From NCBI RefSeq assembly GCF_003324165.1, contig NW_025407835.1:1-64000 (forward strand): a DNA stretch of 64,000 nt, given 5' to 3'. Of this stretch, positions 1 to 64,000 are shown in pieces; the stretch's first letter is position 1, and every line of letters starts with the position of its first letter. The position numbers and the translations under genes were made by a program. This stretch comes from Naegleria lovaniensis (taxonomy: Eukaryota > Heterolobosea > Eutetramitea > Acrasida > Naegleriidae). Below the pieces are notes generated by a model. The model had not been told where the DNA came from. It made no database searches and was given only the letters and a program-made list of their open reading frames with translations.

Positions 1-16
1 TAAGAGATGATATCAA

Positions 17-107
17 TCAGTATTTATCGAAATAGAGCCTCACTTCAAGTTTTGGCTTGACTTTTCTATCATTTTGAACTTTGAAATTTTTTTAAAAATA
101 TTCCACC
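17..107. repeat. Diverged direct repeat, copy A
   Basis: About 90 bp that resembles 391-505 in the same orientation. Both copies share the run atcagtatttat, then gaaa(t/a)agagc, then tctatcattttgaact and an A/T-rich stretch ending near aaaa(a)attcc. By eye identity is roughly three quarters with small gaps. No coding capacity is visible. Confidence 0.5.
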
Positions 108-390
108 TCCAGCGACAAACTGACTCTCCAACATAGGAGCTGATTCATTCAACAGGTACATCACTGTTCATGTCACAAACAATACAAATACTCTACAAAT
201 CTCTCACACACACAACGCTCTACGTTTAATTATCAGGAGAGGATCATGTCAAGCAACATCACCCTCACGGTCATATTCAGCGGCTAGGAGTACCACATTT
301 CCGCGTCAGGAGTCAGTCATCAGCACACAACCATAATATTAGTGTTCTACATGGTGAGTAACACTTCATATATCAATTTGAGATACAGCT

Positions 391-505
391 GATCAGTATT
401 TATTGAAAAAGAGCTATATTTCATATTTTCGCTGGACCTCTCTATCATTTTGAACTTGGAATTTTTGAGTCCAAAATATTTTTAAAAAAAATTTCCAAGT
501 CCTCA
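391..505. repeat. Diverged direct repeat, copy B
   Basis: Second copy of the repeat at 17-107, in the same orientation, with about 280 bp between the copies. It carries the same tctatcattttgaact core but a longer poly-A/T tail. The divergence suggests an old local duplication or two members of a dispersed family; I cannot tell which from one window. Confidence 0.5.
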
Positions 506-842
506 AAAACCTTGTGTTCCAATTTCATTGCTTCTCTCTGGTTTTACAGTTTGAAACACCAGTCCGATAATAAATAATCATCCTCTCTTCATTTACAACA
601 TTAAAATTTTTTTTGGGCCAATTTACCTTCAAAATTCAGAGTGAAATAACTCAACAACCACTTCACATCTCTTAGAAATTTCAACACCATTAGAAAGCAA
701 ATGAAAATTAGCCTAGGATTTGAGTATATCTCGTCCTCAGCAGTTAACTTCGGACCGTGGACAGGACTTATTGAACAAAAAAAAGAGTAGGTGGAGCCAA
801 ACCCATAAACCATTCATGTAATCATACTTAAAAACATATTGA
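506..842. other. Non-coding stretch, no supported gene
   Basis: AT-rich sequence after repeat copy B. A 70-codon ATG-started frame on the minus strand (601-813) has no recognisable domain, so it is not called. Nothing else is seen. Confidence 0.5.
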
Positions 843-1119
843 TTATTGATACTTGATCTGTTCCAAGACAGCAATCATCTTCTCAACACGACCAGTAACC
901 TTGTTTTTAAGTTTGGTCATTGCTCTGAATTTTGGCTTCATGAGAGAAAACACACGTAAATCCTTTTTTAAAATGTCATCAACTCCGTTTTGCTTAATTC
1001 ATTGTTGTAGTTAATTGTATATTTCTAAACGTTTCTCAATTGATGGCCTTTGAAATAATCGATTTAAATAAAAGAAACAGTTTGTAACACAACCGATCCT
1101 ACCTACTCATCGTACTCAT
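843..1119 (-). pseudogene. Possible small two-exon gene with two in-frame stops
   Basis: On the minus strand an ATG at 1119 (or 1110) opens a very short exon ending at 1103. A 55-nt GT-AG intron (1102-1048) follows, then an exon in the same frame down to a TAA at 843-845. The reading frame begins MSTMSRPSIEKRLEIYN, meets a TAA, then LQQ, then a TGA, and runs on as a lysine-rich helical-looking segment ending VEKMIAVLEQIKYQ. The intron follows the same AG-free pattern as the confident introns in this window. Both stops are one C-to-T step from a Gln or Arg codon. A pseudogene or a sequencing fault are the simple readings. Translation from a downstream ATG at 941 would give only 32 residues. 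No family recognised. Confidence 0.35.
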
Positions 1120-1471
1120 AAATCTGTTAGAATAATTGAATGTTTGCTTTGGCTGCAGATTTTTATAAGACCCTTATCCTCGCATTTCTCGCATTTCGCT
1201 TTCCAGCTTCTCTCGCGATTTCGGTTCACAAGACAGCACTCCACGGAGTGTTTCACTACTCTCAAACAGCATTGTGAAGCCCGGTTCCTTGTTGTTACGG
1301 TTAGTACCATTTATATAATTTTGAAACTCTATCATTTACTTGATCACGAAATTGATTGGTCCAATTGGTGGTTTTTAAACTGAGATTCAACACACCAAGC
1401 GATGCTCCTCACAAAAAAATTGAAACTTCAACCTTAATACTCTCACGAAATAACACCGCCTCGTCATCACC
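1120..1471. other. Upstream region of the NIF phosphatase gene
   Basis: 352 bp between the possible small minus-strand gene and the NIF-domain gene. Open frames here on both strands lack a recognisable domain. It presumably holds divergent promoters; no specific element is identified. Confidence 0.4.
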
Positions 1472-2317
1472 ATGAAGTGCTCTAGTGCTACTTTGAAGAG
1501 ACTGCTCATGAACAACACCTCTGTTGCATTCAATCTCTCCAAACGTATGTTGCCTAAATCCTTGATCGTTGGAACCTCGTTCCCTTTTAAGTGTGGTGCC
1601 ATGTCTTGTTCTTGGAACCAGCCACATCCATCATTAAGCCCTCGTTCAAGCATTTCTGGACAGCCACTTCAATTTCGCTGTTACGTTGATGCTTATTCCT
1701 ATGCCAGGGAGCAAGGACTTTGTGCACTTCCCCCTCTTGAAAATGGCGATGAAAGAATGACTCTTGTTTTGGATTTAGACGAAACATTAACCACAGTTGA
1801 GGCAGACAACAGTATTGATTATCAGAGTTTAGGTATGGAAAGTTTTACCATTCCAAGTGGATATTTGGTTGTGAAACGTCCTGGGTTGGATAAATTTTTA
1901 GTGGACATGTCCAAATTGTTCGAAATCGTTTTATTGACAGCAAGTGTGGACCATTATGCGGACTCGATTTTGGAATGTTTACCAGATGTTTTCAGTCATC
2001 GCCTCTATAGACATCACCTTTTTGAAACAAAGAAGGTTTCTGAATTGAATCGAGATTTGAAAAAGGTTATCTTCTTGGATAATAATACTGGCTATTTACG
2101 TGATAACTTTGATAACATGATGTGCGTGAAAGGATTTTCAGCAATGTATAAAGAGTGCGCCAAAGATACTGAACTGGAAAAGATGGCTGACGTTCTGAAG
2201 AGAATTGTTGAATCAGGGAAGGTCCACGAGGAAGTTAAAACATGGAACAAATTATTTGCTGAAACAAATAGACCCTTATTCGAAAAGGAAATGCTTGAAC
2301 AATTAGGAGTACAGTGA
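1472..2317 (+). CDS. FCP1/NIF-type HAD phosphatase, possibly mitochondrial
   Basis: Single-exon gene of 281 residues. The HAD nucleophile motif DLDETL lies at residues 101-106, inside VLDLDETLTT. A later segment VIFLDNN around residue 200 matches the second aspartate motif of the NLI-interacting-factor (NIF/FCP1) phosphatases, a family that includes CTD small phosphatases, Dullard and the TIM50 import receptor. The first 45 residues are rich in Lys, Arg, Ser and hydrophobics with no acidic residue, which suggests mitochondrial targeting (inference). A catalytic phosphatase is likely because both aspartates of DxDxT are present. I cannot separate a TIM50-type role from a CTD-phosphatase-like one. 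The ATG at 1472 follows an accATG context. Confidence 0.8.
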   Translation: MKCSSATLKRLLMNNTSVAFNLSKRMLPKSLIVGTSFPFKCGAMSCSWNQPHPSLSPRSSISGQPLQFRCYVDAYSYAREQGLCALPPLENGDERMTLVLDLDETLTTVEADNSIDYQSLGMESFTIPSGYLVVKRPGLDKFLVDMSKLFEIVLLTASVDHYADSILECLPDVFSHRLYRHHLFETKKVSELNRDLKKVIFLDNNTGYLRDNFDNMMCVKGFSAMYKECAKDTELEKMADVLKRIVESGKVHEEVKTWNKLFAETNRPLFEKEMLEQLGVQ

Positions 2318-2541
2318 GACAACTTCATGTCTTTAAACAATTGAATCTAAATTTCAATGACATACAGTCTTTTGTTTGAAGATTTGGCTTAAAATCATGA
2401 CTTGTTCTTGTCGAAATTGTGTTCGTTGCGGTGATTGGTAACAGGCAATCAAAAAAATTCATCGTTTCTTCGCATATTGACTTTGCAGCATCGTTTTGAT
2501 TGACACCAATTTATTAAAAGTTCAAGTCATTCCCAAATAGT

Positions 2542-4181
2542 TTACACGAGTTGATGAGAAGGCAAATTGGTTGGGCTAATCTCGCATGGTGTAGTATTTG
2601 GAGTGACGTATGCGTTGGTTGTAAACTTCAATGGAGCCAATTCCACCCCATCAATATAATTCTCAAAGACCAATTCCACCGTTGCTGCAGTATATCCATT
2701 GCTTGGATTTCTAACCAACACTTGCCATTCGAAAGGTTTAACTTCACTCAAAACAGTTGAGGTCCAGACATTGGCGCCGATCGTTGTGGTTCTAAAATCA
2801 CGTCCATTTGGATTGGTAGCTTGCCATAAACTCACACGAGTTGGTTTCTTTCCATTCTTCACACGGACGTTGATAATCACACCTTCAGAGACCCATTCAC
2901 GTGTGAATGTGTATTTTGGTAAAGCAATGTTGTTCAAACGAGCATATTGATAAGTGAGAAGAACCTCCATGACATCAGAACCGCTCATGGAGTGGCCACT
3001 ATTTGGTACATAACGAACATACTTTTCACCTTTCACTTGTCGATAGGAAAGATCATTGAGATCTCTTGGGTTTGTTATTAAGGACATTGTTGTTAAGAAA
3101 GAGCAACAAGACGCAAAAAAACTTACGGGGCAAAGAATTCATCACCCATAGCCATCACTTGATACTTGGGAATGGATTTCAATCTTCGATAATTGAGCGG
3201 ATCCACAATATCTGTCAAACTCTCAAATTGTGGTTTGTAAAGATAATCCGTCACTCCATTGGTAACATAGTCATAGAATGCCCAAGGCCATGCACACAAG
3301 TTGTTATAAGTATGTTCAATAAACTTGGCAGTACCAAAGGTTGGAATGACGAGTGGAATGATCGACTTGACACGATGATCCACACCTCCTAATAAGATGG
3401 TTGTCCATCTTTGATTAATTTATACAAATATAGCAAGGTAATGAAACAACAAAAGTGTCAACCCTAAATTTCATGTGACATTAATTTCAACTTACCCTCT
3501 CTTGGAAGCACCGCTCACAGCAAAGGACTCCAATTGATAATTCAACGTTTGTTGTACGAATTGCACCACTGCATCCATTGCCAATTTCGATGCCTTCACC
3601 ATTGGCAATTGAGTCACATACAACAAATTACTGGAAGTATTATTCATAAACTTTTCCCATCCATAGCCAATGATTGCATCTTCACGACGAACGAGATGAG
3701 CTGGATCTGAATTATAAGTCATGACTTGATTAGGAATCATGAATAAATTTGCTGCAATGCTTTTAGTGGTCGAAGCAAGTTTTGAAGAATAGGCCACAAT
3801 GTTGGGTGGAGAGGAATTGGCTTCAGAAATTCCTGGAGCAGGGAGACCGACATCGCCATTGGTAATGAAGAAGAAACCTTGAGAGTTGGCTCGATTCAAA
3901 TTATTTGGGATGGCTACAGTTACGTAATGATACCAAATATGGGTAGAACCAATTTCTGATTCTGGCAACCAAGCAACAGAGGTAACATTCAATGTATAGA
4001 CAGTGGCATTGGCACCGACAGCAGTGTCAACGAGCTTATAGGAAAAGACACTGCTTGGTGAGTGAACGTAATTGTAGAGTGCGTCTCTAAAATTTGAAGT
4101 GGTGCTGTCAGTTGCCAAAACAACAGTCATGGCACAGCAAGCCAAGAGGACAGCAACAATCAAAGTTTGAATACTCTTCAT
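2542..4181 (-). CDS. Secreted PhoPQ-activated pathogenicity-related (AprA-type) protein
   Basis: Three exons: 4181-3496, 3408-3127 and 3064-2542, giving 496 residues. Introns of 87 and 62 nt have GTAAGT donors. Splicing restores GASKRGWTTILLGGVDHRVK across junction 1 and DEFFAP-DLNDL across junction 2, both hallmark stretches of the PhoPQ-related family (Pfam PF10142, alpha/beta-hydrolase-like). The Ser of GxSKRG sits near residue 226. Residues 1-23 form a clear signal peptide, so the product is secreted or vacuolar. Bacterial relatives are PhoP/PhoQ-regulated; the Dictyostelium member AprA is a secreted proliferation repressor. Whether this one is an enzyme or a signal is not shown by the sequence. 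It is convergent with the phosphatase gene (224 bp between stops). Confidence 0.85.
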
Positions 4182-4801
4182 GTTGATGACGGGTGTGTGT
4201 TATTATTATTTTTTTATGATAAGATTTAACAGGGTGAATGCTTATCACTTTACATTAGAAGGTAAGTTTTGACATCCGATACGAATTTACGAGACAATTT
4301 CGTACACAAGCACGATTCAATTGTGCGCCTCCTCTTCCACCTTTAACCGTGGATAGACTAATGCTTTTAACTACTTCCTTTTCTTGTGTACGCACGCATT
4401 GAACAATTTAAATTGTGTTCTCTTATTAATACCTCCAACAAATTGTTCACAATATTAAAGTTAGAAAATTTAAAGAGCCCGTGAGATGAAAGGGAACATG
4501 TAATGAAAAAGTATTGAATACCAGCGTGCACCTTTTTGGTGTCTTGTTCCAGTGTGTTCACAATCAAATTCGAATTGTAATACTGTTTTCTTTTTTGGTT
4601 TATGGTTTTAAGCATTCAAATTTTCATTCACAGTGAACAATGGCCGATTACGACAAGAAATGTACAATTTTTATTGAGAAGGTCATCCACTCTCACCAGA
4701 GAGTTTGTTTCCACACCAATGACTGGCTCTCAATTCTCAATATATTATACACAATCATGACCGTCAGTACAAGAGATATTTTAACTATTACTGCGCACAT
4801 T
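4182..4801. other. Intergenic region between PhoPQ-related and 7TM genes
   Basis: 620 bp upstream of the PhoPQ-related start and downstream of the 7TM stop. It holds AT-rich runs and a plus-strand frame starting at 4640 (MADYDKK...) that continues antisense into the end of the 7TM gene. That frame shows no domain and is not called. No RNA gene is recognised. Confidence 0.4.
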
Positions 4802-6286
4802 CTACACGTTATTCTCATCATTGATGGTAATTTCCTGCATTTCTACATGTTGCAACGAAGGAGTTGCTGGAGATGGTTCTTCCTTAATCATTTCCAATTC
4901 TGATTTCTTTTCATAATTTTCCTCAACCATCGTCATGACATCTTTTTCAGTAATTTCATTACTTGTGGTGGTTGTATCACCATTCGAACCACTAGTGTTA
5001 TTGCAATTATTTTGATTCGAATTCACAGGAATGTTCGCACAATGCACAATACTTTGTCGACGACCGTTCGTACATGTATTCAACACATAATTTCGAGCAT
5101 CCTTGTCACTTTGATCATTCCACAATGGAATGTATAACAACATGACAAACACAGCAAAGACTAAAACTCCCAGTGCTTGCAACAAGTAATCCAACACGTG
5201 TAAATAATTTGCATAGTTACTCGTAAAGAATGAAACAATGGCTGAAACAATTTGTAAAAACGAGCTCAATAACATTCCTAACATGAGTCCACAAATTTTG
5301 GTAAAGGGTTTTGTCATGAATTTTGAAGATTCCTTGTCACGTGCTGCAGAGACATTGCGTGACGTTTTTCTCACGTACCATAAGAGTCGAAGACTAATGA
5401 CACAAAATACTGTTAAATTCATTAAGGAAAGAACGCAATAAATGACGAGAAGAATGATTTGGACAGGAACGACTACGGAACTATTGAGAAGTGTCATTCT
5501 TGCCAAAAGGTTCATGATGGCATTGAGAATGACGAGAATGGCCATGACACCACTACAGATCATGTTGATGGAGAAGAGAGACCATCGGAGGAGAGCGTAA
5601 TACTTTTTAGAGATGGTTCCTGCAGCTGTTGCTGTGGTTAAACTGTAAGTATCAATTATTAACATCATATCAGTGTTTTGAGTAGTGTTTGTTTTTAGAA
5701 ATTTGAAAGTTTGAATTTGTGTTCAAATTTTCAATGAACAACCCGTCGCGTGTGTGTGTGTGTTCAAATTCAAAACGATTCAATTGAATTCATGATTGGA
5801 CACTACTTACAACATATCTTGAAGAAATCCAGTAATAACTGTGATGTTCACAATCGCAAAGAAAGCCAAAGCATTTTCCATCACTGAAAAGACCCACTCG
5901 ACAATCATGTAATCCAACAAATTTGGAAATCTCCTCCAATCGTATCCATTCATATATTCTGCTGTGCTGTTGTACACCACTCGCAACACGAGAGCAACAA
6001 TTTCAGTGACTACCAAAACACCAGTCAAGAAAAAGAGAATCTTTTGCTTGAATTTCATTTCATGACGAGCTCGAATGTAAAAACTCAATAAAATTCCCAT
6101 CAGTGAAGAAAGAGCCACAATGAAAATGGCTGAATTACATAGAGCGCCAATATTCTCTGCTGTGGATGGTATTGAACTTTGTGTTACATTGATGGATCTT
6201 AACAAGAGGGATCGAGTTGTTGTTGTTGAGAAGGTGTGAAAATTTGTAGTTTCTGACAATGACGAAGAGTGGTGTGAAAACAACAT
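4802..6286 (-). CDS. Seven-transmembrane receptor-like protein
   Basis: Two exons, 6286-5811 and 5642-4802, joined over a 168-nt intron (GTAAGT donor, TACAG acceptor), give 438 residues. I see seven hydrophobic segments: three in exon 1 and four in exon 2, spaced as in 7TM proteins. The N-terminus is Ser/Thr-rich with NVT and NST sites, and a soluble C-terminal tail of about 100 residues is rich in Asn, Thr and Glu. The last helix ends in LYIPLWN. The topology fits a G-protein-coupled-receptor-like or THH1/TOM1-type membrane protein, but no family motif decides between them. The first ATG in frame is at 6286; the open frame upstream of it has no ATG. Confidence 0.65.
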
Positions 6287-6713
6287 GTGATGACTTTGGG
6301 TATTCAACACTCGACTCTAGTAAAGCTTGTTGGAATGACAACTGTTTTTTTTTTGTGTTGTTCTCTCGTACTGTTTGGTGGCGTCCAGTGAGTGAGTTTC
6401 AAACATCATGAGACCAACAGGTGCCACACAACGGCAACTCATACGAGTATGGTATATACTTGTGGTAGTAGTGTAGCGGAAGATTACGGACCACCATATG
6501 TTTTCTAAAAATCGATTCACACCTTTTGAAAATATTTTTTGTCCTTTTTTGTCAGTCGCGCACCAAACCTTTCCAATCCGTACGCACTTGTTGGAAAGAG
6601 GCAAGTTTTGGCCATGAAGCAGCAACATTGTGAACGTCTGAAAAAAGTAGATGACATCTTGGATCAGAAAGTGCTGTATATTTCAGCTTATAAAAAATCA
6701 CTCTAAAAAATCG
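6287..6713. other. Intergenic region, 7TM upstream / kinase downstream
   Basis: 427 bp separating two minus-strand genes: promoter of the 7TM gene and 3' end of the kinase gene. A long minus-strand frame (6317-6628) lacks any recognisable domain and is best read as untranslated sequence. Nothing else is identified. Confidence 0.4.
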
Positions 6714-9700
6714 TTAATTAAGGATGGAAATCATTTGTTGAATTTTCTGAGAGATGGTCACAAAATCTGGTCTCTCACTAGCTCTTAAACTCCAACAAGC
6801 TCGAGTTAAATCCATATAGGCCTCTGTTACCCGCACTAATTTTTCCAATGATTGTTCTTGTTGAGTCTCATTGGGCAATATGAATTCCTTAATCCAAACT
6901 TGTTCTTCCTCACGATTACTGAAGGGAATTTCAGGTCGAATACCATTCATGACCATGGTTGGAACTTGGAAGGGAATGTGCGATTCTTGAAGTTTTGGAG
7001 ATCCTGTTAAATCTTGTGCTTTGAATCGAGAGAGTTTGGATGAATTGGTTTCCATAAATGGAACTTGTTCAAAATATAATTCCCACAAAATGATACCAAA
7101 TGCATAGACGTCAATCGCTGCATTCATTCCTTCCTGAACACCTCCTGACAATATTTCAGGTGCCATATAGAATAATGTTCCAATATTAGTTGTCATGGTT
7201 CCATTCATTGTTCCAATGACTTTACTCAAACTGTGTGTGGTGCAATGATGTGTGAACATAATATAATTCATGAATATAATTCAACAAAAATTCCAAAGTA
7301 AATAACACAAATATACCCATTCCATTCCATGTCCTTGCATTCACACAATCGAAACTTACCCAAAATCACACACTTTAGGTGTTAAATTATTGTCCAGCAA
7401 AATATTTCCTGGTTTCAAATCACGATGCACTATCATGTTTGGTTTCAATGAGTGCAAATAGGCCATTCCATTCGAAATTCCCAACAAGATGGAAAGCTTT
7501 TTCGAGAGTGCCAATTTTTCCTTTCCAACTTTACATTGATAAATTAATTTATCCAAACTTCCTCTTGGTAAATATTCCACTACCATGAATTTTCCAGTGT
7601 CAGTCATGCTCACTCCATAAAAGTTCACAATATTGGGATGTCTTAATGAGCTCAATAATGAAGCTTCTCTTTCAAACTCTTCACTTTCTCCCTGTAATTC
7701 TGAAAAATCTAATTTCAGACTCTTCACAGCAACTTCTGTACCGTTCCAATTTGCGAGATAGACCATACCGTTCGAACCTTCTCCAATCTTTTTAACAATA
7801 TCCAAATTTTCAATTGGAATAATGTACTTTTCTTGATCATGCAAGGATTGTCGAGTACTCGCTACAGATTTCGAGCTTTGAGCATGAGCAGGCGGAGTGG
7901 TCGTAGATCCAGTGAAAATAAATTTCTTATCAATTAATGTCTTTTCTAATTTCATTTCAGCTTTCTCCTTCTTTTCTAGCTTTTTCAACTTTTTCACAAT
8001 GATATAAACTCCATACAAGACGGCAATGCCAAATGCAATTCCAACGATGAAGAGTAAGACTCCTCCAATTAACACTACGGGTAACACAACGGAATAGGGA
8101 AATCCAGGAGGATTTTTAGTACAAATCATGGCATTTCCATTCGAGCTTACGGGTTGAAGAGAATAATCTTGATTGCATGGTACGATTTGAACTGGAATGG
8201 AAAAGAATGTGTCACTGCTCAGTGTCAAATTTAAAGTCGTATTCGATAGGAAATCAATTGAGGAATACACAGAAAGGTATAATCCATGAAGGGTTAAATA
8301 ATCTGTAGAGAGTGAATCGACGGTGACTGTCATGTTACTTCCAACGCTGACTCCCATAGGAAATTCAATGGATTTGATCGCTTGATTATTCTTGTCCTTA
8401 ATTTTCACAGTAATATCTACTGGTTGACCTGGATACAACGACAGTGAGGTTGGCATTTCCGTCGCAGCTTGTCCTTCTTGATACTTGACAGAAAACTGAA
8501 ATTGTGTTCCGTCAATGGGTGTTGCAATGTTGTGTCCATAAGATATTGCTGAATTCAAACCTGATAACGAGGTTGACACTGATTGTAAGAGTGTGGGATG
8601 CGTGGTGCTTTGAGCAAATAGGCAACCACCTGAATATGAGGCAATGTTATTGCTACAAGCAGAATTCATCATGTAATTGGAGGTGAGAGAAGACAAGTAC
8701 AATGCTCCTCCTCGGTTAGCCATATTATTTTGAAGAGTGCTGCTTTGAAGAGACAAGAAAGTGGTGTCTTTCACATAGATGGCTCCTCCATTTTGAGTTG
8801 CTGAATTTCCTGTAAATTGACAATTTGAAATTGCTACTTTTTCTTGTTGCAAATAGAGAGCTCCTCCGTAATTAGCAGAATTCTTGGTGAATTGACAATT
8901 CGAAATGGTGAGATTTCCAAAAGTCATTCCAATCAAAATGGCACCTCCATTTTGTCCCTTGTTGCCATTAAATGTGCAATTACTAAATGTCACTGATGAT
9001 AATTTGAAATATCCAACCATATGTTCGATTTGAACGGCTCCACCTCCCGTGTTTTGTTGAAAAATCGAGTTTTGAAAATTCACAAGGGAAGCTTGATAAA
9101 TTGACATCAATAGAAGGTCTCTATTATTGATAAAAGTAGAATTTGCAATGGTAAGGCTGTAAGAACCGGTGAGTTGAATCAATGCCTTATTGCTGAGATT
9201 GGTTTGATAGTTACCAGAAAAAGTACTATTTCCAATGATGACACTTCGCACAGAAACAATTTTGAAATCCAAATTACTTTTCTCAAATAAAGTTCTTCGA
9301 ATCGTCATTGAGTCTCCAAATGATATCAGTGTTTGTTTGGTGGTGAAAAAATTGCATTCATGCAGCAATAAACTTTGAAATTGAGTGAAAATTGCTAAAT
9401 TATCATTGAATGTGGTCGATAAAAACGTCATTGTTGAAAACTTTAAAATCAGGTCAACATTTTCAATGGACGATTCGGAAATGCTCAGTGATTTCGAAAT
9501 GACATCCACAACCATACTACTATTAGTTATTTTACATTCTCGAAAGCTTATTGCATCATTGACATTGGAGATGAACCAATAACAATTGTAAAAATTCGAA
9601 TCATATATCATGGTTGTTTGTTTTTCGTTCATCTTGTAAATTGCAGAGCCACTAAGGTTGCAATGATTCATTGACGAAATAATCATTTGTTCCTTGAAAA

Positions 9701-10283
9701 TTGTGTTCTTTACATCGAACGAATCAAACTGATTGGTGATGTTCAAAGAGGCAGGAGCATTAGAAAAACTAAAAAATTCACTTCCCTGACAGTCCAACAA
9801 AACTTTGGACGTGTCAGGTTTTGATCCAAGCCATATGAATACAAAAGTTGCAAATTTTGCCGAATTAGGATTCGTAAACTTGAAATTACACATTTCTGTA
9901 GGAATGTCACTCATTACATTGATGGTCAACTGAATTGCGTATTTAAAATTGATGGGAAGCGAGGGCAATTGTTCATCGATGGCTTGAATTTGTTGTTGGA
10001 TGGAGTAACACGGATATGAACTGTTAGTTCCACACGAAGAGGCACTCGTTGTATTTTCTAGAGAGGAATTTAAAATTAAATAGGTGCTGTATTGATATTC
10101 TTGAAGAACGACAGCTGCATGTACATGTTGTTGAAAGAACCATGTCGATACAATTATCGTTATTGAGAAGAAAACTTGGAGTAGAGATGTGTTCAAGCTT
10201 TTCATTTTCGGAAAGAGAGAGAAGGACAGTTTGTGGAGTTTGTTGGAAGGAGTGGATGGTGCAACGCGTGTTGTTGCAGTCAT
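6714..10283 (-). CDS. Beta-helix receptor with tyrosine-kinase-like (TKL) domain
   Basis: Two exons, 10283-7361 plus base 7360, and 7230-6714, give 1146 residues. The 129-nt intron splits the Gly codon of the DFG motif; joining restores DFGLSKVIGTMNG. The order is: signal/anchor within the first 57 residues (a second ATG, MKSLNTSLLQ at residue 27, would give a classic signal peptide); an ectodomain to about residue 560 with repeated NxG..GGA(L/I)Y units typical of right-handed beta-helices; a transmembrane segment near 728-757; a basic juxtamembrane stretch; and a kinase domain about 823-1140 with VAVKSL, HRDLKPGN, DFG, MAPE and DVYAFGIILWEL. All catalytic residues are present, so an active Ser/Thr or dual-specificity TKL kinase is likely. 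The ligand is unknown. Confidence 0.85.
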
Positions 10284-10696
10284 GACCTATGGATGGACAC
10301 AGCAGCGTTTTTTTCTGAGATGCAAAGTATCCGTGGTCTTTGAGGAGGAGACCAAAAAATATGGTGTGATGTCACTTGTCAAAGAGTTTGTCCTAAGGAG
10401 TTCATACAAATGAAGTACTTGCTGCCAACTAATCAACTCGCGTAAATGACAGTAACAGCAAACGCCAGTTGATCATGTTTAAAACGTCATTATCTCCATT
10501 ACAATGCCACTTTATTGAATTTCTCTCAACTTCAACTTGCCATTCCAATCATAATGGAATAAGTTGTAGTCGATCATCGGCTGTAGTAAGGTTGGTCAAT
10601 CAACAATTCATCTCAAAAATACTATTTAACAAAAAAGAACCATGTTCACATGAAAATGCTAGTAAAATGTATTTGCACAAAGAACATTCACTTAAT
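10284..10696. other. Intergenic region, kinase upstream / decarboxylase downstream
   Basis: 413 bp. It contains the kinase promoter region and the decarboxylase 3' flank; I see no RNA gene, repeat or conserved frame. Confidence 0.4.
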
Positions 10697-12679
10697 TCAC
10701 TGACTATGCATGGTATGTTTGTCAAAATGTCGATGTCTTGGATATTTCCAAAGAGGATGTCCCTCTCCTTCTACTTTCTGAACATGATCTTCAAATTCTT
10801 TTCCTACTTCTTTGAAAACATTCACAATATGCTTCACGACATAATCTCGAATAATTTCTTCGGTACAAAATGGACTCATTGGAAAGGCCTTAATGGCTGA
10901 CAATAAATGTCCATGTTTGTTTTTACGAAAACATCGAGTGTAGGAGAGAGCTGGTCCATCTTGTTCGATTCGTTTCAAATGAAGAACATTTGCAATATGT
11001 TTTTGATATTCATTGCTTCTGTTGACCACATTGGGATCGCTCTCTTCAAATTCTTTAGCATATTGTTCTTGGGCATTGATTCCTTCTGGATAGACTCTAA
11101 AGAGTGTTACAAATCCATTGTCCAAGTCATTCACAATACAAATATTCTCAAATTCAGAGAGAGCCGTCCGCAACGCGTGTTGTACTTTCACTAAATGAGC
11201 AATCATGGACTGATAACCCTCAATTCCAAACAATAACAAGGTGCTGTATGCAGATAAAGACATGGCAGGTCTCGAACATTCCAGTGTGTAGCATCCAGGT
11301 TTGTAAACGGAGAAATTGTACAAGTAATGCATGACATCTTTGGGACGAGAGAGATTATCCTCAAATTCTTTGCCATTCTGGAAGAGGACACACGAACAAA
11401 CGTAGTGAGAGAATCCAGTCTTGTGGAAATCAATTCCAATTCCATCGGCTAATTTCAGGAATTGAATTCGTTCAAACACGCTCTTGATAGCAGGAAGAAC
11501 ATATTGAGTGTCAATTTGGAGAGGATTCTTCTCAAAATCGTAATAACGGAAAAAGAGCCATGGCCATCCAATCACAGAGTCGCAATAAACGAAGGGTTTG
11601 TAATCGAGTTGATATTCCTGAACAATCTTGTCACGAATTTGAACAATGCTTTGAACATCATCGACACCAAATGGGTCTGTTGATCCACATGTGGCAATAA
11701 TGCAAGCAATCTTTTCCCCATTACGAGCAGAATCACAAAGTTTCTTGTAGAGATCGTCCTTATTCATGGAATTGTCATCATTGATTTGAACTCCAATGAC
11801 ATTGTCCATTCCAATGCCCATCCAATCGGTCGTGTTGAATTTACAATAGTGGCCAATCTCTGAAACAAACACTTTGACCTTGTCACTGTCTCGAATACCT
11901 TTGAAACGATATTGCGTTCCGAGGCATCTTGTCAATGCAACTTTAAGAGCGTACTAGGTTTAGGAATTTTAAAACAAAGTGTTGATCGTGCACACATGAA
12001 CAGTTCGATAATTAAGCTACACACATAAAACAAAATTTTCACTTACCATTTCATTTCCTGTTCCACCAAAGGTAAATACTCCATTCGCTGTTTGTGGATC
12101 CCAACCCACCAATTTTGTCAACATTCCCAACGATTCAATCTCAGTCAATGCGACATTCCAAGCATATTCATCTTGCACGATAGCCACATTATACAATGAA
12201 CCAAAGAATGAACTGATCAATGCTGGAATATTGGAAGGAGGATTGACATTTTCCAACATGATTGGTGAAGCTAGATCCATCACACCATGAAAGTATTCTG
12301 AAACTTTGGAAATGACTTGTTTAGGTGAAGAAGGATGAAGTGGAAGTTCTGCTTTCGCTCTATACTTGACAATATCTTCTTCCGTATTCAGAATTCTTTC
12401 AGCGTTACCAATGTAGGAACTGTGGGGATTATCTGTATGTTTCAATTTCAAGATCTCATCCAGAGAATGTTTGACCAATTCCTCAAAGTTGTGATCTCGT
12501 TTCTCATCGAGAATGGGAGAAGGATACGCTGGTTGAATTTGTTCCTCAACAATCTTTTGAAAGAGTGGTACACGAGTTTTGGTTTTTGAGGGAATGTGTT
12601 GTTTCTGTTTGGACTTTTCTGAAGGTCCTCCACCCAAGGAAGAAGACTTTTGTTTGGCTACCTTTTTGAGTTCTACCAT
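10697..12679 (-). CDS. PLP-dependent group II amino-acid decarboxylase
   Basis: Exons 12679-12047 and 11953-10697 give 629 residues. The 93-nt intron (GTAAGT donor, CCTAG acceptor) joins GTGNEM to YALKVALTRCL, the region that contacts the cofactor phosphate in group II decarboxylases. The PLP lysine is in DFHKTGFSH at about residue 389, and the upstream FVYCDSVIG segment supplies the cofactor-ring aspartate. The family includes glutamate, aromatic amino acid, histidine and aspartate decarboxylases; substrate cannot be read from these motifs. The N-terminal 60 residues are basic and low-complexity. The frame stays open to 12760, but its first codon there is TTG; the first ATG is at 12679, used here. 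Confidence 0.85.
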
Positions 12680-13107
12680 ATTCTGTACGAAATGGTTGTT
12701 ATGATTGAGTGTGTCAGATCTGATTGAAAAGATGTTTGGCCGTGAAACAAGGAAATTCAAATTACAAAGATCTCCCCACGTGGTTTTTTAAAATTTGAAT
12801 AATAAATTATTATTGAGAAACCAATAGTTTCAATACCATCTTGGATTTCGGAAAAGGAAGCTACACATAATCGAGTAATTTCCTTCAAAGAGTATTCAAC
12901 AAATTTGATCTGGAGTTCATGAAAATGTTATAAACAGTGCAATGAATAATCGTGGTTGTTTTGAAAATTCCAAAGCTATCATGCTGTTATCCAATTTCAT
13001 TTGAACCGTGTGTTATCGCACGCCATGATCTTCTAATTGACTCTGTGATGGTCAGGATTCAATCAAAAACGTGATTCGGGTTTTGCAATTTTTTGAAATA
13101 GAAAAAA
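12680..13107. other. Divergent promoter region, decarboxylase / TTLL
   Basis: 428 bp between two divergently transcribed genes, so it should hold both promoters. A-rich runs lie directly before the TTLL ATG. No specific motif is identified. Confidence 0.4.
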
Positions 13108-15078
13108 ATGCAAAGACTTTGCAAGCCTTTCCTTTCTCAATCCTCGTCTCGTTGCAAAACATGGATCACTCGTAAAGGCTCATCATCATCACCTTCCATT
13201 CTTACCCACAATAACAATAACAACAAACTTGGTGCTTTGAACAACGAATGCGGTTGTCAACATTCCTATTCAACCACAACAAGTCAATCCGTTGCAAGTG
13301 TTGCTGTGGTGAATGAAGAAGCAGATACATTTTCATCAACAGCTTCACAACCATCGGAATTGATACAGGAAGAATTACAACAAACAGAAGTACCACTCAC
13401 ACCTGCAGATATGGCCACTTCCGAGCAAGCAGCTTTGGAGGCTATGGAGAGAAAATTCTACGTATTGCCTTCAATTTTTGAACAATATGGTACTCCGAGA
13501 CCACCCACTATTTCTCTCATTCATCAATATTCGGATGGAAAGGCTACCTTTGACTATCCACCACAAGATGCCAATGATCAAGCAATTTCACTAACTGCAC
13601 AAATTCCCAATATTGACAAGACATATCCTAATCCTAACTTGGCCCAATACTATGCACAACATAATGCACAACTTCAACTCCGAACCTTAAAAGATAATAT
13701 TGTGGATTCACAACCATATTATCGTCTTTCTAGTTTTAATTATAGTGCACTAAGATATAGTTTACTCCGATCGGGATTTAAGAGATTGGGAAAGGATGTT
13801 CCTGTGGTTGAGAGAGGATTTATGAGTGCCAATGAAGAGGAACAGGAGAGACGTTTCGAAAGTTTCATCAAGGAACCATTTTCAATTTTCTGGGGACGTC
13901 ACTTACCTGCTCACTTTTACCAACACTTGAATGCATTTCAAAGAGTGAATCATTTTCCAGGATCAACAAATTTGGGTCGAAAAGATTTACTCTTCATTAA
14001 TCTCTTCAGACAACAGCAATTGATGGGTGGATCTGAATACGACTTCTTCCCTGATAGTTTCTTGTTGCCATACGATTACAATGTTTTTGAACAGAGATGT
14101 AAGGAACAAGAGCTCTTCATTCTCAAACCATTCGCTAGTAGCTGTGGAAGAGGTATTAGTGTTTATAATACAAAAAAACATGCTCCAATTCCACAAGATA
14201 AACGTATCCTCGCTCAGGAATACATTGCGAATCCATTGTTGATTGGTGGAAAGAAATTTGACATGAGACTCTATGTTCTTGTTTCCTCCTATGATCCACT
14301 TCGTGTTTATTTGCATCATGACGGATTGGCACGTTTCGCAACCGAAGAATACGACATGGAAAAATTAGATAGCGTCTTTTCACATTTAACCAATTATTCA
14401 CTCAATAAGAAGTCAGAGGCATATGTGAGAAATAACGAAGAGGGCGAGTCCGAAGAAGATGGATGGAATGAACATGCTCATAAATGGAGCATTCCATCTC
14501 TCAAGACTTACCTCAAGAGAAACGGCTTCCCAGTCGAGAAGATTTGGGGAGATGTTGAATCCCTCATTGTCAAGACATTAATTTCTGTAGAAGGACGAAT
14601 TCGTCAAACGTGTGACAAGGTCAAATTACCATCCACAAAGAACTGCTTTGAAATTTATGGTTTTGACGTCATGATTGACAATGATTTGAAACCATGGCTA
14701 ATTGAGGTCAATATTATGCCCTCTCTGGGAGTGTCATCTGTGCTCGATAAGCGGGTAAAGGTCGATGTGTTGAGTGAGTCATTCCACATCATTGGTATGG
14801 TTCCTCACTCGCGTTCCAATTACGAACAAGAAAAACAGAGCAAACTTCGTTATTATGGAGAGTCTGTGAGCGCTCAAGAAAAGTACATTCTCCACGATAG
14901 TGAAGATGAATTATCGAGATTACACAACTTTAAGCGAATTTATCCACCTGTGGATGGCAATCCTGGCCGATACGAACACTTGTTTGCTGAACATGTACCA
15001 TCCAACAAGATTTTGATCGATTTTGAAAAAGAAAAGCTTAATCATAGTATTGAATCTCTTCACAAACTCATTGCATAA
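13108..15078 (+). CDS. Tubulin-tyrosine-ligase-like (TTLL) enzyme
   Basis: Single exon, 656 residues. After a low-complexity N-terminus of about 120 residues comes a TTL domain with ATP-grasp features: FILKPFASSCGRGIS (nucleotide-binding loop), LAQEYIANPLLIGGKKFDMR, HLTNYSLNKKS, FEIYGFDVMIDND and KPWLIEVNIMPSL, the last carrying the metal-binding Glu and Asn. These fit TTLL glutamylases of the TTLL4/5 type, which add glutamate chains to tubulin and act on cilia, basal bodies or cytoplasmic microtubules. Subtype is inferred from motif style only. It lies head-to-tail with the CFAP57-like gene, a second ciliary gene. Confidence 0.85.
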   Translation: MQRLCKPFLSQSSSRCKTWITRKGSSSSPSILTHNNNNNKLGALNNECGCQHSYSTTTSQSVASVAVVNEEADTFSSTASQPSELIQEELQQTEVPLTPADMATSEQAALEAMERKFYVLPSIFEQYGTPRPPTISLIHQYSDGKATFDYPPQDANDQAISLTAQIPNIDKTYPNPNLAQYYAQHNAQLQLRTLKDNIVDSQPYYRLSSFNYSALRYSLLRSGFKRLGKDVPVVERGFMSANEEEQERRFESFIKEPFSIFWGRHLPAHFYQHLNAFQRVNHFPGSTNLGRKDLLFINLFRQQQLMGGSEYDFFPDSFLLPYDYNVFEQRCKEQELFILKPFASSCGRGISVYNTKKHAPIPQDKRILAQEYIANPLLIGGKKFDMRLYVLVSSYDPLRVYLHHDGLARFATEEYDMEKLDSVFSHLTNYSLNKKSEAYVRNNEEGESEEDGWNEHAHKWSIPSLKTYLKRNGFPVEKIWGDVESLIVKTLISVEGRIRQTCDKVKLPSTKNCFEIYGFDVMIDNDLKPWLIEVNIMPSLGVSSVLDKRVKVDVLSESFHIIGMVPHSRSNYEQEKQSKLRYYGESVSAQEKYILHDSEDELSRLHNFKRIYPPVDGNPGRYEHLFAEHVPSNKILIDFEKEKLNHSIESLHKLIA

Positions 15079-15302
15079 ACATGATTTTCTCGTAAACTAC
15101 TAAACAAGATGAATTCACCTCAAACAACATTGTGGCCAATCGCAATCATGATCTTGGAGTTGAAGTATTGTTTGCCCGCCAAAAGTTTTACATTTTTTAA
15201 AATTAAAAAAAACAAACTGCATCCTCTTTCAAATACATTTTCCTTGACCAATTGAAATTGAATATCGGATTTGATTATATAGGCCAATTTTCAAAAGAAA
15301 CA

Positions 15303-18300
15303 ATGTCAGACAATGAGGACCCACAAAGTCCACTGCTTGTGCATCAACAATCGAACAATAATATTATCAATGATACATCTTTCGAACCAGGATCCCCACA
15401 ATTAAATGTTGACAAGAAAGAAGAAGAGAATGCTGCACTGGAAATATTCGAAGGCACTCGTCTCAAATTTTTGTAAGTTTCCATGAAACACGTATCGTTT
15501 AGCTAACAACAGATCGTCTTATCGGAATTTTCTTTGATGAAAAAATATGAATCACTTCATCACAACCAACCAACAACAGCCACACACTCGGATTTCGAAA
15601 TATACCACAAGCCATTCAACATTTGGAAAATGAAGAGGAAATTGTGTATCTCGTCGGAAAACATGTTTCAATATTTAATTACGAAAAACGAACACATACA
15701 TTTATTTTGAAAAGTGGCAATGTTTTGGAAATTCACGCATTTGCCATATCCTACAACCGAAAATTTATTGCATTGAGTGAATCAATCAACTCTGCAGATT
15801 CAAAACGAAAGAGTCAACAAAATCTCAATCAAACCAAAGAAAGTACAACAGAGTATCAAATATCTGTTTACAACTTTCGAACTGCCAAACGAGCACGAGT
15901 ACTCAATGTAGTGGGAACATCGGGCAAGCCTTCTCCAGTCATTTCAATGGCATTCTCGCGAGATGCCAAATATTTGACAGCAGTAACCGATGAACCAGAT
16001 CAATCTATTTATTTATGGCATTTAGAAAAGTCAAACGTAAGTATGAATAGGAATCGAGAGTTGCAGCTTTCGAACACGTTAAATTTGAACTTGATTTGAA
16101 TATACATGCACCATCCCACAGAAAGTATCAAGCAAAAAGATTCCATTCCGTGTGACTCAAATCACCATCAATCCTTACTCACACTGGCAAATGGCCACAA
16201 CAGGTCCTGACGACATGAAAATTTGGCGTTTCACAGAAGGCGAATTAAAGCATATTGACCCAATTGGAAGTGACAAGTACACGTATCGATGTCACACATG
16301 GTTTGATGATGAAAAACTACTTGTAGGTACAGAGGAAGGTCAAATCCTTGTAATCGATGGAAAAAATGTGGTCAAGACATTTTCCAATGTTCATCCAAAT
16401 GCTTCGGGAATTTTGTGTATTGAGGCCATTGATCGAGGTTTTGTATGTGCTGGTGAAAATGGCTACTTTTCAGTATTTGAAAGAACCTATGACTCTGAAT
16501 ATTTTAATCATTACAAACGTTTCAGAACATTAGAAAAACGAAAAATTGTTTCAATATGCGTCTCTAGGAAAGAAAATAACGTTATTTGCTGCTACGATGA
16601 TAACAAATTTGCCTATTTTTCTTTAACAAATGTGGACATTTTAAAAGAGAATGACAATAATTTCACCTTATTACCGATTGGATTTCATGGTCAGCTCGTG
16701 CAGGGATTAGCAACCTGTGTACAAAAACCTCTAATGGTTACGTGCGGTTCAGATCGAACTCTTAGAATATGGAATTACATGAAGAGACAAGTTGAACTGG
16801 AGAAAACTTTTGACGAAGATATTTATTGTGTGACCATGGATCCAACAGGAACACGAATTTTGATAGGTTTTCGATACAAACTAAGCTGCTTTGCCATTCT
16901 TTCAAAAGACCTCTATTTATTACATGATTGGCATGTCAAGAGTTGTAAAATTGCCACCTTTTGCAATGGAGGACAATACTTTGCATGTGTATCTGCCACA
17001 TCCATACTCATCATCTCTTCATTAACCTTCCAAGTTGTAAATACTTTGAGAGGACATTCTGGAATTATCAAATCGATTGTTTGGGGAAAGGATGACATTC
17101 ATTTAGCATCAGCAAGTTTTGATGGAAGTATTTGTCAGTGGGATCTCGTTTCAGACAAGTTGCGAATTTTTGAAAATGTTGTCAAGACATGCAACTTTCG
17201 ATGTGTTGCCTATGATCACAAAACGAATACCTGTAGTGCCGTGGGAAATGATGGAAATGTATGGACCTTTAGAAATGGATCACTCTACAGCCAAATACCG
17301 ACACGAGAAGATTTAACTTCAATCATTTACAGCTCGCACTCTGAAGTTGCAGTCATTGGAACCACAAGTGGAAAATTATTACTGTATTCATGGCCTCCCG
17401 AAAAACCTGTAAACAACTCGGACAAGGCCCTTCTCGAATATGAAGTCCATAATGGTTCAGTGGTTTCACTCATGCTTACCAGTGATGAACGATTCCTTTT
17501 TAGTTTGGGTTCTGACGATACACTTTTCATGCTCGAATTGGACACTTGGAAAGAGGGAAAGCCATTGCAATTTAAGCATTTTGAATTTGACAAATTCTAT
17601 GACTTGTATTATACATTGAAAGCAAGTGAGGAAGAAATTGAACAACAAATTGTCGACTTGACAGAAAGGTCAAAACAAGCTCATGATGACCATGAACGAA
17701 AATTTGAGCAATTAACCGAACAATACACTCAAGAAATGGAAAAACAGCGCATTCAATACACGAATGAAATTAAGGAACTCAAACGTGTCAATAACCAACT
17801 CGTGCAACAACTCACAGATCAAGACATTTCTTTTAAGGAAAACTTGAACAAGGTAGAATATACACACCAAGAAGAAATTGACAAGGAACGAATCACTGCC
17901 GAGTCCAACGTTGCTGAATGTAAAGCAAAATATGAAAAGGAAGTGGAAGGATTGAAAGAAAAATTGGCCTACTTTGTCGACTTGGTAAAAGTCATGACAG
18001 AAAAACATGAAGAGGAAATTGAAAAACTCAAACAAGAATACGAAGAAGAAAAACTTCAACTAGTAGAGACGTATGACAATTTGAGTCAAGATTTTAAACA
18101 ACTTTCGAGTGTGTATCAATCAACCGTACAACAAGGAGAGGAAGATTTTGACACACAACTCAAACGAGTGAAAACATCTCTCATTCATACCATTGAAAAA
18201 CACAAACAATCTGTGATTGAGGCCAAAGGTGAAGCTGTCAAAAAAGGAACCAAAGTTGAAGAACTCAAGAAGGAAATTGTTGCTCTCAAAAATAAGATTG

Positions 18301-19574
18301 CCAAACAAGAAGAGAAAATCCATCAATTAGAAAAGAAGCATGATGAATATCGTACCACCATAGATACTCTTCAGGTCGATAAGAAGAAACAAGAAGATGC
18401 AATTTTAATGCAAGAACGTGACAAGAAAGACCTCTTCCGTCAAGCCAAAGAATTAGAACAAATGAGATATGTTCTTACATTTAAGTTTAACAAACTCAAG
18501 AATGAAGTGTCACCAAAAGAGAATCTCATTTCTGAATTGAGAGAAGATTTGAAAAATATTGAAAAGGAACTCTTGCAAGCCAAGATTGAAAATGACAATT
18601 TGCAATCACAAATTGCTCAAAAGAATGAAAAAATTGAAGTCATTCAATCCGAATCTGTGAAACTGAAACAAACTGTCGATGACAAGACACGTGTACTCGT
18701 GTTATTAATTCAAGAATTGTCCAACTTGACAAGTAATGGAGATTCCAAACTCACCAATGTCCATCTCAAGAAAATTGTTTCTCGTTACAACACCATTCTC
18801 ACGAAGGGAATTAAAGCAAATAATCAAGGAGAGAAATTACGAGACACGATTGAGGAATTTGAGAGACAACGAGGATTTTTGGAACAAACAATTTCAGGTA
18901 TGAAGAGAACACTCTCCACACGTGAAGATCATTTGAAGGGTGATTTAGTTCGAAAGAATAATGAGAATTCTGTCCTTGTCGAAGAAATTAATCAATTACG
19001 AAAGGATCAAAAACAGTACAAACAACGAATTATTTCACTCGAATATCAATTGAAGAATGCATTACATTTCCAACAACAGCAACAGTTGCAACAACAAGGA
19101 AAGGAGTTTAATACTTCAACGGCAGCATCGACCATTTCATCAGCAAGATCGAGACGTGCAGGTAGTGCAACTTCGGTGCGCTCCTCTCTCAATAGAATTC
19201 GAACACCTGATACATACTTTGTGCCGATTAATAATGGTACTACAATTCCAGGTTCTGGATCATCATCGGATAATACCATTACTGGTCTCGACCGAAAGAA
19301 AGTTGCAGAGTTTGTGGATAGTTTGGAAAAGAATAACAAACGTTTCGAGCAACAGCAACAAGAAATTGACAAGCTCAAAAATTATGTTCAAAATTTGTTG
19401 GAAACAGAGGAAAATATTAACATGCAAGATATGATAGAAACCATACAGACACCGTCCGTGACACCAACCATGGTCATTGAGAGCAGATCGAGCTCTTCAA
19501 CCACGAATGCTGCCAGTAGCACTCCAGCAACCACAACAAAATTGGCCCCCATTAAGCTCAACAAGAATGCATGA
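15303..19574 (+). CDS. CFAP57: CFAP57-like WD40/coiled-coil ciliary protein
   Basis: Three exons, 15303-15472, 15580-16036 and 16122-19574, give 1359 residues. Introns are 107 and 85 nt. Junction 1 reads LKFFHTLGFRN and junction 2 HLEKSNKVSSKK, both in frame. Residues 1 to about 590 are WD40-type blades (for example LRGHSGIIKSI and SASFDGSICQWDL). From about 600 to 1150 there is long coiled coil (FEQLTEQYTQEMEKQ and similar), then a Ser/Thr-rich tail. This architecture and the N-terminal EEEIVYLVGKHVSIFNYEKR block match CFAP57/WDR65, an axonemal protein linked to inner-arm dynein g/d docking. Length is a little above the animal protein (about 1250). It marks the organism as flagellated. Confidence 0.75.
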
Positions 19575-19709
19575 AGAAAATAGAGTGCTGTCTGTTTGAA
19601 TTTCAAGGAAACGGAATTTCTTTGGATGGTACATTGAGTGACAAAACAAATTTGTTGAATGACTGAACAAAATAAGACCTTTTAATAATAGTAGGTATGA
19701 TTAAATCAG

Positions 19710-21559
19710 TTAAGGTAACAATAAATCAGCCTCAAGCAATTCCTTTTCAAAACCAATTTTGATCGCTGTGCGTTTAGAAATTTTTGGTAAGCCCTCTGAG
19801 AAGCCCATGTCCTTGAGTGTGGAAATGGCTTTTTCAACAGCAGCCTTCTTTTCAAGTCCTGACTCGGCATATTTCGTCACACAGTTCAAGAGTAAATGAT
19901 AACCATTTTCTTGCTGTACTTGAGCAACTCTGAGTGGCTTGATCACGAATTCATTGGCACTACCAGAAGGTACTGGAGATGAAGAAACATTGCTCAAATA
20001 CTCTGGAACGTTTTCTGAGGAGGACGAAACGAGCACAATAGATTGTGAATTGCTCTTTCCAAAAGCACGTGAAATTCTTGCTTCATAAACTTGCTGTGTA
20101 GCTGGAGCGTCCAAGTGAATGACCAAATCTACATTTGGATTCATTGGAGATGCAATATTGCTACAGAAAGCAATGCCATTTTCTTGCTCGTTGAAATAGC
20201 TGAAAGAGGTCATCGCTCTTGTAGGGGAAATACGGCTGCTGATGAGAGAAGAAAATAGATTATTTTCAGCCATTAAATAGTGAGCGTGAATGACTTTTGC
20301 AGAGTCACTAAAGACTGCAACCTTCTTGTGCTTATTTTCTGATAAAATTTGATACAAGACCTTCAATTGCTCAGCAGTATTTTGTGTCTTGATGACTGAT
20401 TGTTTCACGTTTTGCTTGGTGATGGTTTCTTCACTAGTGAGTACTTCAACATTTTCAGAATTTCTCAAAAATTTAGAAAAGGTACCCTCAGTATCATTGA
20501 TGAAAATTCTCTTAGCATTTGGAGAAATATTTTCTGGAGTAAAGATTTGGTCCATCATGGAAGCCATTGGACCCTTAAACATGGAACAATCGTCAACAAT
20601 CACAAGCTTGACATTACGGAAGTAATCCGAGTTCTTCAAATGATCTACAAGTCTTCCAGGTGTTGCAATAATAATCTCTGGCTCACTGGCATCGAGCATT
20701 GAAATTTCCTTTTCAAAACTTTTTCCTCCGCATGTAATTGCATATGACAGTCCATAGACATTTTCTCTACGAGTTTGTGAGTGTTCATACGCTTTATAAT
20801 CATCGTATTCCTCAATAAGTTCGTGACCTTGTTTTCTAGAGGCATTTCTATTGTAGGTGTCAAAGGATGGCTTTTCAACGGAGGCATTTGGACGTTCGCT
20901 TTCTGGCAATGAATTAATGTATTGATCCACTTGTCGTCCAACTGCGAGAGCTGCCTCACGGGATGGAACAATAATCAAGGCACGAAAACCAGGTCGCTCC
21001 GTCCATCTCTCCTCACGAATTGCCTTTGTAACAACTTCAAAAGTTGGAATTAAGTATGAAAGAGTCTTTCCGGAATAGAGTGGTGCTTGGATGAGAATGT
21101 CCTTATCATTTTCAGATGATGAAACAACTTCCAAGGCTTTGTTTTGAAAAGATGTGAGAGAGGGAATTGCAAATGTTGAAGCAACTTTTCCAAGGTCTAT
21201 TGTGGATGGAGTGTTGAGTGATGTTGAATATGATGATTGTGCCAATGACAAAGCCGAGGAAAAAACAAAATATAATGAATTTTGAAGATAATGTTATGGT
21301 GTTATATGAGTATGGAATTGCCATATCATAAAAGTATGATTTCAAGGTTTAAAGTACAATAAAATTCAATTCATCATCATTTGTTGTTATTTTCAAAGAA
21401 AATGACATTCCGTGTAAATAAAACTCTCACGTTGTATGATTTGAAAGTACTCAACCTACCAATTTGATAGAATCGTACCGAGGAATGAGTCTTCCACAAA
21501 GCAGAAGCATTGTGCAATGAACGGGAACATAATTTAGTGAAACTCTTCATTTTTTTCAT
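19710..21559 (-). CDS. Degenerate DEAD-box helicase-like protein, likely mitochondrial
   Basis: Exons 21559-21460 and 21196-19710 give 528 residues; the 263-nt intron has a GTAGGT donor and is free of AG from about nt 40 to its acceptor. The frame opening at 21251 has no ATG, so the spliced start is needed. Exon 1 (MKKMKSFTKLCSRSLHNAS) is basic, hydroxylated and non-acidic: a good mitochondrial presequence. The DEAD-box fold is visible in the Q motif region (FAIPSLTSFQNKAL), GG, IIIATPGRLVDHL and the helicase-C domain. Motif I is APLYSGKT, motif II is VDDC instead of DEAD, motif III SAT is lost, and motif VI reads YEARISRAFGKSN rather than HRxGRxGR. ATP hydrolysis is therefore doubtful. It may be an RNA-binding scaffold derived from a helicase. 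Confidence 0.7.
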
Positions 21560-21601
21560 TAACAACAAAATAATGATACGCTTTTGATGAAAATTATTAA
21601 A

Positions 21602-22067
21602 TTATTGAGTGAGAACGACAAAGGTAGAGCTTTTTGAAAGAGCAATGTGATAGGTGGTTGGTGGGGAGTTTTGGTCATTAAATTTAATTTGCAGTTTCTT
21701 CATGGTCTCTCCCGAATTGCTGGACGTGAGAAGCCCGTTCACATCTTGAAGAATGAAATAGATGTGGGTAAGAAGCTCTGGTTGATTCTTGAGTATTCCT
21801 TCGCTCTGTGTTGTTGTTGTTTGCAACCCATCAATTACAAGACCATAGCCAATTTGTAACGGAAATATTCCCAAATCATCATCAAACGATTGAAAATTAA
21901 AAATGTAACTGTATCACTTCACATATCAAATCCAAACAAATACATACATGGATCACTGTTCCATTGGTATTATCAATGACTCCGTATCCCTTCTGTCCTT
22001 CAATCGCTTCTAGACTTTGTAAATTGAAAGAAGCCTTTGCTTGTAAATCTCGGGAAAGAAGACTCAT
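21602..22067 (-). CDS. LAMTOR4: LAMTOR4-like roadblock-fold Ragulator subunit
   Basis: Exons 22067-21948 (40 codons) and 21805-21602 give 107 residues, close to the 99 of human LAMTOR4. The 142-nt intron begins GTATGT and ends ACACAG; both flanks are in phase 0. The spliced product reads LEAIEGQKGYGVIDNTNGTV, then IHSEGILKNQ, then KKLQIKFNDQ and STFVVLTQ, which follows the pattern of LAMTOR4 (QxGYxV, G.V..S.G.L.N, KxLxVxF, VFVV). Ragulator tethers Rag GTPases and TORC1 to the lysosome. An earlier acceptor gives an immediate stop or wrong phase. Its start lies 38 bp from the divergent SmF start. Confidence 0.65.
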
Positions 22068-22105
22068 TTTTCAATAAAACTGTCATCACACAACACGTTC
22101 AAAAA
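22068..22105. promoter_or_regulatory. Shared 38-bp start-to-start spacer, LAMTOR4 / SmF
   Basis: The two divergent ATGs (22067 minus, 22106 plus) leave 38 bp for both 5' leaders and core promoters. Promoter elements must either be minute or lie inside the neighbouring exon and intron. Functional assignment is inference from spacing alone. Confidence 0.4.
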
Positions 22106-22830
22106 ATGTCTTCGGTAGGTATCATGGATTTTTTGATTCCGTTTGTCTGTGGTGGCTAATAATCTCTTCTTGTGTTATATGAACAATAATACAACAACAT
22201 AATCAATGTAAATGATCCGATATATATGTTTGTTTTGAATTGAACAATCAATTGGATGATGAATGTATGTTGATGATGATGATGGTGCTGATGGATGACT
22301 CGAATTAATCTCAACAAAACAACCATATGATCATTGAAACTTGCAAAATAATCAATACATTGTTTGAAAACAAACAATTAATATTTCGGAATCTTGTTCC
22401 GTGGATTATTTAAATGAATGTTTATTATTATTATTATGGGAACAAATTCAAAATAATATTACATACTTGGCCTATCATTATAAACCAAAAGGCCTTGGAT
22501 ACTCTAGTAAACCCTAAGCCTTTTCTCAACGAATCGATAGGAAAATCTGTTGTTGTCAAGCTCAAATGGGGTATGGAATATAAAGGACTTTTGAAATCTG
22601 TGGATCACTACATGAATTTACAATTAGCAAACAGTGAGGAATGGATTGATGGTTCATTCAGAGGAAACCTTGGAGATTTGTTAATCCGATGCAATAATGT
22701 CCTATACATTCGACAAGTTGATCCAGAAACTGAGGAAAAGGAATACAATGATCCTAAAGCAACATCTTCACTATTGAGACAGCAAGGCAATGGTGGAAAC
22801 GTAACAGAACAACAAGACATGAAGGAATAA
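22106..22830 (+). CDS. SNRPF: Small nuclear ribonucleoprotein F (SmF)
   Basis: Exon 1 is only nine nucleotides (22106-22114, Met-Ser-Ser). After a 377-nt intron (GTAGGT donor, AAAAG acceptor), exon 2 runs 22492-22830, giving 115 residues. The protein reads [42 protein letters not shown] and [14 protein letters not shown], which is the Sm1 and Sm2 fold of SmF almost residue for residue. SmF is one of the seven proteins of the spliceosomal Sm ring. The C-terminal 30 residues are a Gln/Asn/Glu tail absent from the animal protein. An unspliced start at 22414 would add a Tyr-rich, low-complexity leader, which I consider intronic. Confidence 0.85.
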
Positions 22831-23110
22831 TTTATTGAAATCCATTTTGTAAAATTTTCTCACTCACTCATTATTGTTCTCTTCCTCATTTTGCGTTTGT
22901 CTGATTAAAGTATCAACTCTCTTGGTTCAGTGATCATCGTCTTCACAAAACGGGCGAAGAATGAACCTCTTCCTAGTTCCTTCTTGCTGGTCTAGCGCAG
23001 TCAATTGTCAAACAACAAAAAAATTCGCTAACAGTAACCTTCCACAACCTGCATCCTCGGTGAAATCAATTTTTGCTTGTCAGTGATCAACAAGAGATTC
23101 AAAAAAACGA
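22831..23110. other. Intergenic region, SmF / Rho GTPase
   Basis: 280 bp between tandem plus-strand genes, with a purine-rich run directly before the Rho ATG. No RNA gene or repeat is recognised. Confidence 0.4.
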
Positions 23111-24370
23111 ATGCCCTATAACGAAACAGAGATCAAGTGTGTCGTCGTGGGAGACGGTGCCGTAGGTACGTTCTTGCATTGTTCCATCCGTAATCTGTTT
23201 ATACAAATTTCAAACTGTCAATTCTGTCCAACATTTATTATTGATCAATTTAAAACAATAGGAAAGACATGTCTGGTATGTTATCATCATACACACGCGC
23301 CATCTCATTGAATGATATCATCGATACTATTGATCACACACATAACAAAATATTTTACTTTACACATGATGATGATGACAAAAATGTGGCAATCATTCAT
23401 CATCCATCACCAACCATTTGGAACTCATACAAATTTTCAATTCTCAACATCTTCAAACCTTCATATTCGATATATTCATTTGCATGTCACATTAGGTCAA
23501 AGTGTTTGTCGATAACAAATTCCCCGAAGGATATGTTCCAACTGTTTTTGAAAACACCTATCTCATTCAAGAATATAGAGGATTTAAAGTAAATCTTGGA
23601 ATATGGGATACAGGTAAGTGTTGGAGAGTGCCAACATTGTAGAATTTAGTGATTTTGTGAAATGGTTCTAAAATGGATGCATCATTATCTTACTAATTTT
23701 GAATGATTCTATGGTTGTTGAACTCTTGCTGAAATGTTTGATAATTGTGGAACTCTTGTGAATGATAATTGTCATGATTCTTCTCAACAATAGCTGGACA
23801 AGAAGATTAGTATGTAATATGATACAATTATGATGATGATGATGACTCATTTCAAAAATCATCTTGATTTACTCCAATTTTTCACAATCTTTTTCAACAG
23901 CGGTAGGTCATTGACACAATTTATTGAAATTTACCATTCTTTGTACATTTTTATCAGATCGTCTGAGGCCACTTTCTTATCCAGGAGCTAATGTCATTAT
24001 CATTTGTATAAGCGTTGTCGATCCAAAACCTTTTGAAAATGTCAGAACCAGATGGTTGCCAGAAGTCACACATCATTGTCCACATGTTCCCATTGTTTTG
24101 GCAGCTACAAAAACAGATCTTCGTGAAGATCAAGCTTCATTGAAACTTCTTCAACAACGAAATTGCAAACCTGTCACTTCTCAAGAAATTGAACAATTTG
24201 CCAAAGAAATTAAGGCATTCTCCTTTCAAGAATGTTCAAGTAAATTGAACAGCGGAATTAAGGAACTTTTTGAAAAGTGTATGCAAGCAGTATTATTTCC
24301 AAATGAAGGAAAAGAAGGATCTAAAAAACAAGAGGATTCAAAGAAGAAGAAGGATTGCTTAATGATGTAA
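23111..24370 (+). CDS. Rho-family small GTPase, six exons including a 2-nt exon
   Basis: Exons: 23111-23165, 23262-23275 (14 nt), 23496-23613, 23794-23809 (16 nt), 23901-23902 (2 nt), 23958-24370; total 618 nt, 205 residues. Introns are 96, 220, 180, 91 and 55 nt, all GT-AG. The joined product has the P-loop GDGAVGKTCL, NKFPEGYVPTVFEN (switch I with Thr), [20 protein letters not shown] (switch II), AATKTDLRED (TKxD base motif) and ECSSKLNSG (SAK-like). It ends in a polybasic stretch plus CLMM, a prenylation box, so membrane attachment is expected. Sequence style is Rac/Rho. Every junction falls in a conserved block whose length leaves no slack, which is what fixes the tiny exons. Exon 5 (CG) supplies the third base of Tyr and the first base of Asp in EDYDRLRP. 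Confidence 0.85.
23901..23902 (+). other. Two-nucleotide coding exon (CG) of the Rho GTPase
   Basis: Flanked by TTTTTCAACAG on the left and GTAGGTCATT on the right, so both splice sites look canonical. Exon 4 ends in ...GAT TA and exon 6 starts AT CGT CTG; only a C followed by a G in between yields Tyr-Asp and keeps the frame. It acts like a recursive splice site displaced by two bases. Inferred from the conserved protein; no transcript data are available here. Confidence 0.75.
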
Positions 24371-24487
24371 ACATGATAAATTCAAACAATTTGATTGTGC
24401 AATTCTCCTGTTGTGTTGTCCTCCTAAGAGGTCAAAGCTTAACTGTCACTTGCCAATCGCACTTGACCATCCAAAAATTACGAAAAA

Positions 24488-26314
24488 ATGGCTCAACTCA
24501 CTCATCCAACAACCTTTGAAGGTTTCCAAATCAAACGTGTCTGTATCGTTGGCGCTGGCTCCAGTGGTCTCTCCTCCATAAAGGCTCTTCTCGAATCCAA
24601 TTTCACAATCAAACCAGAATCCGTTCCTTCCTATCCACATAATTTTCAAACTAACAATAATAACAACAATAACAACCACACGAATCCAAACTCTTCCGAT
24701 CCATTCAAACCAAAAATTCTATTCGAACCCGTGTGTTACGAAGCAACCAATGACATTGGTGGTTTGTGGAAATTTTCACAACAAGAAAGTGAATTTTCAT
24801 CTGTGTATAAATCGACAGTGATCAATACGAGTAAGGAAATGATGAGTTTTTCGGATTTTCCCATACCGGATGAGTTTCCTTCGTTTTTACCACATTACAA
24901 GATTATTGAGTATTTTAAAATGTATGCCGATCATTTCTCGTTGTGGAAATATATTCATTTGGAAACTCGAGTGGTGTCGATCACTAAAAAAGGAGAGAAA
25001 TATCTTGTGAAGAGTGTGAAACATGTTAACAAGGATGACCATACACCATGTGAAAAGGTAGAAGAATTTGATTTTGTGATGGCCTGTACTGGACATCATT
25101 CCAAACCTCAAATTCCTCAATTCGAAGGTCTTAATGAACATTTCAAAGGTCATGTCATGCATTCACACGCCTACAAGGATCCATTCAAAGAAGAATTTCT
25201 CAACAAGAATGTTCTCGTTATTGGAATTGGAAACAGTGGAGGAGATATTGCAACAGAATTGGCCAAAAACGTTGCAAAAAGCGTCATTCTCTCCACTCGT
25301 TCAGGAACATGGATCATTCCAAGAGAATCTCTTTTTGGTTCTCCATTGGATCACGTTCCTCGTTATTTGTGGTTATTACCAACTGCTGTTTTACAACTAG
25401 TCATGGAAAGTACCATGAAATTATTTTACGGAAATATTGAAGGAGTGGCAAGAAATTTACAACCTCGTCATCACTTGTTGAGTTCTCATCCAACGATTAA
25501 TAGTGAACTTGTTGGAAAGATTCGAACTGGAGCAATTTCTGTTCAAAGAAATGTTTCGAAATTTTTAAAGGATGGTCATTCAGTTGAATTTGAAGATGGA
25601 ACCATTGTTCACAACGTTGACACTGTGATTTTGTGTACAGGTTACAAAATTGAATTCCCGTATTTGAATGAAATTTCTGAGGACTTGTCATTGTGTCAAC
25701 GAGAGGACAATCAAGTTCATTTATACAAGTACATGTTCCATCCTTCACATAAATCCATCGCCTTCATTGGTCTAGTTCAACCATTGGGAGCAATCATGCC
25801 CATTTCAGAATTACAAGCAAGAATTGCCACTCGTGTATTCCGTGGAGACTGTCACTTGCCATCCGAAGCTGAAATGAACACAGACATTGAATTGAAAAAA
25901 AAGAATATGGAACAACGATATCTCAAATCTAAACGACATACCATTCAAGTCGATTACACACTCTACATGGATGAACTTGCAGAAATGATTCAAGTTCAAC
26001 CTCGTTATTTAAATTATCTTTTCACACATCCAAGATTATTTGTGAAATTATTGAACTCTCCAGCATTTCCAGCCACGTATCGAATTGAAGATCAGTCTCC
26101 ATTCATTGATCAAAAACAACGTCAAATGGAACGAGAACAAGCTATAGAAACTCTTCAAAAATTTTCCTATGATTTACTGTCTGAAAATTATCAACCCAAT
26201 CCCAATGAAAGAAGTAATAAGAGAGAAAATTCGTTTGTCTTGGTAGTAGTGTTACAGGCCGTGTTTTTATTTTTCGTTTATTTGATTTATGTATTGAGAA
26301 GAAAATTGAACTAA
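24488..26314 (+). CDS. Flavin-containing monooxygenase, membrane-anchored
   Basis: Single exon, 608 residues. The FAD-binding loop VCIVGAGSSGLSS is at residues 18-30, NDIGGLWKFS follows, and the FMO identifying motif appears as FKGHVMHSHAYKD near residue 220. The NADP-binding loop is VIGIGNSGGDIATELA, and ILCTGYKIEFPYL is the conserved ATG-like motif of the family. The last 25 residues form a hydrophobic segment ending in RRKLN, a tail anchor typical of ER-bound FMOs. Such enzymes oxygenate N- or S-containing small molecules with NADPH and oxygen; the substrate is unknown. An Asn-rich insert of about 20 residues interrupts the region after the first Rossmann loop. Confidence 0.9.
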   Translation: MAQLTHPTTFEGFQIKRVCIVGAGSSGLSSIKALLESNFTIKPESVPSYPHNFQTNNNNNNNNHTNPNSSDPFKPKILFEPVCYEATNDIGGLWKFSQQESEFSSVYKSTVINTSKEMMSFSDFPIPDEFPSFLPHYKIIEYFKMYADHFSLWKYIHLETRVVSITKKGEKYLVKSVKHVNKDDHTPCEKVEEFDFVMACTGHHSKPQIPQFEGLNEHFKGHVMHSHAYKDPFKEEFLNKNVLVIGIGNSGGDIATELAKNVAKSVILSTRSGTWIIPRESLFGSPLDHVPRYLWLLPTAVLQLVMESTMKLFYGNIEGVARNLQPRHHLLSSHPTINSELVGKIRTGAISVQRNVSKFLKDGHSVEFEDGTIVHNVDTVILCTGYKIEFPYLNEISEDLSLCQREDNQVHLYKYMFHPSHKSIAFIGLVQPLGAIMPISELQARIATRVFRGDCHLPSEAEMNTDIELKKKNMEQRYLKSKRHTIQVDYTLYMDELAEMIQVQPRYLNYLFTHPRLFVKLLNSPAFPATYRIEDQSPFIDQKQRQMEREQAIETLQKFSYDLLSENYQPNPNERSNKRENSFVLVVVLQAVFLFFVYLIYVLRRKLN

Positions 26315-26508
26315 TCATTGACGAGAGAAGAGATTTATTAACCAACAATTTATTCATTTCCATGATCCCACAAACAGACTCTTTCAAGTAGAAGCAAGAA
26401 GGTTTTTGAAATTGTCGTCCTCAATCACACAAGAATACACAAACAACTGCAAATGAACACAAATCATCTCCTTAATTCTGGTTCATTTTTGAAAAACCAA
26501 AAAAAAAA

Positions 26509-27930
26509 ATGATCAGTAAATTTTTTGGCTCTCCCGTTTCATCCGATGATTCCAGTAGTAGTGGCGGCAACGTGGGCCATGGAGAACCAAGTTCATCATC
26601 CTTCTCTCCCACAGCAGCAAGTGTCCGTAGTGAGATGAATAACAGTTTGATTCAAGTAGCATGTAATTGTCAGAATATTTTGATCGCTGGATGTGGTGGA
26701 GGATTTGATGTATATTCGGGACTACCGTTGTATTTTGATTTGAAAGCAATGAATAAGAATGTTTATTTGGCAAATTTGGCATTTACGGATTTGAGTAGTA
26801 GGTAGCAAGAGTCAGTCGTTGTGTTTTCTTGATTTGGGTATATCAATACTTCCAATTCATGAATGTACGAATCCCAGACCAGATGGGATTCATACATTCA
26901 TGAATGATCTGATCATTAATTTCAACAATTGGAATTTATAATTTTCAATATTTCAACAAATTTCAATAGGGATGGATAACAAGACTGAGAGTATCCTACT
27001 TCCATCATATTCTTCGAAAAAAGTTCTCTATGCCGTTCATGCAGACTCCAATAATCATGATTTGGTCTATTTCCCTGAAAAGTATTTGTGTGAATTTTTA
27101 AAGCAGAATAGTTTTGATGAAAATCCAATCGTTTATACGTTTGATAGAAGTACTGGAGTGGTGGGAATAACTGAGGGTTACGAAATTATCATTCAAAGAC
27201 ATGGCATTGACTTGTTGATATTGGTCGATGGTGGAAATGATTCACTAATGAGAGGAAATGAGGAACAACTTGGATCTCCTCATGAAGATTGTAAGTGGTT
27301 GTTTATTTAAAATTCTCAACAAATATAATCATTTGGTGTCTCACGCGTGAAACGGTTGATTTCATTGGCACACACCAACGATGCCATCCCTCCCATATAG
27401 GTATGAGCATTGCAGGAGTATATGCAATTTCTGAAAATGTTCTTCCAATGGACAAAAGAATCATGACCTGTATTGGATTTGGTGTGGACCATTTTCATGG
27501 TGTACATTCCTCCCTATTTTTTGAAAACACGAGTAGTATCATTTCACAATACGATGGTGGATTCAAAGGAGCTTTTTCAGTGCTGAAAGAATGGAATTGT
27601 TTTGTATTATTCAAACAAGCATGTGATTATGCTTTTAAAAAGATGCCACACAATGCATCAATCGTGTCAAGTTCTATCATTGCTGCAATTGAGGGTCATT
27701 ACGGTAATTATCATCCACCAGAAATTAAGGATCGAGTGAAATATTCAACATTGTACATTAACCCAATGATGGGAATGTATTGGGTTTATTCAGTGAAAGC
27801 CATTGCTAATCAATTGATGTATTTGAGTTTTATTAAGGATTCACAAAGTATGATGGAGGTGGCTGATGGGTTGCGAAAATACAGAAATTCTTTGAAAACA
27901 TTTAGAAAGCCATCACCTTTTCCTCATTGA
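26509..27930 (+). CDS. DUF1152-family protein
   Basis: Exons 26509-26797, 26970-27290 and 27401-27930 give 379 residues; introns are 172 and 110 nt. After a Ser-rich 45-residue leader comes ILIAGCGGGFDVYSGLPLYF, a glycine-rich loop like a nucleotide-binding start, then LLILVDGGNDSLMRGNE, MTCIGFGVDHFHGV and NPMMGMYWVYSVKAIANQL. This arrangement matches DUF1152, an uncharacterised family. No function should be assigned. Intron 1 contains a 22-bp inverted repeat (see the repeat entry at 26855). Donor choice at 26798 or 26795 changes one residue; GTAGGT at 26798 is preferred because that form recurs in this window. Confidence 0.7.
26855..26905. repeat. Intronic inverted repeat (22-bp arms, 7-nt loop)
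   Basis: Arms 26855-26876 and 26884-26905 are complementary at 21 of 22 positions; the remaining pair would be a wobble or mismatch. The loop is gaccaga. It lies in intron 1 of the DUF1152 gene. The only AG dinucleotides of the intron's interior past nt 40 lie at the loop (cccAGaccAGatggg), so folding would hide them from acceptor selection. Confidence 0.8.
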
Positions 27931-28006
27931 GGCGGGTTGTAAACACCCATCAAGGCTCAATAAAATACGAGTGGTTTCATGGTACAATATACAGATACAC
28001 ATTCAA

Positions 28007-30323
28007 TTATCCTCCTTTTGGTTTCACAACCACTCTCAAACAAGTGTAAGCAAATACATGATACACTAAAATGAGAGCGAGACCCAACCCTAAATTAATC
28101 CAAGTGACAGACATGGCTGTGTCCATTTCCAAATTTTCTAAAACTGCATCTCCGTTAGGGAATGGGCAGAATGAGGACGAGCCACATTCCAACTGTAAGC
28201 CCTTAAATTCATTAATGACAAAGGATTCGAACACAAAATGGAAAATACTTGTCCAGTAAATCCATATGAAATAAACTGGAATGGTCGCCAAGTTCTTATA
28301 AAAACCACCAAATAACATGAGCTATGTGTGAAAAATCCAAGTCGATCGTCACATTAAGCATAGGTATTTGAGAAAACTCGAGAACCATTGTCAACTTACA
28401 ATTGTTGCCACTACAGGCATGATGGCAAATGCCACCCCTGGATTTGGTGCAAAACTAGCAATGGCACATCCCAATGCTTGTCCTGTTAAGCTCATCACTA
28501 CAATAATCAAAATAAACATAAAAAACCTCTCCACTGCAGCATTCAATCCCAACCACCAATAAATCACCGATCCAAACAAGATGGGATAAAACACTGCTCC
28601 GGGAATATCTGCCACCACTCGAGCCAAATAAAAGCTACTCACTCGATACATTTTCGCTCCACGTTCTCGCAGCAAGACAGGTTTGTCCTGTAACAAAATA
28701 TTCAATGATGACGAGAGACTTCCAAAAAACAAGTTACTCGTCGCAAAAAACAATAGACCTAACCGGTCTTGAACTCCAGTCTGTGAATTATTCAATCTCA
28801 AATAAATCAAGCCGAGCAGGAAAGCAGTGGAAACTTGTTGAGAAAAACGAGCCATATTCACTCCCTTATTTCGAATGGTATTAAGGAAAGCTCTCATGAG
28901 AACGACGAAAAATTGATAAAACCAATTCGAGTTGTACTTGGAAGATTTCTTGAGAGTGACAAGTTCAACTCCCAAAGAATCTTGCAAGGCATGACTCTTT
29001 TCCAAACCTTGTTGAGAATTTTCCTTTTTCAATTCAGAATCAGTATAATGTGCCAAGATTCGTTCAATACGTTCATCTTGTTCGACTTTAAACCTTCTTC
29101 CCCTTTCAGAATTTTCTGAAGCTAACGATGGATTTTCAGTGACCATGTCCATGACAAAATCAGCTGGATTAAATTCTTCAGGACACGTGTATCCAATTTT
29201 TTCAAAATAAGGAATGGCTTTGTGAGCATCTCCAAAATAGGCAATTTTACCACGGGCTAACAATAGTAAACGATCAAATAATTGAAAAATGTCACTGCGA
29301 GGTTGATGAATAGTGAGAACGACGCTCCTTCCATGTTGTGCCAAACGATTAATCAATTGAATAACATTCAAACTAGTTTTTGCATCCAATCCAGTCGTAG
29401 GCTCATCCAAAAACAACACACTCGGCTCTGTTAATAATTCAATAGCAATACATAATCGTTTGCGTTCACCTCCGGATATTCCTTTCGAGAGACCAGGAAG
29501 ACCCACAATCGTATCTGCAACTTTGGAGAGACCCAATTCTTGCATGATTACATCCACGCGTTCCATCTTGGATGAATTCGGAAGAGAGGAATCCAAACGA
29601 AGGAGAGCTGCATATCGGAGAGTCTCTCGGACTGTGAGATTGGGCAAAAGGACATCATCTTGTTGGACAAAGGCACTGATGGATCGGAAGGCTTTGCCAG
29701 CTTTGGTTTTGTTGGCGAGGAGAGAACCCGAGGTGGGTTTGACTCGTTGAGAGAGAATGTTCAACAAGGAGGTTTTGCCCTATCGTATGATGTAAATGAT
29801 ATGGAATTGGAATTTGAGGGAGTTGTATATTGAGGGTGTTGTAAATATTTTTTTTTTGTTGTTCAAATTTTTGTAAAGTATTGAAAAGTATTATTAATTT
29901 TGTTTTGGGATTATTAGATCGAGAGAATACAAGAACAACAGTGAAATGAATAATAAATCTCAACTCGACAACATTGTTACTTACAGCTCCACTCGGTCCC
30001 ATAATCGCCAAGACACTTCCAGGCTTGACATAACCACTCATGGCATGCAAAATCACTTTCTGTTCCTTCCGAAAGACATTCTTCAGAGCGAACGCAAATC
30101 GTTCTCGAGGTGTGGTCAATTTTGAAGCAGGCAATGCGGGTCTTACTTTCACGACATAGGTCAACTCGTGCCATTCCAACAAGACACTCGGAACTGTTCG
30201 TTGTTGTTGTTGTTGGTGTTGTTGTTGAACTAGTGTTACAGTCGTGTGATTTTCTTGATTAGAAGGATTCTCAATGTGTTTCATTTCAATATTGACTGTC
30301 GGCATGGACGACGACGTGCTCAT
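28007..30323 (-). CDS. ABCG-type half transporter
   Basis: Exons 30323-29985, 29779-28400 and 28321-28007 give 677 residues; introns are 205 and 78 nt, all phase 0. Order is ABC domain first, membrane domain second, as in the White/ABCG subfamily. Intron 1 falls inside Walker A (GPSGA|GKTSLLN). ISAFVQQDD is the Q-loop, ISGGERKRL the signature and SVLFLDEPTTGLD Walker B, followed by VVLTIHQPRS with the switch His. The membrane half has about six hydrophobic segments, ending with LMLFGGFYKNLATIPVYFIW and VINEF. Half-size means a dimer is needed. Substrate (sterol, lipid or pigment) is not predictable. The first ATG is at 30323; the frame upstream opens with TTG. The N-terminus has a Gln-rich run. 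Confidence 0.9.
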
Positions 30324-30717
30324 CGTCGTAGACAACTCTAAATTGGATGAAATGGATGGAAGTTATTATGTGATGTTGTGTTGGTGGACATGAATTTTTT
30401 TGTTTTTTGTTTGCTGGAATTGAACGATTCTCGAACGACGATGAAATTTGCGTAAGGATGAAAACTTTTAGCATAACAACAACTTCAAGTTGGCGGAGTT
30501 TTGAAAATGTGAAAAGACCGATAATTGATATGGTTTGGACCAGGTCAACTGAATTCTGTGATTTTTGTAATATAGTTTTACAAGGATGTCTAATTGTCTT
30601 CAATCAAGAACGTACAAATAGGAGGTATTGAGAGAGGTAATAATTGAATGTATTGATCAAGACTAGAATGCATGCTCGTCAACATGTCAACTAAATATTC
30701 AACATACAAAAAGTGAA
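30324..30717. other. Intergenic region, ABCG upstream
   Basis: 394 bp between the ABCG start and the stop of the next minus-strand gene. It is AT-rich with T/G-rich runs near the ABCG start. No gene, RNA or repeat is supported. Confidence 0.4.
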
Positions 30718-32204
30718 CTAGTTTCGATTTGGTTTGTCAAAGGTCATGTCTTGAATATTGAATTCAATTTTGGCAATACTATGATCATCAGATTGACCAC
30801 TGGTCGTGAAGAAAAATTGGATCTCTCTTGTTGAATCATCATTCGTCGGGCCCTCTTTACAGTCATTCAAATAAAAAGCTCTATCATACGCCTTCAAGAG
30901 AGCATAATCTTTAACTCCTTCCATGGTTTGAAAATATTTCAATGAATCTAAAAACCATGCAAATTGGTTGAGCTCACCACGATCCTTGAATACAAGCCAC
31001 TCCAAGTTATAAAAATCTGAAAATTCATCTTCTCTTTTTTCCACTTGCGCGATCATGTCAAACAGTTTGGATGAATAGTAATACATTTTTTGCATTCCAA
31101 AATTATTTGTAAAATATGGTACAAAGTGATGATTGTTCAGTGGTGAAACAAGTCCCAAGTTGGAAAAAACATCATTCACAAAATGAATGCTATTACAGCT
31201 CTCGCTATTATACCATTTTGTTCCATTGTATTGACAGATGACATTAGCAACAATGAATAACGCCTGTTTGATACGTTCTTTTGAATCAAAAAAATGATCA
31301 CCAATAATTGCAAATGCATTTCCGTATTTTGCTCCTTCGTTCACCGTTGTAACCAACGCCATTGAATGTGGATACCAATCCAATTTGAATGGACCCAATA
31401 AAACACTCAAATGCAATCCGAAATCTGTCACTTTCTTGAGTATTTCATTCTTCAATCACTCACATACTTACCTGTGACAGAAATTACTAATCGAAGTGAC
31501 ATAAATGCACGTGTTGATGGATTTCTTCGTTTTTGTGGTCTCTGTTGCAATAAATATTTACCAAACACACAATACATCAATCGTCCTGGAATGACATTGT
31601 TTTGAGCATAGATGTTTTCTAGGTTATTGGAATTATTTGCGATTCCAGTATTTTTCTGTTTGATTATTCCAATTCGTTCAATTTCTTCCAAATTCAATTG
31701 TTCATTTGAATACTCATCAAGAGAGCAGGTAGGTGTATCTATGAGTTCTTTATCATTGTAAGGACATGGTGCTTTGTTTTGGTAATACAGATTGTTCTTT
31801 TCCATTTCGATAAATGTTGACTGTTCGTACTTGGGCATCTTCTCCTCTTTGATCTTTTCGTTCAATAGAGGTGGTTTATATATGACTGTAGAATGTTCAT
31901 ATTCTTCGTCATCAATGGCCATGGAAACATTGGTGGTTGTTGGATTTTGACCAGAGTTTTGAACAAGCAACGAGGGTTGAAACGTATTGTTCTGCGGTGT
32001 AGTATTATTATTATTATAATTATTATTAATAATAGTGGTGGTTGTAATAGGAGTAGTTGTGGTTGTTGTTGTTGTTATTGGACCACTAGTGGATGAACAA
32101 TTAGTACTTGTTGATGATGATGATGTTGAATCAAAAGTGGTGGACACGAGATCTGGCAAACGACTAGAGCCAAGGAAGCTAAGCTTGGACCACCAGCCAG
32201 ACAT
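30718..32204 (-). CDS. Uncharacterised two-domain protein with Asn/Thr-rich N-terminus
   Basis: Exons 32204-31472 and 31424-30718 give 479 residues; the intron is only 47 nt (GTAAGT to GTGACAG). The junction reads LRLVISVTDFGLHLSVLLGP, which flows as one domain. Residues 1-90 are Ser/Thr/Asn-rich low complexity and 90-210 are charged linker. From about 215 there is a compact domain with KLDWYPHSMALVTTVNEG, GDHFFDSKERIKQALFIV and KWYNSESCNSIHFVNDVF. The His of WYPHSMAL and the Cys/His of ESCNSIHFV could form a papain-like or LRAT-like active site, but that is a guess. I do not recognise the family. Confidence 0.6.
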
Positions 32205-32276
32205 TTTTTAGTTTGTCAAATTCTCATCTTTCAAGAAGTGACAAGTGGCAAGTTCACAAGTTGAAGTTTTTCATTG

Positions 32277-33797
32277 TTAGCAAATGACACACTTCTTGTG
32301 TTGAAGGAGTGAAGAATGAGTAGTTGTCATTCCATCATCCTCCGAATGGTCATCATTTTGAATCTTTAGCCTGGTCAACGCTTGTTGTGTTTGTTCCACG
32401 AGATTTTCATGATTCGACCATCCATGTAAGTATTCCTTCCGTTCCAAACTCCGAGACTCTCCACTCTCCGCATCGAACTCCATCAAGAAATATGCCACTT
32501 CTTCCAACGTTCCAACAATACAAATCGATGATCCTTTTGTGTTGGTACAAACTTGTCGTTTCAGTGTGCAGGAAACATCAAAATGTGAAAAGTGAGAAGT
32601 GGCAGTACTTTCAATCAAGCATTGTTTCCATATTAAATTTCCATTTTGAATATTAAGGCAATAGAGGAAAATTCCATGTCCTCCACTCACGACCACATAG
32701 AGTCGATCTTGTAGTAGAATGTTTTGAACATTGGGTTGGTATGAAAATTTGGACAAGTCGTCAATTTTTGTGCGCCAAATTGGAATTCCAATGACAGCAG
32801 TGGTTGATGTTTCAACCTGTTGTGGAATGAGCCCATGTTCATTCTGTGGCGAATCATGTGATGATGATCCAATTTCATTTTGGATTAATGGACAGAAACT
32901 CATTTCATGATTTTCATAAATTTCCACACTGAGTAATCCTACCAACTTGGCATCCTTTTCAACCATATACATGGCCAATGGATTTGTAGAATTTTCAATT
33001 TTCTGACCGCTTTTCAAATGTACCAACTCGGTTCGTAGCTTTTGTTTTTCAGTTCCAGACATGAGCCAATATTCAGAACCCAAACATGTGAAATCGACTT
33101 GTAAATTTCTCGTTCCAACCATGACAGGGACTGTATATTCAAAACATGATTGTTCCAAGTCCAATAAATTTTGAGAATGATGATTGGAAGTAGAGATGAT
33201 GTGATCACGTTCTTCTGCAACAACAAGTTCTCTCTCTTCAAGATGACAACATGTAAAATGCACATGAGAACCTTGTGGTCTCACGTCAAAGAAGAGTCTA
33301 TTTGGAGGATTCACTTGTCGTTGTGAATATTCATTTTCGAGATCTGTAATGGTCAAATTGAAAGTAGTTGTTAATCGATTCCATTTAGCCAAAGTTTGAA
33401 TTTTGAAATTGGTCAAGTGAATGGAAATTAAGGTCGAAGTGGAGGATGATTCAATACCATACACGGAAAGAATGATGTGATTCGAGGTTAATACAGCACA
33501 ATCAAAGGTTCTCTTTTTTGAATGAGTCGTATTCTTTGTTGAATTGGATTCTTGAACAGAATTCATTGTTGTTGTGATTGCTGACTGTTGCTGAACGAGA
33601 GAATGTCCACCATTACCACTCTTTCGTTTCCATTTAAATTGAACGGAATGATGTTGTTGTTGCTGTTGCTGCTGTTGACTCTGATTCATGGTTGACACAT
33701 TCATATCCGATATCTTGTCACTTGTTGGAATATTCATTTCATCGAGTGTCACATTGTAAATAAAATCGACATGTCCCGTGCTTTTCCTTAATGCCAT
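32277..33797 (-). CDS. C-terminal part of F-box locus (possibly frameshifted)
   Basis: Open frame of about 506 residues from the ATG at 33797, overlapping the end of the F-box frame (33739-34605) in another frame. It contains beta-rich segments such as HIILSVYGIESS, LLSVEIYENHEMS and LYVVVSGGHGIFLYCLNIQN, reminiscent of propeller blades, and a Gln-rich run encoded by CAA/CAG. The AG-rich overlap does not look like an intron here, so the two frames are either one gene broken by an indel near 33800 or two overlapping genes. I favour one F-box plus propeller-like protein. The stop lies 72 bp from the next gene's start. Confidence 0.55.
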   Translation of the reverse strand: MALRKSTGHVDFIYNVTLDEMNIPTSDKISDMNVSTMNQSQQQQQQQQHHSVQFKWKRKSGNGGHSLVQQQSAITTTMNSVQESNSTKNTTHSKKRTFDCAVLTSNHIILSVYGIESSSTSTLISIHLTNFKIQTLAKWNRLTTTFNLTITDLENEYSQRQVNPPNRLFFDVRPQGSHVHFTCCHLEERELVVAEERDHIISTSNHHSQNLLDLEQSCFEYTVPVMVGTRNLQVDFTCLGSEYWLMSGTEKQKLRTELVHLKSGQKIENSTNPLAMYMVEKDAKLVGLLSVEIYENHEMSFCPLIQNEIGSSSHDSPQNEHGLIPQQVETSTTAVIGIPIWRTKIDDLSKFSYQPNVQNILLQDRLYVVVSGGHGIFLYCLNIQNGNLIWKQCLIESTATSHFSHFDVSCTLKRQVCTNTKGSSICIVGTLEEVAYFLMEFDAESGESRSLERKEYLHGWSNHENLVEQTQQALTRLKIQNDDHSEDDGMTTTHSSLLQHKKCVIC

Positions 33798-34605
33798 GAC
33801 AACGGTCGTATCCACTCTTCTCAACAATAATCAATTGTTTGTGATTTTGAAACGTCTGTCGAACTTGCAATGGTATTGGTTCCCATGGAAAATACGGTTC
33901 CAAATCCAAACTCCATCGTACACATGAAAATGTTTCCAAATCCACACAAATAATTTTGAACTCGTCTTGGAGTGGAGGAGAATGATGAAACAATCCTTTG
34001 GAAAGTTTAGAGTTTCCAGAAAATAACAAGGGATAGGCAAACAAGGAATCATATGGCATGTGTATGGAATGATATTTGAAATTATTCATTCCTTTTCGCC
34101 AATGTTTGGATAAAGTTGTGAAATGAACCAATAAATTCATGGTATGAGAAGGGATGAAATATTTGGCATGAGAGTGATCATGGATTTGAGATGTATTAGG
34201 ATGAGCTGTGGTCGGAGGATCAAAAGAATTGGTTGTTGATAAATGTTGTTCTTGTGCGTGTTCGGTCAACATGTTTGAAAGAATTGATTGCAATTTTGGA
34301 AAAATTATATGCGGAATGAATTTCAATTCATGTTTTTGTAAATCATAGCGATATGATCCGAATAATACATAACGTCGTTGGACTTGTGCAATATAAATTT
34401 TGCATTGTTCATAAAATTGCTTATTGACATATTGAAAGGATGTGAGAATGTCGAAAATTCGGCAATTTTCTAAAATACAAAAGATCATTTCATCGGGTAT
34501 TGAGCTCATGGTGGCGTCCGAGTTGTTTGATGAAGACAATCGTTTCAAATGTCGAGTTGTCAATGATTCTTTTCTCGTCATTTTTTTTTGTAATGGATTT
34601 GACAT
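33739..34605 (-). CDS. F-box protein, N-terminal part
   Basis: 288 residues from the ATG at 34605. Residues about 35-80 (SIPDEMIFCILENCRIFDIL followed by NKQFYEQCKIY) match the F-box, which binds Skp1 in SCF ubiquitin ligases. A WSLDLEPYFPWEPIPLQV stretch follows, then QLIIVEKSGYD, after which the frame runs only 24 more residues to a stop while the adjacent frame stays open for 500 residues. An F-box without a substrate-binding half would be unusual, which supports a frame break rather than a real end. Confidence 0.6.
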   Translation of the reverse strand: MSNPLQKKMTRKESLTTRHLKRLSSSNNSDATMSSIPDEMIFCILENCRIFDILTSFQYVNKQFYEQCKIYIAQVQRRYVLFGSYRYDLQKHELKFIPHIIFPKLQSILSNMLTEHAQEQHLSTTNSFDPPTTAHPNTSQIHDHSHAKYFIPSHTMNLLVHFTTLSKHWRKGMNNFKYHSIHMPYDSLFAYPLLFSGNSKLSKGLFHHSPPLQDEFKIICVDLETFSCVRWSLDLEPYFPWEPIPLQVRQTFQNHKQLIIVEKSGYDRCHGIKEKHGTCRFYLQCDTR

Positions 34606-34842
34606 GTGGCAAAAGACATTGTTTCAGATTTCGACACAAAAGTCATGAATCGAAAGAAGGGTCTTTTCAATACTCAACAACCATTGCTCCTCCTCCCGTC
34701 CCCATACAACTCAGAATTTTTCAACTATTAGATCGGAAACGGAGTTGGATGTCGGAGGACACACCGGAAACTTTAAAAAAAAAACGCGTTCCAACCATTC
34801 CCTATCTATTTTTTTCTTTCGGAAGCAACCACGGTTTTAACC

Positions 34843-37134
34843 ATGCAGACCGAAGTCAGCCTGCCTGCCAAAATTCTTGAAAAGCGAAACCGAAGGCCGA
34901 GTCAGCCCACACAAATCAACACGACGGACCAACCGACGTTGGGCGAGTCTTCTTCTTCCATACTTTTGCACGAACGGAACATCATGATGAGGAATGAACA
35001 ACAGCAACCCCTTTCGGATCCTCCCATTCTTTGGAATCAAAAGCATGCTGCTGTTGTTCATTCTCAGATGAACGGAATGAATCAGGAAACTCAATTCCAA
35101 CCATTCAATCATCCACAACAACCCACACCGAACGGATTGCATCTTCCTCCTCCTCCAGTACTAAATAAGAATCATCATCACCCTCAGACGTCGACCACAA
35201 CAGAATTCGTTGGTGATCACCAACATACGGAAGAAAAAGAAACCCAAGCGTATCTGCCGAGACCTGTCCGAACTGCTGCTGTTGCTACAAATACGATGAA
35301 CTCTACGAGTAGCTCACTACTCTTGCCAGTCGTTGTTACTCCAACCTCAAGCCATGGTAGTCATGCCAACACTACACCAACGAGTGTAACAGGGTTAGGT
35401 TCCAACAACATCCATAACAATGGAAATCATTTGACTCCAACCACCATGAATTCTTCTTCCTTTTCGAATCCACCCTTTTCATTGGGAAATGGAGTTCAAC
35501 AAAATTCACAAGACATGGCCGAACAAGCCAAAAAACGAAGGAGAAATCAAGCCAAGGCTGCCTGTGAAAATTGTAGAAAAGCTCATACTGCATGTCAAGA
35601 CCAAAAACCATGTCATCGATGTGTCAAGCTTGGATTGGAATGTGTGGAAGCTCAGAAAAAGACCAAAATGAAAATTCCAAAAACGAGTGGTACATCTCCT
35701 GCCTATGCACCCCTCTCGACTACCACGACAGCAAGTATTGCTGCCACCAATGCGGTACACAATCATCATTCCTTAAGCAATGGTAGTGCTGCTATGGGTA
35801 TGAATGGACATGTGAATCATCACCATGTGGATCAGAGACAGCCAATGGAAACTCAACAATTGTCTCCAAATGGTCGACCAATTTCTTCTTCGTCATCCAC
35901 TTCATCCTCGACGTCGGATGGTGACGGAGAAACACAACGAAATTTTAATCCAGTTCCAGTGCAATTTCATTCATCCCCTACTGCTCAATCTAATGGATCC
36001 ATGGTAAATCATGTTGAGTCATCCACAAATTCACCAATGAGAGTAGTGGCAAGTACGATGCAGCATCAACAACCACGCAATGCGCAATCTAATTCCTCAA
36101 CTGTTACTTCTTACTATTCGTCTCAATCTCCACCTCAAACAAACACGTGTGCACAACCTTACACACCAGTAGATAACAACAATAATCTAGATATGCCACT
36201 ACATATTTCCCAGCTTTCACCTCAATTCATTGTTCAATTCCAACAACAAGTCAAGGACGGAAATTGTGACAAGTTGCGTGCGACCTGTGAACACTGTTTT
36301 CAGCTCATAACCATGTCGATCGAGGACATCAAAAAGGCATTCACAGTTCCTCATCTCTCTCGCCAACATCACGATGTTCAATTCAATTCAAATCGCAATG
36401 GATTTTTATTGGCTTACTTGTATGGAAAGTTTAATGTCATGAACATGATGCGAGACATGTTATGGACTCATCACAAAAAAGATTACATTGACTTCCTTTA
36501 CAAACTCGTGTCATTAGAGGACGACAAGGCACTCATACGAATGTTTTTACAGGGAGTTCAATTAGATCTCAACACCATTGAGAATGAAAATGGTGTTGGA
36601 CTATTAAGTTTTTGTGCATGTTTTGGGAGATTGGATATTTTCAAAATGCTTTGTGAAGAATTTTCATGCTCGCTCTACCAGTGTCGTGATGAAAAGTATT
36701 TACCCATTCATTTCGCTTGCAGTTATGGTCATGTTGAAATTGCCGAGTACATTCTTCAAAAGCATCCCGATCAACTCGATATTCAAATGAATAATCATAG
36801 CTCACCCCTAATTCTTTCTTCAGCGTATGGAAGTATGAAGAGTGTGAAATTTTTAGTGGAACGAGGAGCAAATGTTCATCTGCAGGACCATGAAGGCCAA
36901 TCTGCTGTTTATCATGCAACCAAGTATAATCATTTTCAAATTGTTCAATATTTAGCGCAACATAATGCAGATCTTTATGCTAAAACTAACTCTGGTCAAA
37001 GTATTTTTGACTTGGCAGAAGGATCACCAGAAAAGAAGCTCTTATTAGAGCTTATCATTCAAAACAAAACTCTCAACGATAGAATTTCATTACAAGATGA
37101 CCTTATTAAATCAATGAGGCAAACATGTAAATAA
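34843..37134 (+). CDS. Zn2Cys6 zinc-cluster protein with ankyrin repeats
   Basis: Single exon, 763 residues. Residues 1-225 are Pro/Gln/Asn/Ser-rich. A basic run (KKRRRNQAKAA) leads into ENCRKAHTACQDQKPCHRC and then VKLGLEC: spacing Cx2Cx6Cx5Cx2Cx6C is exactly that of the fungal binuclear zinc cluster (Gal4 type). A second low-complexity stretch follows. After about residue 470 comes an alpha-helical region and four to five ankyrin repeats (LPIHFACSYGHVEIAEYIL, SSPLILSSAYGSMKSVKFLV, QSAVYHATKYNHFQIVQYLA). It is presumably a nuclear DNA-binding regulator with a protein-interaction tail. Zinc clusters are best known in fungi; the ankyrin pairing is not one I know. It is divergent from the F-box gene with 237 bp between. 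Confidence 0.8.
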   Translation: MQTEVSLPAKILEKRNRRPSQPTQINTTDQPTLGESSSSILLHERNIMMRNEQQQPLSDPPILWNQKHAAVVHSQMNGMNQETQFQPFNHPQQPTPNGLHLPPPPVLNKNHHHPQTSTTTEFVGDHQHTEEKETQAYLPRPVRTAAVATNTMNSTSSSLLLPVVVTPTSSHGSHANTTPTSVTGLGSNNIHNNGNHLTPTTMNSSSFSNPPFSLGNGVQQNSQDMAEQAKKRRRNQAKAACENCRKAHTACQDQKPCHRCVKLGLECVEAQKKTKMKIPKTSGTSPAYAPLSTTTTASIAATNAVHNHHSLSNGSAAMGMNGHVNHHHVDQRQPMETQQLSPNGRPISSSSSTSSSTSDGDGETQRNFNPVPVQFHSSPTAQSNGSMVNHVESSTNSPMRVVASTMQHQQPRNAQSNSSTVTSYYSSQSPPQTNTCAQPYTPVDNNNNLDMPLHISQLSPQFIVQFQQQVKDGNCDKLRATCEHCFQLITMSIEDIKKAFTVPHLSRQHHDVQFNSNRNGFLLAYLYGKFNVMNMMRDMLWTHHKKDYIDFLYKLVSLEDDKALIRMFLQGVQLDLNTIENENGVGLLSFCACFGRLDIFKMLCEEFSCSLYQCRDEKYLPIHFACSYGHVEIAEYILQKHPDQLDIQMNNHSSPLILSSAYGSMKSVKFLVERGANVHLQDHEGQSAVYHATKYNHFQIVQYLAQHNADLYAKTNSGQSIFDLAEGSPEKKLLLELIIQNKTLNDRISLQDDLIKSMRQTCK

Positions 37135-37338
37135 AATTGTTTTGTTTTTGTGTCGCTTTAACTTCGTTTGTTTAAATAATAATAATAAATATCCAAGATT
37201 GAAAAAATCACAGGCGATCAACTCCAGCCACGAGAAAGCGGGATTTTTCTTAGGCGTAACAATGGGTACCACAATTCCAGTCCTCCTTGGAACATACGTT
37301 CTTGCGTAGTCTTTTTTTAATACCTGTACGTGGAAAAA

Positions 37339-39066
37339 ATGTCGAAACGTGATCAGTCCCATTTGCACTTTGGTAAGATCACGGAAGAAACGAAGAAACA
37401 AAAATTACATTCGCAACATGAGGATGATTCATCAGTCATACTGGTTCGAACACATGAAAATGTGAGAATGATGATGGTTGATTTTTCAACTACTTCTTGT
37501 CGTGATGAAATCAATCAGAATGGTTTAAATCATGACGATGACTCTATTCGGAGATTGGAATTATTATTGAAAACGAAATTCTCACGACAACAAATGGGGA
37601 AAAAGAAATGGGTTTTGAATCGGGAATTGAAATATAAAGATTTCTTTCCAGTGGAATTTATCCATGACAAAGAATTTGTCTTGAATCATATTAAAAAGTA
37701 TGGTTATGGATTGCAATATTCACCCAGCCTTCAAGGAGATCGAAATTTTGTGTTGCAAGCGGTTCAGCACAACGGTATGGAGATACAATTTGTAAGCGAT
37801 CATGTTCGCAATGACAAACAAGTTGTATTGGAAGCTATCAAGCAAAATGAATACGCATTGGAATTTACTTTTTCAATTTTTTGTAGATATGGATGGAAAT
37901 TTATTTTGGAAGTACTTCCATATTGCCCTGAAGCGATGGGCAGGGCTTCCACAGAGCAAAGGAAAGACAGAGAAATGGTTAAATCTGCAATGAAAATTAA
38001 TGGCTTGGCATTACGTTTCATTCATTTGAACATAGATTCCAAACATGACCAGGAAATTGTATTGGAAGCAATCAAACAGAATAAGGATGCGCTTCGAGAG
38101 GCAACGGACTTTTTTCTCAAAGATCATGATTTCTTATTGAAAGCTCTCAAATTAATATATCCAGAATTTGAATCGTTGGATTCCTTGTATTATTCAAAGA
38201 AAGAAGTCATGATCAAACTTGTTCAAGATTTTGACTTTTTTCTCCAATTTGCATCCAACGAACTCAGAAACGATCGAGAGTTTGTTTTACATGCAGTCAG
38301 AAATGGTAATTCCATATTTTTTGCTTCTGAAGTATTGAGGAGTGACAAAGAAATTGCACTTGCAGCTGTCAACCATAATGGTTATGCATTGAGGTTCATT
38401 TCCGATCACTTGAAGCGAGACAAAGAAATTGTGCTGGCTGCTATTAATCAAGATCCACTTTCCCTTAGTTGCGCACCAGAAGATGTAAGGAACGACAAAG
38501 ATGTTGCTGTGAGACATGACGGTTATGCTCTCCAATGCGCATCAGAACAGCTAAAGAATGATAAAGAGATAGTGTTGACTGCTGTCAGGCAAAATGGATT
38601 CGCCTTATATCACGCTGATGACGTACTGAAAAATGATCAAGAAGTTGTTTTCGAAGCCATCAAAAAAGATTCGGAAACTTTAAAACACGCTTCTAAGAAA
38701 CTTTTACGTGACAAGCAATTCTTGTTGGAGGCCATCAAGCTTGGATGCAAAAACGTTCTTCGTTTTGCACCAAGAAAATTTGAACACGACAAGGTGTTTT
38801 TATTACAAGCCATCAAACATAACTGTTTGGGAGTTTTTGGATATGATGTCAAAAGGTTTGGAAATGACAAGGAAATAATGTTAGAAGCAGTGAAGCAAAA
38901 TGGATATGCTTTGTGGTTTGCCGCTGAAGAATTACAACATGATAGGGAACTTGTAATGGAAGCACTCAAATGCAATGGTTTTGTTTTGGAATATTGTGAT
39001 GAACTGTATCAAGAAAGAATGGAACATTGTTATTATGGAGCCTATTTAGGCACAAATCGGGATTGA
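37339..39066 (+). CDS. DUF4116 repeat protein
   Basis: Single exon; 575 residues from the ATG at 37339 (the frame is open a little further but with GTG). After about 95 residues it consists of a dozen or so copies of a roughly 45-residue unit. Typical are LRNDREFVLHAVRNGNSIFF, LRSDKEIALAAVNHNGYALR, LKRDKEIVLAAINQDPLSLS and LKNDQEVVFEAIKKDSETLK. The pattern (L..D.e.vL.Av..ng.aL.fas) is that of DUF4116, an uncharacterised helical repeat. One unit near residue 395 is shortened (DVAVRHDGYALQ), indicating an internal deletion between repeats. The function is unknown, probably protein binding. Confidence 0.8.
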   Translation: MSKRDQSHLHFGKITEETKKQKLHSQHEDDSSVILVRTHENVRMMMVDFSTTSCRDEINQNGLNHDDDSIRRLELLLKTKFSRQQMGKKKWVLNRELKYKDFFPVEFIHDKEFVLNHIKKYGYGLQYSPSLQGDRNFVLQAVQHNGMEIQFVSDHVRNDKQVVLEAIKQNEYALEFTFSIFCRYGWKFILEVLPYCPEAMGRASTEQRKDREMVKSAMKINGLALRFIHLNIDSKHDQEIVLEAIKQNKDALREATDFFLKDHDFLLKALKLIYPEFESLDSLYYSKKEVMIKLVQDFDFFLQFASNELRNDREFVLHAVRNGNSIFFASEVLRSDKEIALAAVNHNGYALRFISDHLKRDKEIVLAAINQDPLSLSCAPEDVRNDKDVAVRHDGYALQCASEQLKNDKEIVLTAVRQNGFALYHADDVLKNDQEVVFEAIKKDSETLKHASKKLLRDKQFLLEAIKLGCKNVLRFAPRKFEHDKVFLLQAIKHNCLGVFGYDVKRFGNDKEIMLEAVKQNGYALWFAAEELQHDRELVMEALKCNGFVLEYCDELYQERMEHCYYGAYLGTNRD

Positions 39067-39232
39067 TTCAGTTTTGGATATCTTTATATTTCATGTAACT
39101 TTTGTTGAGAAATTTTGCTCATGAGCAGCGAAATGAAGCAGCTCATGGGTTCAGTAAAGTTGTGGAATATTTGAAGAAGATCAAGAATGTTGTCCTCTTA
39201 ACACTTCTAGGCCATGCAAGAACAAAAAAAAA

Positions 39233-41374
39233 ATGCTGCAACCATCATCACAGTCAAATCATTTTCCACTTCCCGTCCCGAATAAAACAAAACGGAAGAG
39301 AATTTTCAACGAAAAAACGGGACATTTACTTCATGAACAGCACAATGGAAAACATGGCTCCGGGTGGTACAATCGCAACGAGCATGATGGGCGCATTATC
39401 AATGAGGCTTCTCATGTGGCCATCCGAAATGGGTTGAATACTGTTAGCAATAATATCGCTCCGAACAACAACAATCAAGAAGAACAAGCTCACTTGGATC
39501 ATCACAAAAATTCAACTATGGAACAACCTCCTTGTGCACTTGTTTCCTACTTTTCTTTGGACTCGATATGTGAGAGTTTTAATATTCCTATGAACGTCAT
39601 TGGACGCTTCCTGAGATCGGAAGAGGTGAAAACCATCATTTCATGTAATTTACAAACTCATAGATTGAAAATATTGTGGATGGCTCTGCTTAATCTCATG
39701 TCTAGATTGTATATTACGGTTTCAACAGTGCAAGAAAATTCAGGAAATCCCATCACTTCCTCCACCCTAAGAATGTATCCAACACCGACTGCTAATGTTT
39801 ATATATCCCCTTGTATTGCCCTCGTCAAATGCATGGCAAAACAATTGTACAGACAAATTATAGAGATTACCCATGAAATTGAGAGCATAATGGAGAGATT
39901 GACCGAATTCAACAAGTTACTTTCAAACTTTTCCGAAACCAATCACTTCCTCATATCTCAATTGGTTCGATATTGTGTGGCTCTAGAGGGTGCTGGCTCT
40001 TCCAACAACACCACGACCCGTCAATCTTCTCATAATATGAAAACGACACTCATTAAGGAAAGAGAATTTGTTTCACATTTTCAGAAAATACTCATCAAGA
40101 GACTAGGATTGATATTGAATGGACTAGATTTATCCAGGTTGTCGCAACAAAAGACTACACCTCACTCCAAGCGTAGTTTTATCATGCAAATAGACAATTT
40201 ACAAGCAGAAGATTTGTTTGATCTCACTGCTTCTATTCAAGATGTTGCCCTGAAATATGGCATTGCAACCAAGATGACGACAAATCTCGAAAAACCAAGC
40301 GACCTCAAACAAACCACAACAGAAGCTTCAATGTGTAAATTGAAAAATAATGAGCGTGTCACTGACCTAACGACTAATCATAACAAGCCAACAACAACTA
40401 CAGAAGGTGATGACAACCATCGTACGACGCCCTCAGATGGAATGAGTAAATCAAGGACGACTATTACAAATACTGATGGAGAGCTTAAGAAGTCTGCCAA
40501 TGATGATTACAGGAAGAACGATCATGAAATGGATCTAAGCGGTGACAGCTTCAATAAGGTAGATGAAGAGACAAATGAAAAGCATGACGATATTTATGCG
40601 GCCAAAAAAACTGATAATGCCAAGAGTCACAACTTGGTTTATAGTGACGACGACGAAAAACATCATGAAAATAACAACTCAGGAGAATCAATCCACCAAC
40701 GTTTTCCACCATTCGGTGACATTGAGCAGCATGAACCAATGATTTCTTCGAGTCCTCCTCTTTGCACTCCATCCACTCCTTTGAACACTAATCGACCCTT
40801 AATAACTTCGGATGACCTCTCAGCAACTCCTATACCAAAATCAAGCCAAATGATACGAGCTACCACAAGCAGCTCAAAAGCTAGTGATGATATTGATTTA
40901 TCTGAGACTGGAGATTTATTGCCTGAAGACACCTTATTGTTACTAAAGAATTCAAACAACACTCCTGTACTCTCTGCAAAGAAGAGCAAGACCAAGGATG
41001 CATCCCTACCGTCCACCACAAAACAAGCATCCACTCAACAAGTCTCGAATGGTGCGACTCGAAATCAAGCAACGAAACGAAAAAGTGCACCTCCAACCTC
41101 TTTCAGCAATGGTGATGACAGCGAGGAAGATGACGTACCTCTGGTATCCATGATTTCATCCAAGGCCATCACACAAAAACATGTTGGTAAAACTCCACAA
41201 CAATTGGTCAAATCTAACAACAAATCAAAATCACCACAACAACACGACGAGAAGCATGATCTTGGGCATTTGAATGATGATGGAGACGATGAGGATTCTT
41301 TCAATAATGATCATAGTAATGAGAACCAGAATGACGACTTGTTTGATGATCATAATGACTTTGATCAGCCTTAA
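39233..41374 (+). CDS. Uncharacterised protein with acidic low-complexity C-terminus
   Basis: Single exon, 713 residues. Residues 1-90 are His/Asn-rich. From about 100 to 355 there is a helical, globular-looking region including LKILWMALLNLMSRLYITVS, KCMAKQLYRQIIEITHEIES and QAEDLFDLTASIQDVALKYG. The rest is disordered: Thr/Asp/Ser/Lys-rich with SPPLCTPSTPLNTNRPL and a final Asp/Glu/Asn-rich stretch. No family is recognised. The basic-acidic makeup suggests a nuclear protein (inference). It lies 166 bp after the DUF4116 gene and 86 bp before the tRNase Z gene, all in the same direction. Confidence 0.6.
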   Translation: MLQPSSQSNHFPLPVPNKTKRKRIFNEKTGHLLHEQHNGKHGSGWYNRNEHDGRIINEASHVAIRNGLNTVSNNIAPNNNNQEEQAHLDHHKNSTMEQPPCALVSYFSLDSICESFNIPMNVIGRFLRSEEVKTIISCNLQTHRLKILWMALLNLMSRLYITVSTVQENSGNPITSSTLRMYPTPTANVYISPCIALVKCMAKQLYRQIIEITHEIESIMERLTEFNKLLSNFSETNHFLISQLVRYCVALEGAGSSNNTTTRQSSHNMKTTLIKEREFVSHFQKILIKRLGLILNGLDLSRLSQQKTTPHSKRSFIMQIDNLQAEDLFDLTASIQDVALKYGIATKMTTNLEKPSDLKQTTTEASMCKLKNNERVTDLTTNHNKPTTTTEGDDNHRTTPSDGMSKSRTTITNTDGELKKSANDDYRKNDHEMDLSGDSFNKVDEETNEKHDDIYAAKKTDNAKSHNLVYSDDDEKHHENNNSGESIHQRFPPFGDIEQHEPMISSSPPLCTPSTPLNTNRPLITSDDLSATPIPKSSQMIRATTSSSKASDDIDLSETGDLLPEDTLLLLKNSNNTPVLSAKKSKTKDASLPSTTKQASTQQVSNGATRNQATKRKSAPPTSFSNGDDSEEDDVPLVSMISSKAITQKHVGKTPQQLVKSNNKSKSPQQHDEKHDLGHLNDDGDDEDSFNNDHSNENQNDDLFDDHNDFDQP

Positions 41375-41460
41375 ATCCACGAACAACACATGAAATCCAC
41401 ATTGGCAAAGTGTTATCGATTGATAAAAGGTCAAATTGAAAGAAGCATGACAAGAAAAAA

Positions 41461-44400
41461 ATGATGAAATTTGTAAATACTCGGAAACCTTTTCGTTTCA
41501 GTAGCTGCAAAAGTTATCCGAGCCAACAATTACCATTCGTTTTTCATTCATCATCGGAATTAAAACAACAACAACACAAATATTACAATCAATCACTACT
41601 GGAAAATCATTCGCAAATCATACCCGGTAGCCAAAACAATCCATTTGACCTTCAACAACAGCTTCAAACTCAGAAATCGTTCATTTCAAAATTTCAGCCG
41701 AACACCAACAACAGCCAACAACAAAAAATAGTGAACACGAGCACTGGCACCAGTATCACTGACCTCTTCCCTTGTTCATCATTCTCAAACACGCACCACC
41801 ACAATTCCTCTGTTCTCATCATTCATAGCAACTCGTCTCTCTTTACATCATTTTCTTCCTCGTATTCTCATTGCCGACGATACTTTTCTCAAAGCCTTGT
41901 TGCAAAAAACATGCACACCTTTTACGAGATTTTACTTGTTCCCAATAATGAAGGGGAGACAACGATATCATTCTTTACCAATGGAAAGAGGTATGTGGAT
42001 GATACGAATTTGAAAAATTCAAATCTTTTTTTTAATTTTTGCACTAATTCTGTATTATTGCCAATCCATAACGACAATATGATGATGATAATACATGTAT
42101 ATTGCATGGCATTATCCATTATTAACAATGTAATATAACTATAACATACACAGATATCTATTCAATTGCTCGGAAAATTTAAATCGTTTCTGTACTGAAT
42201 GCGGAGTGCGTATATTCTCTGGATTGGATCATATTTTCATTCCACACATTTCCCCAACTTATTTGGGAGGTTTACCGGGAGCAATTATTACTGCCTCCGA
42301 ATTACAACCTACCAACAAAATTCACTTGTATGGGCCTCCAAATTTGTGGCATTATTTAACATCATTGAGACCATTTGTGAAAACTTCGACGAATTTCAGA
42401 ATTTTGTTGAACCAAATGATGGAACATCAACTCGATCAAGACTACATTTTGCATAGTGATGAAAATCTTACAGTGAGAGGATTACTTTTAAAAAGTGACC
42501 GTGCTTCAAGAGGAGATTATCATTCACATTTACAACACTGTGATTTTGGAGCACCATTTGTTTTACGAAATTCTGATGGAGGCTATCGACGACGCACGTC
42601 AAGTAATGTTGGACAATTATCTTGGGAATTTCTCTTCTCAGGCAAGAACCATGACCACAACAACAACAAAAATTCATCAAGCAGCAGCAGCAGCCATTCT
42701 CACAATGTAGACTTGTCACCCATGAAAAAGAAGCAAAAGAAGGAGAGCGATGCATGTTATTATAGCTTCAAAAATCGCTTGAATATTCAACCAGTGGGAG
42801 AATTTGAGATTACACAAACAGATACTCTCAAAGAAATGCTCAAACACATGTATCCAACAATGGCTGACTATTGCTTGTGCTTTTTGTGCAAGACTGCAGA
42901 TGTTGCAGGTAAATTCGATGCAGAAAAGGCCAAACAACTAGGCATTGTTGGAGTAGATCGAGGAAGACTTGTCAAAGGTGAAACCATCCAAGTGAATGGG
43001 CACACAATCAAACCTGAAGATATCATTAGTCCTATAACACCTGGCTCTGAAGTATTGATAATTAATTGCCCCAATGAGCATTACTTGCCAAGCTTGTTGT
43101 CAAACAAACACTTTGAAAAGTACATGAGCTCTGTAGTATCAGTGATACACTGCGTTCCTCATCGTATTCTCACAACTCCTGAATATCGAGAATTCATGGA
43201 CAAATTCAACAAGGAATGTGATCACGTTATTGTTAATGAAGACTCAACAAAGGATGCCTCATCATTTGTTTCCTCGTGCACCAATATCACCGAATTCAGT
43301 TTAGTGGATAAGGAATTGTTTACGCAATGTTTAACACCTAATTACAAGAATGACTCTGACTCGAATAGAGCTCAAGTCATTGAACAACATCCAAACTCGA
43401 AAGTATCATATGGAGAGAGCTTGACGAGGTATAATCTTATTCCTGTTCGATATAGAGGTTTGGACAACAGCAAAGTCTCATATATTCACAAAATTGATCC
43501 AGAAACAGTTGAGAAAACATTTTATCAAACTTACCCAACCATTGCCAAACATTTGACCGAATATAAGGAAAAAGTTGCCAAGGAGAGTGACCTAGATCAG
43601 ACATCAGCTCACCCACAAGCCAATATTTTAAAGCGTTGCAGCGATGAAGAGTTTGAAATTATTTTCTTGGGAACTGGCTCTTCCATTCCATCCAAGTACA
43701 GAAATGGTAAGTTATTTTTTTTGTCAAGCTCAAACCAAATGTTCATCATTTCTAAATATTTCAAAAATGTTCATATCTTTTATTCACACATAGTGACTGG
43801 AATTTTATTGAATTTGTTCGATAGGGGAGCAATTTTGTTTGACTGTGGTGAAGGAACATTGTCCCAAATTTACAGAGCGTGTGGAAAAGAAAAGGCAGAA
43901 ACCATTTTGAAAAATCTCAAATGTATTTGGATTTCTCACTTGCACGCTGACCATCACTTGGGGTTGGCCCACTTTTTAGAAGAACGTTCTGAATTAACCA
44001 ACGACAAGGTTGTAATAGTTGCTCAAAATCGTATCAAGGTTGCTCTCTCAGAATATATTTGTTGTTCCAGCGACACCAAGTTTGCCTTTGATTTTGTGCC
44101 AATGAAAAATATCACTCCAGATACGTACAGTCCAGATCAGATATTGATTGATCGTGTCTTTGCTCCTCTTGGCTTAAAATCAATGGTGAACGTACCAGTA
44201 GACCACACATGTAGTGAGGCGCATGGTATTGTTGTGACTCATCATAAAGGATGGAAAGTAGTATTTTCAGGAGATACAAGACCTTGCCAAAGACTCATAG
44301 ACGCTGGTAAAGACTGTACAGTGCTTATTCATGAGTCAACCTTTGAAGCATCACTTCTCCAAGATGCCATCACCAAGAAACATTCGTGCTCATTTGAGGC

Positions 44401-44671
44401 CATTCAAGTTGGTGAAAAGATGAACGCCTATCGAACCATCTTGACACACTTTTCACAACGATACTGTAAATTCCCAATTGTAGATTCACACGATTCAGAT
44501 TATGCTGTCAAAAACGTTGCAGTAGCACACGATTTAATGCGATTGAATGCCAAAAAGCTTCCCAAAATTCCTCGTGTGATGGAACTTTTGAAAGATTTCT
44601 GGTCCATCATTGAATTGGATGATTCTGCATTTATCAATAACCCAATCTCTGAAGATCAAGTGAATGACTAA
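41461..44671 (+). CDS. ELAC2: tRNase Z, long form (ELAC2-type)
   Basis: Exons 41461-41990, 42154-43706 and 43794-44671 give 986 residues; introns are 163 and 87 nt. Junction 1 rebuilds FTNGKRYLFNCSENLNRFC, the degenerate N-terminal metallo-beta-lactamase start, followed by GLDHIFIPHISPTYLGGLPG. Junction 2 rebuilds GSSIPSKYRNVTGILL. The C-terminal half carries the catalytic FDCGEGT and the metal motif HLHADHHLG, then VFSGDTRPC and THFSQRY. This is the endonuclease that removes tRNA 3' trailers in nucleus and mitochondria. The Gln/Ser-rich, weakly basic 150-residue leader could hold an organelle signal. A Ser/His insert sits near residue 320. Confidence 0.9.
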
Positions 44672-44951
44672 AAGGAAATTTGCAATGGAGCCATGTCTCC
44701 CTCGAATCGATGCTCTTCGTGGAAGTGAGAGAGCAACCCCAAGTTCCCACGTTTCGTTTTCGATTCCAATTTCACACACACAAGAAGGCAAATTCCACAC
44801 CAATTGCGATGGAGAAACCTTTTTCATCGATTTGCTGCATACAATAAAATTCACACCATCTTACTCTTCATCCATTCACACCATCTGTTTTACATTTTAT
44901 GAACGAAAAGGCCTTTCAATAAGACTTGCCTCCTTCCACTCCATCAGTCAA
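44672..44951. other. Leader region of the next membrane-protein gene
   Basis: 280 bp. The frame of the downstream protein is open back to an ATG at 44664 that overlaps the tRNase Z stop, but the intervening peptide is unlike a protein domain, so I treat it as untranslated. No other feature is seen. Confidence 0.4.
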
Positions 44952-47525
44952 ATGCCATCCAACGAAAAAATCAAAAAGAAAAAACGCAATCAAGCCAATT
45001 ACTACATTAATCTCTCCCCTACCACCACCACAGCAGAAGCCTTCTCTCGCATCAGCACTACTTTTCCAATTACAACAACAACGATCCAAATGTCCTTGTC
45101 ACCTCCCTCTCCAAGAACAGGTCGTTCCCGGAGTGATTCAGTGAGTAGTAATGCCAGTTCATCCTCCACTACTACTACGACTGCGACTCCATCATTACTC
45201 AATCCATCATCGATTAATCATTCATCATCATCGACTGGAAGAAAGAAAAAATCTTCTCGATCCGGATCGACGACGACGACGAGAAAAACATCTTCTTCTT
45301 CTTCGAATATCCATCCTACAAACAGTCATCATCATCAACCAAATAGAAATTCATCTGTGGCCACAGCATCACATGAATTTTCCACTGTGGCAGAATCCAA
45401 ATCGAAAAATCGAGAAGGTGTTGATTCGCAACATTACGAAACCTTTTCGAATATGAAATTTCACAACATGGATGAGGTTCAACCCTTACTTGATCAAGTA
45501 GAAATGGAAATGAATCAATTACGAATGACACGCACTCAATTCAAATTAAGCTGTAATTTGGTATTCAACATTATGGTCTTTATTTTGAATATGGTGTTTT
45601 TATGTTTATTGAGTTGTGTGTTGGCCTATGTCTTGTCACCCATTTATGTGAATCATGATATTCATGAATTTCAAGTTGGAGGAGCAAATTCTGTAGATTC
45701 TTCGAATGGAATTATTCCATTTTCTGCTGTTTCGATTGATGGTAATGGACATGTGTATCAGGGATTTGGAATGGGATTTTCATATTCGAGCGTTCAAACG
45801 AATTATTCTCAATCATGGACAGGTCAATTTCGAACGGTTTCGTTTTATCCAAATTTTGATTCCATTCTTGTAGTGAGACCAGAATATGATATGGAAACGA
45901 AACGCGTGATCTTATCGAGTTGGATTCTCAATGGAGGTAAACAACATGTTCAATCCAATTACAATTTCACAAATATGAAATTTATTCCAACTTTGATCGA
46001 TCAAGTATTTATTCATTGCATTCATCATGTGGTGACTGCTGAGATGCAACAAACAGTCACCATGCTTCATGTGAAAAATTCGGAAACGAATGAATTATGT
46101 CTCTATGTATTGATTGGACATGTCGAAAGTCAAACATCACATTCCTTTGTATTGGATCCAATTTTAATTTATAATTATACATTACCTTCTTTGAATGCGG
46201 AAGTGTGGAGTCATGAACGAATTTTGGCAAGTTCTTCGATGGCCATTATTCTTGGAAATGATTCTCAAAAAAAACAAGTTGGAATTGTTTCACATCGATT
46301 TGATGATCATACCTGTCGATATTATTTAATGGATGTACCAGAGACAACTCTTTCATTTCATATTACAACATCATCATCCAATCATTCTCATGAAGTGGAA
46401 ATTTCACAACTCACCTTACAAGGAATTTCATGTTATTCAGTCGATATAACCACTCTTCACATGGAAACAGAATCGACCAGCAATTCTATGAAATTACAGA
46501 AACATCTCAAGTTGAGTAATGATGACAAGAATGACTCATTACAAACCTTCTCACTTATTGCTACCGAGTCGATGGCCATTTTATTGAATGGAATTGAAAT
46601 GGAATCGACACAACCCATTCCAACATGCCGAAAGGGATATCAATTTTCTGAATTATCGAATGGATATCGACCTGATCTTGATATTCAAGTTAGAAGTATA
46701 TTGGGAGGAAAATTTATTTTTTCATGTTTGAACGATCATGATGGTTCCGTGTCCATGCTGTATGGCCAAATTATATTCAATAATCTGAAGAATAATTTTG
46801 ATATTGTCACGGGAACGAGTTTTTCAACTGTGATTCCTGGACGTGTCACTAATACTTGGCTTGTGCATTCCACGAAAAATGTGTTCGAGTCAGGTGTTAG
46901 AGAATATGATGTTTTTTTGACATATGAATATTTGGAGGAAATGAAAAGTATGACTACCATTCAGACAAGATCTTCATCAGAACCATTTCAAACTTTGTCA
47001 GAACTACGATCGTTTTATACGATCAAATGTACCACACCCACACAACGAACGCTCTCTCATGATGAATATCCAGTGTGTTCGACACCATTCAAACATCTCT
47101 CCTTTTCGTCACAAACCATTCAGTATGATATTAGCTCTATTAGCAAATTTGGAGTCTTGTTTACAACATTGAGCTCGTCGAATTTGTCACCCACCAAAAG
47201 AAATGGATTGGCGATGAGTGAACATCCACAACAAGAACAACATTCAAAGGACAATAAGTATTTCATACTATCGACAGAATTAGCGAATTGGCAAGGTGGA
47301 TACAAATGGATTGGAATTTGCATTTCTTCAGGAGTTTCATTTGGAAGTGTCAAAGTTGCTCAAAGAGGTCTTGTCACCTTCTCAAATATGCAACAGGAAT
47401 TAATTGAAGGATCTTCCTATTATGCAAATATTGATGGAAGTATTACTAGGAAAACCACGCCATGGTATATTGGATATGCATTGACGAAAAAACAATTGTA
47501 TATTGATTCGAGTTTTGTGAAATGA
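44952..47525 (+). CDS. Single-pass membrane protein with large extracytoplasmic domain
   Basis: 857 residues from the ATG at 44952; ATGs at 44664 and 45090 are also in frame and the true start is uncertain (45090, MSLSPPSPRTGRSR, is equally good). The first 170 residues are Ser/Thr/Lys-rich and probably cytosolic. One strong hydrophobic helix lies around residues 200-228 (NIMVFILNMVFLCLLSCVLA). The remaining 620 residues have many N-x-S/T sites and beta-rich segments such as FSAVSIDGNGHVYQGFGMGF. Without a signal peptide it would be type II, with the C-terminus outside. I do not recognise the family. Confidence 0.6.
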   Translation: MPSNEKIKKKKRNQANYYINLSPTTTTAEAFSRISTTFPITTTTIQMSLSPPSPRTGRSRSDSVSSNASSSSTTTTTATPSLLNPSSINHSSSSTGRKKKSSRSGSTTTTRKTSSSSSNIHPTNSHHHQPNRNSSVATASHEFSTVAESKSKNREGVDSQHYETFSNMKFHNMDEVQPLLDQVEMEMNQLRMTRTQFKLSCNLVFNIMVFILNMVFLCLLSCVLAYVLSPIYVNHDIHEFQVGGANSVDSSNGIIPFSAVSIDGNGHVYQGFGMGFSYSSVQTNYSQSWTGQFRTVSFYPNFDSILVVRPEYDMETKRVILSSWILNGGKQHVQSNYNFTNMKFIPTLIDQVFIHCIHHVVTAEMQQTVTMLHVKNSETNELCLYVLIGHVESQTSHSFVLDPILIYNYTLPSLNAEVWSHERILASSSMAIILGNDSQKKQVGIVSHRFDDHTCRYYLMDVPETTLSFHITTSSSNHSHEVEISQLTLQGISCYSVDITTLHMETESTSNSMKLQKHLKLSNDDKNDSLQTFSLIATESMAILLNGIEMESTQPIPTCRKGYQFSELSNGYRPDLDIQVRSILGGKFIFSCLNDHDGSVSMLYGQIIFNNLKNNFDIVTGTSFSTVIPGRVTNTWLVHSTKNVFESGVREYDVFLTYEYLEEMKSMTTIQTRSSSEPFQTLSELRSFYTIKCTTPTQRTLSHDEYPVCSTPFKHLSFSSQTIQYDISSISKFGVLFTTLSSSNLSPTKRNGLAMSEHPQQEQHSKDNKYFILSTELANWQGGYKWIGICISSGVSFGSVKVAQRGLVTFSNMQQELIEGSSYYANIDGSITRKTTPWYIGYALTKKQLYIDSSFVK

Positions 47526-47638
47526 AGAGATCATTTTCAACGTTGGTAAATTTGCCATCTGTCAACATTCGAGATCGGTTCAATGTAAATTTTCAAAGCT
47601 GAAATTCCATTTGGCGCCAAAAAAAACTACAAAAAAAA

Positions 47639-49441
47639 ATGAGCGATTCAGATGTTGCCGATCAAGCATTATCGGGAAGAGAAGATGTTTCCTCTTCTTC
47701 TTCTCGGCCTCAAGAAGAAGTCATGAGCCAAGATGTGGACCCGACACCCACTCCCACAGCTGATCCGAATGAGGATGCTCTTGGAAATGATGAAACACCA
47801 AATCATGAAAATTCGGAGGAACCTCAACAAGAAAATCATGAACGCGATCAGGAAGAGCCCGAAGACGACGAGGAAGGGTTTAAACCTTTTGACCCGAATG
47901 CCTCCATGAATGTTAGCAATATTGTAAATACTCAAATGAATGATACCATGGGAAGTATTATTTCTTCAGCGAATGCACTGCAAGGCATCAATGGAAATGA
48001 CTCTCCGAATGTCATCCAAGATGTAGAAGCATTGAGAGAGGAAGAAAATAGAAAGAAACGAGAGGAACATTTGAAAATGAAAATTCGTCAACTCAAGGAC
48101 GAGGAACAGTCATACTCTAAAATTAACCTTACTAATATTAATGCCAACTGGTTATACTTGATGAGAGAAAGTAAATTGAAAGAACTTAAGGACACGATTC
48201 AAATACAAGCTCAGGATCATGACCGATTGGTAGACAGAAAGAATGCAACCATTCAACTCATGTATCGTGAGTTGGATGAATCCGAAGAGCAGTATCGTTC
48301 CGCATTGAGAACTCACATGCAGCATATTGAGGAATTGTTGCAATTGCAAGATCAGCGTCTCACCATTCTCCATCAAGAGTTCAACAATGACTTGTATCTG
48401 TTAAAAAAGGAATATGAGGAAGAAATGGAAGAGTTGAGAATCAAGCACGAAGAGGAAATGAGAGAATGGGCAGAAATTACCAAAGAAATGGAAAAGCGAG
48501 AGGAAAAAACCAATGAAATCATGGAAATGGATTTTGCTCAAACCAAGGAAAAGGTAAAGAACCGATACCAAGAAGAGCTCATACAAATGGTTGGTAACAT
48601 GAATGATAAAATTGAAGAATACCGCCGCATCACCAAGCAAGAGAACAATGATCACTACGAATCCATGAATCAAAAATATAAGGACTATATCATTTTGAGA
48701 GAACGTGACAGCAGTTACATTGAAATTATCAAGAATCAAACGTATCAAATCAAAATGAAGGAGGAAGCTCTTGCTCACTGGAAAGCCAAATGGTTGAACA
48801 ATCTAAGGGAGTGTGAAGATCGAAACAACAAGCTCATCAAGGAGAAGGATCAACTCTCTCAACATTTCAAGGACCTTAAAAAGAAGATGAATGCCTTTAG
48901 AGACTCCGAAAAGAAGCGACTCACAGAACTAGTCAAAATGAGTAAGGATACCATCGATTCTCTGAATGAAAAGTTGGATAAAGCGTCACGAATCCTCAAG
49001 TTATCGGAAGTGAACAGAAGATATGAAACCGAGCGAGAGCGGTTGATTCCATTCGAAACCGAGTTGGAGAGCTCTGTGGCTTTGGCCTCCGTTGCCGAAT
49101 CTGCTATGGAAGACGTCATGGAAGGTGAGGAGAAGAATTTTACAGAGTCCGAGTGGCAACAACTCGATCGTTTCTACAAACGCTATAATAAGGTTCTTTT
49201 GGATAATTTAGCTTTGGAGCAAGAGAAGGAACACTTGGTAGATCAAAACAAAAAGCTTCGTGACATGTTGAAACAATATTTGGACGGTATTACGGTTAAC
49301 GAAGACGTTCTCAACAGTAGAAATCCTCTCTTAATTGTGGATCCATTAATTAAGGGACGATCCAACGAGGCAGGGGCCAAAGAGCTTGTTGTCGTTTCTG
49401 CCACAAGTAGGCAAGCAGAAAAAGTGAAAATAGGTAATTAA
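47639..49441 (+). CDS. DRC2: Dynein regulatory complex subunit 2-like (CCDC65)
   Basis: Single exon, 600 residues. About 115 acidic, Pro/Glu-rich residues precede a coiled coil that fills the rest. The block INANWLYLMRESKLKELKDT, then DHDRLVDRKNATIQLMYREL, then DESEEQYRSALRTHMQHIEE and LLQLQDQRLTILHQEFN follows the conserved DRC2/CCDC65 region (W..IMR..K..EL, RVvDRKdavIqsL, EAEEQY..ALRsHL). DRC2 pairs with DRC1 as the base of the nexin-dynein regulatory complex between axonemal doublets. Length is somewhat above the animal protein (about 480), mainly from the acidic leader. It supports a motile flagellum. The start is preceded by a poly-A run. Confidence 0.8.
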   Translation: MSDSDVADQALSGREDVSSSSSRPQEEVMSQDVDPTPTPTADPNEDALGNDETPNHENSEEPQQENHERDQEEPEDDEEGFKPFDPNASMNVSNIVNTQMNDTMGSIISSANALQGINGNDSPNVIQDVEALREEENRKKREEHLKMKIRQLKDEEQSYSKINLTNINANWLYLMRESKLKELKDTIQIQAQDHDRLVDRKNATIQLMYRELDESEEQYRSALRTHMQHIEELLQLQDQRLTILHQEFNNDLYLLKKEYEEEMEELRIKHEEEMREWAEITKEMEKREEKTNEIMEMDFAQTKEKVKNRYQEELIQMVGNMNDKIEEYRRITKQENNDHYESMNQKYKDYIILRERDSSYIEIIKNQTYQIKMKEEALAHWKAKWLNNLRECEDRNNKLIKEKDQLSQHFKDLKKKMNAFRDSEKKRLTELVKMSKDTIDSLNEKLDKASRILKLSEVNRRYETERERLIPFETELESSVALASVAESAMEDVMEGEEKNFTESEWQQLDRFYKRYNKVLLDNLALEQEKEHLVDQNKKLRDMLKQYLDGITVNEDVLNSRNPLLIVDPLIKGRSNEAGAKELVVVSATSRQAEKVKIGN

Positions 49442-49664
49442 GGGGAGAGTATGGTGTGAATCTAAGCTTAGATATGGAATGGTATAGCAGGCTTTTTTTG
49501 GAGGCAAATGGTAGGAGCAGTTCATTGTGAACGGATGGTTGGGCAGAGTCAATAGCAATGAGAGGAGATTTATGTTGTGCATGAAAATATATAGACAGCC
49601 CATACATTGTACTCCAATAAATCAAATAATTGTTGTTGCAGTTGCCCCGTGGAGAATCCATCTT

Positions 49665-51613
49665 CTACACACCATAGCCTTGTTGATCCATAATTTTCAT
49701 ATAACTCACACTATCGAGGAGCCACTTGCAAGTGACCGGTCGGTATCCAGTTTCTTGTTCAATCTGTTCTGCTTCCTCACGTGTCACATCATTGTCTGCA
49801 ATAATAATATTTTCATATTTAGATTTTTTAACTCGCTTAAACATGGTGCCATGGACGGTGCCGCCTCCAAAGGTCACCAAGTCTGTGAGTTCTTTTTTTG
49901 ATGGATTCTTAGACTTGGCATTAAATGTACCATGAAAATGCACTCTATAGTTGAAGAATAGGCGATTATTTCCATTGGCAATACTTTTCCTTGCTTCAGC
50001 TGGAGAATTGTGTTTAATAGTCACATCTCCCAATGCACAAAAATCCTCCTCACTCACATGACACTTGGCCTTAAGGACTGCGTCCAACCATTCCGTTCCA
50101 ACAATCCACACTCCAGAAACGACACCAACACAATACTTGATCGTTCTTCTTGCAAGTCTGTTCTCATCTAGTGGTGAAATCAAATGAGTGACTTCATCCG
50201 TGAATTCGCTTCTCACGTCACCACCCAAATACTTTGCTGCTTTTTCTAATTTTTCTTTTGCTTCCGTACTTAGATTAGTTCCACACAGGCACAAACGTTT
50301 TGCCTTTGAACTTCTATGAGATACTCTCTTTGAAGATTGTGATCCTACAGAGAGTTGTGTTTGCTGAGTTGGCTGAGTATTTACATGTTGTAACTGTTGT
50401 AAAATTCCAGCTGCCGTACTAACACTTGCTGATATGGTTACAGGCGTTGTTTCATTATGTACAAAAGTGGAGAGGAAAGGATATTTTTCGTGTGAAAATC
50501 CAAAAACTCCATACGAGTCATTGAGATCGGAAAGGAGCTCTTCCAATTGAGAGAGCTTCATTCTTTTAGCGGTCAATTGTTCATCAACATGCCGTAATTG
50601 ATCATGGACAGAGGTCTTGTCATCTTCCATGAAATCGTCAGAAGGAATAACAATGGCTCCAATCGATGCTGTTGACGAGTCTGAAATATTTCCATCCTGT
50701 GGTTGTGAGGTTCTAGAGGCTGCTGTTCCTTTTCTGTGAAATCTTCTCTTTTTTCCTGTTGTGACAGAGCTTGTTGTTGCTGTAGATCCAGAATTGTAAA
50801 TGTTATTGACTGATGTTTTTCTTCCAGTATTTGCTGGAGTTTTGTTGGACGCCGATGCTGTTGCTTTGGTCGGATCAGGATACATGGAGCACAATTCTTC
50901 ATAGGTATTTCCCATAGAGATGGAGGGGGTTGTTTCCATTGAATTGGCTGTTGAAGTATGACTTGATCCGAATTGTTCCATGGTTTGATCGAATTTTCGT
51001 TTAAATTTATGAAATTCCTCGACAAGATTGGTCAATGATTGCATGGGCATGAGATGTCTCTTGGTGAGAATGGGTGTTTTACATAGAGGACATTCTTTTT
51101 TAATTTTCATTCCTTGTTCAATACAGTCATAGCAAAACAAGTGACTACAATGAGTAGCCGTTGGTTCTTTCCAAACTTCCAAACTATTTGGTGTGATCAG
51201 AGAAAATAAGTATTGTAATATTGCATGTAAATGATGAGGATTAAATATTCAACAAGAAACAAATTTAAAATATATTTGATTTTTCCAAAATAAAATTGAA
51301 ATCAAGAAGACGTTGATGAAAAAATCATCCCGAAATGCCAACGAAAGTAACACTAAACATACCATATAGCACATCGTAACTCTCTTTCAAAATTATCAAA
51401 ATCAGATTGTTTCAATGGAAATATCATGTTAGTAGAGTGGATGGCTTCGGAGTGGGTAGATTTTCGGGAAGATGGCTCATTCTTTGACAAGGGTGGAGTT
51501 GGATATGAATCCGAGGGTGCCAACGAGTTCTCATCATCGGCAAGATCCATTCTCATGGAATCCGAGAAGTTTTGAGATGGACAAATTGTTTCTGATGATT
51601 TCTTTCTGGGCAT
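49665..51613 (-). CDS. BRCA1/BARD1-like RING and tandem-BRCT protein
   Basis: Exons 51613-51363 and 51183-49665 give 589 residues. The 179-nt intron splits the second RING cysteine (TG|T); joining gives LRCAICLEVWKEPTATHC, then SHLFCYDCIEQGMKIKKECP and LCKTPI, a full C3HC4 RING of BRCA1 style. The middle is Ser/Thr/Gln-rich with a short coiled coil (DQLRHVDEQLTAKRMKLSQL). Two BRCT units end the protein: one around KLEKAAKYLGGDVRSEFTDE with SGVWIVGTEWLDAVL, the other with LVTFGGGTVHGT and RPVTCKWLLDSVSY. The likely role is an E3 ubiquitin ligase in DNA-damage response. BRCA1 versus BARD1 cannot be settled; no ankyrin repeats are present. The frame extends to 51664 but has no ATG before 51613. 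Confidence 0.8.
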
Positions 51614-51710
51614 TTTTTGAATTCTTTTTTTTGGCCAACTTAAAATTGTTTTGAGCCTCAACACAATTTATTGATTCTTAATAGAGCTAGTATTACAACT
51701 CTTTAACAAC

Positions 51711-53603
51711 CTAGTAATGTGTGGAAGGTGGAAAGGTATGATCTTTCACTGGTTCTTCTAAATCTCTTGTACAAGACACTTCACTTTGATTGTCTGACAA
51801 TAACTTGACACAATGCGAAGATGAGGTTGACAATGGAAACCCAGTACCACGAATTGAGGAAATAGATTGGTTCAAAGATGAGGTATTTTCTTGAATGGAC
51901 TCCCGTAAAAATCGAACTTGTTGCAACAATTCTTCCTTCTCCATTAAAAGAGTATCATGAGCTTTCTTGAGCTCTTCTACAGCTACTTGATGTGCCGATT
52001 CTCTTCTTTTCATCTGCTGTTCCAGCCGTTCAATATGTTTTTCAGATTGTGACAGATTTTTCTGTGTGGATTTTGTTCTTACTCGTTCTTGCTTTAACTG
52101 TTCTTTCAACTGCTCATTGTCATCTTTCAGGGACTCAATCATGGAATTTTGAATTTCTATTTGAACTCGCAGTTCTTTGATCTCACTTAACGCTTTCAAA
52201 TTATTCTTAGATGGAGAGGAGTTATTTGAAACGGCAGAAGTTGAATTTAAATAATCTTGTAGAGAGCTGGTCAACTTTCGTGTTCGTTCTGTGAGAGGTT
52301 CATGCTTTTCCAGCTCATTCTGAAGGAGGGTTTCAAGTAAATCGGAAATGTCTTGCGTCAGGTGCACCTTCACATGATTTGTAAGCTTTTCGTTTTCGTA
52401 TCGTTCTTTGATCTCCTTAATTTTATCCCTTAACTCATGAATGGTTTGTTCATGGCCAGATTTTGAGTGATGATGCGAAAGATCTCGTTCTTTCCTGGAT
52501 GAGACTTGTACAGGACGTATGGAAGAAGTGTTTAAAATGGACTGAGAAAGCTTGACAATGGGAGAGTGATCTGCGTTGGGTATTCTCATGTTTAAAGTAG
52601 TATCTATGGATGAAAGCTCTTCTTTAGATAAATGACGAGATTGTTTGGATCGGTTGTTGGCTACTGATTTCTTGATTGGAGATGAGCCTTCTGTTCTTGT
52701 TAAATATCGTTCCATCTCTGTGACTTGAGAAACAAATTGCTCTTCTAGATTGTTTTTCTCTTCCGTAATTTTGTCAAGAGCGGATTTCAGCTCCTTATTT
52801 TTCTGTAGCATTGAGGATAGTAATTGGTCTTGCTGAATGGAGGATTTGGACGATGAGGAGGAGGACGCGGAAGAGGAGTGTGTATTTGTTGCAGCGATGG
52901 GTTGAGATTCCAAGCTCTCACGTAAATTTAACTTGGGAATTAGAATTTTCAAATCATCTTTCTCTTCATCCGAGAGTGAGCTGTCGAGTGTATTCATAGG
53001 TTGCCACGTTTCAAAATGAGCCTCTTGATCGCGAGTTGAATGAGAGCTCTTGTAAGGCGAAACGTTGTGCTTGGACATGTTGGTGCCACGTGTTTTTCGA
53101 TCTCCACTTCGTAGAATGGCTGACCTTACCAAGCGTTCAACTTTTTCTTTTTGTTCTTCCATATTCTCGGAACTGGTATCTATTGATGTTTTTGATAGTA
53201 TTTTGATTTTAGAAATGGTTGAATCGCCATTTATCTTCTGCCGAAATTTCTCGTTATTGTTTTCTTGAGCGAGATCATTTAAATCATTCCTACCAATTGT
53301 TTGATGTTTATCCAATGAAATGAAATTGTCCTCCTCATCATTATCATCACCGTCATCATAGCTTCTACGATAGAGTTCCAATTGATCCGAGAAATCATCG
53401 GTGTGTTCGTTCAAAAAATTGTTCGTGCTACTAACATCGGAATCAGTATCATTATCATCAGTATCCATAGGATTGCTCAAAAACCTTTTTGCCGAAATAA
53501 CTCCAAACGATGAAACAGATGTATCCACATTGGATTTTGTTCCTTCCCTTGATAGTGATGAATTAATTGAGGAAGCAATCGAGCGAGCGGAAAGTGTTTT
53601 CAT
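51711..53603 (-). CDS. Coiled-coil protein, unidentified
   Basis: Single exon, 630 residues. The N-terminal 250 residues are Ser/Asp/Asn-rich and disordered. Heptad-rich coils occur around residues 265-300 (KNKELKSALDKITEEKNNLE), 385-430 (IHELRDKIKEIKERYENEK) and 470-575 (IEIQNSMIESLKDDNEQLKE). Between the last two lies a helical block, HVKVHLTQDISDLLETLLQN. It resembles centrosomal or basal-body coiled-coil proteins in composition only. Its ATG is followed 70 bp upstream by the stop of the F-box gene, in the same orientation. Confidence 0.6.
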   Translation of the reverse strand: MKTLSARSIASSINSSLSREGTKSNVDTSVSSFGVISAKRFLSNPMDTDDNDTDSDVSSTNNFLNEHTDDFSDQLELYRRSYDDGDDNDEEDNFISLDKHQTIGRNDLNDLAQENNNEKFRQKINGDSTISKIKILSKTSIDTSSENMEEQKEKVERLVRSAILRSGDRKTRGTNMSKHNVSPYKSSHSTRDQEAHFETWQPMNTLDSSLSDEEKDDLKILIPKLNLRESLESQPIAATNTHSSSASSSSSSKSSIQQDQLLSSMLQKNKELKSALDKITEEKNNLEEQFVSQVTEMERYLTRTEGSSPIKKSVANNRSKQSRHLSKEELSSIDTTLNMRIPNADHSPIVKLSQSILNTSSIRPVQVSSRKERDLSHHHSKSGHEQTIHELRDKIKEIKERYENEKLTNHVKVHLTQDISDLLETLLQNELEKHEPLTERTRKLTSSLQDYLNSTSAVSNNSSPSKNNLKALSEIKELRVQIEIQNSMIESLKDDNEQLKEQLKQERVRTKSTQKNLSQSEKHIERLEQQMKRRESAHQVAVEELKKAHDTLLMEKEELLQQVRFLRESIQENTSSLNQSISSIRGTGFPLSTSSSHCVKLLSDNQSEVSCTRDLEEPVKDHTFPPSTHY

Positions 53604-53673
53604 TTTTTTTTCGTTCCCTTAATATACAAAATGGAAATTTACAAATAGAGATAAAATAAAGATTCCATTTCGT

Positions 53674-55035
53674 TTACTCTGCAAATTCTGGAACTCGAAA
53701 GGTGCTTGTAATGAAACCAATAATATTTCGAGGTGAGGTGTTTGGCTCGTTCTTTAAAGTCTCTCTCTTCGACTCGCCCACTATCAAAACTGGAATGGGA
53801 TTCAATTGTGTCACTCCTAACATGATCAATGTTGGATTGTCCATATATTGTGTCATCCATTGCGAGAGATCCTTGCAAAACTCGGCATTGAATTGATCGG
53901 ATGGAAATATTTGTTTGAAATCAATCGTAGATGAAGTTCTCTCTACGAGTGGATGTAGTGACGAATTTCGTTGTTGTTGTTGTTGAGGAAGTGGTGTTTG
54001 TCCAGTCGTTGATGTGTTAGTGGTACTTGTTGTTTCATTAGCCATTTGTGAGCAAGTGGTGACAACAGCAGCATTATCATTCAATAGAATTCTCTTATGG
54101 AGTGTTCGTTCTGGTAATTTGTGCAATTCAAAATGAACTCCCAAATATTGACATATAAATTCTAAACTTGTGAGTGGATGCGAGGTGGTCGTATTCGATG
54201 GAACACCATTGGCAAAAACGAGTGGAATGAGAGGTGAGTTCACTGCACTTGGAGTACTTGGATCTTTCCATGTCATTTTGTGAGGTTCTCGAGTGACTTG
54301 ATGAACAGCCAACAATTGTTGTTGCAATTGTTTCAACAAAATAATATCTTGGTAGGTGTTTTTACAGTGAAGAGAATGCACATTGTCATCATTCATTGGA
54401 TAAGAATCGCCATCCATAGCAGCAACATCAATCATGGTTGCATCTTGACCACAAGAGCTTGACTCAATGAACAGAATTCCACATTCATTCATTTTCAAGC
54501 TTACCTGAAAGACCTTATTCTTGGAAGGATCTACCATGGTTGTAGTGGTTGTTGTATTTGCATTTGCATGAATCGTATTGGGAATGGTTTGTTGTTGTTG
54601 TTGTAAATAATTACTCGTCCAATATTTAATACAATCATCATTTTCCCATTGATTGACCAAATGTTGTCTCTTATTGAGGGTGATGATTGAGGGAAGTGAA
54701 TGGCCTGAAATTGTACTCGTCGGAACCTTATTCAAGCATGATGTTGGAGAGTTATTCAACTGAGAAAAACAAGCATGTTTTAAGAGTGAGGATTGTTGTA
54801 ACTTTTCTTTCCAAAACATACTCGAGATGGTTTTAGTTACTCCGTTGTTGGTGTTGTTGTTGCTCTTGTTCGGATTCAAATTGAGAATGGCATTCCATGA
54901 GGAATGTACTCGTCGGAATTGTTCGAGTTCTTTGGGACATTCAATGAATTGCAAAATTTGATACACAATTTCATAGGGAACAAGACTTAGAGAGGATGGG
55001 GTTTGAGTAGAATAGGATTGGATCATGGTCGTCAT
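53674..55035 (-). CDS. F-box-like protein
   Basis: Single exon, 453 residues. Residues about 16-55 (LSLVPYEIVYQILQFIECPK followed by RVHSSWNAILN) match an F-box. The remainder is interrupted by Asn- and Gln-rich inserts. It includes PLTSLEFICQYLGVHFELHK and QFNAEFCKDLSQWMTQYMDN, perhaps pieces of one globular domain split by low-complexity loops. The final stretch RNIIGFITSTFRVPEFAE is compact. Substrate adaptor for SCF ligases is the family-level inference. Confidence 0.6.
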   Translation of the reverse strand: MTTMIQSYSTQTPSSLSLVPYEIVYQILQFIECPKELEQFRRVHSSWNAILNLNPNKSNNNTNNGVTKTISSMFWKEKLQQSSLLKHACFSQLNNSPTSCLNKVPTSTISGHSLPSIITLNKRQHLVNQWENDDCIKYWTSNYLQQQQQTIPNTIHANANTTTTTTMVDPSKNKVFQVSLKMNECGILFIESSSCGQDATMIDVAAMDGDSYPMNDDNVHSLHCKNTYQDIILLKQLQQQLLAVHQVTREPHKMTWKDPSTPSAVNSPLIPLVFANGVPSNTTTSHPLTSLEFICQYLGVHFELHKLPERTLHKRILLNDNAAVVTTCSQMANETTSTTNTSTTGQTPLPQQQQQRNSSLHPLVERTSSTIDFKQIFPSDQFNAEFCKDLSQWMTQYMDNPTLIMLGVTQLNPIPVLIVGESKRETLKNEPNTSPRNIIGFITSTFRVPEFAE

Positions 55036-55837
55036 CTTTCCCGATGAATTATTATTATTATTAAATTACAAAATTTACGAGTGGTTGAAAAATCGTATTA
55101 GTGATAATACTGTAGTATTATAACTATTCGGGACAACTTGTTGTTTCTTTTTTTACGTTTGTTCTTCTTCTCATCCTCATGGTGAAGTTTTCAAGTGCAT
55201 GGGAAATTCCCGATACCCGCACGAGCATTGAGAATTGAGAAAGCAGGTAATTTTTGGAAATTGGTTGACAGCAACTTTTCAGCCAGCGCAGCAGTTACTG
55301 TGAGAGTGCCTTCGTGTGCGCACTAACAAATCTCAATACGCCTCAAATCTCTCGACATTTCTTGTCATGCTGAGAATTGAGAAATCAAATATTGCAGAAC
55401 TCAAGTTCTCTCTTCCATCTTATCGAATTCTCAACGGCCTTGAGCAAAATGATCTAAAACAATGAAGTAAAGCAACGAACGATTGAGAAGTGTATTTCGT
55501 CAGTTGCAACTCAAACGTGCTTTGCAAATCAATTCAACGAAAACGAGTAATGCTGACATTGAAACAATAACAACAAAAACCAAACACCAAACAATCTGTG
55601 ACACCTTCGAGTCATGGTCACCATGTGATTCGTCGAACAACAAGCAAAAGAAATCGAGAATGGATTTAAAACCTTTTCGGCATACTAATTTGTTTCAGTT
55701 CTAAACTTGATTTCATGACATGATTCAAACACTAATTTTTACAATTCTCTCAAACATTCAATCACACAATAAAAACTAACTAAATAGTACAATGATCAAT
55801 AATTCTTCATTTCTAATTTACATGACACAATAATAAT
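55036..55837. other. Long intergenic region with small palindrome and repeated motif
   Basis: 802 bp, one of the largest gaps here. A hairpin with 8-bp arms and a 2-nt loop lies at 55104-55121 (ataatact-gt-agtattat). The motif gagaattgagaaa occurs twice, near 55229 and 55371. A 73-codon frame at 55483 starts with TTG and looks like chance. It should contain the F-box promoter and the 3' flank of the EF-hand gene; no gene is supported. Confidence 0.4.
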
Positions 55838-56652
55838 TTATTGGGACTTGTTCAACATTTTGCAAAGGAATTGTTCATAATCAAAATCTCCAGAATCTTT
55901 GGCACCAATTTCATTTCTCATTTGAACCCATTCTTGTTCTGTGAATTTCTCACCCCAATTACACAAGGCATCTTTCAATTCCTTGCTTGGAATGGTTCCT
56001 TTTCCGTCCTCGTCGAAAGCACGGAATGCTTCTCTAATCTTTTCTTCACGATCACTGTTGTGTGTGTGTGGAAACACCGGGAAAATCAATTTGAAATGAA
56101 AGTGAGAGTGCAAATGGAATCATGAGGAGGAAGTTGGATAACATAGTAGTGTGTGAAAATTGTTGAAGATGAGTTGTTGTAAAATGTCAAGTGTTAACCA
56201 TCCATCGAATGCAATCATGAAAATGATCCAAAATCGATACGGGTGTGTGGGAGAGATGATGAGTTTGACATTATCCATTCAAACAAGAGTGATAGGTTTC
56301 ACAGACACACACACGCATGTACAACAATAAATATATATAAAAATCAAACATCATCATTGAACATAATTCGCATCATGAATCGATGGTCCATAAAATCATC
56401 ATCAACTTACGTGTTCTTCAACTTTTGTGAAAGAACGGTCAAGAATTCAGTAAAAGTGATAAAACCAGTACGAGAAGAATCACATTCTTCAATCATCTTT
56501 CTAATGTCGTTTTGTGATTTGTTCTCACCCAATGAGAGGAAAGTCTTTTCCAAGTCAGCTTTGGAAACTTTTTGATCTTCATCCTTGTCGAAGAAGGCGA
56601 AGGCTTCCTTGTATTCTTTGATTTGTTGTTGTGTGAGTTGGTCTGATGACAT
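55838..56652 (-). CDS. Calmodulin-like EF-hand protein
   Basis: Exons 56652-56411 and 56054-55838 give 152 residues, the size of calmodulin or a myosin light chain. The 356-nt intron is free of AG between its donor and acceptor. Four EF-hands: loop 1 DKDEDQKVSKAD (Asp instead of Glu at position 12, Gln for Gly at 6), loop 2 DSSRTGFITFTE (acceptable), loop 3 DEDGKGTIPSKE (canonical), loop 4 AKDSGDFDYEQF (degenerate). So at most two or three sites should bind calcium. The start SSDQLTQQQIKEYKEAFAFF resembles the calmodulin N-terminus. A light-chain-like or regulatory role is possible. Confidence 0.85.
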
Positions 56653-56978
56653 TTTGTGTGTGTGGGAGATGATGAGTTTGTGGTTGCTTGGTTTTTTTTA
56701 TGGAGTCTGGTGGATGATTGATGTGAAGAAGCTGTCCTTATTTTTGCAGCAGCCATCACTCGTCACCCATTTTGTTGACGTTTGAAGTCGTCATGAGCCA
56801 CCTTAGATAACACAGTCTAAGGTAATTCTGCAACTCATTAACTTGGTTAGTAACATAATCGAAGTCTACCACCATCACAACAATGGAAGACAGTATTATT
56901 GAAAACGACAATACAGGATGTTTGAGTTATCAATTTGTTTATTGATGTGGTGAAAAGGTCCAAGTTGTTCAAACACAA
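56653..56978. other. Intergenic region, EF-hand upstream / quasi-RRM downstream
   Basis: 326 bp between two minus-strand genes, containing the EF-hand promoter region and the 3' flank of the quasi-RRM gene. Nothing specific is identified. Confidence 0.4.
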
Positions 56979-59900
56979 TTACGTCTTTGGAACAATGGTG
57001 AAAAGCTCAATATAACGATCACCAATGTTGCATCTGTTTCTTTCGTTGGCAGCTCTTTCTGCTTCGCTCTTTGTTCTAAATCTAATGTAGCAAATTCCAG
57101 TTTGACGATTTCTCTTAAAGTCCATCTTGAATCGAATACTATCGTCTTCAAAATCATAACCATTGAAAAACTCCATAATGTCTTTTTCAGTTGCTGTGAA
57201 AGGAAGACCTCTCATTTTGAGAGTTCTCTCAGGATGCTCGAAGAGTTTGTATTTGAATGGTTGTTGTGAAGAGCTGCTAGCCATGCCATTACTCGAGTTC
57301 ATGAATTGGTCCAACCCATAGACATGATAATTGTTACCATTGTTGTAAGAGTATTGAGCTTGTTGCATCATGAACATCATTGGATGATAATAACCTCCTA
57401 CACCGGTGTATGCAGGATTATATGAGCCATAGTTGCCTCTACGATTGTATGGATTCTTGCGATAGTATGGGTTGTTGAATCGTCGTGTTGTCTGATGCTG
57501 CTCGTGTGGTTGTTCTTGTTGGCTTGCATCGCCAGAGCTTGCTTCCAAAGTATTGTCGTTGGATTGGGTCTCTTGGACAGGAATAGCTCCTTCTTCTTCT
57601 TGCATGTCTCCGTCTTCTTGATTTGTTTCTTCTTCAATGCCACAAACAGCAAGCATTTCAGCTCGATCACTCTTGAGAACTCTCACAGTGTAGGTCATTT
57701 CATTCAGTGGTTCTCCTGTTTCATGGTTCTCTTCAGTAGAGGTGATAGTGGTTTGATCCCTCTCAAGTGCTCGTGTCAAGCTTTCTTCATCATCAAATTC
57801 AATAAAGGCCTCACCTGTCGAGTGCTCATCCTCACCAAATATGAGATGAATTCCAGCATCAGCAATGTTTAGGCCGTTCAACCAGTCTGCAATTTGATCT
57901 TCCTCGAAATCTGTTGGCAGACCTTCAATCTTGACAATGAATGATGATGATGATTCAACTGAGGTCGTTGGTTTCAATTCGTTGTTGGATGAAGCGATAG
58001 CATGACCTCCATTCATGGTACTATTTCTGTTTGTTTGATAATAATTATTTCTCATGGCTGGTCTTTGATAGTAATTATAATTGGTCAAATATTGGTGGTG
58101 TTGTGGTTTTGTTTGATAGTACTGTTGATGTTGTTGAATATAGTATTGGGAAGCTCTTAATTCGGAAATACTGCTGTGGAACAATTCAATGTAGCGATTT
58201 CTAATTTTTTCCTTATTTCTCTTGGAGGCTTGAACCATTTGTTCATGAGACATAAATTCAACAAATACTTCTCCAGTTCGCTTTCCAGTCATGGGGTTAA
58301 TGACAAAAAAGATTTTTCTACGAGTTGGCATTGAGGTTTGCTGCGAGAGAGTCTCTTGATTGTCATGATGTTCTTGTGGTGACTCAGTCTTACTTTCATC
58401 GGCACCACTACTCTGACTACTATGGCTCCCATCGTCTCCAACCATGTTCGTTTCCTCACTGGTACTGCCTCTGCTACTACTGCTATTACTATTGGGACTA
58501 CTGCTACTACTACTATTCATTCCTACATAATGATGATGATTCTGTCTATACAGTGGAGCTGTTGCAATGGTAAGGCCAGAAAAGAATGTTTCAATTTCCT
58601 CTTCGGTTGCAGAGAAGGGAACATTTCGCATCTTGAGAATTTTCGAATTGTTTAAATTCTTCAAGTTGCGTTCGAGAACTTTTCTCGAGTGTTCCATCTC
58701 GTCCACAGTACTCTTGAAAATCTCAATGTATCGATTGCCGAGATTCTTCTTGTCCATGGTCTTTCTTGCTCTCTCAAGCTCTTCATCGGACTCGAAACGA
58801 ACATAGGCTTCGCCTGTAGATTTGCCATAATAATTAAGCATTAGAAGAATGTCCAATTCCTTAACAAGTTCAATTGGTAACGTGTATTGTCTTGCTGGAG
58901 ATTGACCTGCTGTTGGTTGAGGTGATGATGGCGATGATGAGCCCATTGAGGTCAATTCGTTCATATGTGAGTGAATTTCATGATTATTGACATAATGAGA
59001 AGAAACTTGTTGAGGAGTGGTCGAGGTGGTTGGTGAGTAAGAAGAGTGATTGGCAAATGATGCTGGTTGGAATGAGGACGATGAGGGTGATGACGAGGTA
59101 TGAACACCAGAAGAGGAATTTGCACTACTACCATTGTTGGTACTATTACTAGTTGTAGAGGATGGCACTGAAACTCCCTTCAAAATGTCAGCATAGGTTG
59201 GCTGTGAAGGAACAATTGCCGAAGGAGAAGTTTGTTTCGGAGTTGTCGTGGGCAAGCTTGATACTGCTCTGCTGTTGTTATGAGTGGATGAACCATTATT
59301 GAGGTAGCTACCAAAGTTACTTTTCTGTTGTGTCATTCTATGACTTGGACGTTTCATGCTGCTCATCATGGTTGGCTGCGTTTCAGTATTCTGTTGCTGT
59401 TGTTGTTGTGGATGAGCTTCATACGTGGGAGCAGAACTTTGCACGGGCGAAGAACACTCTACAGGTATCTGTTCCTCCAAATTAGTGAGTGAAGGGTCTC
59501 TCTTGGCTAGCTTAAATTCGGAGAAGAATTCAGCAATATCACGGATGGTGCTGGTCCAAGGCAATCCTCTAAGCCTTGCAACACTTGTCTTAAATTCATC
59601 AGTAAGGGGAGAGTCGACTTGTTGCAGGAGGGCTCTCTCTTGTCGGATGGTTTGCTGCAACACATGAGGAGGAGGCTCAAACGAAGGAGAATGAATGGAG
59701 AGAGGTTTTGATGAAATGAAGCTTGGTCGGTCATTATGTTGGTTGGTAGCACTTGTCGGGGTAAGAGGTGCACCACCTTCGGCCGTCGAAGAGGAGGTTT
59801 GGACCATCGACTTGGTATCCATCTGTTCATGGCTTTCATGGCTACTACTACTAGGAGTGGAATGGTTTGTTGAAACGAATGATGAGGTAGTTGTGGTAGT

Positions 59901-62288
59901 ACCTTCAAAGTCTTCTTGTTCGGATGAAGAACAAGTTGTTGTGGCAGCATTACTATTTGGATGCACTTGCTTGAGGATGGTTTGAGCCATTTTTTCGCAA
60001 TTCTTAATCATTGTGAAATTGCTTTGAAAGAATGAGGGAATGTTCGTGTTTGTTTTGAAGCTGCTACTAGTAGTTTTCAGGTATTTGTTGCCTGTTGGAG
60101 TAGTAGTAGTAGTGGAAGTTGATGTTGTCGTATCTGTTGATGTTGTTGTTGCCGACGATGTGGGATACGAATTCTCAATGAATGAAAAGAAAGGTCGTTC
60201 AAAGAGACTATCAATATGAATGCAATGTCGTTGTGCAAGCTCCTGAATGACTTGAGGAATATTAGATTGCACCACGGAATGATACTGCAGTTGTTGAGAA
60301 TGATGATCCAATGTCGAATGAACTACTACTGGAGAGAGGAAACAAGAATGTAATTTGCTGGGTATAAGAATGTCTCTTCTCTTGGGTGCTGATGAAGAGG
60401 ATAATAATTCTTCTTGAGATGTGGATGTTACTGTCGTTGAAAGTGTCTCGTGTTCAATACTCTCGTCCAACTGGGAGGAGTGATTGGTTGTTGTTATTGT
60501 GAATGGGTTGTTAAGTTCCGAGAATTGTATGCGAAGAGGAAAAGGAGGTTCAATAAATTATTGAAAAATTCAACGATTTTGTGATGTTTTTAAAAATCGA
60601 GAAGAAACACACCACCCGTTCGTTATGGATGGAGTAAAGGAGAGATTAATTCGGAGAGAAGGATTCAAGTTTCACCGCGATCGGCGTACGTAATGAATTA
60701 AAATTTGTGGTAATGTTGGAGTGTGTTACAAAAACATTCAAGGATGATGGTCGTCGTCACACGAACCACACAATGCACGGGGATGAATGAATTGTCGTTT
60801 CGTGGTGTGGATGATGATATTAATGTGTGTCAACAATAATTGTTAAACACAATAATTGTCGTCGTCGTGTCCAATGATCGTCGTCAAGAGAGTTCAAAGG
60901 TGTTTGCAGCACACCAAAGATTGAGCGTTTTGTTTCAGTTGCATCCAGCACGCACACAATTATTGGTCAATCAAAATGCAACATTCGACGAAAATGGTAT
61001 TTTTCAAAATTATTCAATCAAAATTGTGTGTTCGGGGAATTATTGGTTTTGAGGAGATGGCGGAGAGTTGCCATTCATACAACAACAACAACAAAAAAAC
61101 ATGGAATGCCAAATGTCAAGCAAGTTGTATCACATGGTTCATGTTTTCGCGTGATGATGACCATGATATCGTCATTTACCGACCACCAAATAATAGTTGC
61201 ACAAATTTGGACAATGAAAACATTGAGACAAAGTCATACACAACAAAATTAGGAAAAAGTGTTAAAAACAAAAAAGTAATCACACATTTCATACATACCA
61301 ATTGGAGTAATTCACAAAAATTAGAAACAAAATGTACAGGATATGGCGTATAATGACCACACTGTAAAATTTCAGTACTCGATGGATCATATTCCTCCAA
61401 ATTAATGATTATTCCCTTTTGGCTTGTGTGAGGAGACTGAATGGAGTGATTGTTGTGATCATTGTGATCATGATTGAAATGATTACTAGTTTTTGATTTT
61501 CCAATATTCAGCCACTTGTTGTCACTCGCATCCATCATCACGTCTTTCCGATGACTGGTTGTTGTCAATGCTGTAGGCGCGTTGTCACACTTGACAATAT
61601 GATAAACCACAGATTTGACACCACTCGGAAATGATGATGAAGGTACCTCATCGAATGACATGATGGAATTGTCACCAAAAAGCCATGACGATGATGAAAA
61701 TCCATTTCCAGCTGCACTCCGATCAACGCTTCTTTTCAGTTGCTGACGAGCGAGTTTCGGATACGAAAATTCAAATTCTATAATAATACAATAATGAAAA
61801 GATTCTACAATATTTGAAATAATGGCATGATCATCCACCAAGGATGGATTCAGATGAATACTTGTGTTGTTTGAAATATTTACATGTTGTTGTGATTGTG
61901 GCAATGTGGATGAAAACAATAATTGATTTGAAATTACAGATGTCTGAGATAACGGAAAAAACCAATCCGAACAACTACTCGAAGATGATGAAGACAAGGA
62001 CGATGAACAAGATTCGCTCATCACATCCGATCCTGTATGAAAGGAATGAGATTTTGTGGCAACACCCATCATGACCGATGATGGTAAGATCTGTGATGGT
62101 TGTGATGGTTGAATCATCATGATCGGCTGTTCGTTGATGGCGTTGGTCATAATACCATTCGCCGTCGTCAGAACTGTGCTCACGGAACAACGTTCATGTG
62201 GTCCATCATCGGTTGATGAAGAAAGAAAGCGAGAACTTTGACGAAGACTTTGGCTTCGGGGAAGAAGTGTGCTGTTGAGATCCATCAT
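56979..62288 (-). CDS. Large quasi-RRM RNA-binding protein (hnRNP F/H/ESRP-like)
   Basis: I join exon 62288-61299 to exon 60470-56979 across an 828-nt intron (GTATGT donor, CTCCTCCCAG acceptor), giving 1493 residues. The evidence is indirect: the second frame has no ATG upstream, both junction phases are 0, and the minus strand has no AG at all between 61298 and the acceptor. RRMs of the quasi-RRM kind appear at VARLRGLPWTSTIRDIAEFF, ILKMRNVPFSATEEEIETFF, FIVKIEGLPTDFEEDQIADW and RTLKMRGLPFTATEKDIMEF. Several segments such as GNRYIEIFKSTVDEM and GDRYIELF close the folds, as in hnRNP F/H, GRSF1 and ESRP. Long Ser/Thr/Gln-rich linkers and a Tyr/Asn/Gly-rich region lie between them. Splicing or mRNA regulation is the family role. 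The N-terminal 330 residues show no domain. Confidence 0.7.
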
Positions 62289-62660
62289 TGAGTATGTGTT
62301 GAGATGATCTTTTGTGGTTGATGGGATGAATGCGCAATCGGTTTCTCTTCAAACAATAATGTGGTTAAGGTTGGATGGCACTGGACTTGTGCAGTATTTG
62401 TTTTTTTTTACAATTCAGATTCTTTTATTAGAACGATGGGGGATTCCAAAAATTCGGCAAACTCGGAATCAGTCGTGGAACATGTTATTGGTTTTGAAAT
62501 ATTCCAAAACGTTCGAAATGGTACGTGTGACACACAATTTGGAATATTGGAACACACAAATTTTGAAAATGATCCAATGTTCTTTGATTGAAATAATATA
62601 TTTGAAGAAGAAATAATAATGTTTATGATAAATAATATTTAAAGAAACTGCATGAATGTC
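62289..62660. other. Intergenic region upstream of quasi-RRM gene
   Basis: 372 bp between the quasi-RRM start and the stop of the GT61 gene, both minus strand. A plus-strand frame (62314-62616) has no recognisable domain. Nothing else is seen. Confidence 0.4.
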
Positions 62661-64000
62661 TTATATCATGTCATTCAATAACGTTTTCACTGCATAAATA
62701 ATTTCTTGTGCTGAAATTTTCAAATACAAGGAATCGTGATGACCCTCTCCAGCCACAAGCATGTATTTAAATTTCATATTTCTCGCAAAGCACATGTAAT
62801 CTTGTGGAAGAGCTCCCCAACCGAGTTCAATCACACCCGTTCCAGCTCGTGTGAACAAAATATTGCTGAGAGACGCTCCATGAGGTGAAATCATGATATC
62901 TGTTTCATAGAAAATCTTGGCAGTAGTTCGAATAAACTCATTGGCGTCCTTTGCTGATCCAATCACATATTCTCGTACTTCACAATCTGGAAATTCCTTT
63001 TTCAATGCCAATAACACGGAGGCATGATCTTGCAAATTTCGTGTCTGAGCTCGTCGATCAATTAAAGTTATAATTTTCTTCTTTTTCAAAGACAATAAAT
63101 TTGGGAATTTGTTATGCATGCCTTGTGTAATTCTCGAGTTTAGATATTGGTATTCGAGAGCATTCATGTGTGGAAAATTGTCATCATCTGCATGATAGAG
63201 ATATAATTTGTTTGCTCTCATGACAGTTTTCAATTCTTGAGTGACTAGATATCGTTTTCCAACAATGACTTGCAATTCTTCCATAATTCGTAAATATCTT
63301 TCAGCCACAGGATTATTTGGCCAAATTAATGGAATATCCAATGGCAATTCATTCCATAATCGAACCATTCTCGGAAGAATCTCCACTGGCATGTGACCAT
63401 TTGCATATGGTAAAACACTGCATCCTGGATTGGCCAATTTTTCAAAATGTCTCACTCGAAAATACTTTTGAATGGTTGGTTTCCATCCGTAACCGAGTTG
63501 GACTTGAGCGATAATGCCTTCATCGGTGAATGTGGCCCATGAGACATCATGATGAAAACTTGACTCGTCCACCCATGCACATTCAATTTCTACGATCCAA
63601 GCTTTTTGCTCAACTGTGGTGTGTATGTGTGAATTTAAATATGGTGAAATTGTCCAAGGGTAATTTCAAATATCACACCAAATTTGGAACATGTTGTAAT
63701 AATATTGTTTACCAATGGTTGTTAGAAATAAATTTCGAAAGGTTCATCAAACATGATCATTACATATTGTTTTCAATAATTATAATAAGAAACAAATTTC
63801 AAACATTTGAAAACATCAAGACATTTAGAATGTCATGATTTTCATAACCATCACCACATTCAAAGAGAATAATCACAATTAACTTACTCTTCGCACAAAA
63901 AGTTCCTTCTCTAAATTGTCTTTTCGAAGATTCCTTACACTTGTCGGTCATGTCAATTAAATAGGGTCTTCTCCACTGAGCATCATGATCATTCGCTGCT
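62661..64000 (-). CDS. GT61-family glycosyltransferase (5' end outside window)
   Basis: Partial gene. The visible exons are (64000)-63888 and 63613-62661, joined over a 274-nt AG-free intron; the junction reads GTFCAKIEQKAWIVEIECAW. About 355 residues are visible. Late blocks IITLIDRRAQTRNLQD, FYETDIMISPHGASLSNILF and GTGVIELGWGA are the signature of the GT61 (DUF563) family, which includes plant xylosyl/arabinosyl transferases and the EOGT O-GlcNAc transferase. Catalysis uses a nucleotide sugar in the ER or Golgi lumen; sugar and acceptor are unknown. The N-terminal signal or anchor must lie beyond the window edge. Confidence 0.85.

Follow-up and report, generated by a model that had tools for sequence, protein, structure and literature searches.

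The window, a 64,000-nt stretch of DNA (positions 1-64000 of contig C15), carries on its plus strand a gene for a Rho-family GTPase with an unusually short predicted exon. All genome searches described here covered the genome to which the window belongs (30.69 Mb in 97 contigs). The GC content of the window is 35–41%; the published genome of Naegleria lovaniensis is described as having 37% GC, introns in 47% of its genes and a median intron of 80 bp (PMC6125883). The gene model is composed of the following features.

23111..24370, plus strand: Rho-family GTPase gene from start to stop codon, 6 exons, 205 aa
23111..23165, plus strand: exon 1, 55 nt (last 34 nt also by spliced alignment)
23166..23261, plus strand: intron 1, 96 nt, GT-AG (sequence and spliced alignment)
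23262..23275, plus strand: exon 2, a microexon of 14 nt (sequence and spliced alignment)
23276..23495, plus strand: intron 2, 220 nt, GT-AG (sequence and spliced alignment)
23496..23613, plus strand: exon 3, 118 nt (sequence and spliced alignment)
23614..23793, plus strand: intron 3, 180 nt, GT-AG; position common to paralogues L022, L025, L038, L054 and L073
23794..23809, plus strand: exon 4, a microexon of 16 nt, CTGGACAAGAAGATTA; L073 has a 16-nt exon here too
23810..23900, plus strand: intron 4a, 91 nt, GT-AG, Tyr68 phase 2; position common to L036 and L073
23901..23902, plus strand: predicted exon 5, 2 nt, CG, the third base of Tyr68 and the first base of Asp69
23903..23957, plus strand: intron 4b, 55 nt, GT-AG, Asp69 phase 1; position common to L035, L047 and L073
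23958..24370, plus strand: exon 6, 413 nt including the stop codon (first 338 nt also by spliced alignment)

The coding sequence of 618 nt (205 aa and a stop) contains no internal stops or frameshifts. The start codon, P-loop, switch regions and TKTD are intact, as is the C-terminal CLMM, a CaaX box. Pfam placed the product in the Ras family (4.3e-45). In a phmmer search of PDB chains it matched human Rac1 (1.1e-61), with residues 7–190 aligned without gaps, straight through the junction of exons 4, 5 and 6. The features by which we assign a protein to the Rho family (P-loop, switch II, a Ras-superfamily match and a CaaX box) are all found in it, and the gene is an intact Rho GTPase gene.

Directly upstream, at 22500-22830 of the window on the plus strand, lies a gene with an LSM domain (PF01423, 3.9e-22), resembling a spliceosomal Sm protein; downstream, at 24467-26314, also on the plus strand, lies a flavin-binding monooxygenase gene (PF00743, 1.8e-128).

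Splice boundaries and competing models at Tyr68-Asp69

The first-pass annotation had proposed that the bases CG at 23901-23902 form an exon of their own. All the boundaries that this reading needs are in place: exon 4 ends in ...GAAGATTA at 23809 and is followed by gtatgt, the sequence ttcaacag runs to 23900, CG occupies 23901-23902, gtaggt starts at 23903, tatcag runs to 23957 and the last exon starts with ATCGTCTG at 23958. In the rebuilt coding sequence TA, CG and AT join to TAC GAT, giving Tyr68-Asp69 as proposed, and the predicted spliced mRNA across exons 4, 5 and 6 reads GATTACGATCG. The gapless alignment with Rac1 across the junction bears out the claim that the Rho block is restored at the right length. 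If exon 4 is spliced directly to exon 6, a TAA does result, again as the annotation had it.

The same annotation stated that every alternative donor or acceptor tried breaks the frame or the motif. For GT/GC-AG boundaries this held: with donors from 23794 on and acceptors before 24010, 0 of 27 single-intron pairs were in frame, and with the outer sites fixed, no inner exon of 1–60 nt bounded by AG and GT/GC other than CG kept the frame. Joins at any dinucleotides gave 502 in-frame solutions in the region listed, none of them GT-AG or GC-AG, and two single AT-AC introns are in frame; we rejected these two because they add residues to the motif or remove residues from it. The bases CG are thus needed for both frame and motif, with no GT/GC-AG alternative, and the two-nucleotide exon is the sole GT/GC-AG reading found that keeps the frame together with the switch-II block; it is repeated in one paralogue, L073.

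A spliced aligner that accepts exons shorter than 5 nt had been recommended for this locus. Our own protein-to-genome spliced aligner sets no lower limit on exon length and has a frameshift option; it accepts GT or GC donors and AG acceptors only. Splice-site matrices were derived from 85 introns of paralogous loci of the same gene family, the window gene being left out; all 85 introns begin with GT, in a setting where the aligner allowed only GT/GC donors and AG acceptors. Queried with five different paralogue proteins, the aligner recovered the 2-nt exon five times out of five, with no frameshift. When the CG acceptor was masked, the best model of the window gene was 17 bits worse and required a frameshift.

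The GT-AG introns on both sides have normal sites and lengths. Relative to the 85 family introns, the donor of intron 4a (GTATGT, 9.1 bits) lies at the 46th percentile and its acceptor (9.1 bits) at the 94th; the donor of intron 4b (GTAGGT, 7.8 bits) lies at the 26th percentile and its acceptor (4.8 bits) at the 32nd. Family introns are 39–430 nt long (median 89), a range that includes both 4a (91 nt) and 4b (55 nt).

The arrangement is rarely produced by chance. When the interior of the 148-nt interval was shuffled 20,000 times with its dinucleotide content preserved, a fraction of 0.0004 (0.04%) of the shuffles offered any AG-[CT]G-GT solution and not one reached the observed summed splice-site score. 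Of 108 real introns examined from the aligned loci, 66 were 80 nt or longer; these (9,237 scannable nt) contained 11 occurrences of AGNNGT and two of AG[CT]GGT; both of the latter have poorer sites than those observed in the window gene.

Paralogues with predicted two-nucleotide and other minimal exons

A genome search with a paralogue protein exposed the gene L073, which was absent from the listing of the first search.

G000:C34:62590 onward, plus strand: L073/L074, a Rho+BTB gene with its Rho part in eight exons
C34:62988-62989, plus strand: predicted 2-nt exon TG of L073 (aligner and shuffle test)

The exons of L073 are 51 (as aligned), 60, 55, 16, 2, 49 and 85 nt long, followed by a long last one whose open frame continues into a BTB domain (PF00651, 1e-19), so the gene is RhoBTB-like. 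On the donor side the layout is GGAGGATTA, gtaagtat, 52 nt, ccacag and TG; on the acceptor side it is TG, gtatgtaa, 50 nt, tttcaag and ATCGTTTGAG. The spliced mRNA predicted across the 2-nt exon reads GATTATGATCG. Its codons at this point are TAT GAT, against TAC GAT in the window gene, a synonymous difference that turns CG into TG, and without TG the junction would read TAA, as in the window gene. The two genes have three introns in common, at Ala phase 1, Tyr phase 2 and Asp phase 1, as well as the exon lengths of 16 and 2 nt; the other two introns of the window gene are at positions not shared with L073.

In L073, a single GT/GC-AG intron never leaves an open frame if its donor lies within or downstream of the 16-nt exon. 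The aligner picked the TG exon with five of five queries. With TG masked, the frameshift-free model skips the 16-nt exon, reads through intron 4b, loses AGQEDY and scores 13.6–15.1 bits worse. In the shuffle test 0.7% of sequences had any solution and 0 of 20,000 had one as good as observed. The exact pattern CARGARGAYTAGTRNGT, representing the Tyr-phase-2 donor, occurs at three places in the whole genome: in the window gene, in L073 and in L036 on C62. In the tree, L073 groups weakly with L050 (80/85; the bootstrap had not settled). A sister relation to the window gene is not the tree's grouping, yet the corresponding constraint was not rejected (p-AU 0.105).

We used paralogue L012 for common numbering, where Tyr68 and Asp69 of the window protein become Y61 and D62. 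The final count comprised 39 Rho-like rows defined by score, a few of which (e.g. L045) may be Ras rather than Rho. Left out of it were the near-identical copies L013, L039 and L051 (and L005), loci inside longer stretches, the loci L003, L006, L014, L019 and L023, which have one exon over the matched part, and at least nine weaker places of the first genome search. The 39 rows contain 109 introns and 70 internal exons. Nearly half of the introns (51 of 109) occupy 12 positions within the 13 switch-II codons W53–R65. Eight internal exons in seven genes are 10 nt or shorter (1, 2, 2, 4, 6, 6, 6 and 10 nt); a 2-nt exon is present in one of the 38 Rho-like rows other than the window gene, namely L073. 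Another 19 small-GTPase rows, with 16 introns, had no internal exon of 10 nt or shorter, although with three internal exons in all they make a weak control. Near-identical Rho genes lie on the contig pairs C13/C68, C17/C85 and C36/C65, which suggests uncollapsed haplotypes or recent segmental copies.

The other very short exons assigned a place are as follows.

G000:C22:109000-113500, plus strand: L035, exons ATCG (4 nt) and ATTAAG (6 nt) in a row, in switch-II codons
C68 and C13 (L018/L051) and C2 (L050): 6-nt exon TTACGA between Asp phase-2 introns
G000:C9:318000-323000, minus strand: L042, candidate 1-nt exon A (aligner)

The introns around the 4-nt and 6-nt exons of L035 are 53, 52 and 49 nt long, and L047 has a 10-nt exon. 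Skipping of TTACGA in L018, L050 or L051 is predicted to be in frame and to drop only Tyr-Asp, so both forms could be made. A 6-nt exon seen in L033 in an early alignment was gone once the splice-site matrices had been trained, and it was not counted.

In L042 the candidate layout is GAAG, gtatgt..51..tttag, A, gtaagt..77..aacag and ATATGATCG. The 1-nt exon beats the best aligner model without it by 8.5–12 bits, and in the shuffle test 4% of sequences had any solution and a fraction of 0.0002 had one as good in sum. The acceptor of this exon is weak (2.5 bits, below the family 5th percentile of 2.7). As many as 19 of 104 GT/GC-AG single pairs are in frame without a stop; one of them adds a single residue (QEGIYDRL) by way of a poor donor. 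This conventional intron, too, would hold the frame if one added residue is accepted, which makes L042 a weaker candidate for a 1-nt exon, one that the sequence does not compel. A PDB search with L042 (E up to 1e-60) gave no match, and no relatives elsewhere appeared in one scan of viral_contigs.

Both introns that flank CG in the window gene are attested singly: the Y61 phase-2 intron is present in L036, which lacks the D62 one, and the D62 phase-1 intron is present in L035 and L047, which lack the Y61 one. In the sister genes L036 and L042 (99/99) the introns of these few codons differ considerably, so intron positions have changed between close relatives. We infer that ultra-short exons arise when introns come to occupy neighbouring positions in the same conserved codons. 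Shrinkage of the 6-nt TTACGA of L018/L050 to two bases by intron sliding is conceivable but not needed, as the flanking positions occur separately in L036, L035 and L047. Duplication or transposition of an intron was rejected as a source: blastn matches among family introns are 15–46 nt long, except for 59 nt between L026 and L027, which are one pair of recent copies. In that search the sole match of intron 4a, 22 nt long, was to an intron of L045, and no match between 4a and 4b was reported. We regard as evenly balanced a broader proposal: that the switch-II stretch is an intron hot spot whose neighbouring positions repeatedly gave exons of 1, 2, 4 and 6 nt in paralogues, that an intron-defined spliceosome would handle exons of one or two bases routinely and that many more would be hidden in the genome.

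Explanations, order of splicing and known minimal exons

The bases CG at 23901-23902 very probably form, in a working Rho GTPase gene, a genuine coding exon of two nucleotides that is probably constitutive. This reading is based in part on what the locus itself has been shown to contain, two predicted GT-AG introns, complete and ordinary, that lie two bases apart in the switch-II stretch.

The best placed of the other explanations, itself quite improbable, is that an assembly indel broke the frame of a true single intron and that AG-CG-GT is coincidental. Long-read assembly procedures are prone to indels, and the reads of the published N. lovaniensis assembly were presumably PacBio. FALCON assembly and Quiver polishing from raw reads are described for it (PMC6125883); if that is the assembly analysed here, indel errors are possible. 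Unexplained frameshifts, one in each, are indeed present in three of 58 small-GTPase rows (L034, L044 and L069; 27,053 aligned coding nt), where the cause may be an assembly error, decay, a failure of the aligner or yet another hidden exon. For the window gene, however, an error at the junction would have to coincide with a chance AG-[CT]G-GT with sites as good as those observed (reached in 0 of 20,000 shuffles), and it would have to recur at the same codons in L073.

Slightly less probable still is a decaying pseudogene, or a gene with mostly unproductive transcripts, that has no real splicing solution at the motif. Among the paralogues aligned, none is close to the window protein (best identity 54–55%), whose branch is longer than the median end branch in two trees (0.81 and 0.92 vs 0.62 and 0.71). 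Against decay stand the rest of the gene, intact over 618 nt without stops or frameshifts, the strong matches to Rho structures and the 2-nt exon itself, which preserves the frame.

We consider it more improbable again that the two introns are nested or recursive, as in a stwintron or at a ratchet point, with CG forming part of a splice site of an outer intron that is remade after removal of an inner one. Two tandem introns are presumably removed in sequence here, and in stwintrons, described from several fungi, two introns likewise lie so near each other that one is excised after the other. In the stwintrons so described, however, the inner intron splits a donor, branch site or acceptor of the outer intron, whereas here, judged on donors and acceptors, both introns are complete with sites of their own; the two bases are needed in the mRNA and are kept as an exon, so no outer site is interrupted. 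At a ratchet point AG is joined directly to GT, making a zero-length exon; the locus has AG-CG-GT. Recursive ratchet points are described as sitting inside very long introns (PMC13149111), and the whole interval here is 148 nt. The suggestion of a recursive site displaced by two bases thus survives in its sequential part, in that removal presumably proceeds one intron after the other, but there is neither an AG joined to GT nor a long intron.

Hardly credible, finally, is a single non-canonical intron (neither GT-AG nor GC-AG) from exon 4 to the last exon with Tyr lost or altered: the 502 in-frame joins include some giving QEDRLRP without Tyr as well as the two AT-AC introns, but such boundaries are unseen in the 85 family introns (for which the aligner allowed only GT/GC-AG), the block intact in Rac1 would be broken and the like arrangement of L073 would be left unexplained.

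Under the reading of CG as an exon, the window gene would be expressed, and introns 4a and 4b, both short, would each be recognised by intron definition. An acceptor complex and a bound U1 snRNP cannot both occupy two bases, so the introns would be removed in two successive spliceosomal rounds and not simultaneously. Either order would leave a usable site: if 4a leaves first, GATTACG is followed by gtaggt, and if 4b leaves first, cag is followed by CGATCG. In the window gene and in L073 alike, a transcript lacking the exon would meet a stop codon at once, so the skipped product would be useless and probably degraded.

Exons of 1–3 nt had been called extremely rare in the first-pass annotation, with a single-nucleotide exon of Arabidopsis as the one precedent. 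More cases exist, with 1-nt exons in plant APC11, plant VPS55 and Fusarium CYP621A. The 1-nt exon of APC11, in Arabidopsis and other land plants, is reported to be backed by cDNA sequencing and reporter constructs (PMC4674806; PMC8831610). According to Guo and Liu (PMC4674806), an engineered 2-nt exon (TT) was spliced correctly in Arabidopsis and not in rice; in their proposal the two introns around the APC11 exon are removed one after the other, and they cite, from potato invertase, a 9-nt exon at which the second intron leaves first. For VPS55 of plants, a conserved 1-nt exon is reported with RNA-seq and RT-PCR support (PMC8831610), and in the CYP621A P450 genes of Fusarium a 1-nt exon is described as confirmed by SRA reads (PMC12940212).

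As those sources describe it, the APC11 exon is, like ours, an ultra-short coding exon between two introns that is essential for the frame; it is constitutive and was missed by annotation. Unlike it, the exon predicted here has 2 nt instead of 1 nt, belongs to a Naegleria-type amoeba and not to plants and is predicted from genomic sequence. The VPS55 exon is described as present in some gene copies and absent from others, as is the exon type of the window gene, in an unrelated gene. The account of CYP621A resembles our case in that the exon was deduced from a conserved motif and a fixed length, in CYP621A also from an intron-free relative; it concerns one orthologous position, whereas we deal with a family that has many neighbouring intron positions and several ultra-short exons.

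Searches of full-text literature for two- and one-nucleotide exons, and for microexons with Naegleria, gave no report of this case, most subscription papers lying outside that scope; the term '2-nt' is absent from the main text of PMC8831610 and PMC12409088. Minimal exons are already known (1-nt exons with RNA evidence in plants and a fungus); the family setting here is unusual.

Two diverged genes with a 2-base exon, in a lineage distant from plants, animals and fungi, are an argument that intron-defining spliceosomes can in general handle minimal exons. This Rho family provides a natural series of short exons (1, 2, 4, 6, 10 and 12–17 nt), most of them around the same few codons, and this series makes the minimal spacing of introns and the order of their removal directly testable. 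Gene finders and read aligners readily overlook exons this short, so models of Rho genes in the genus Naegleria may be wrong at an essential motif.
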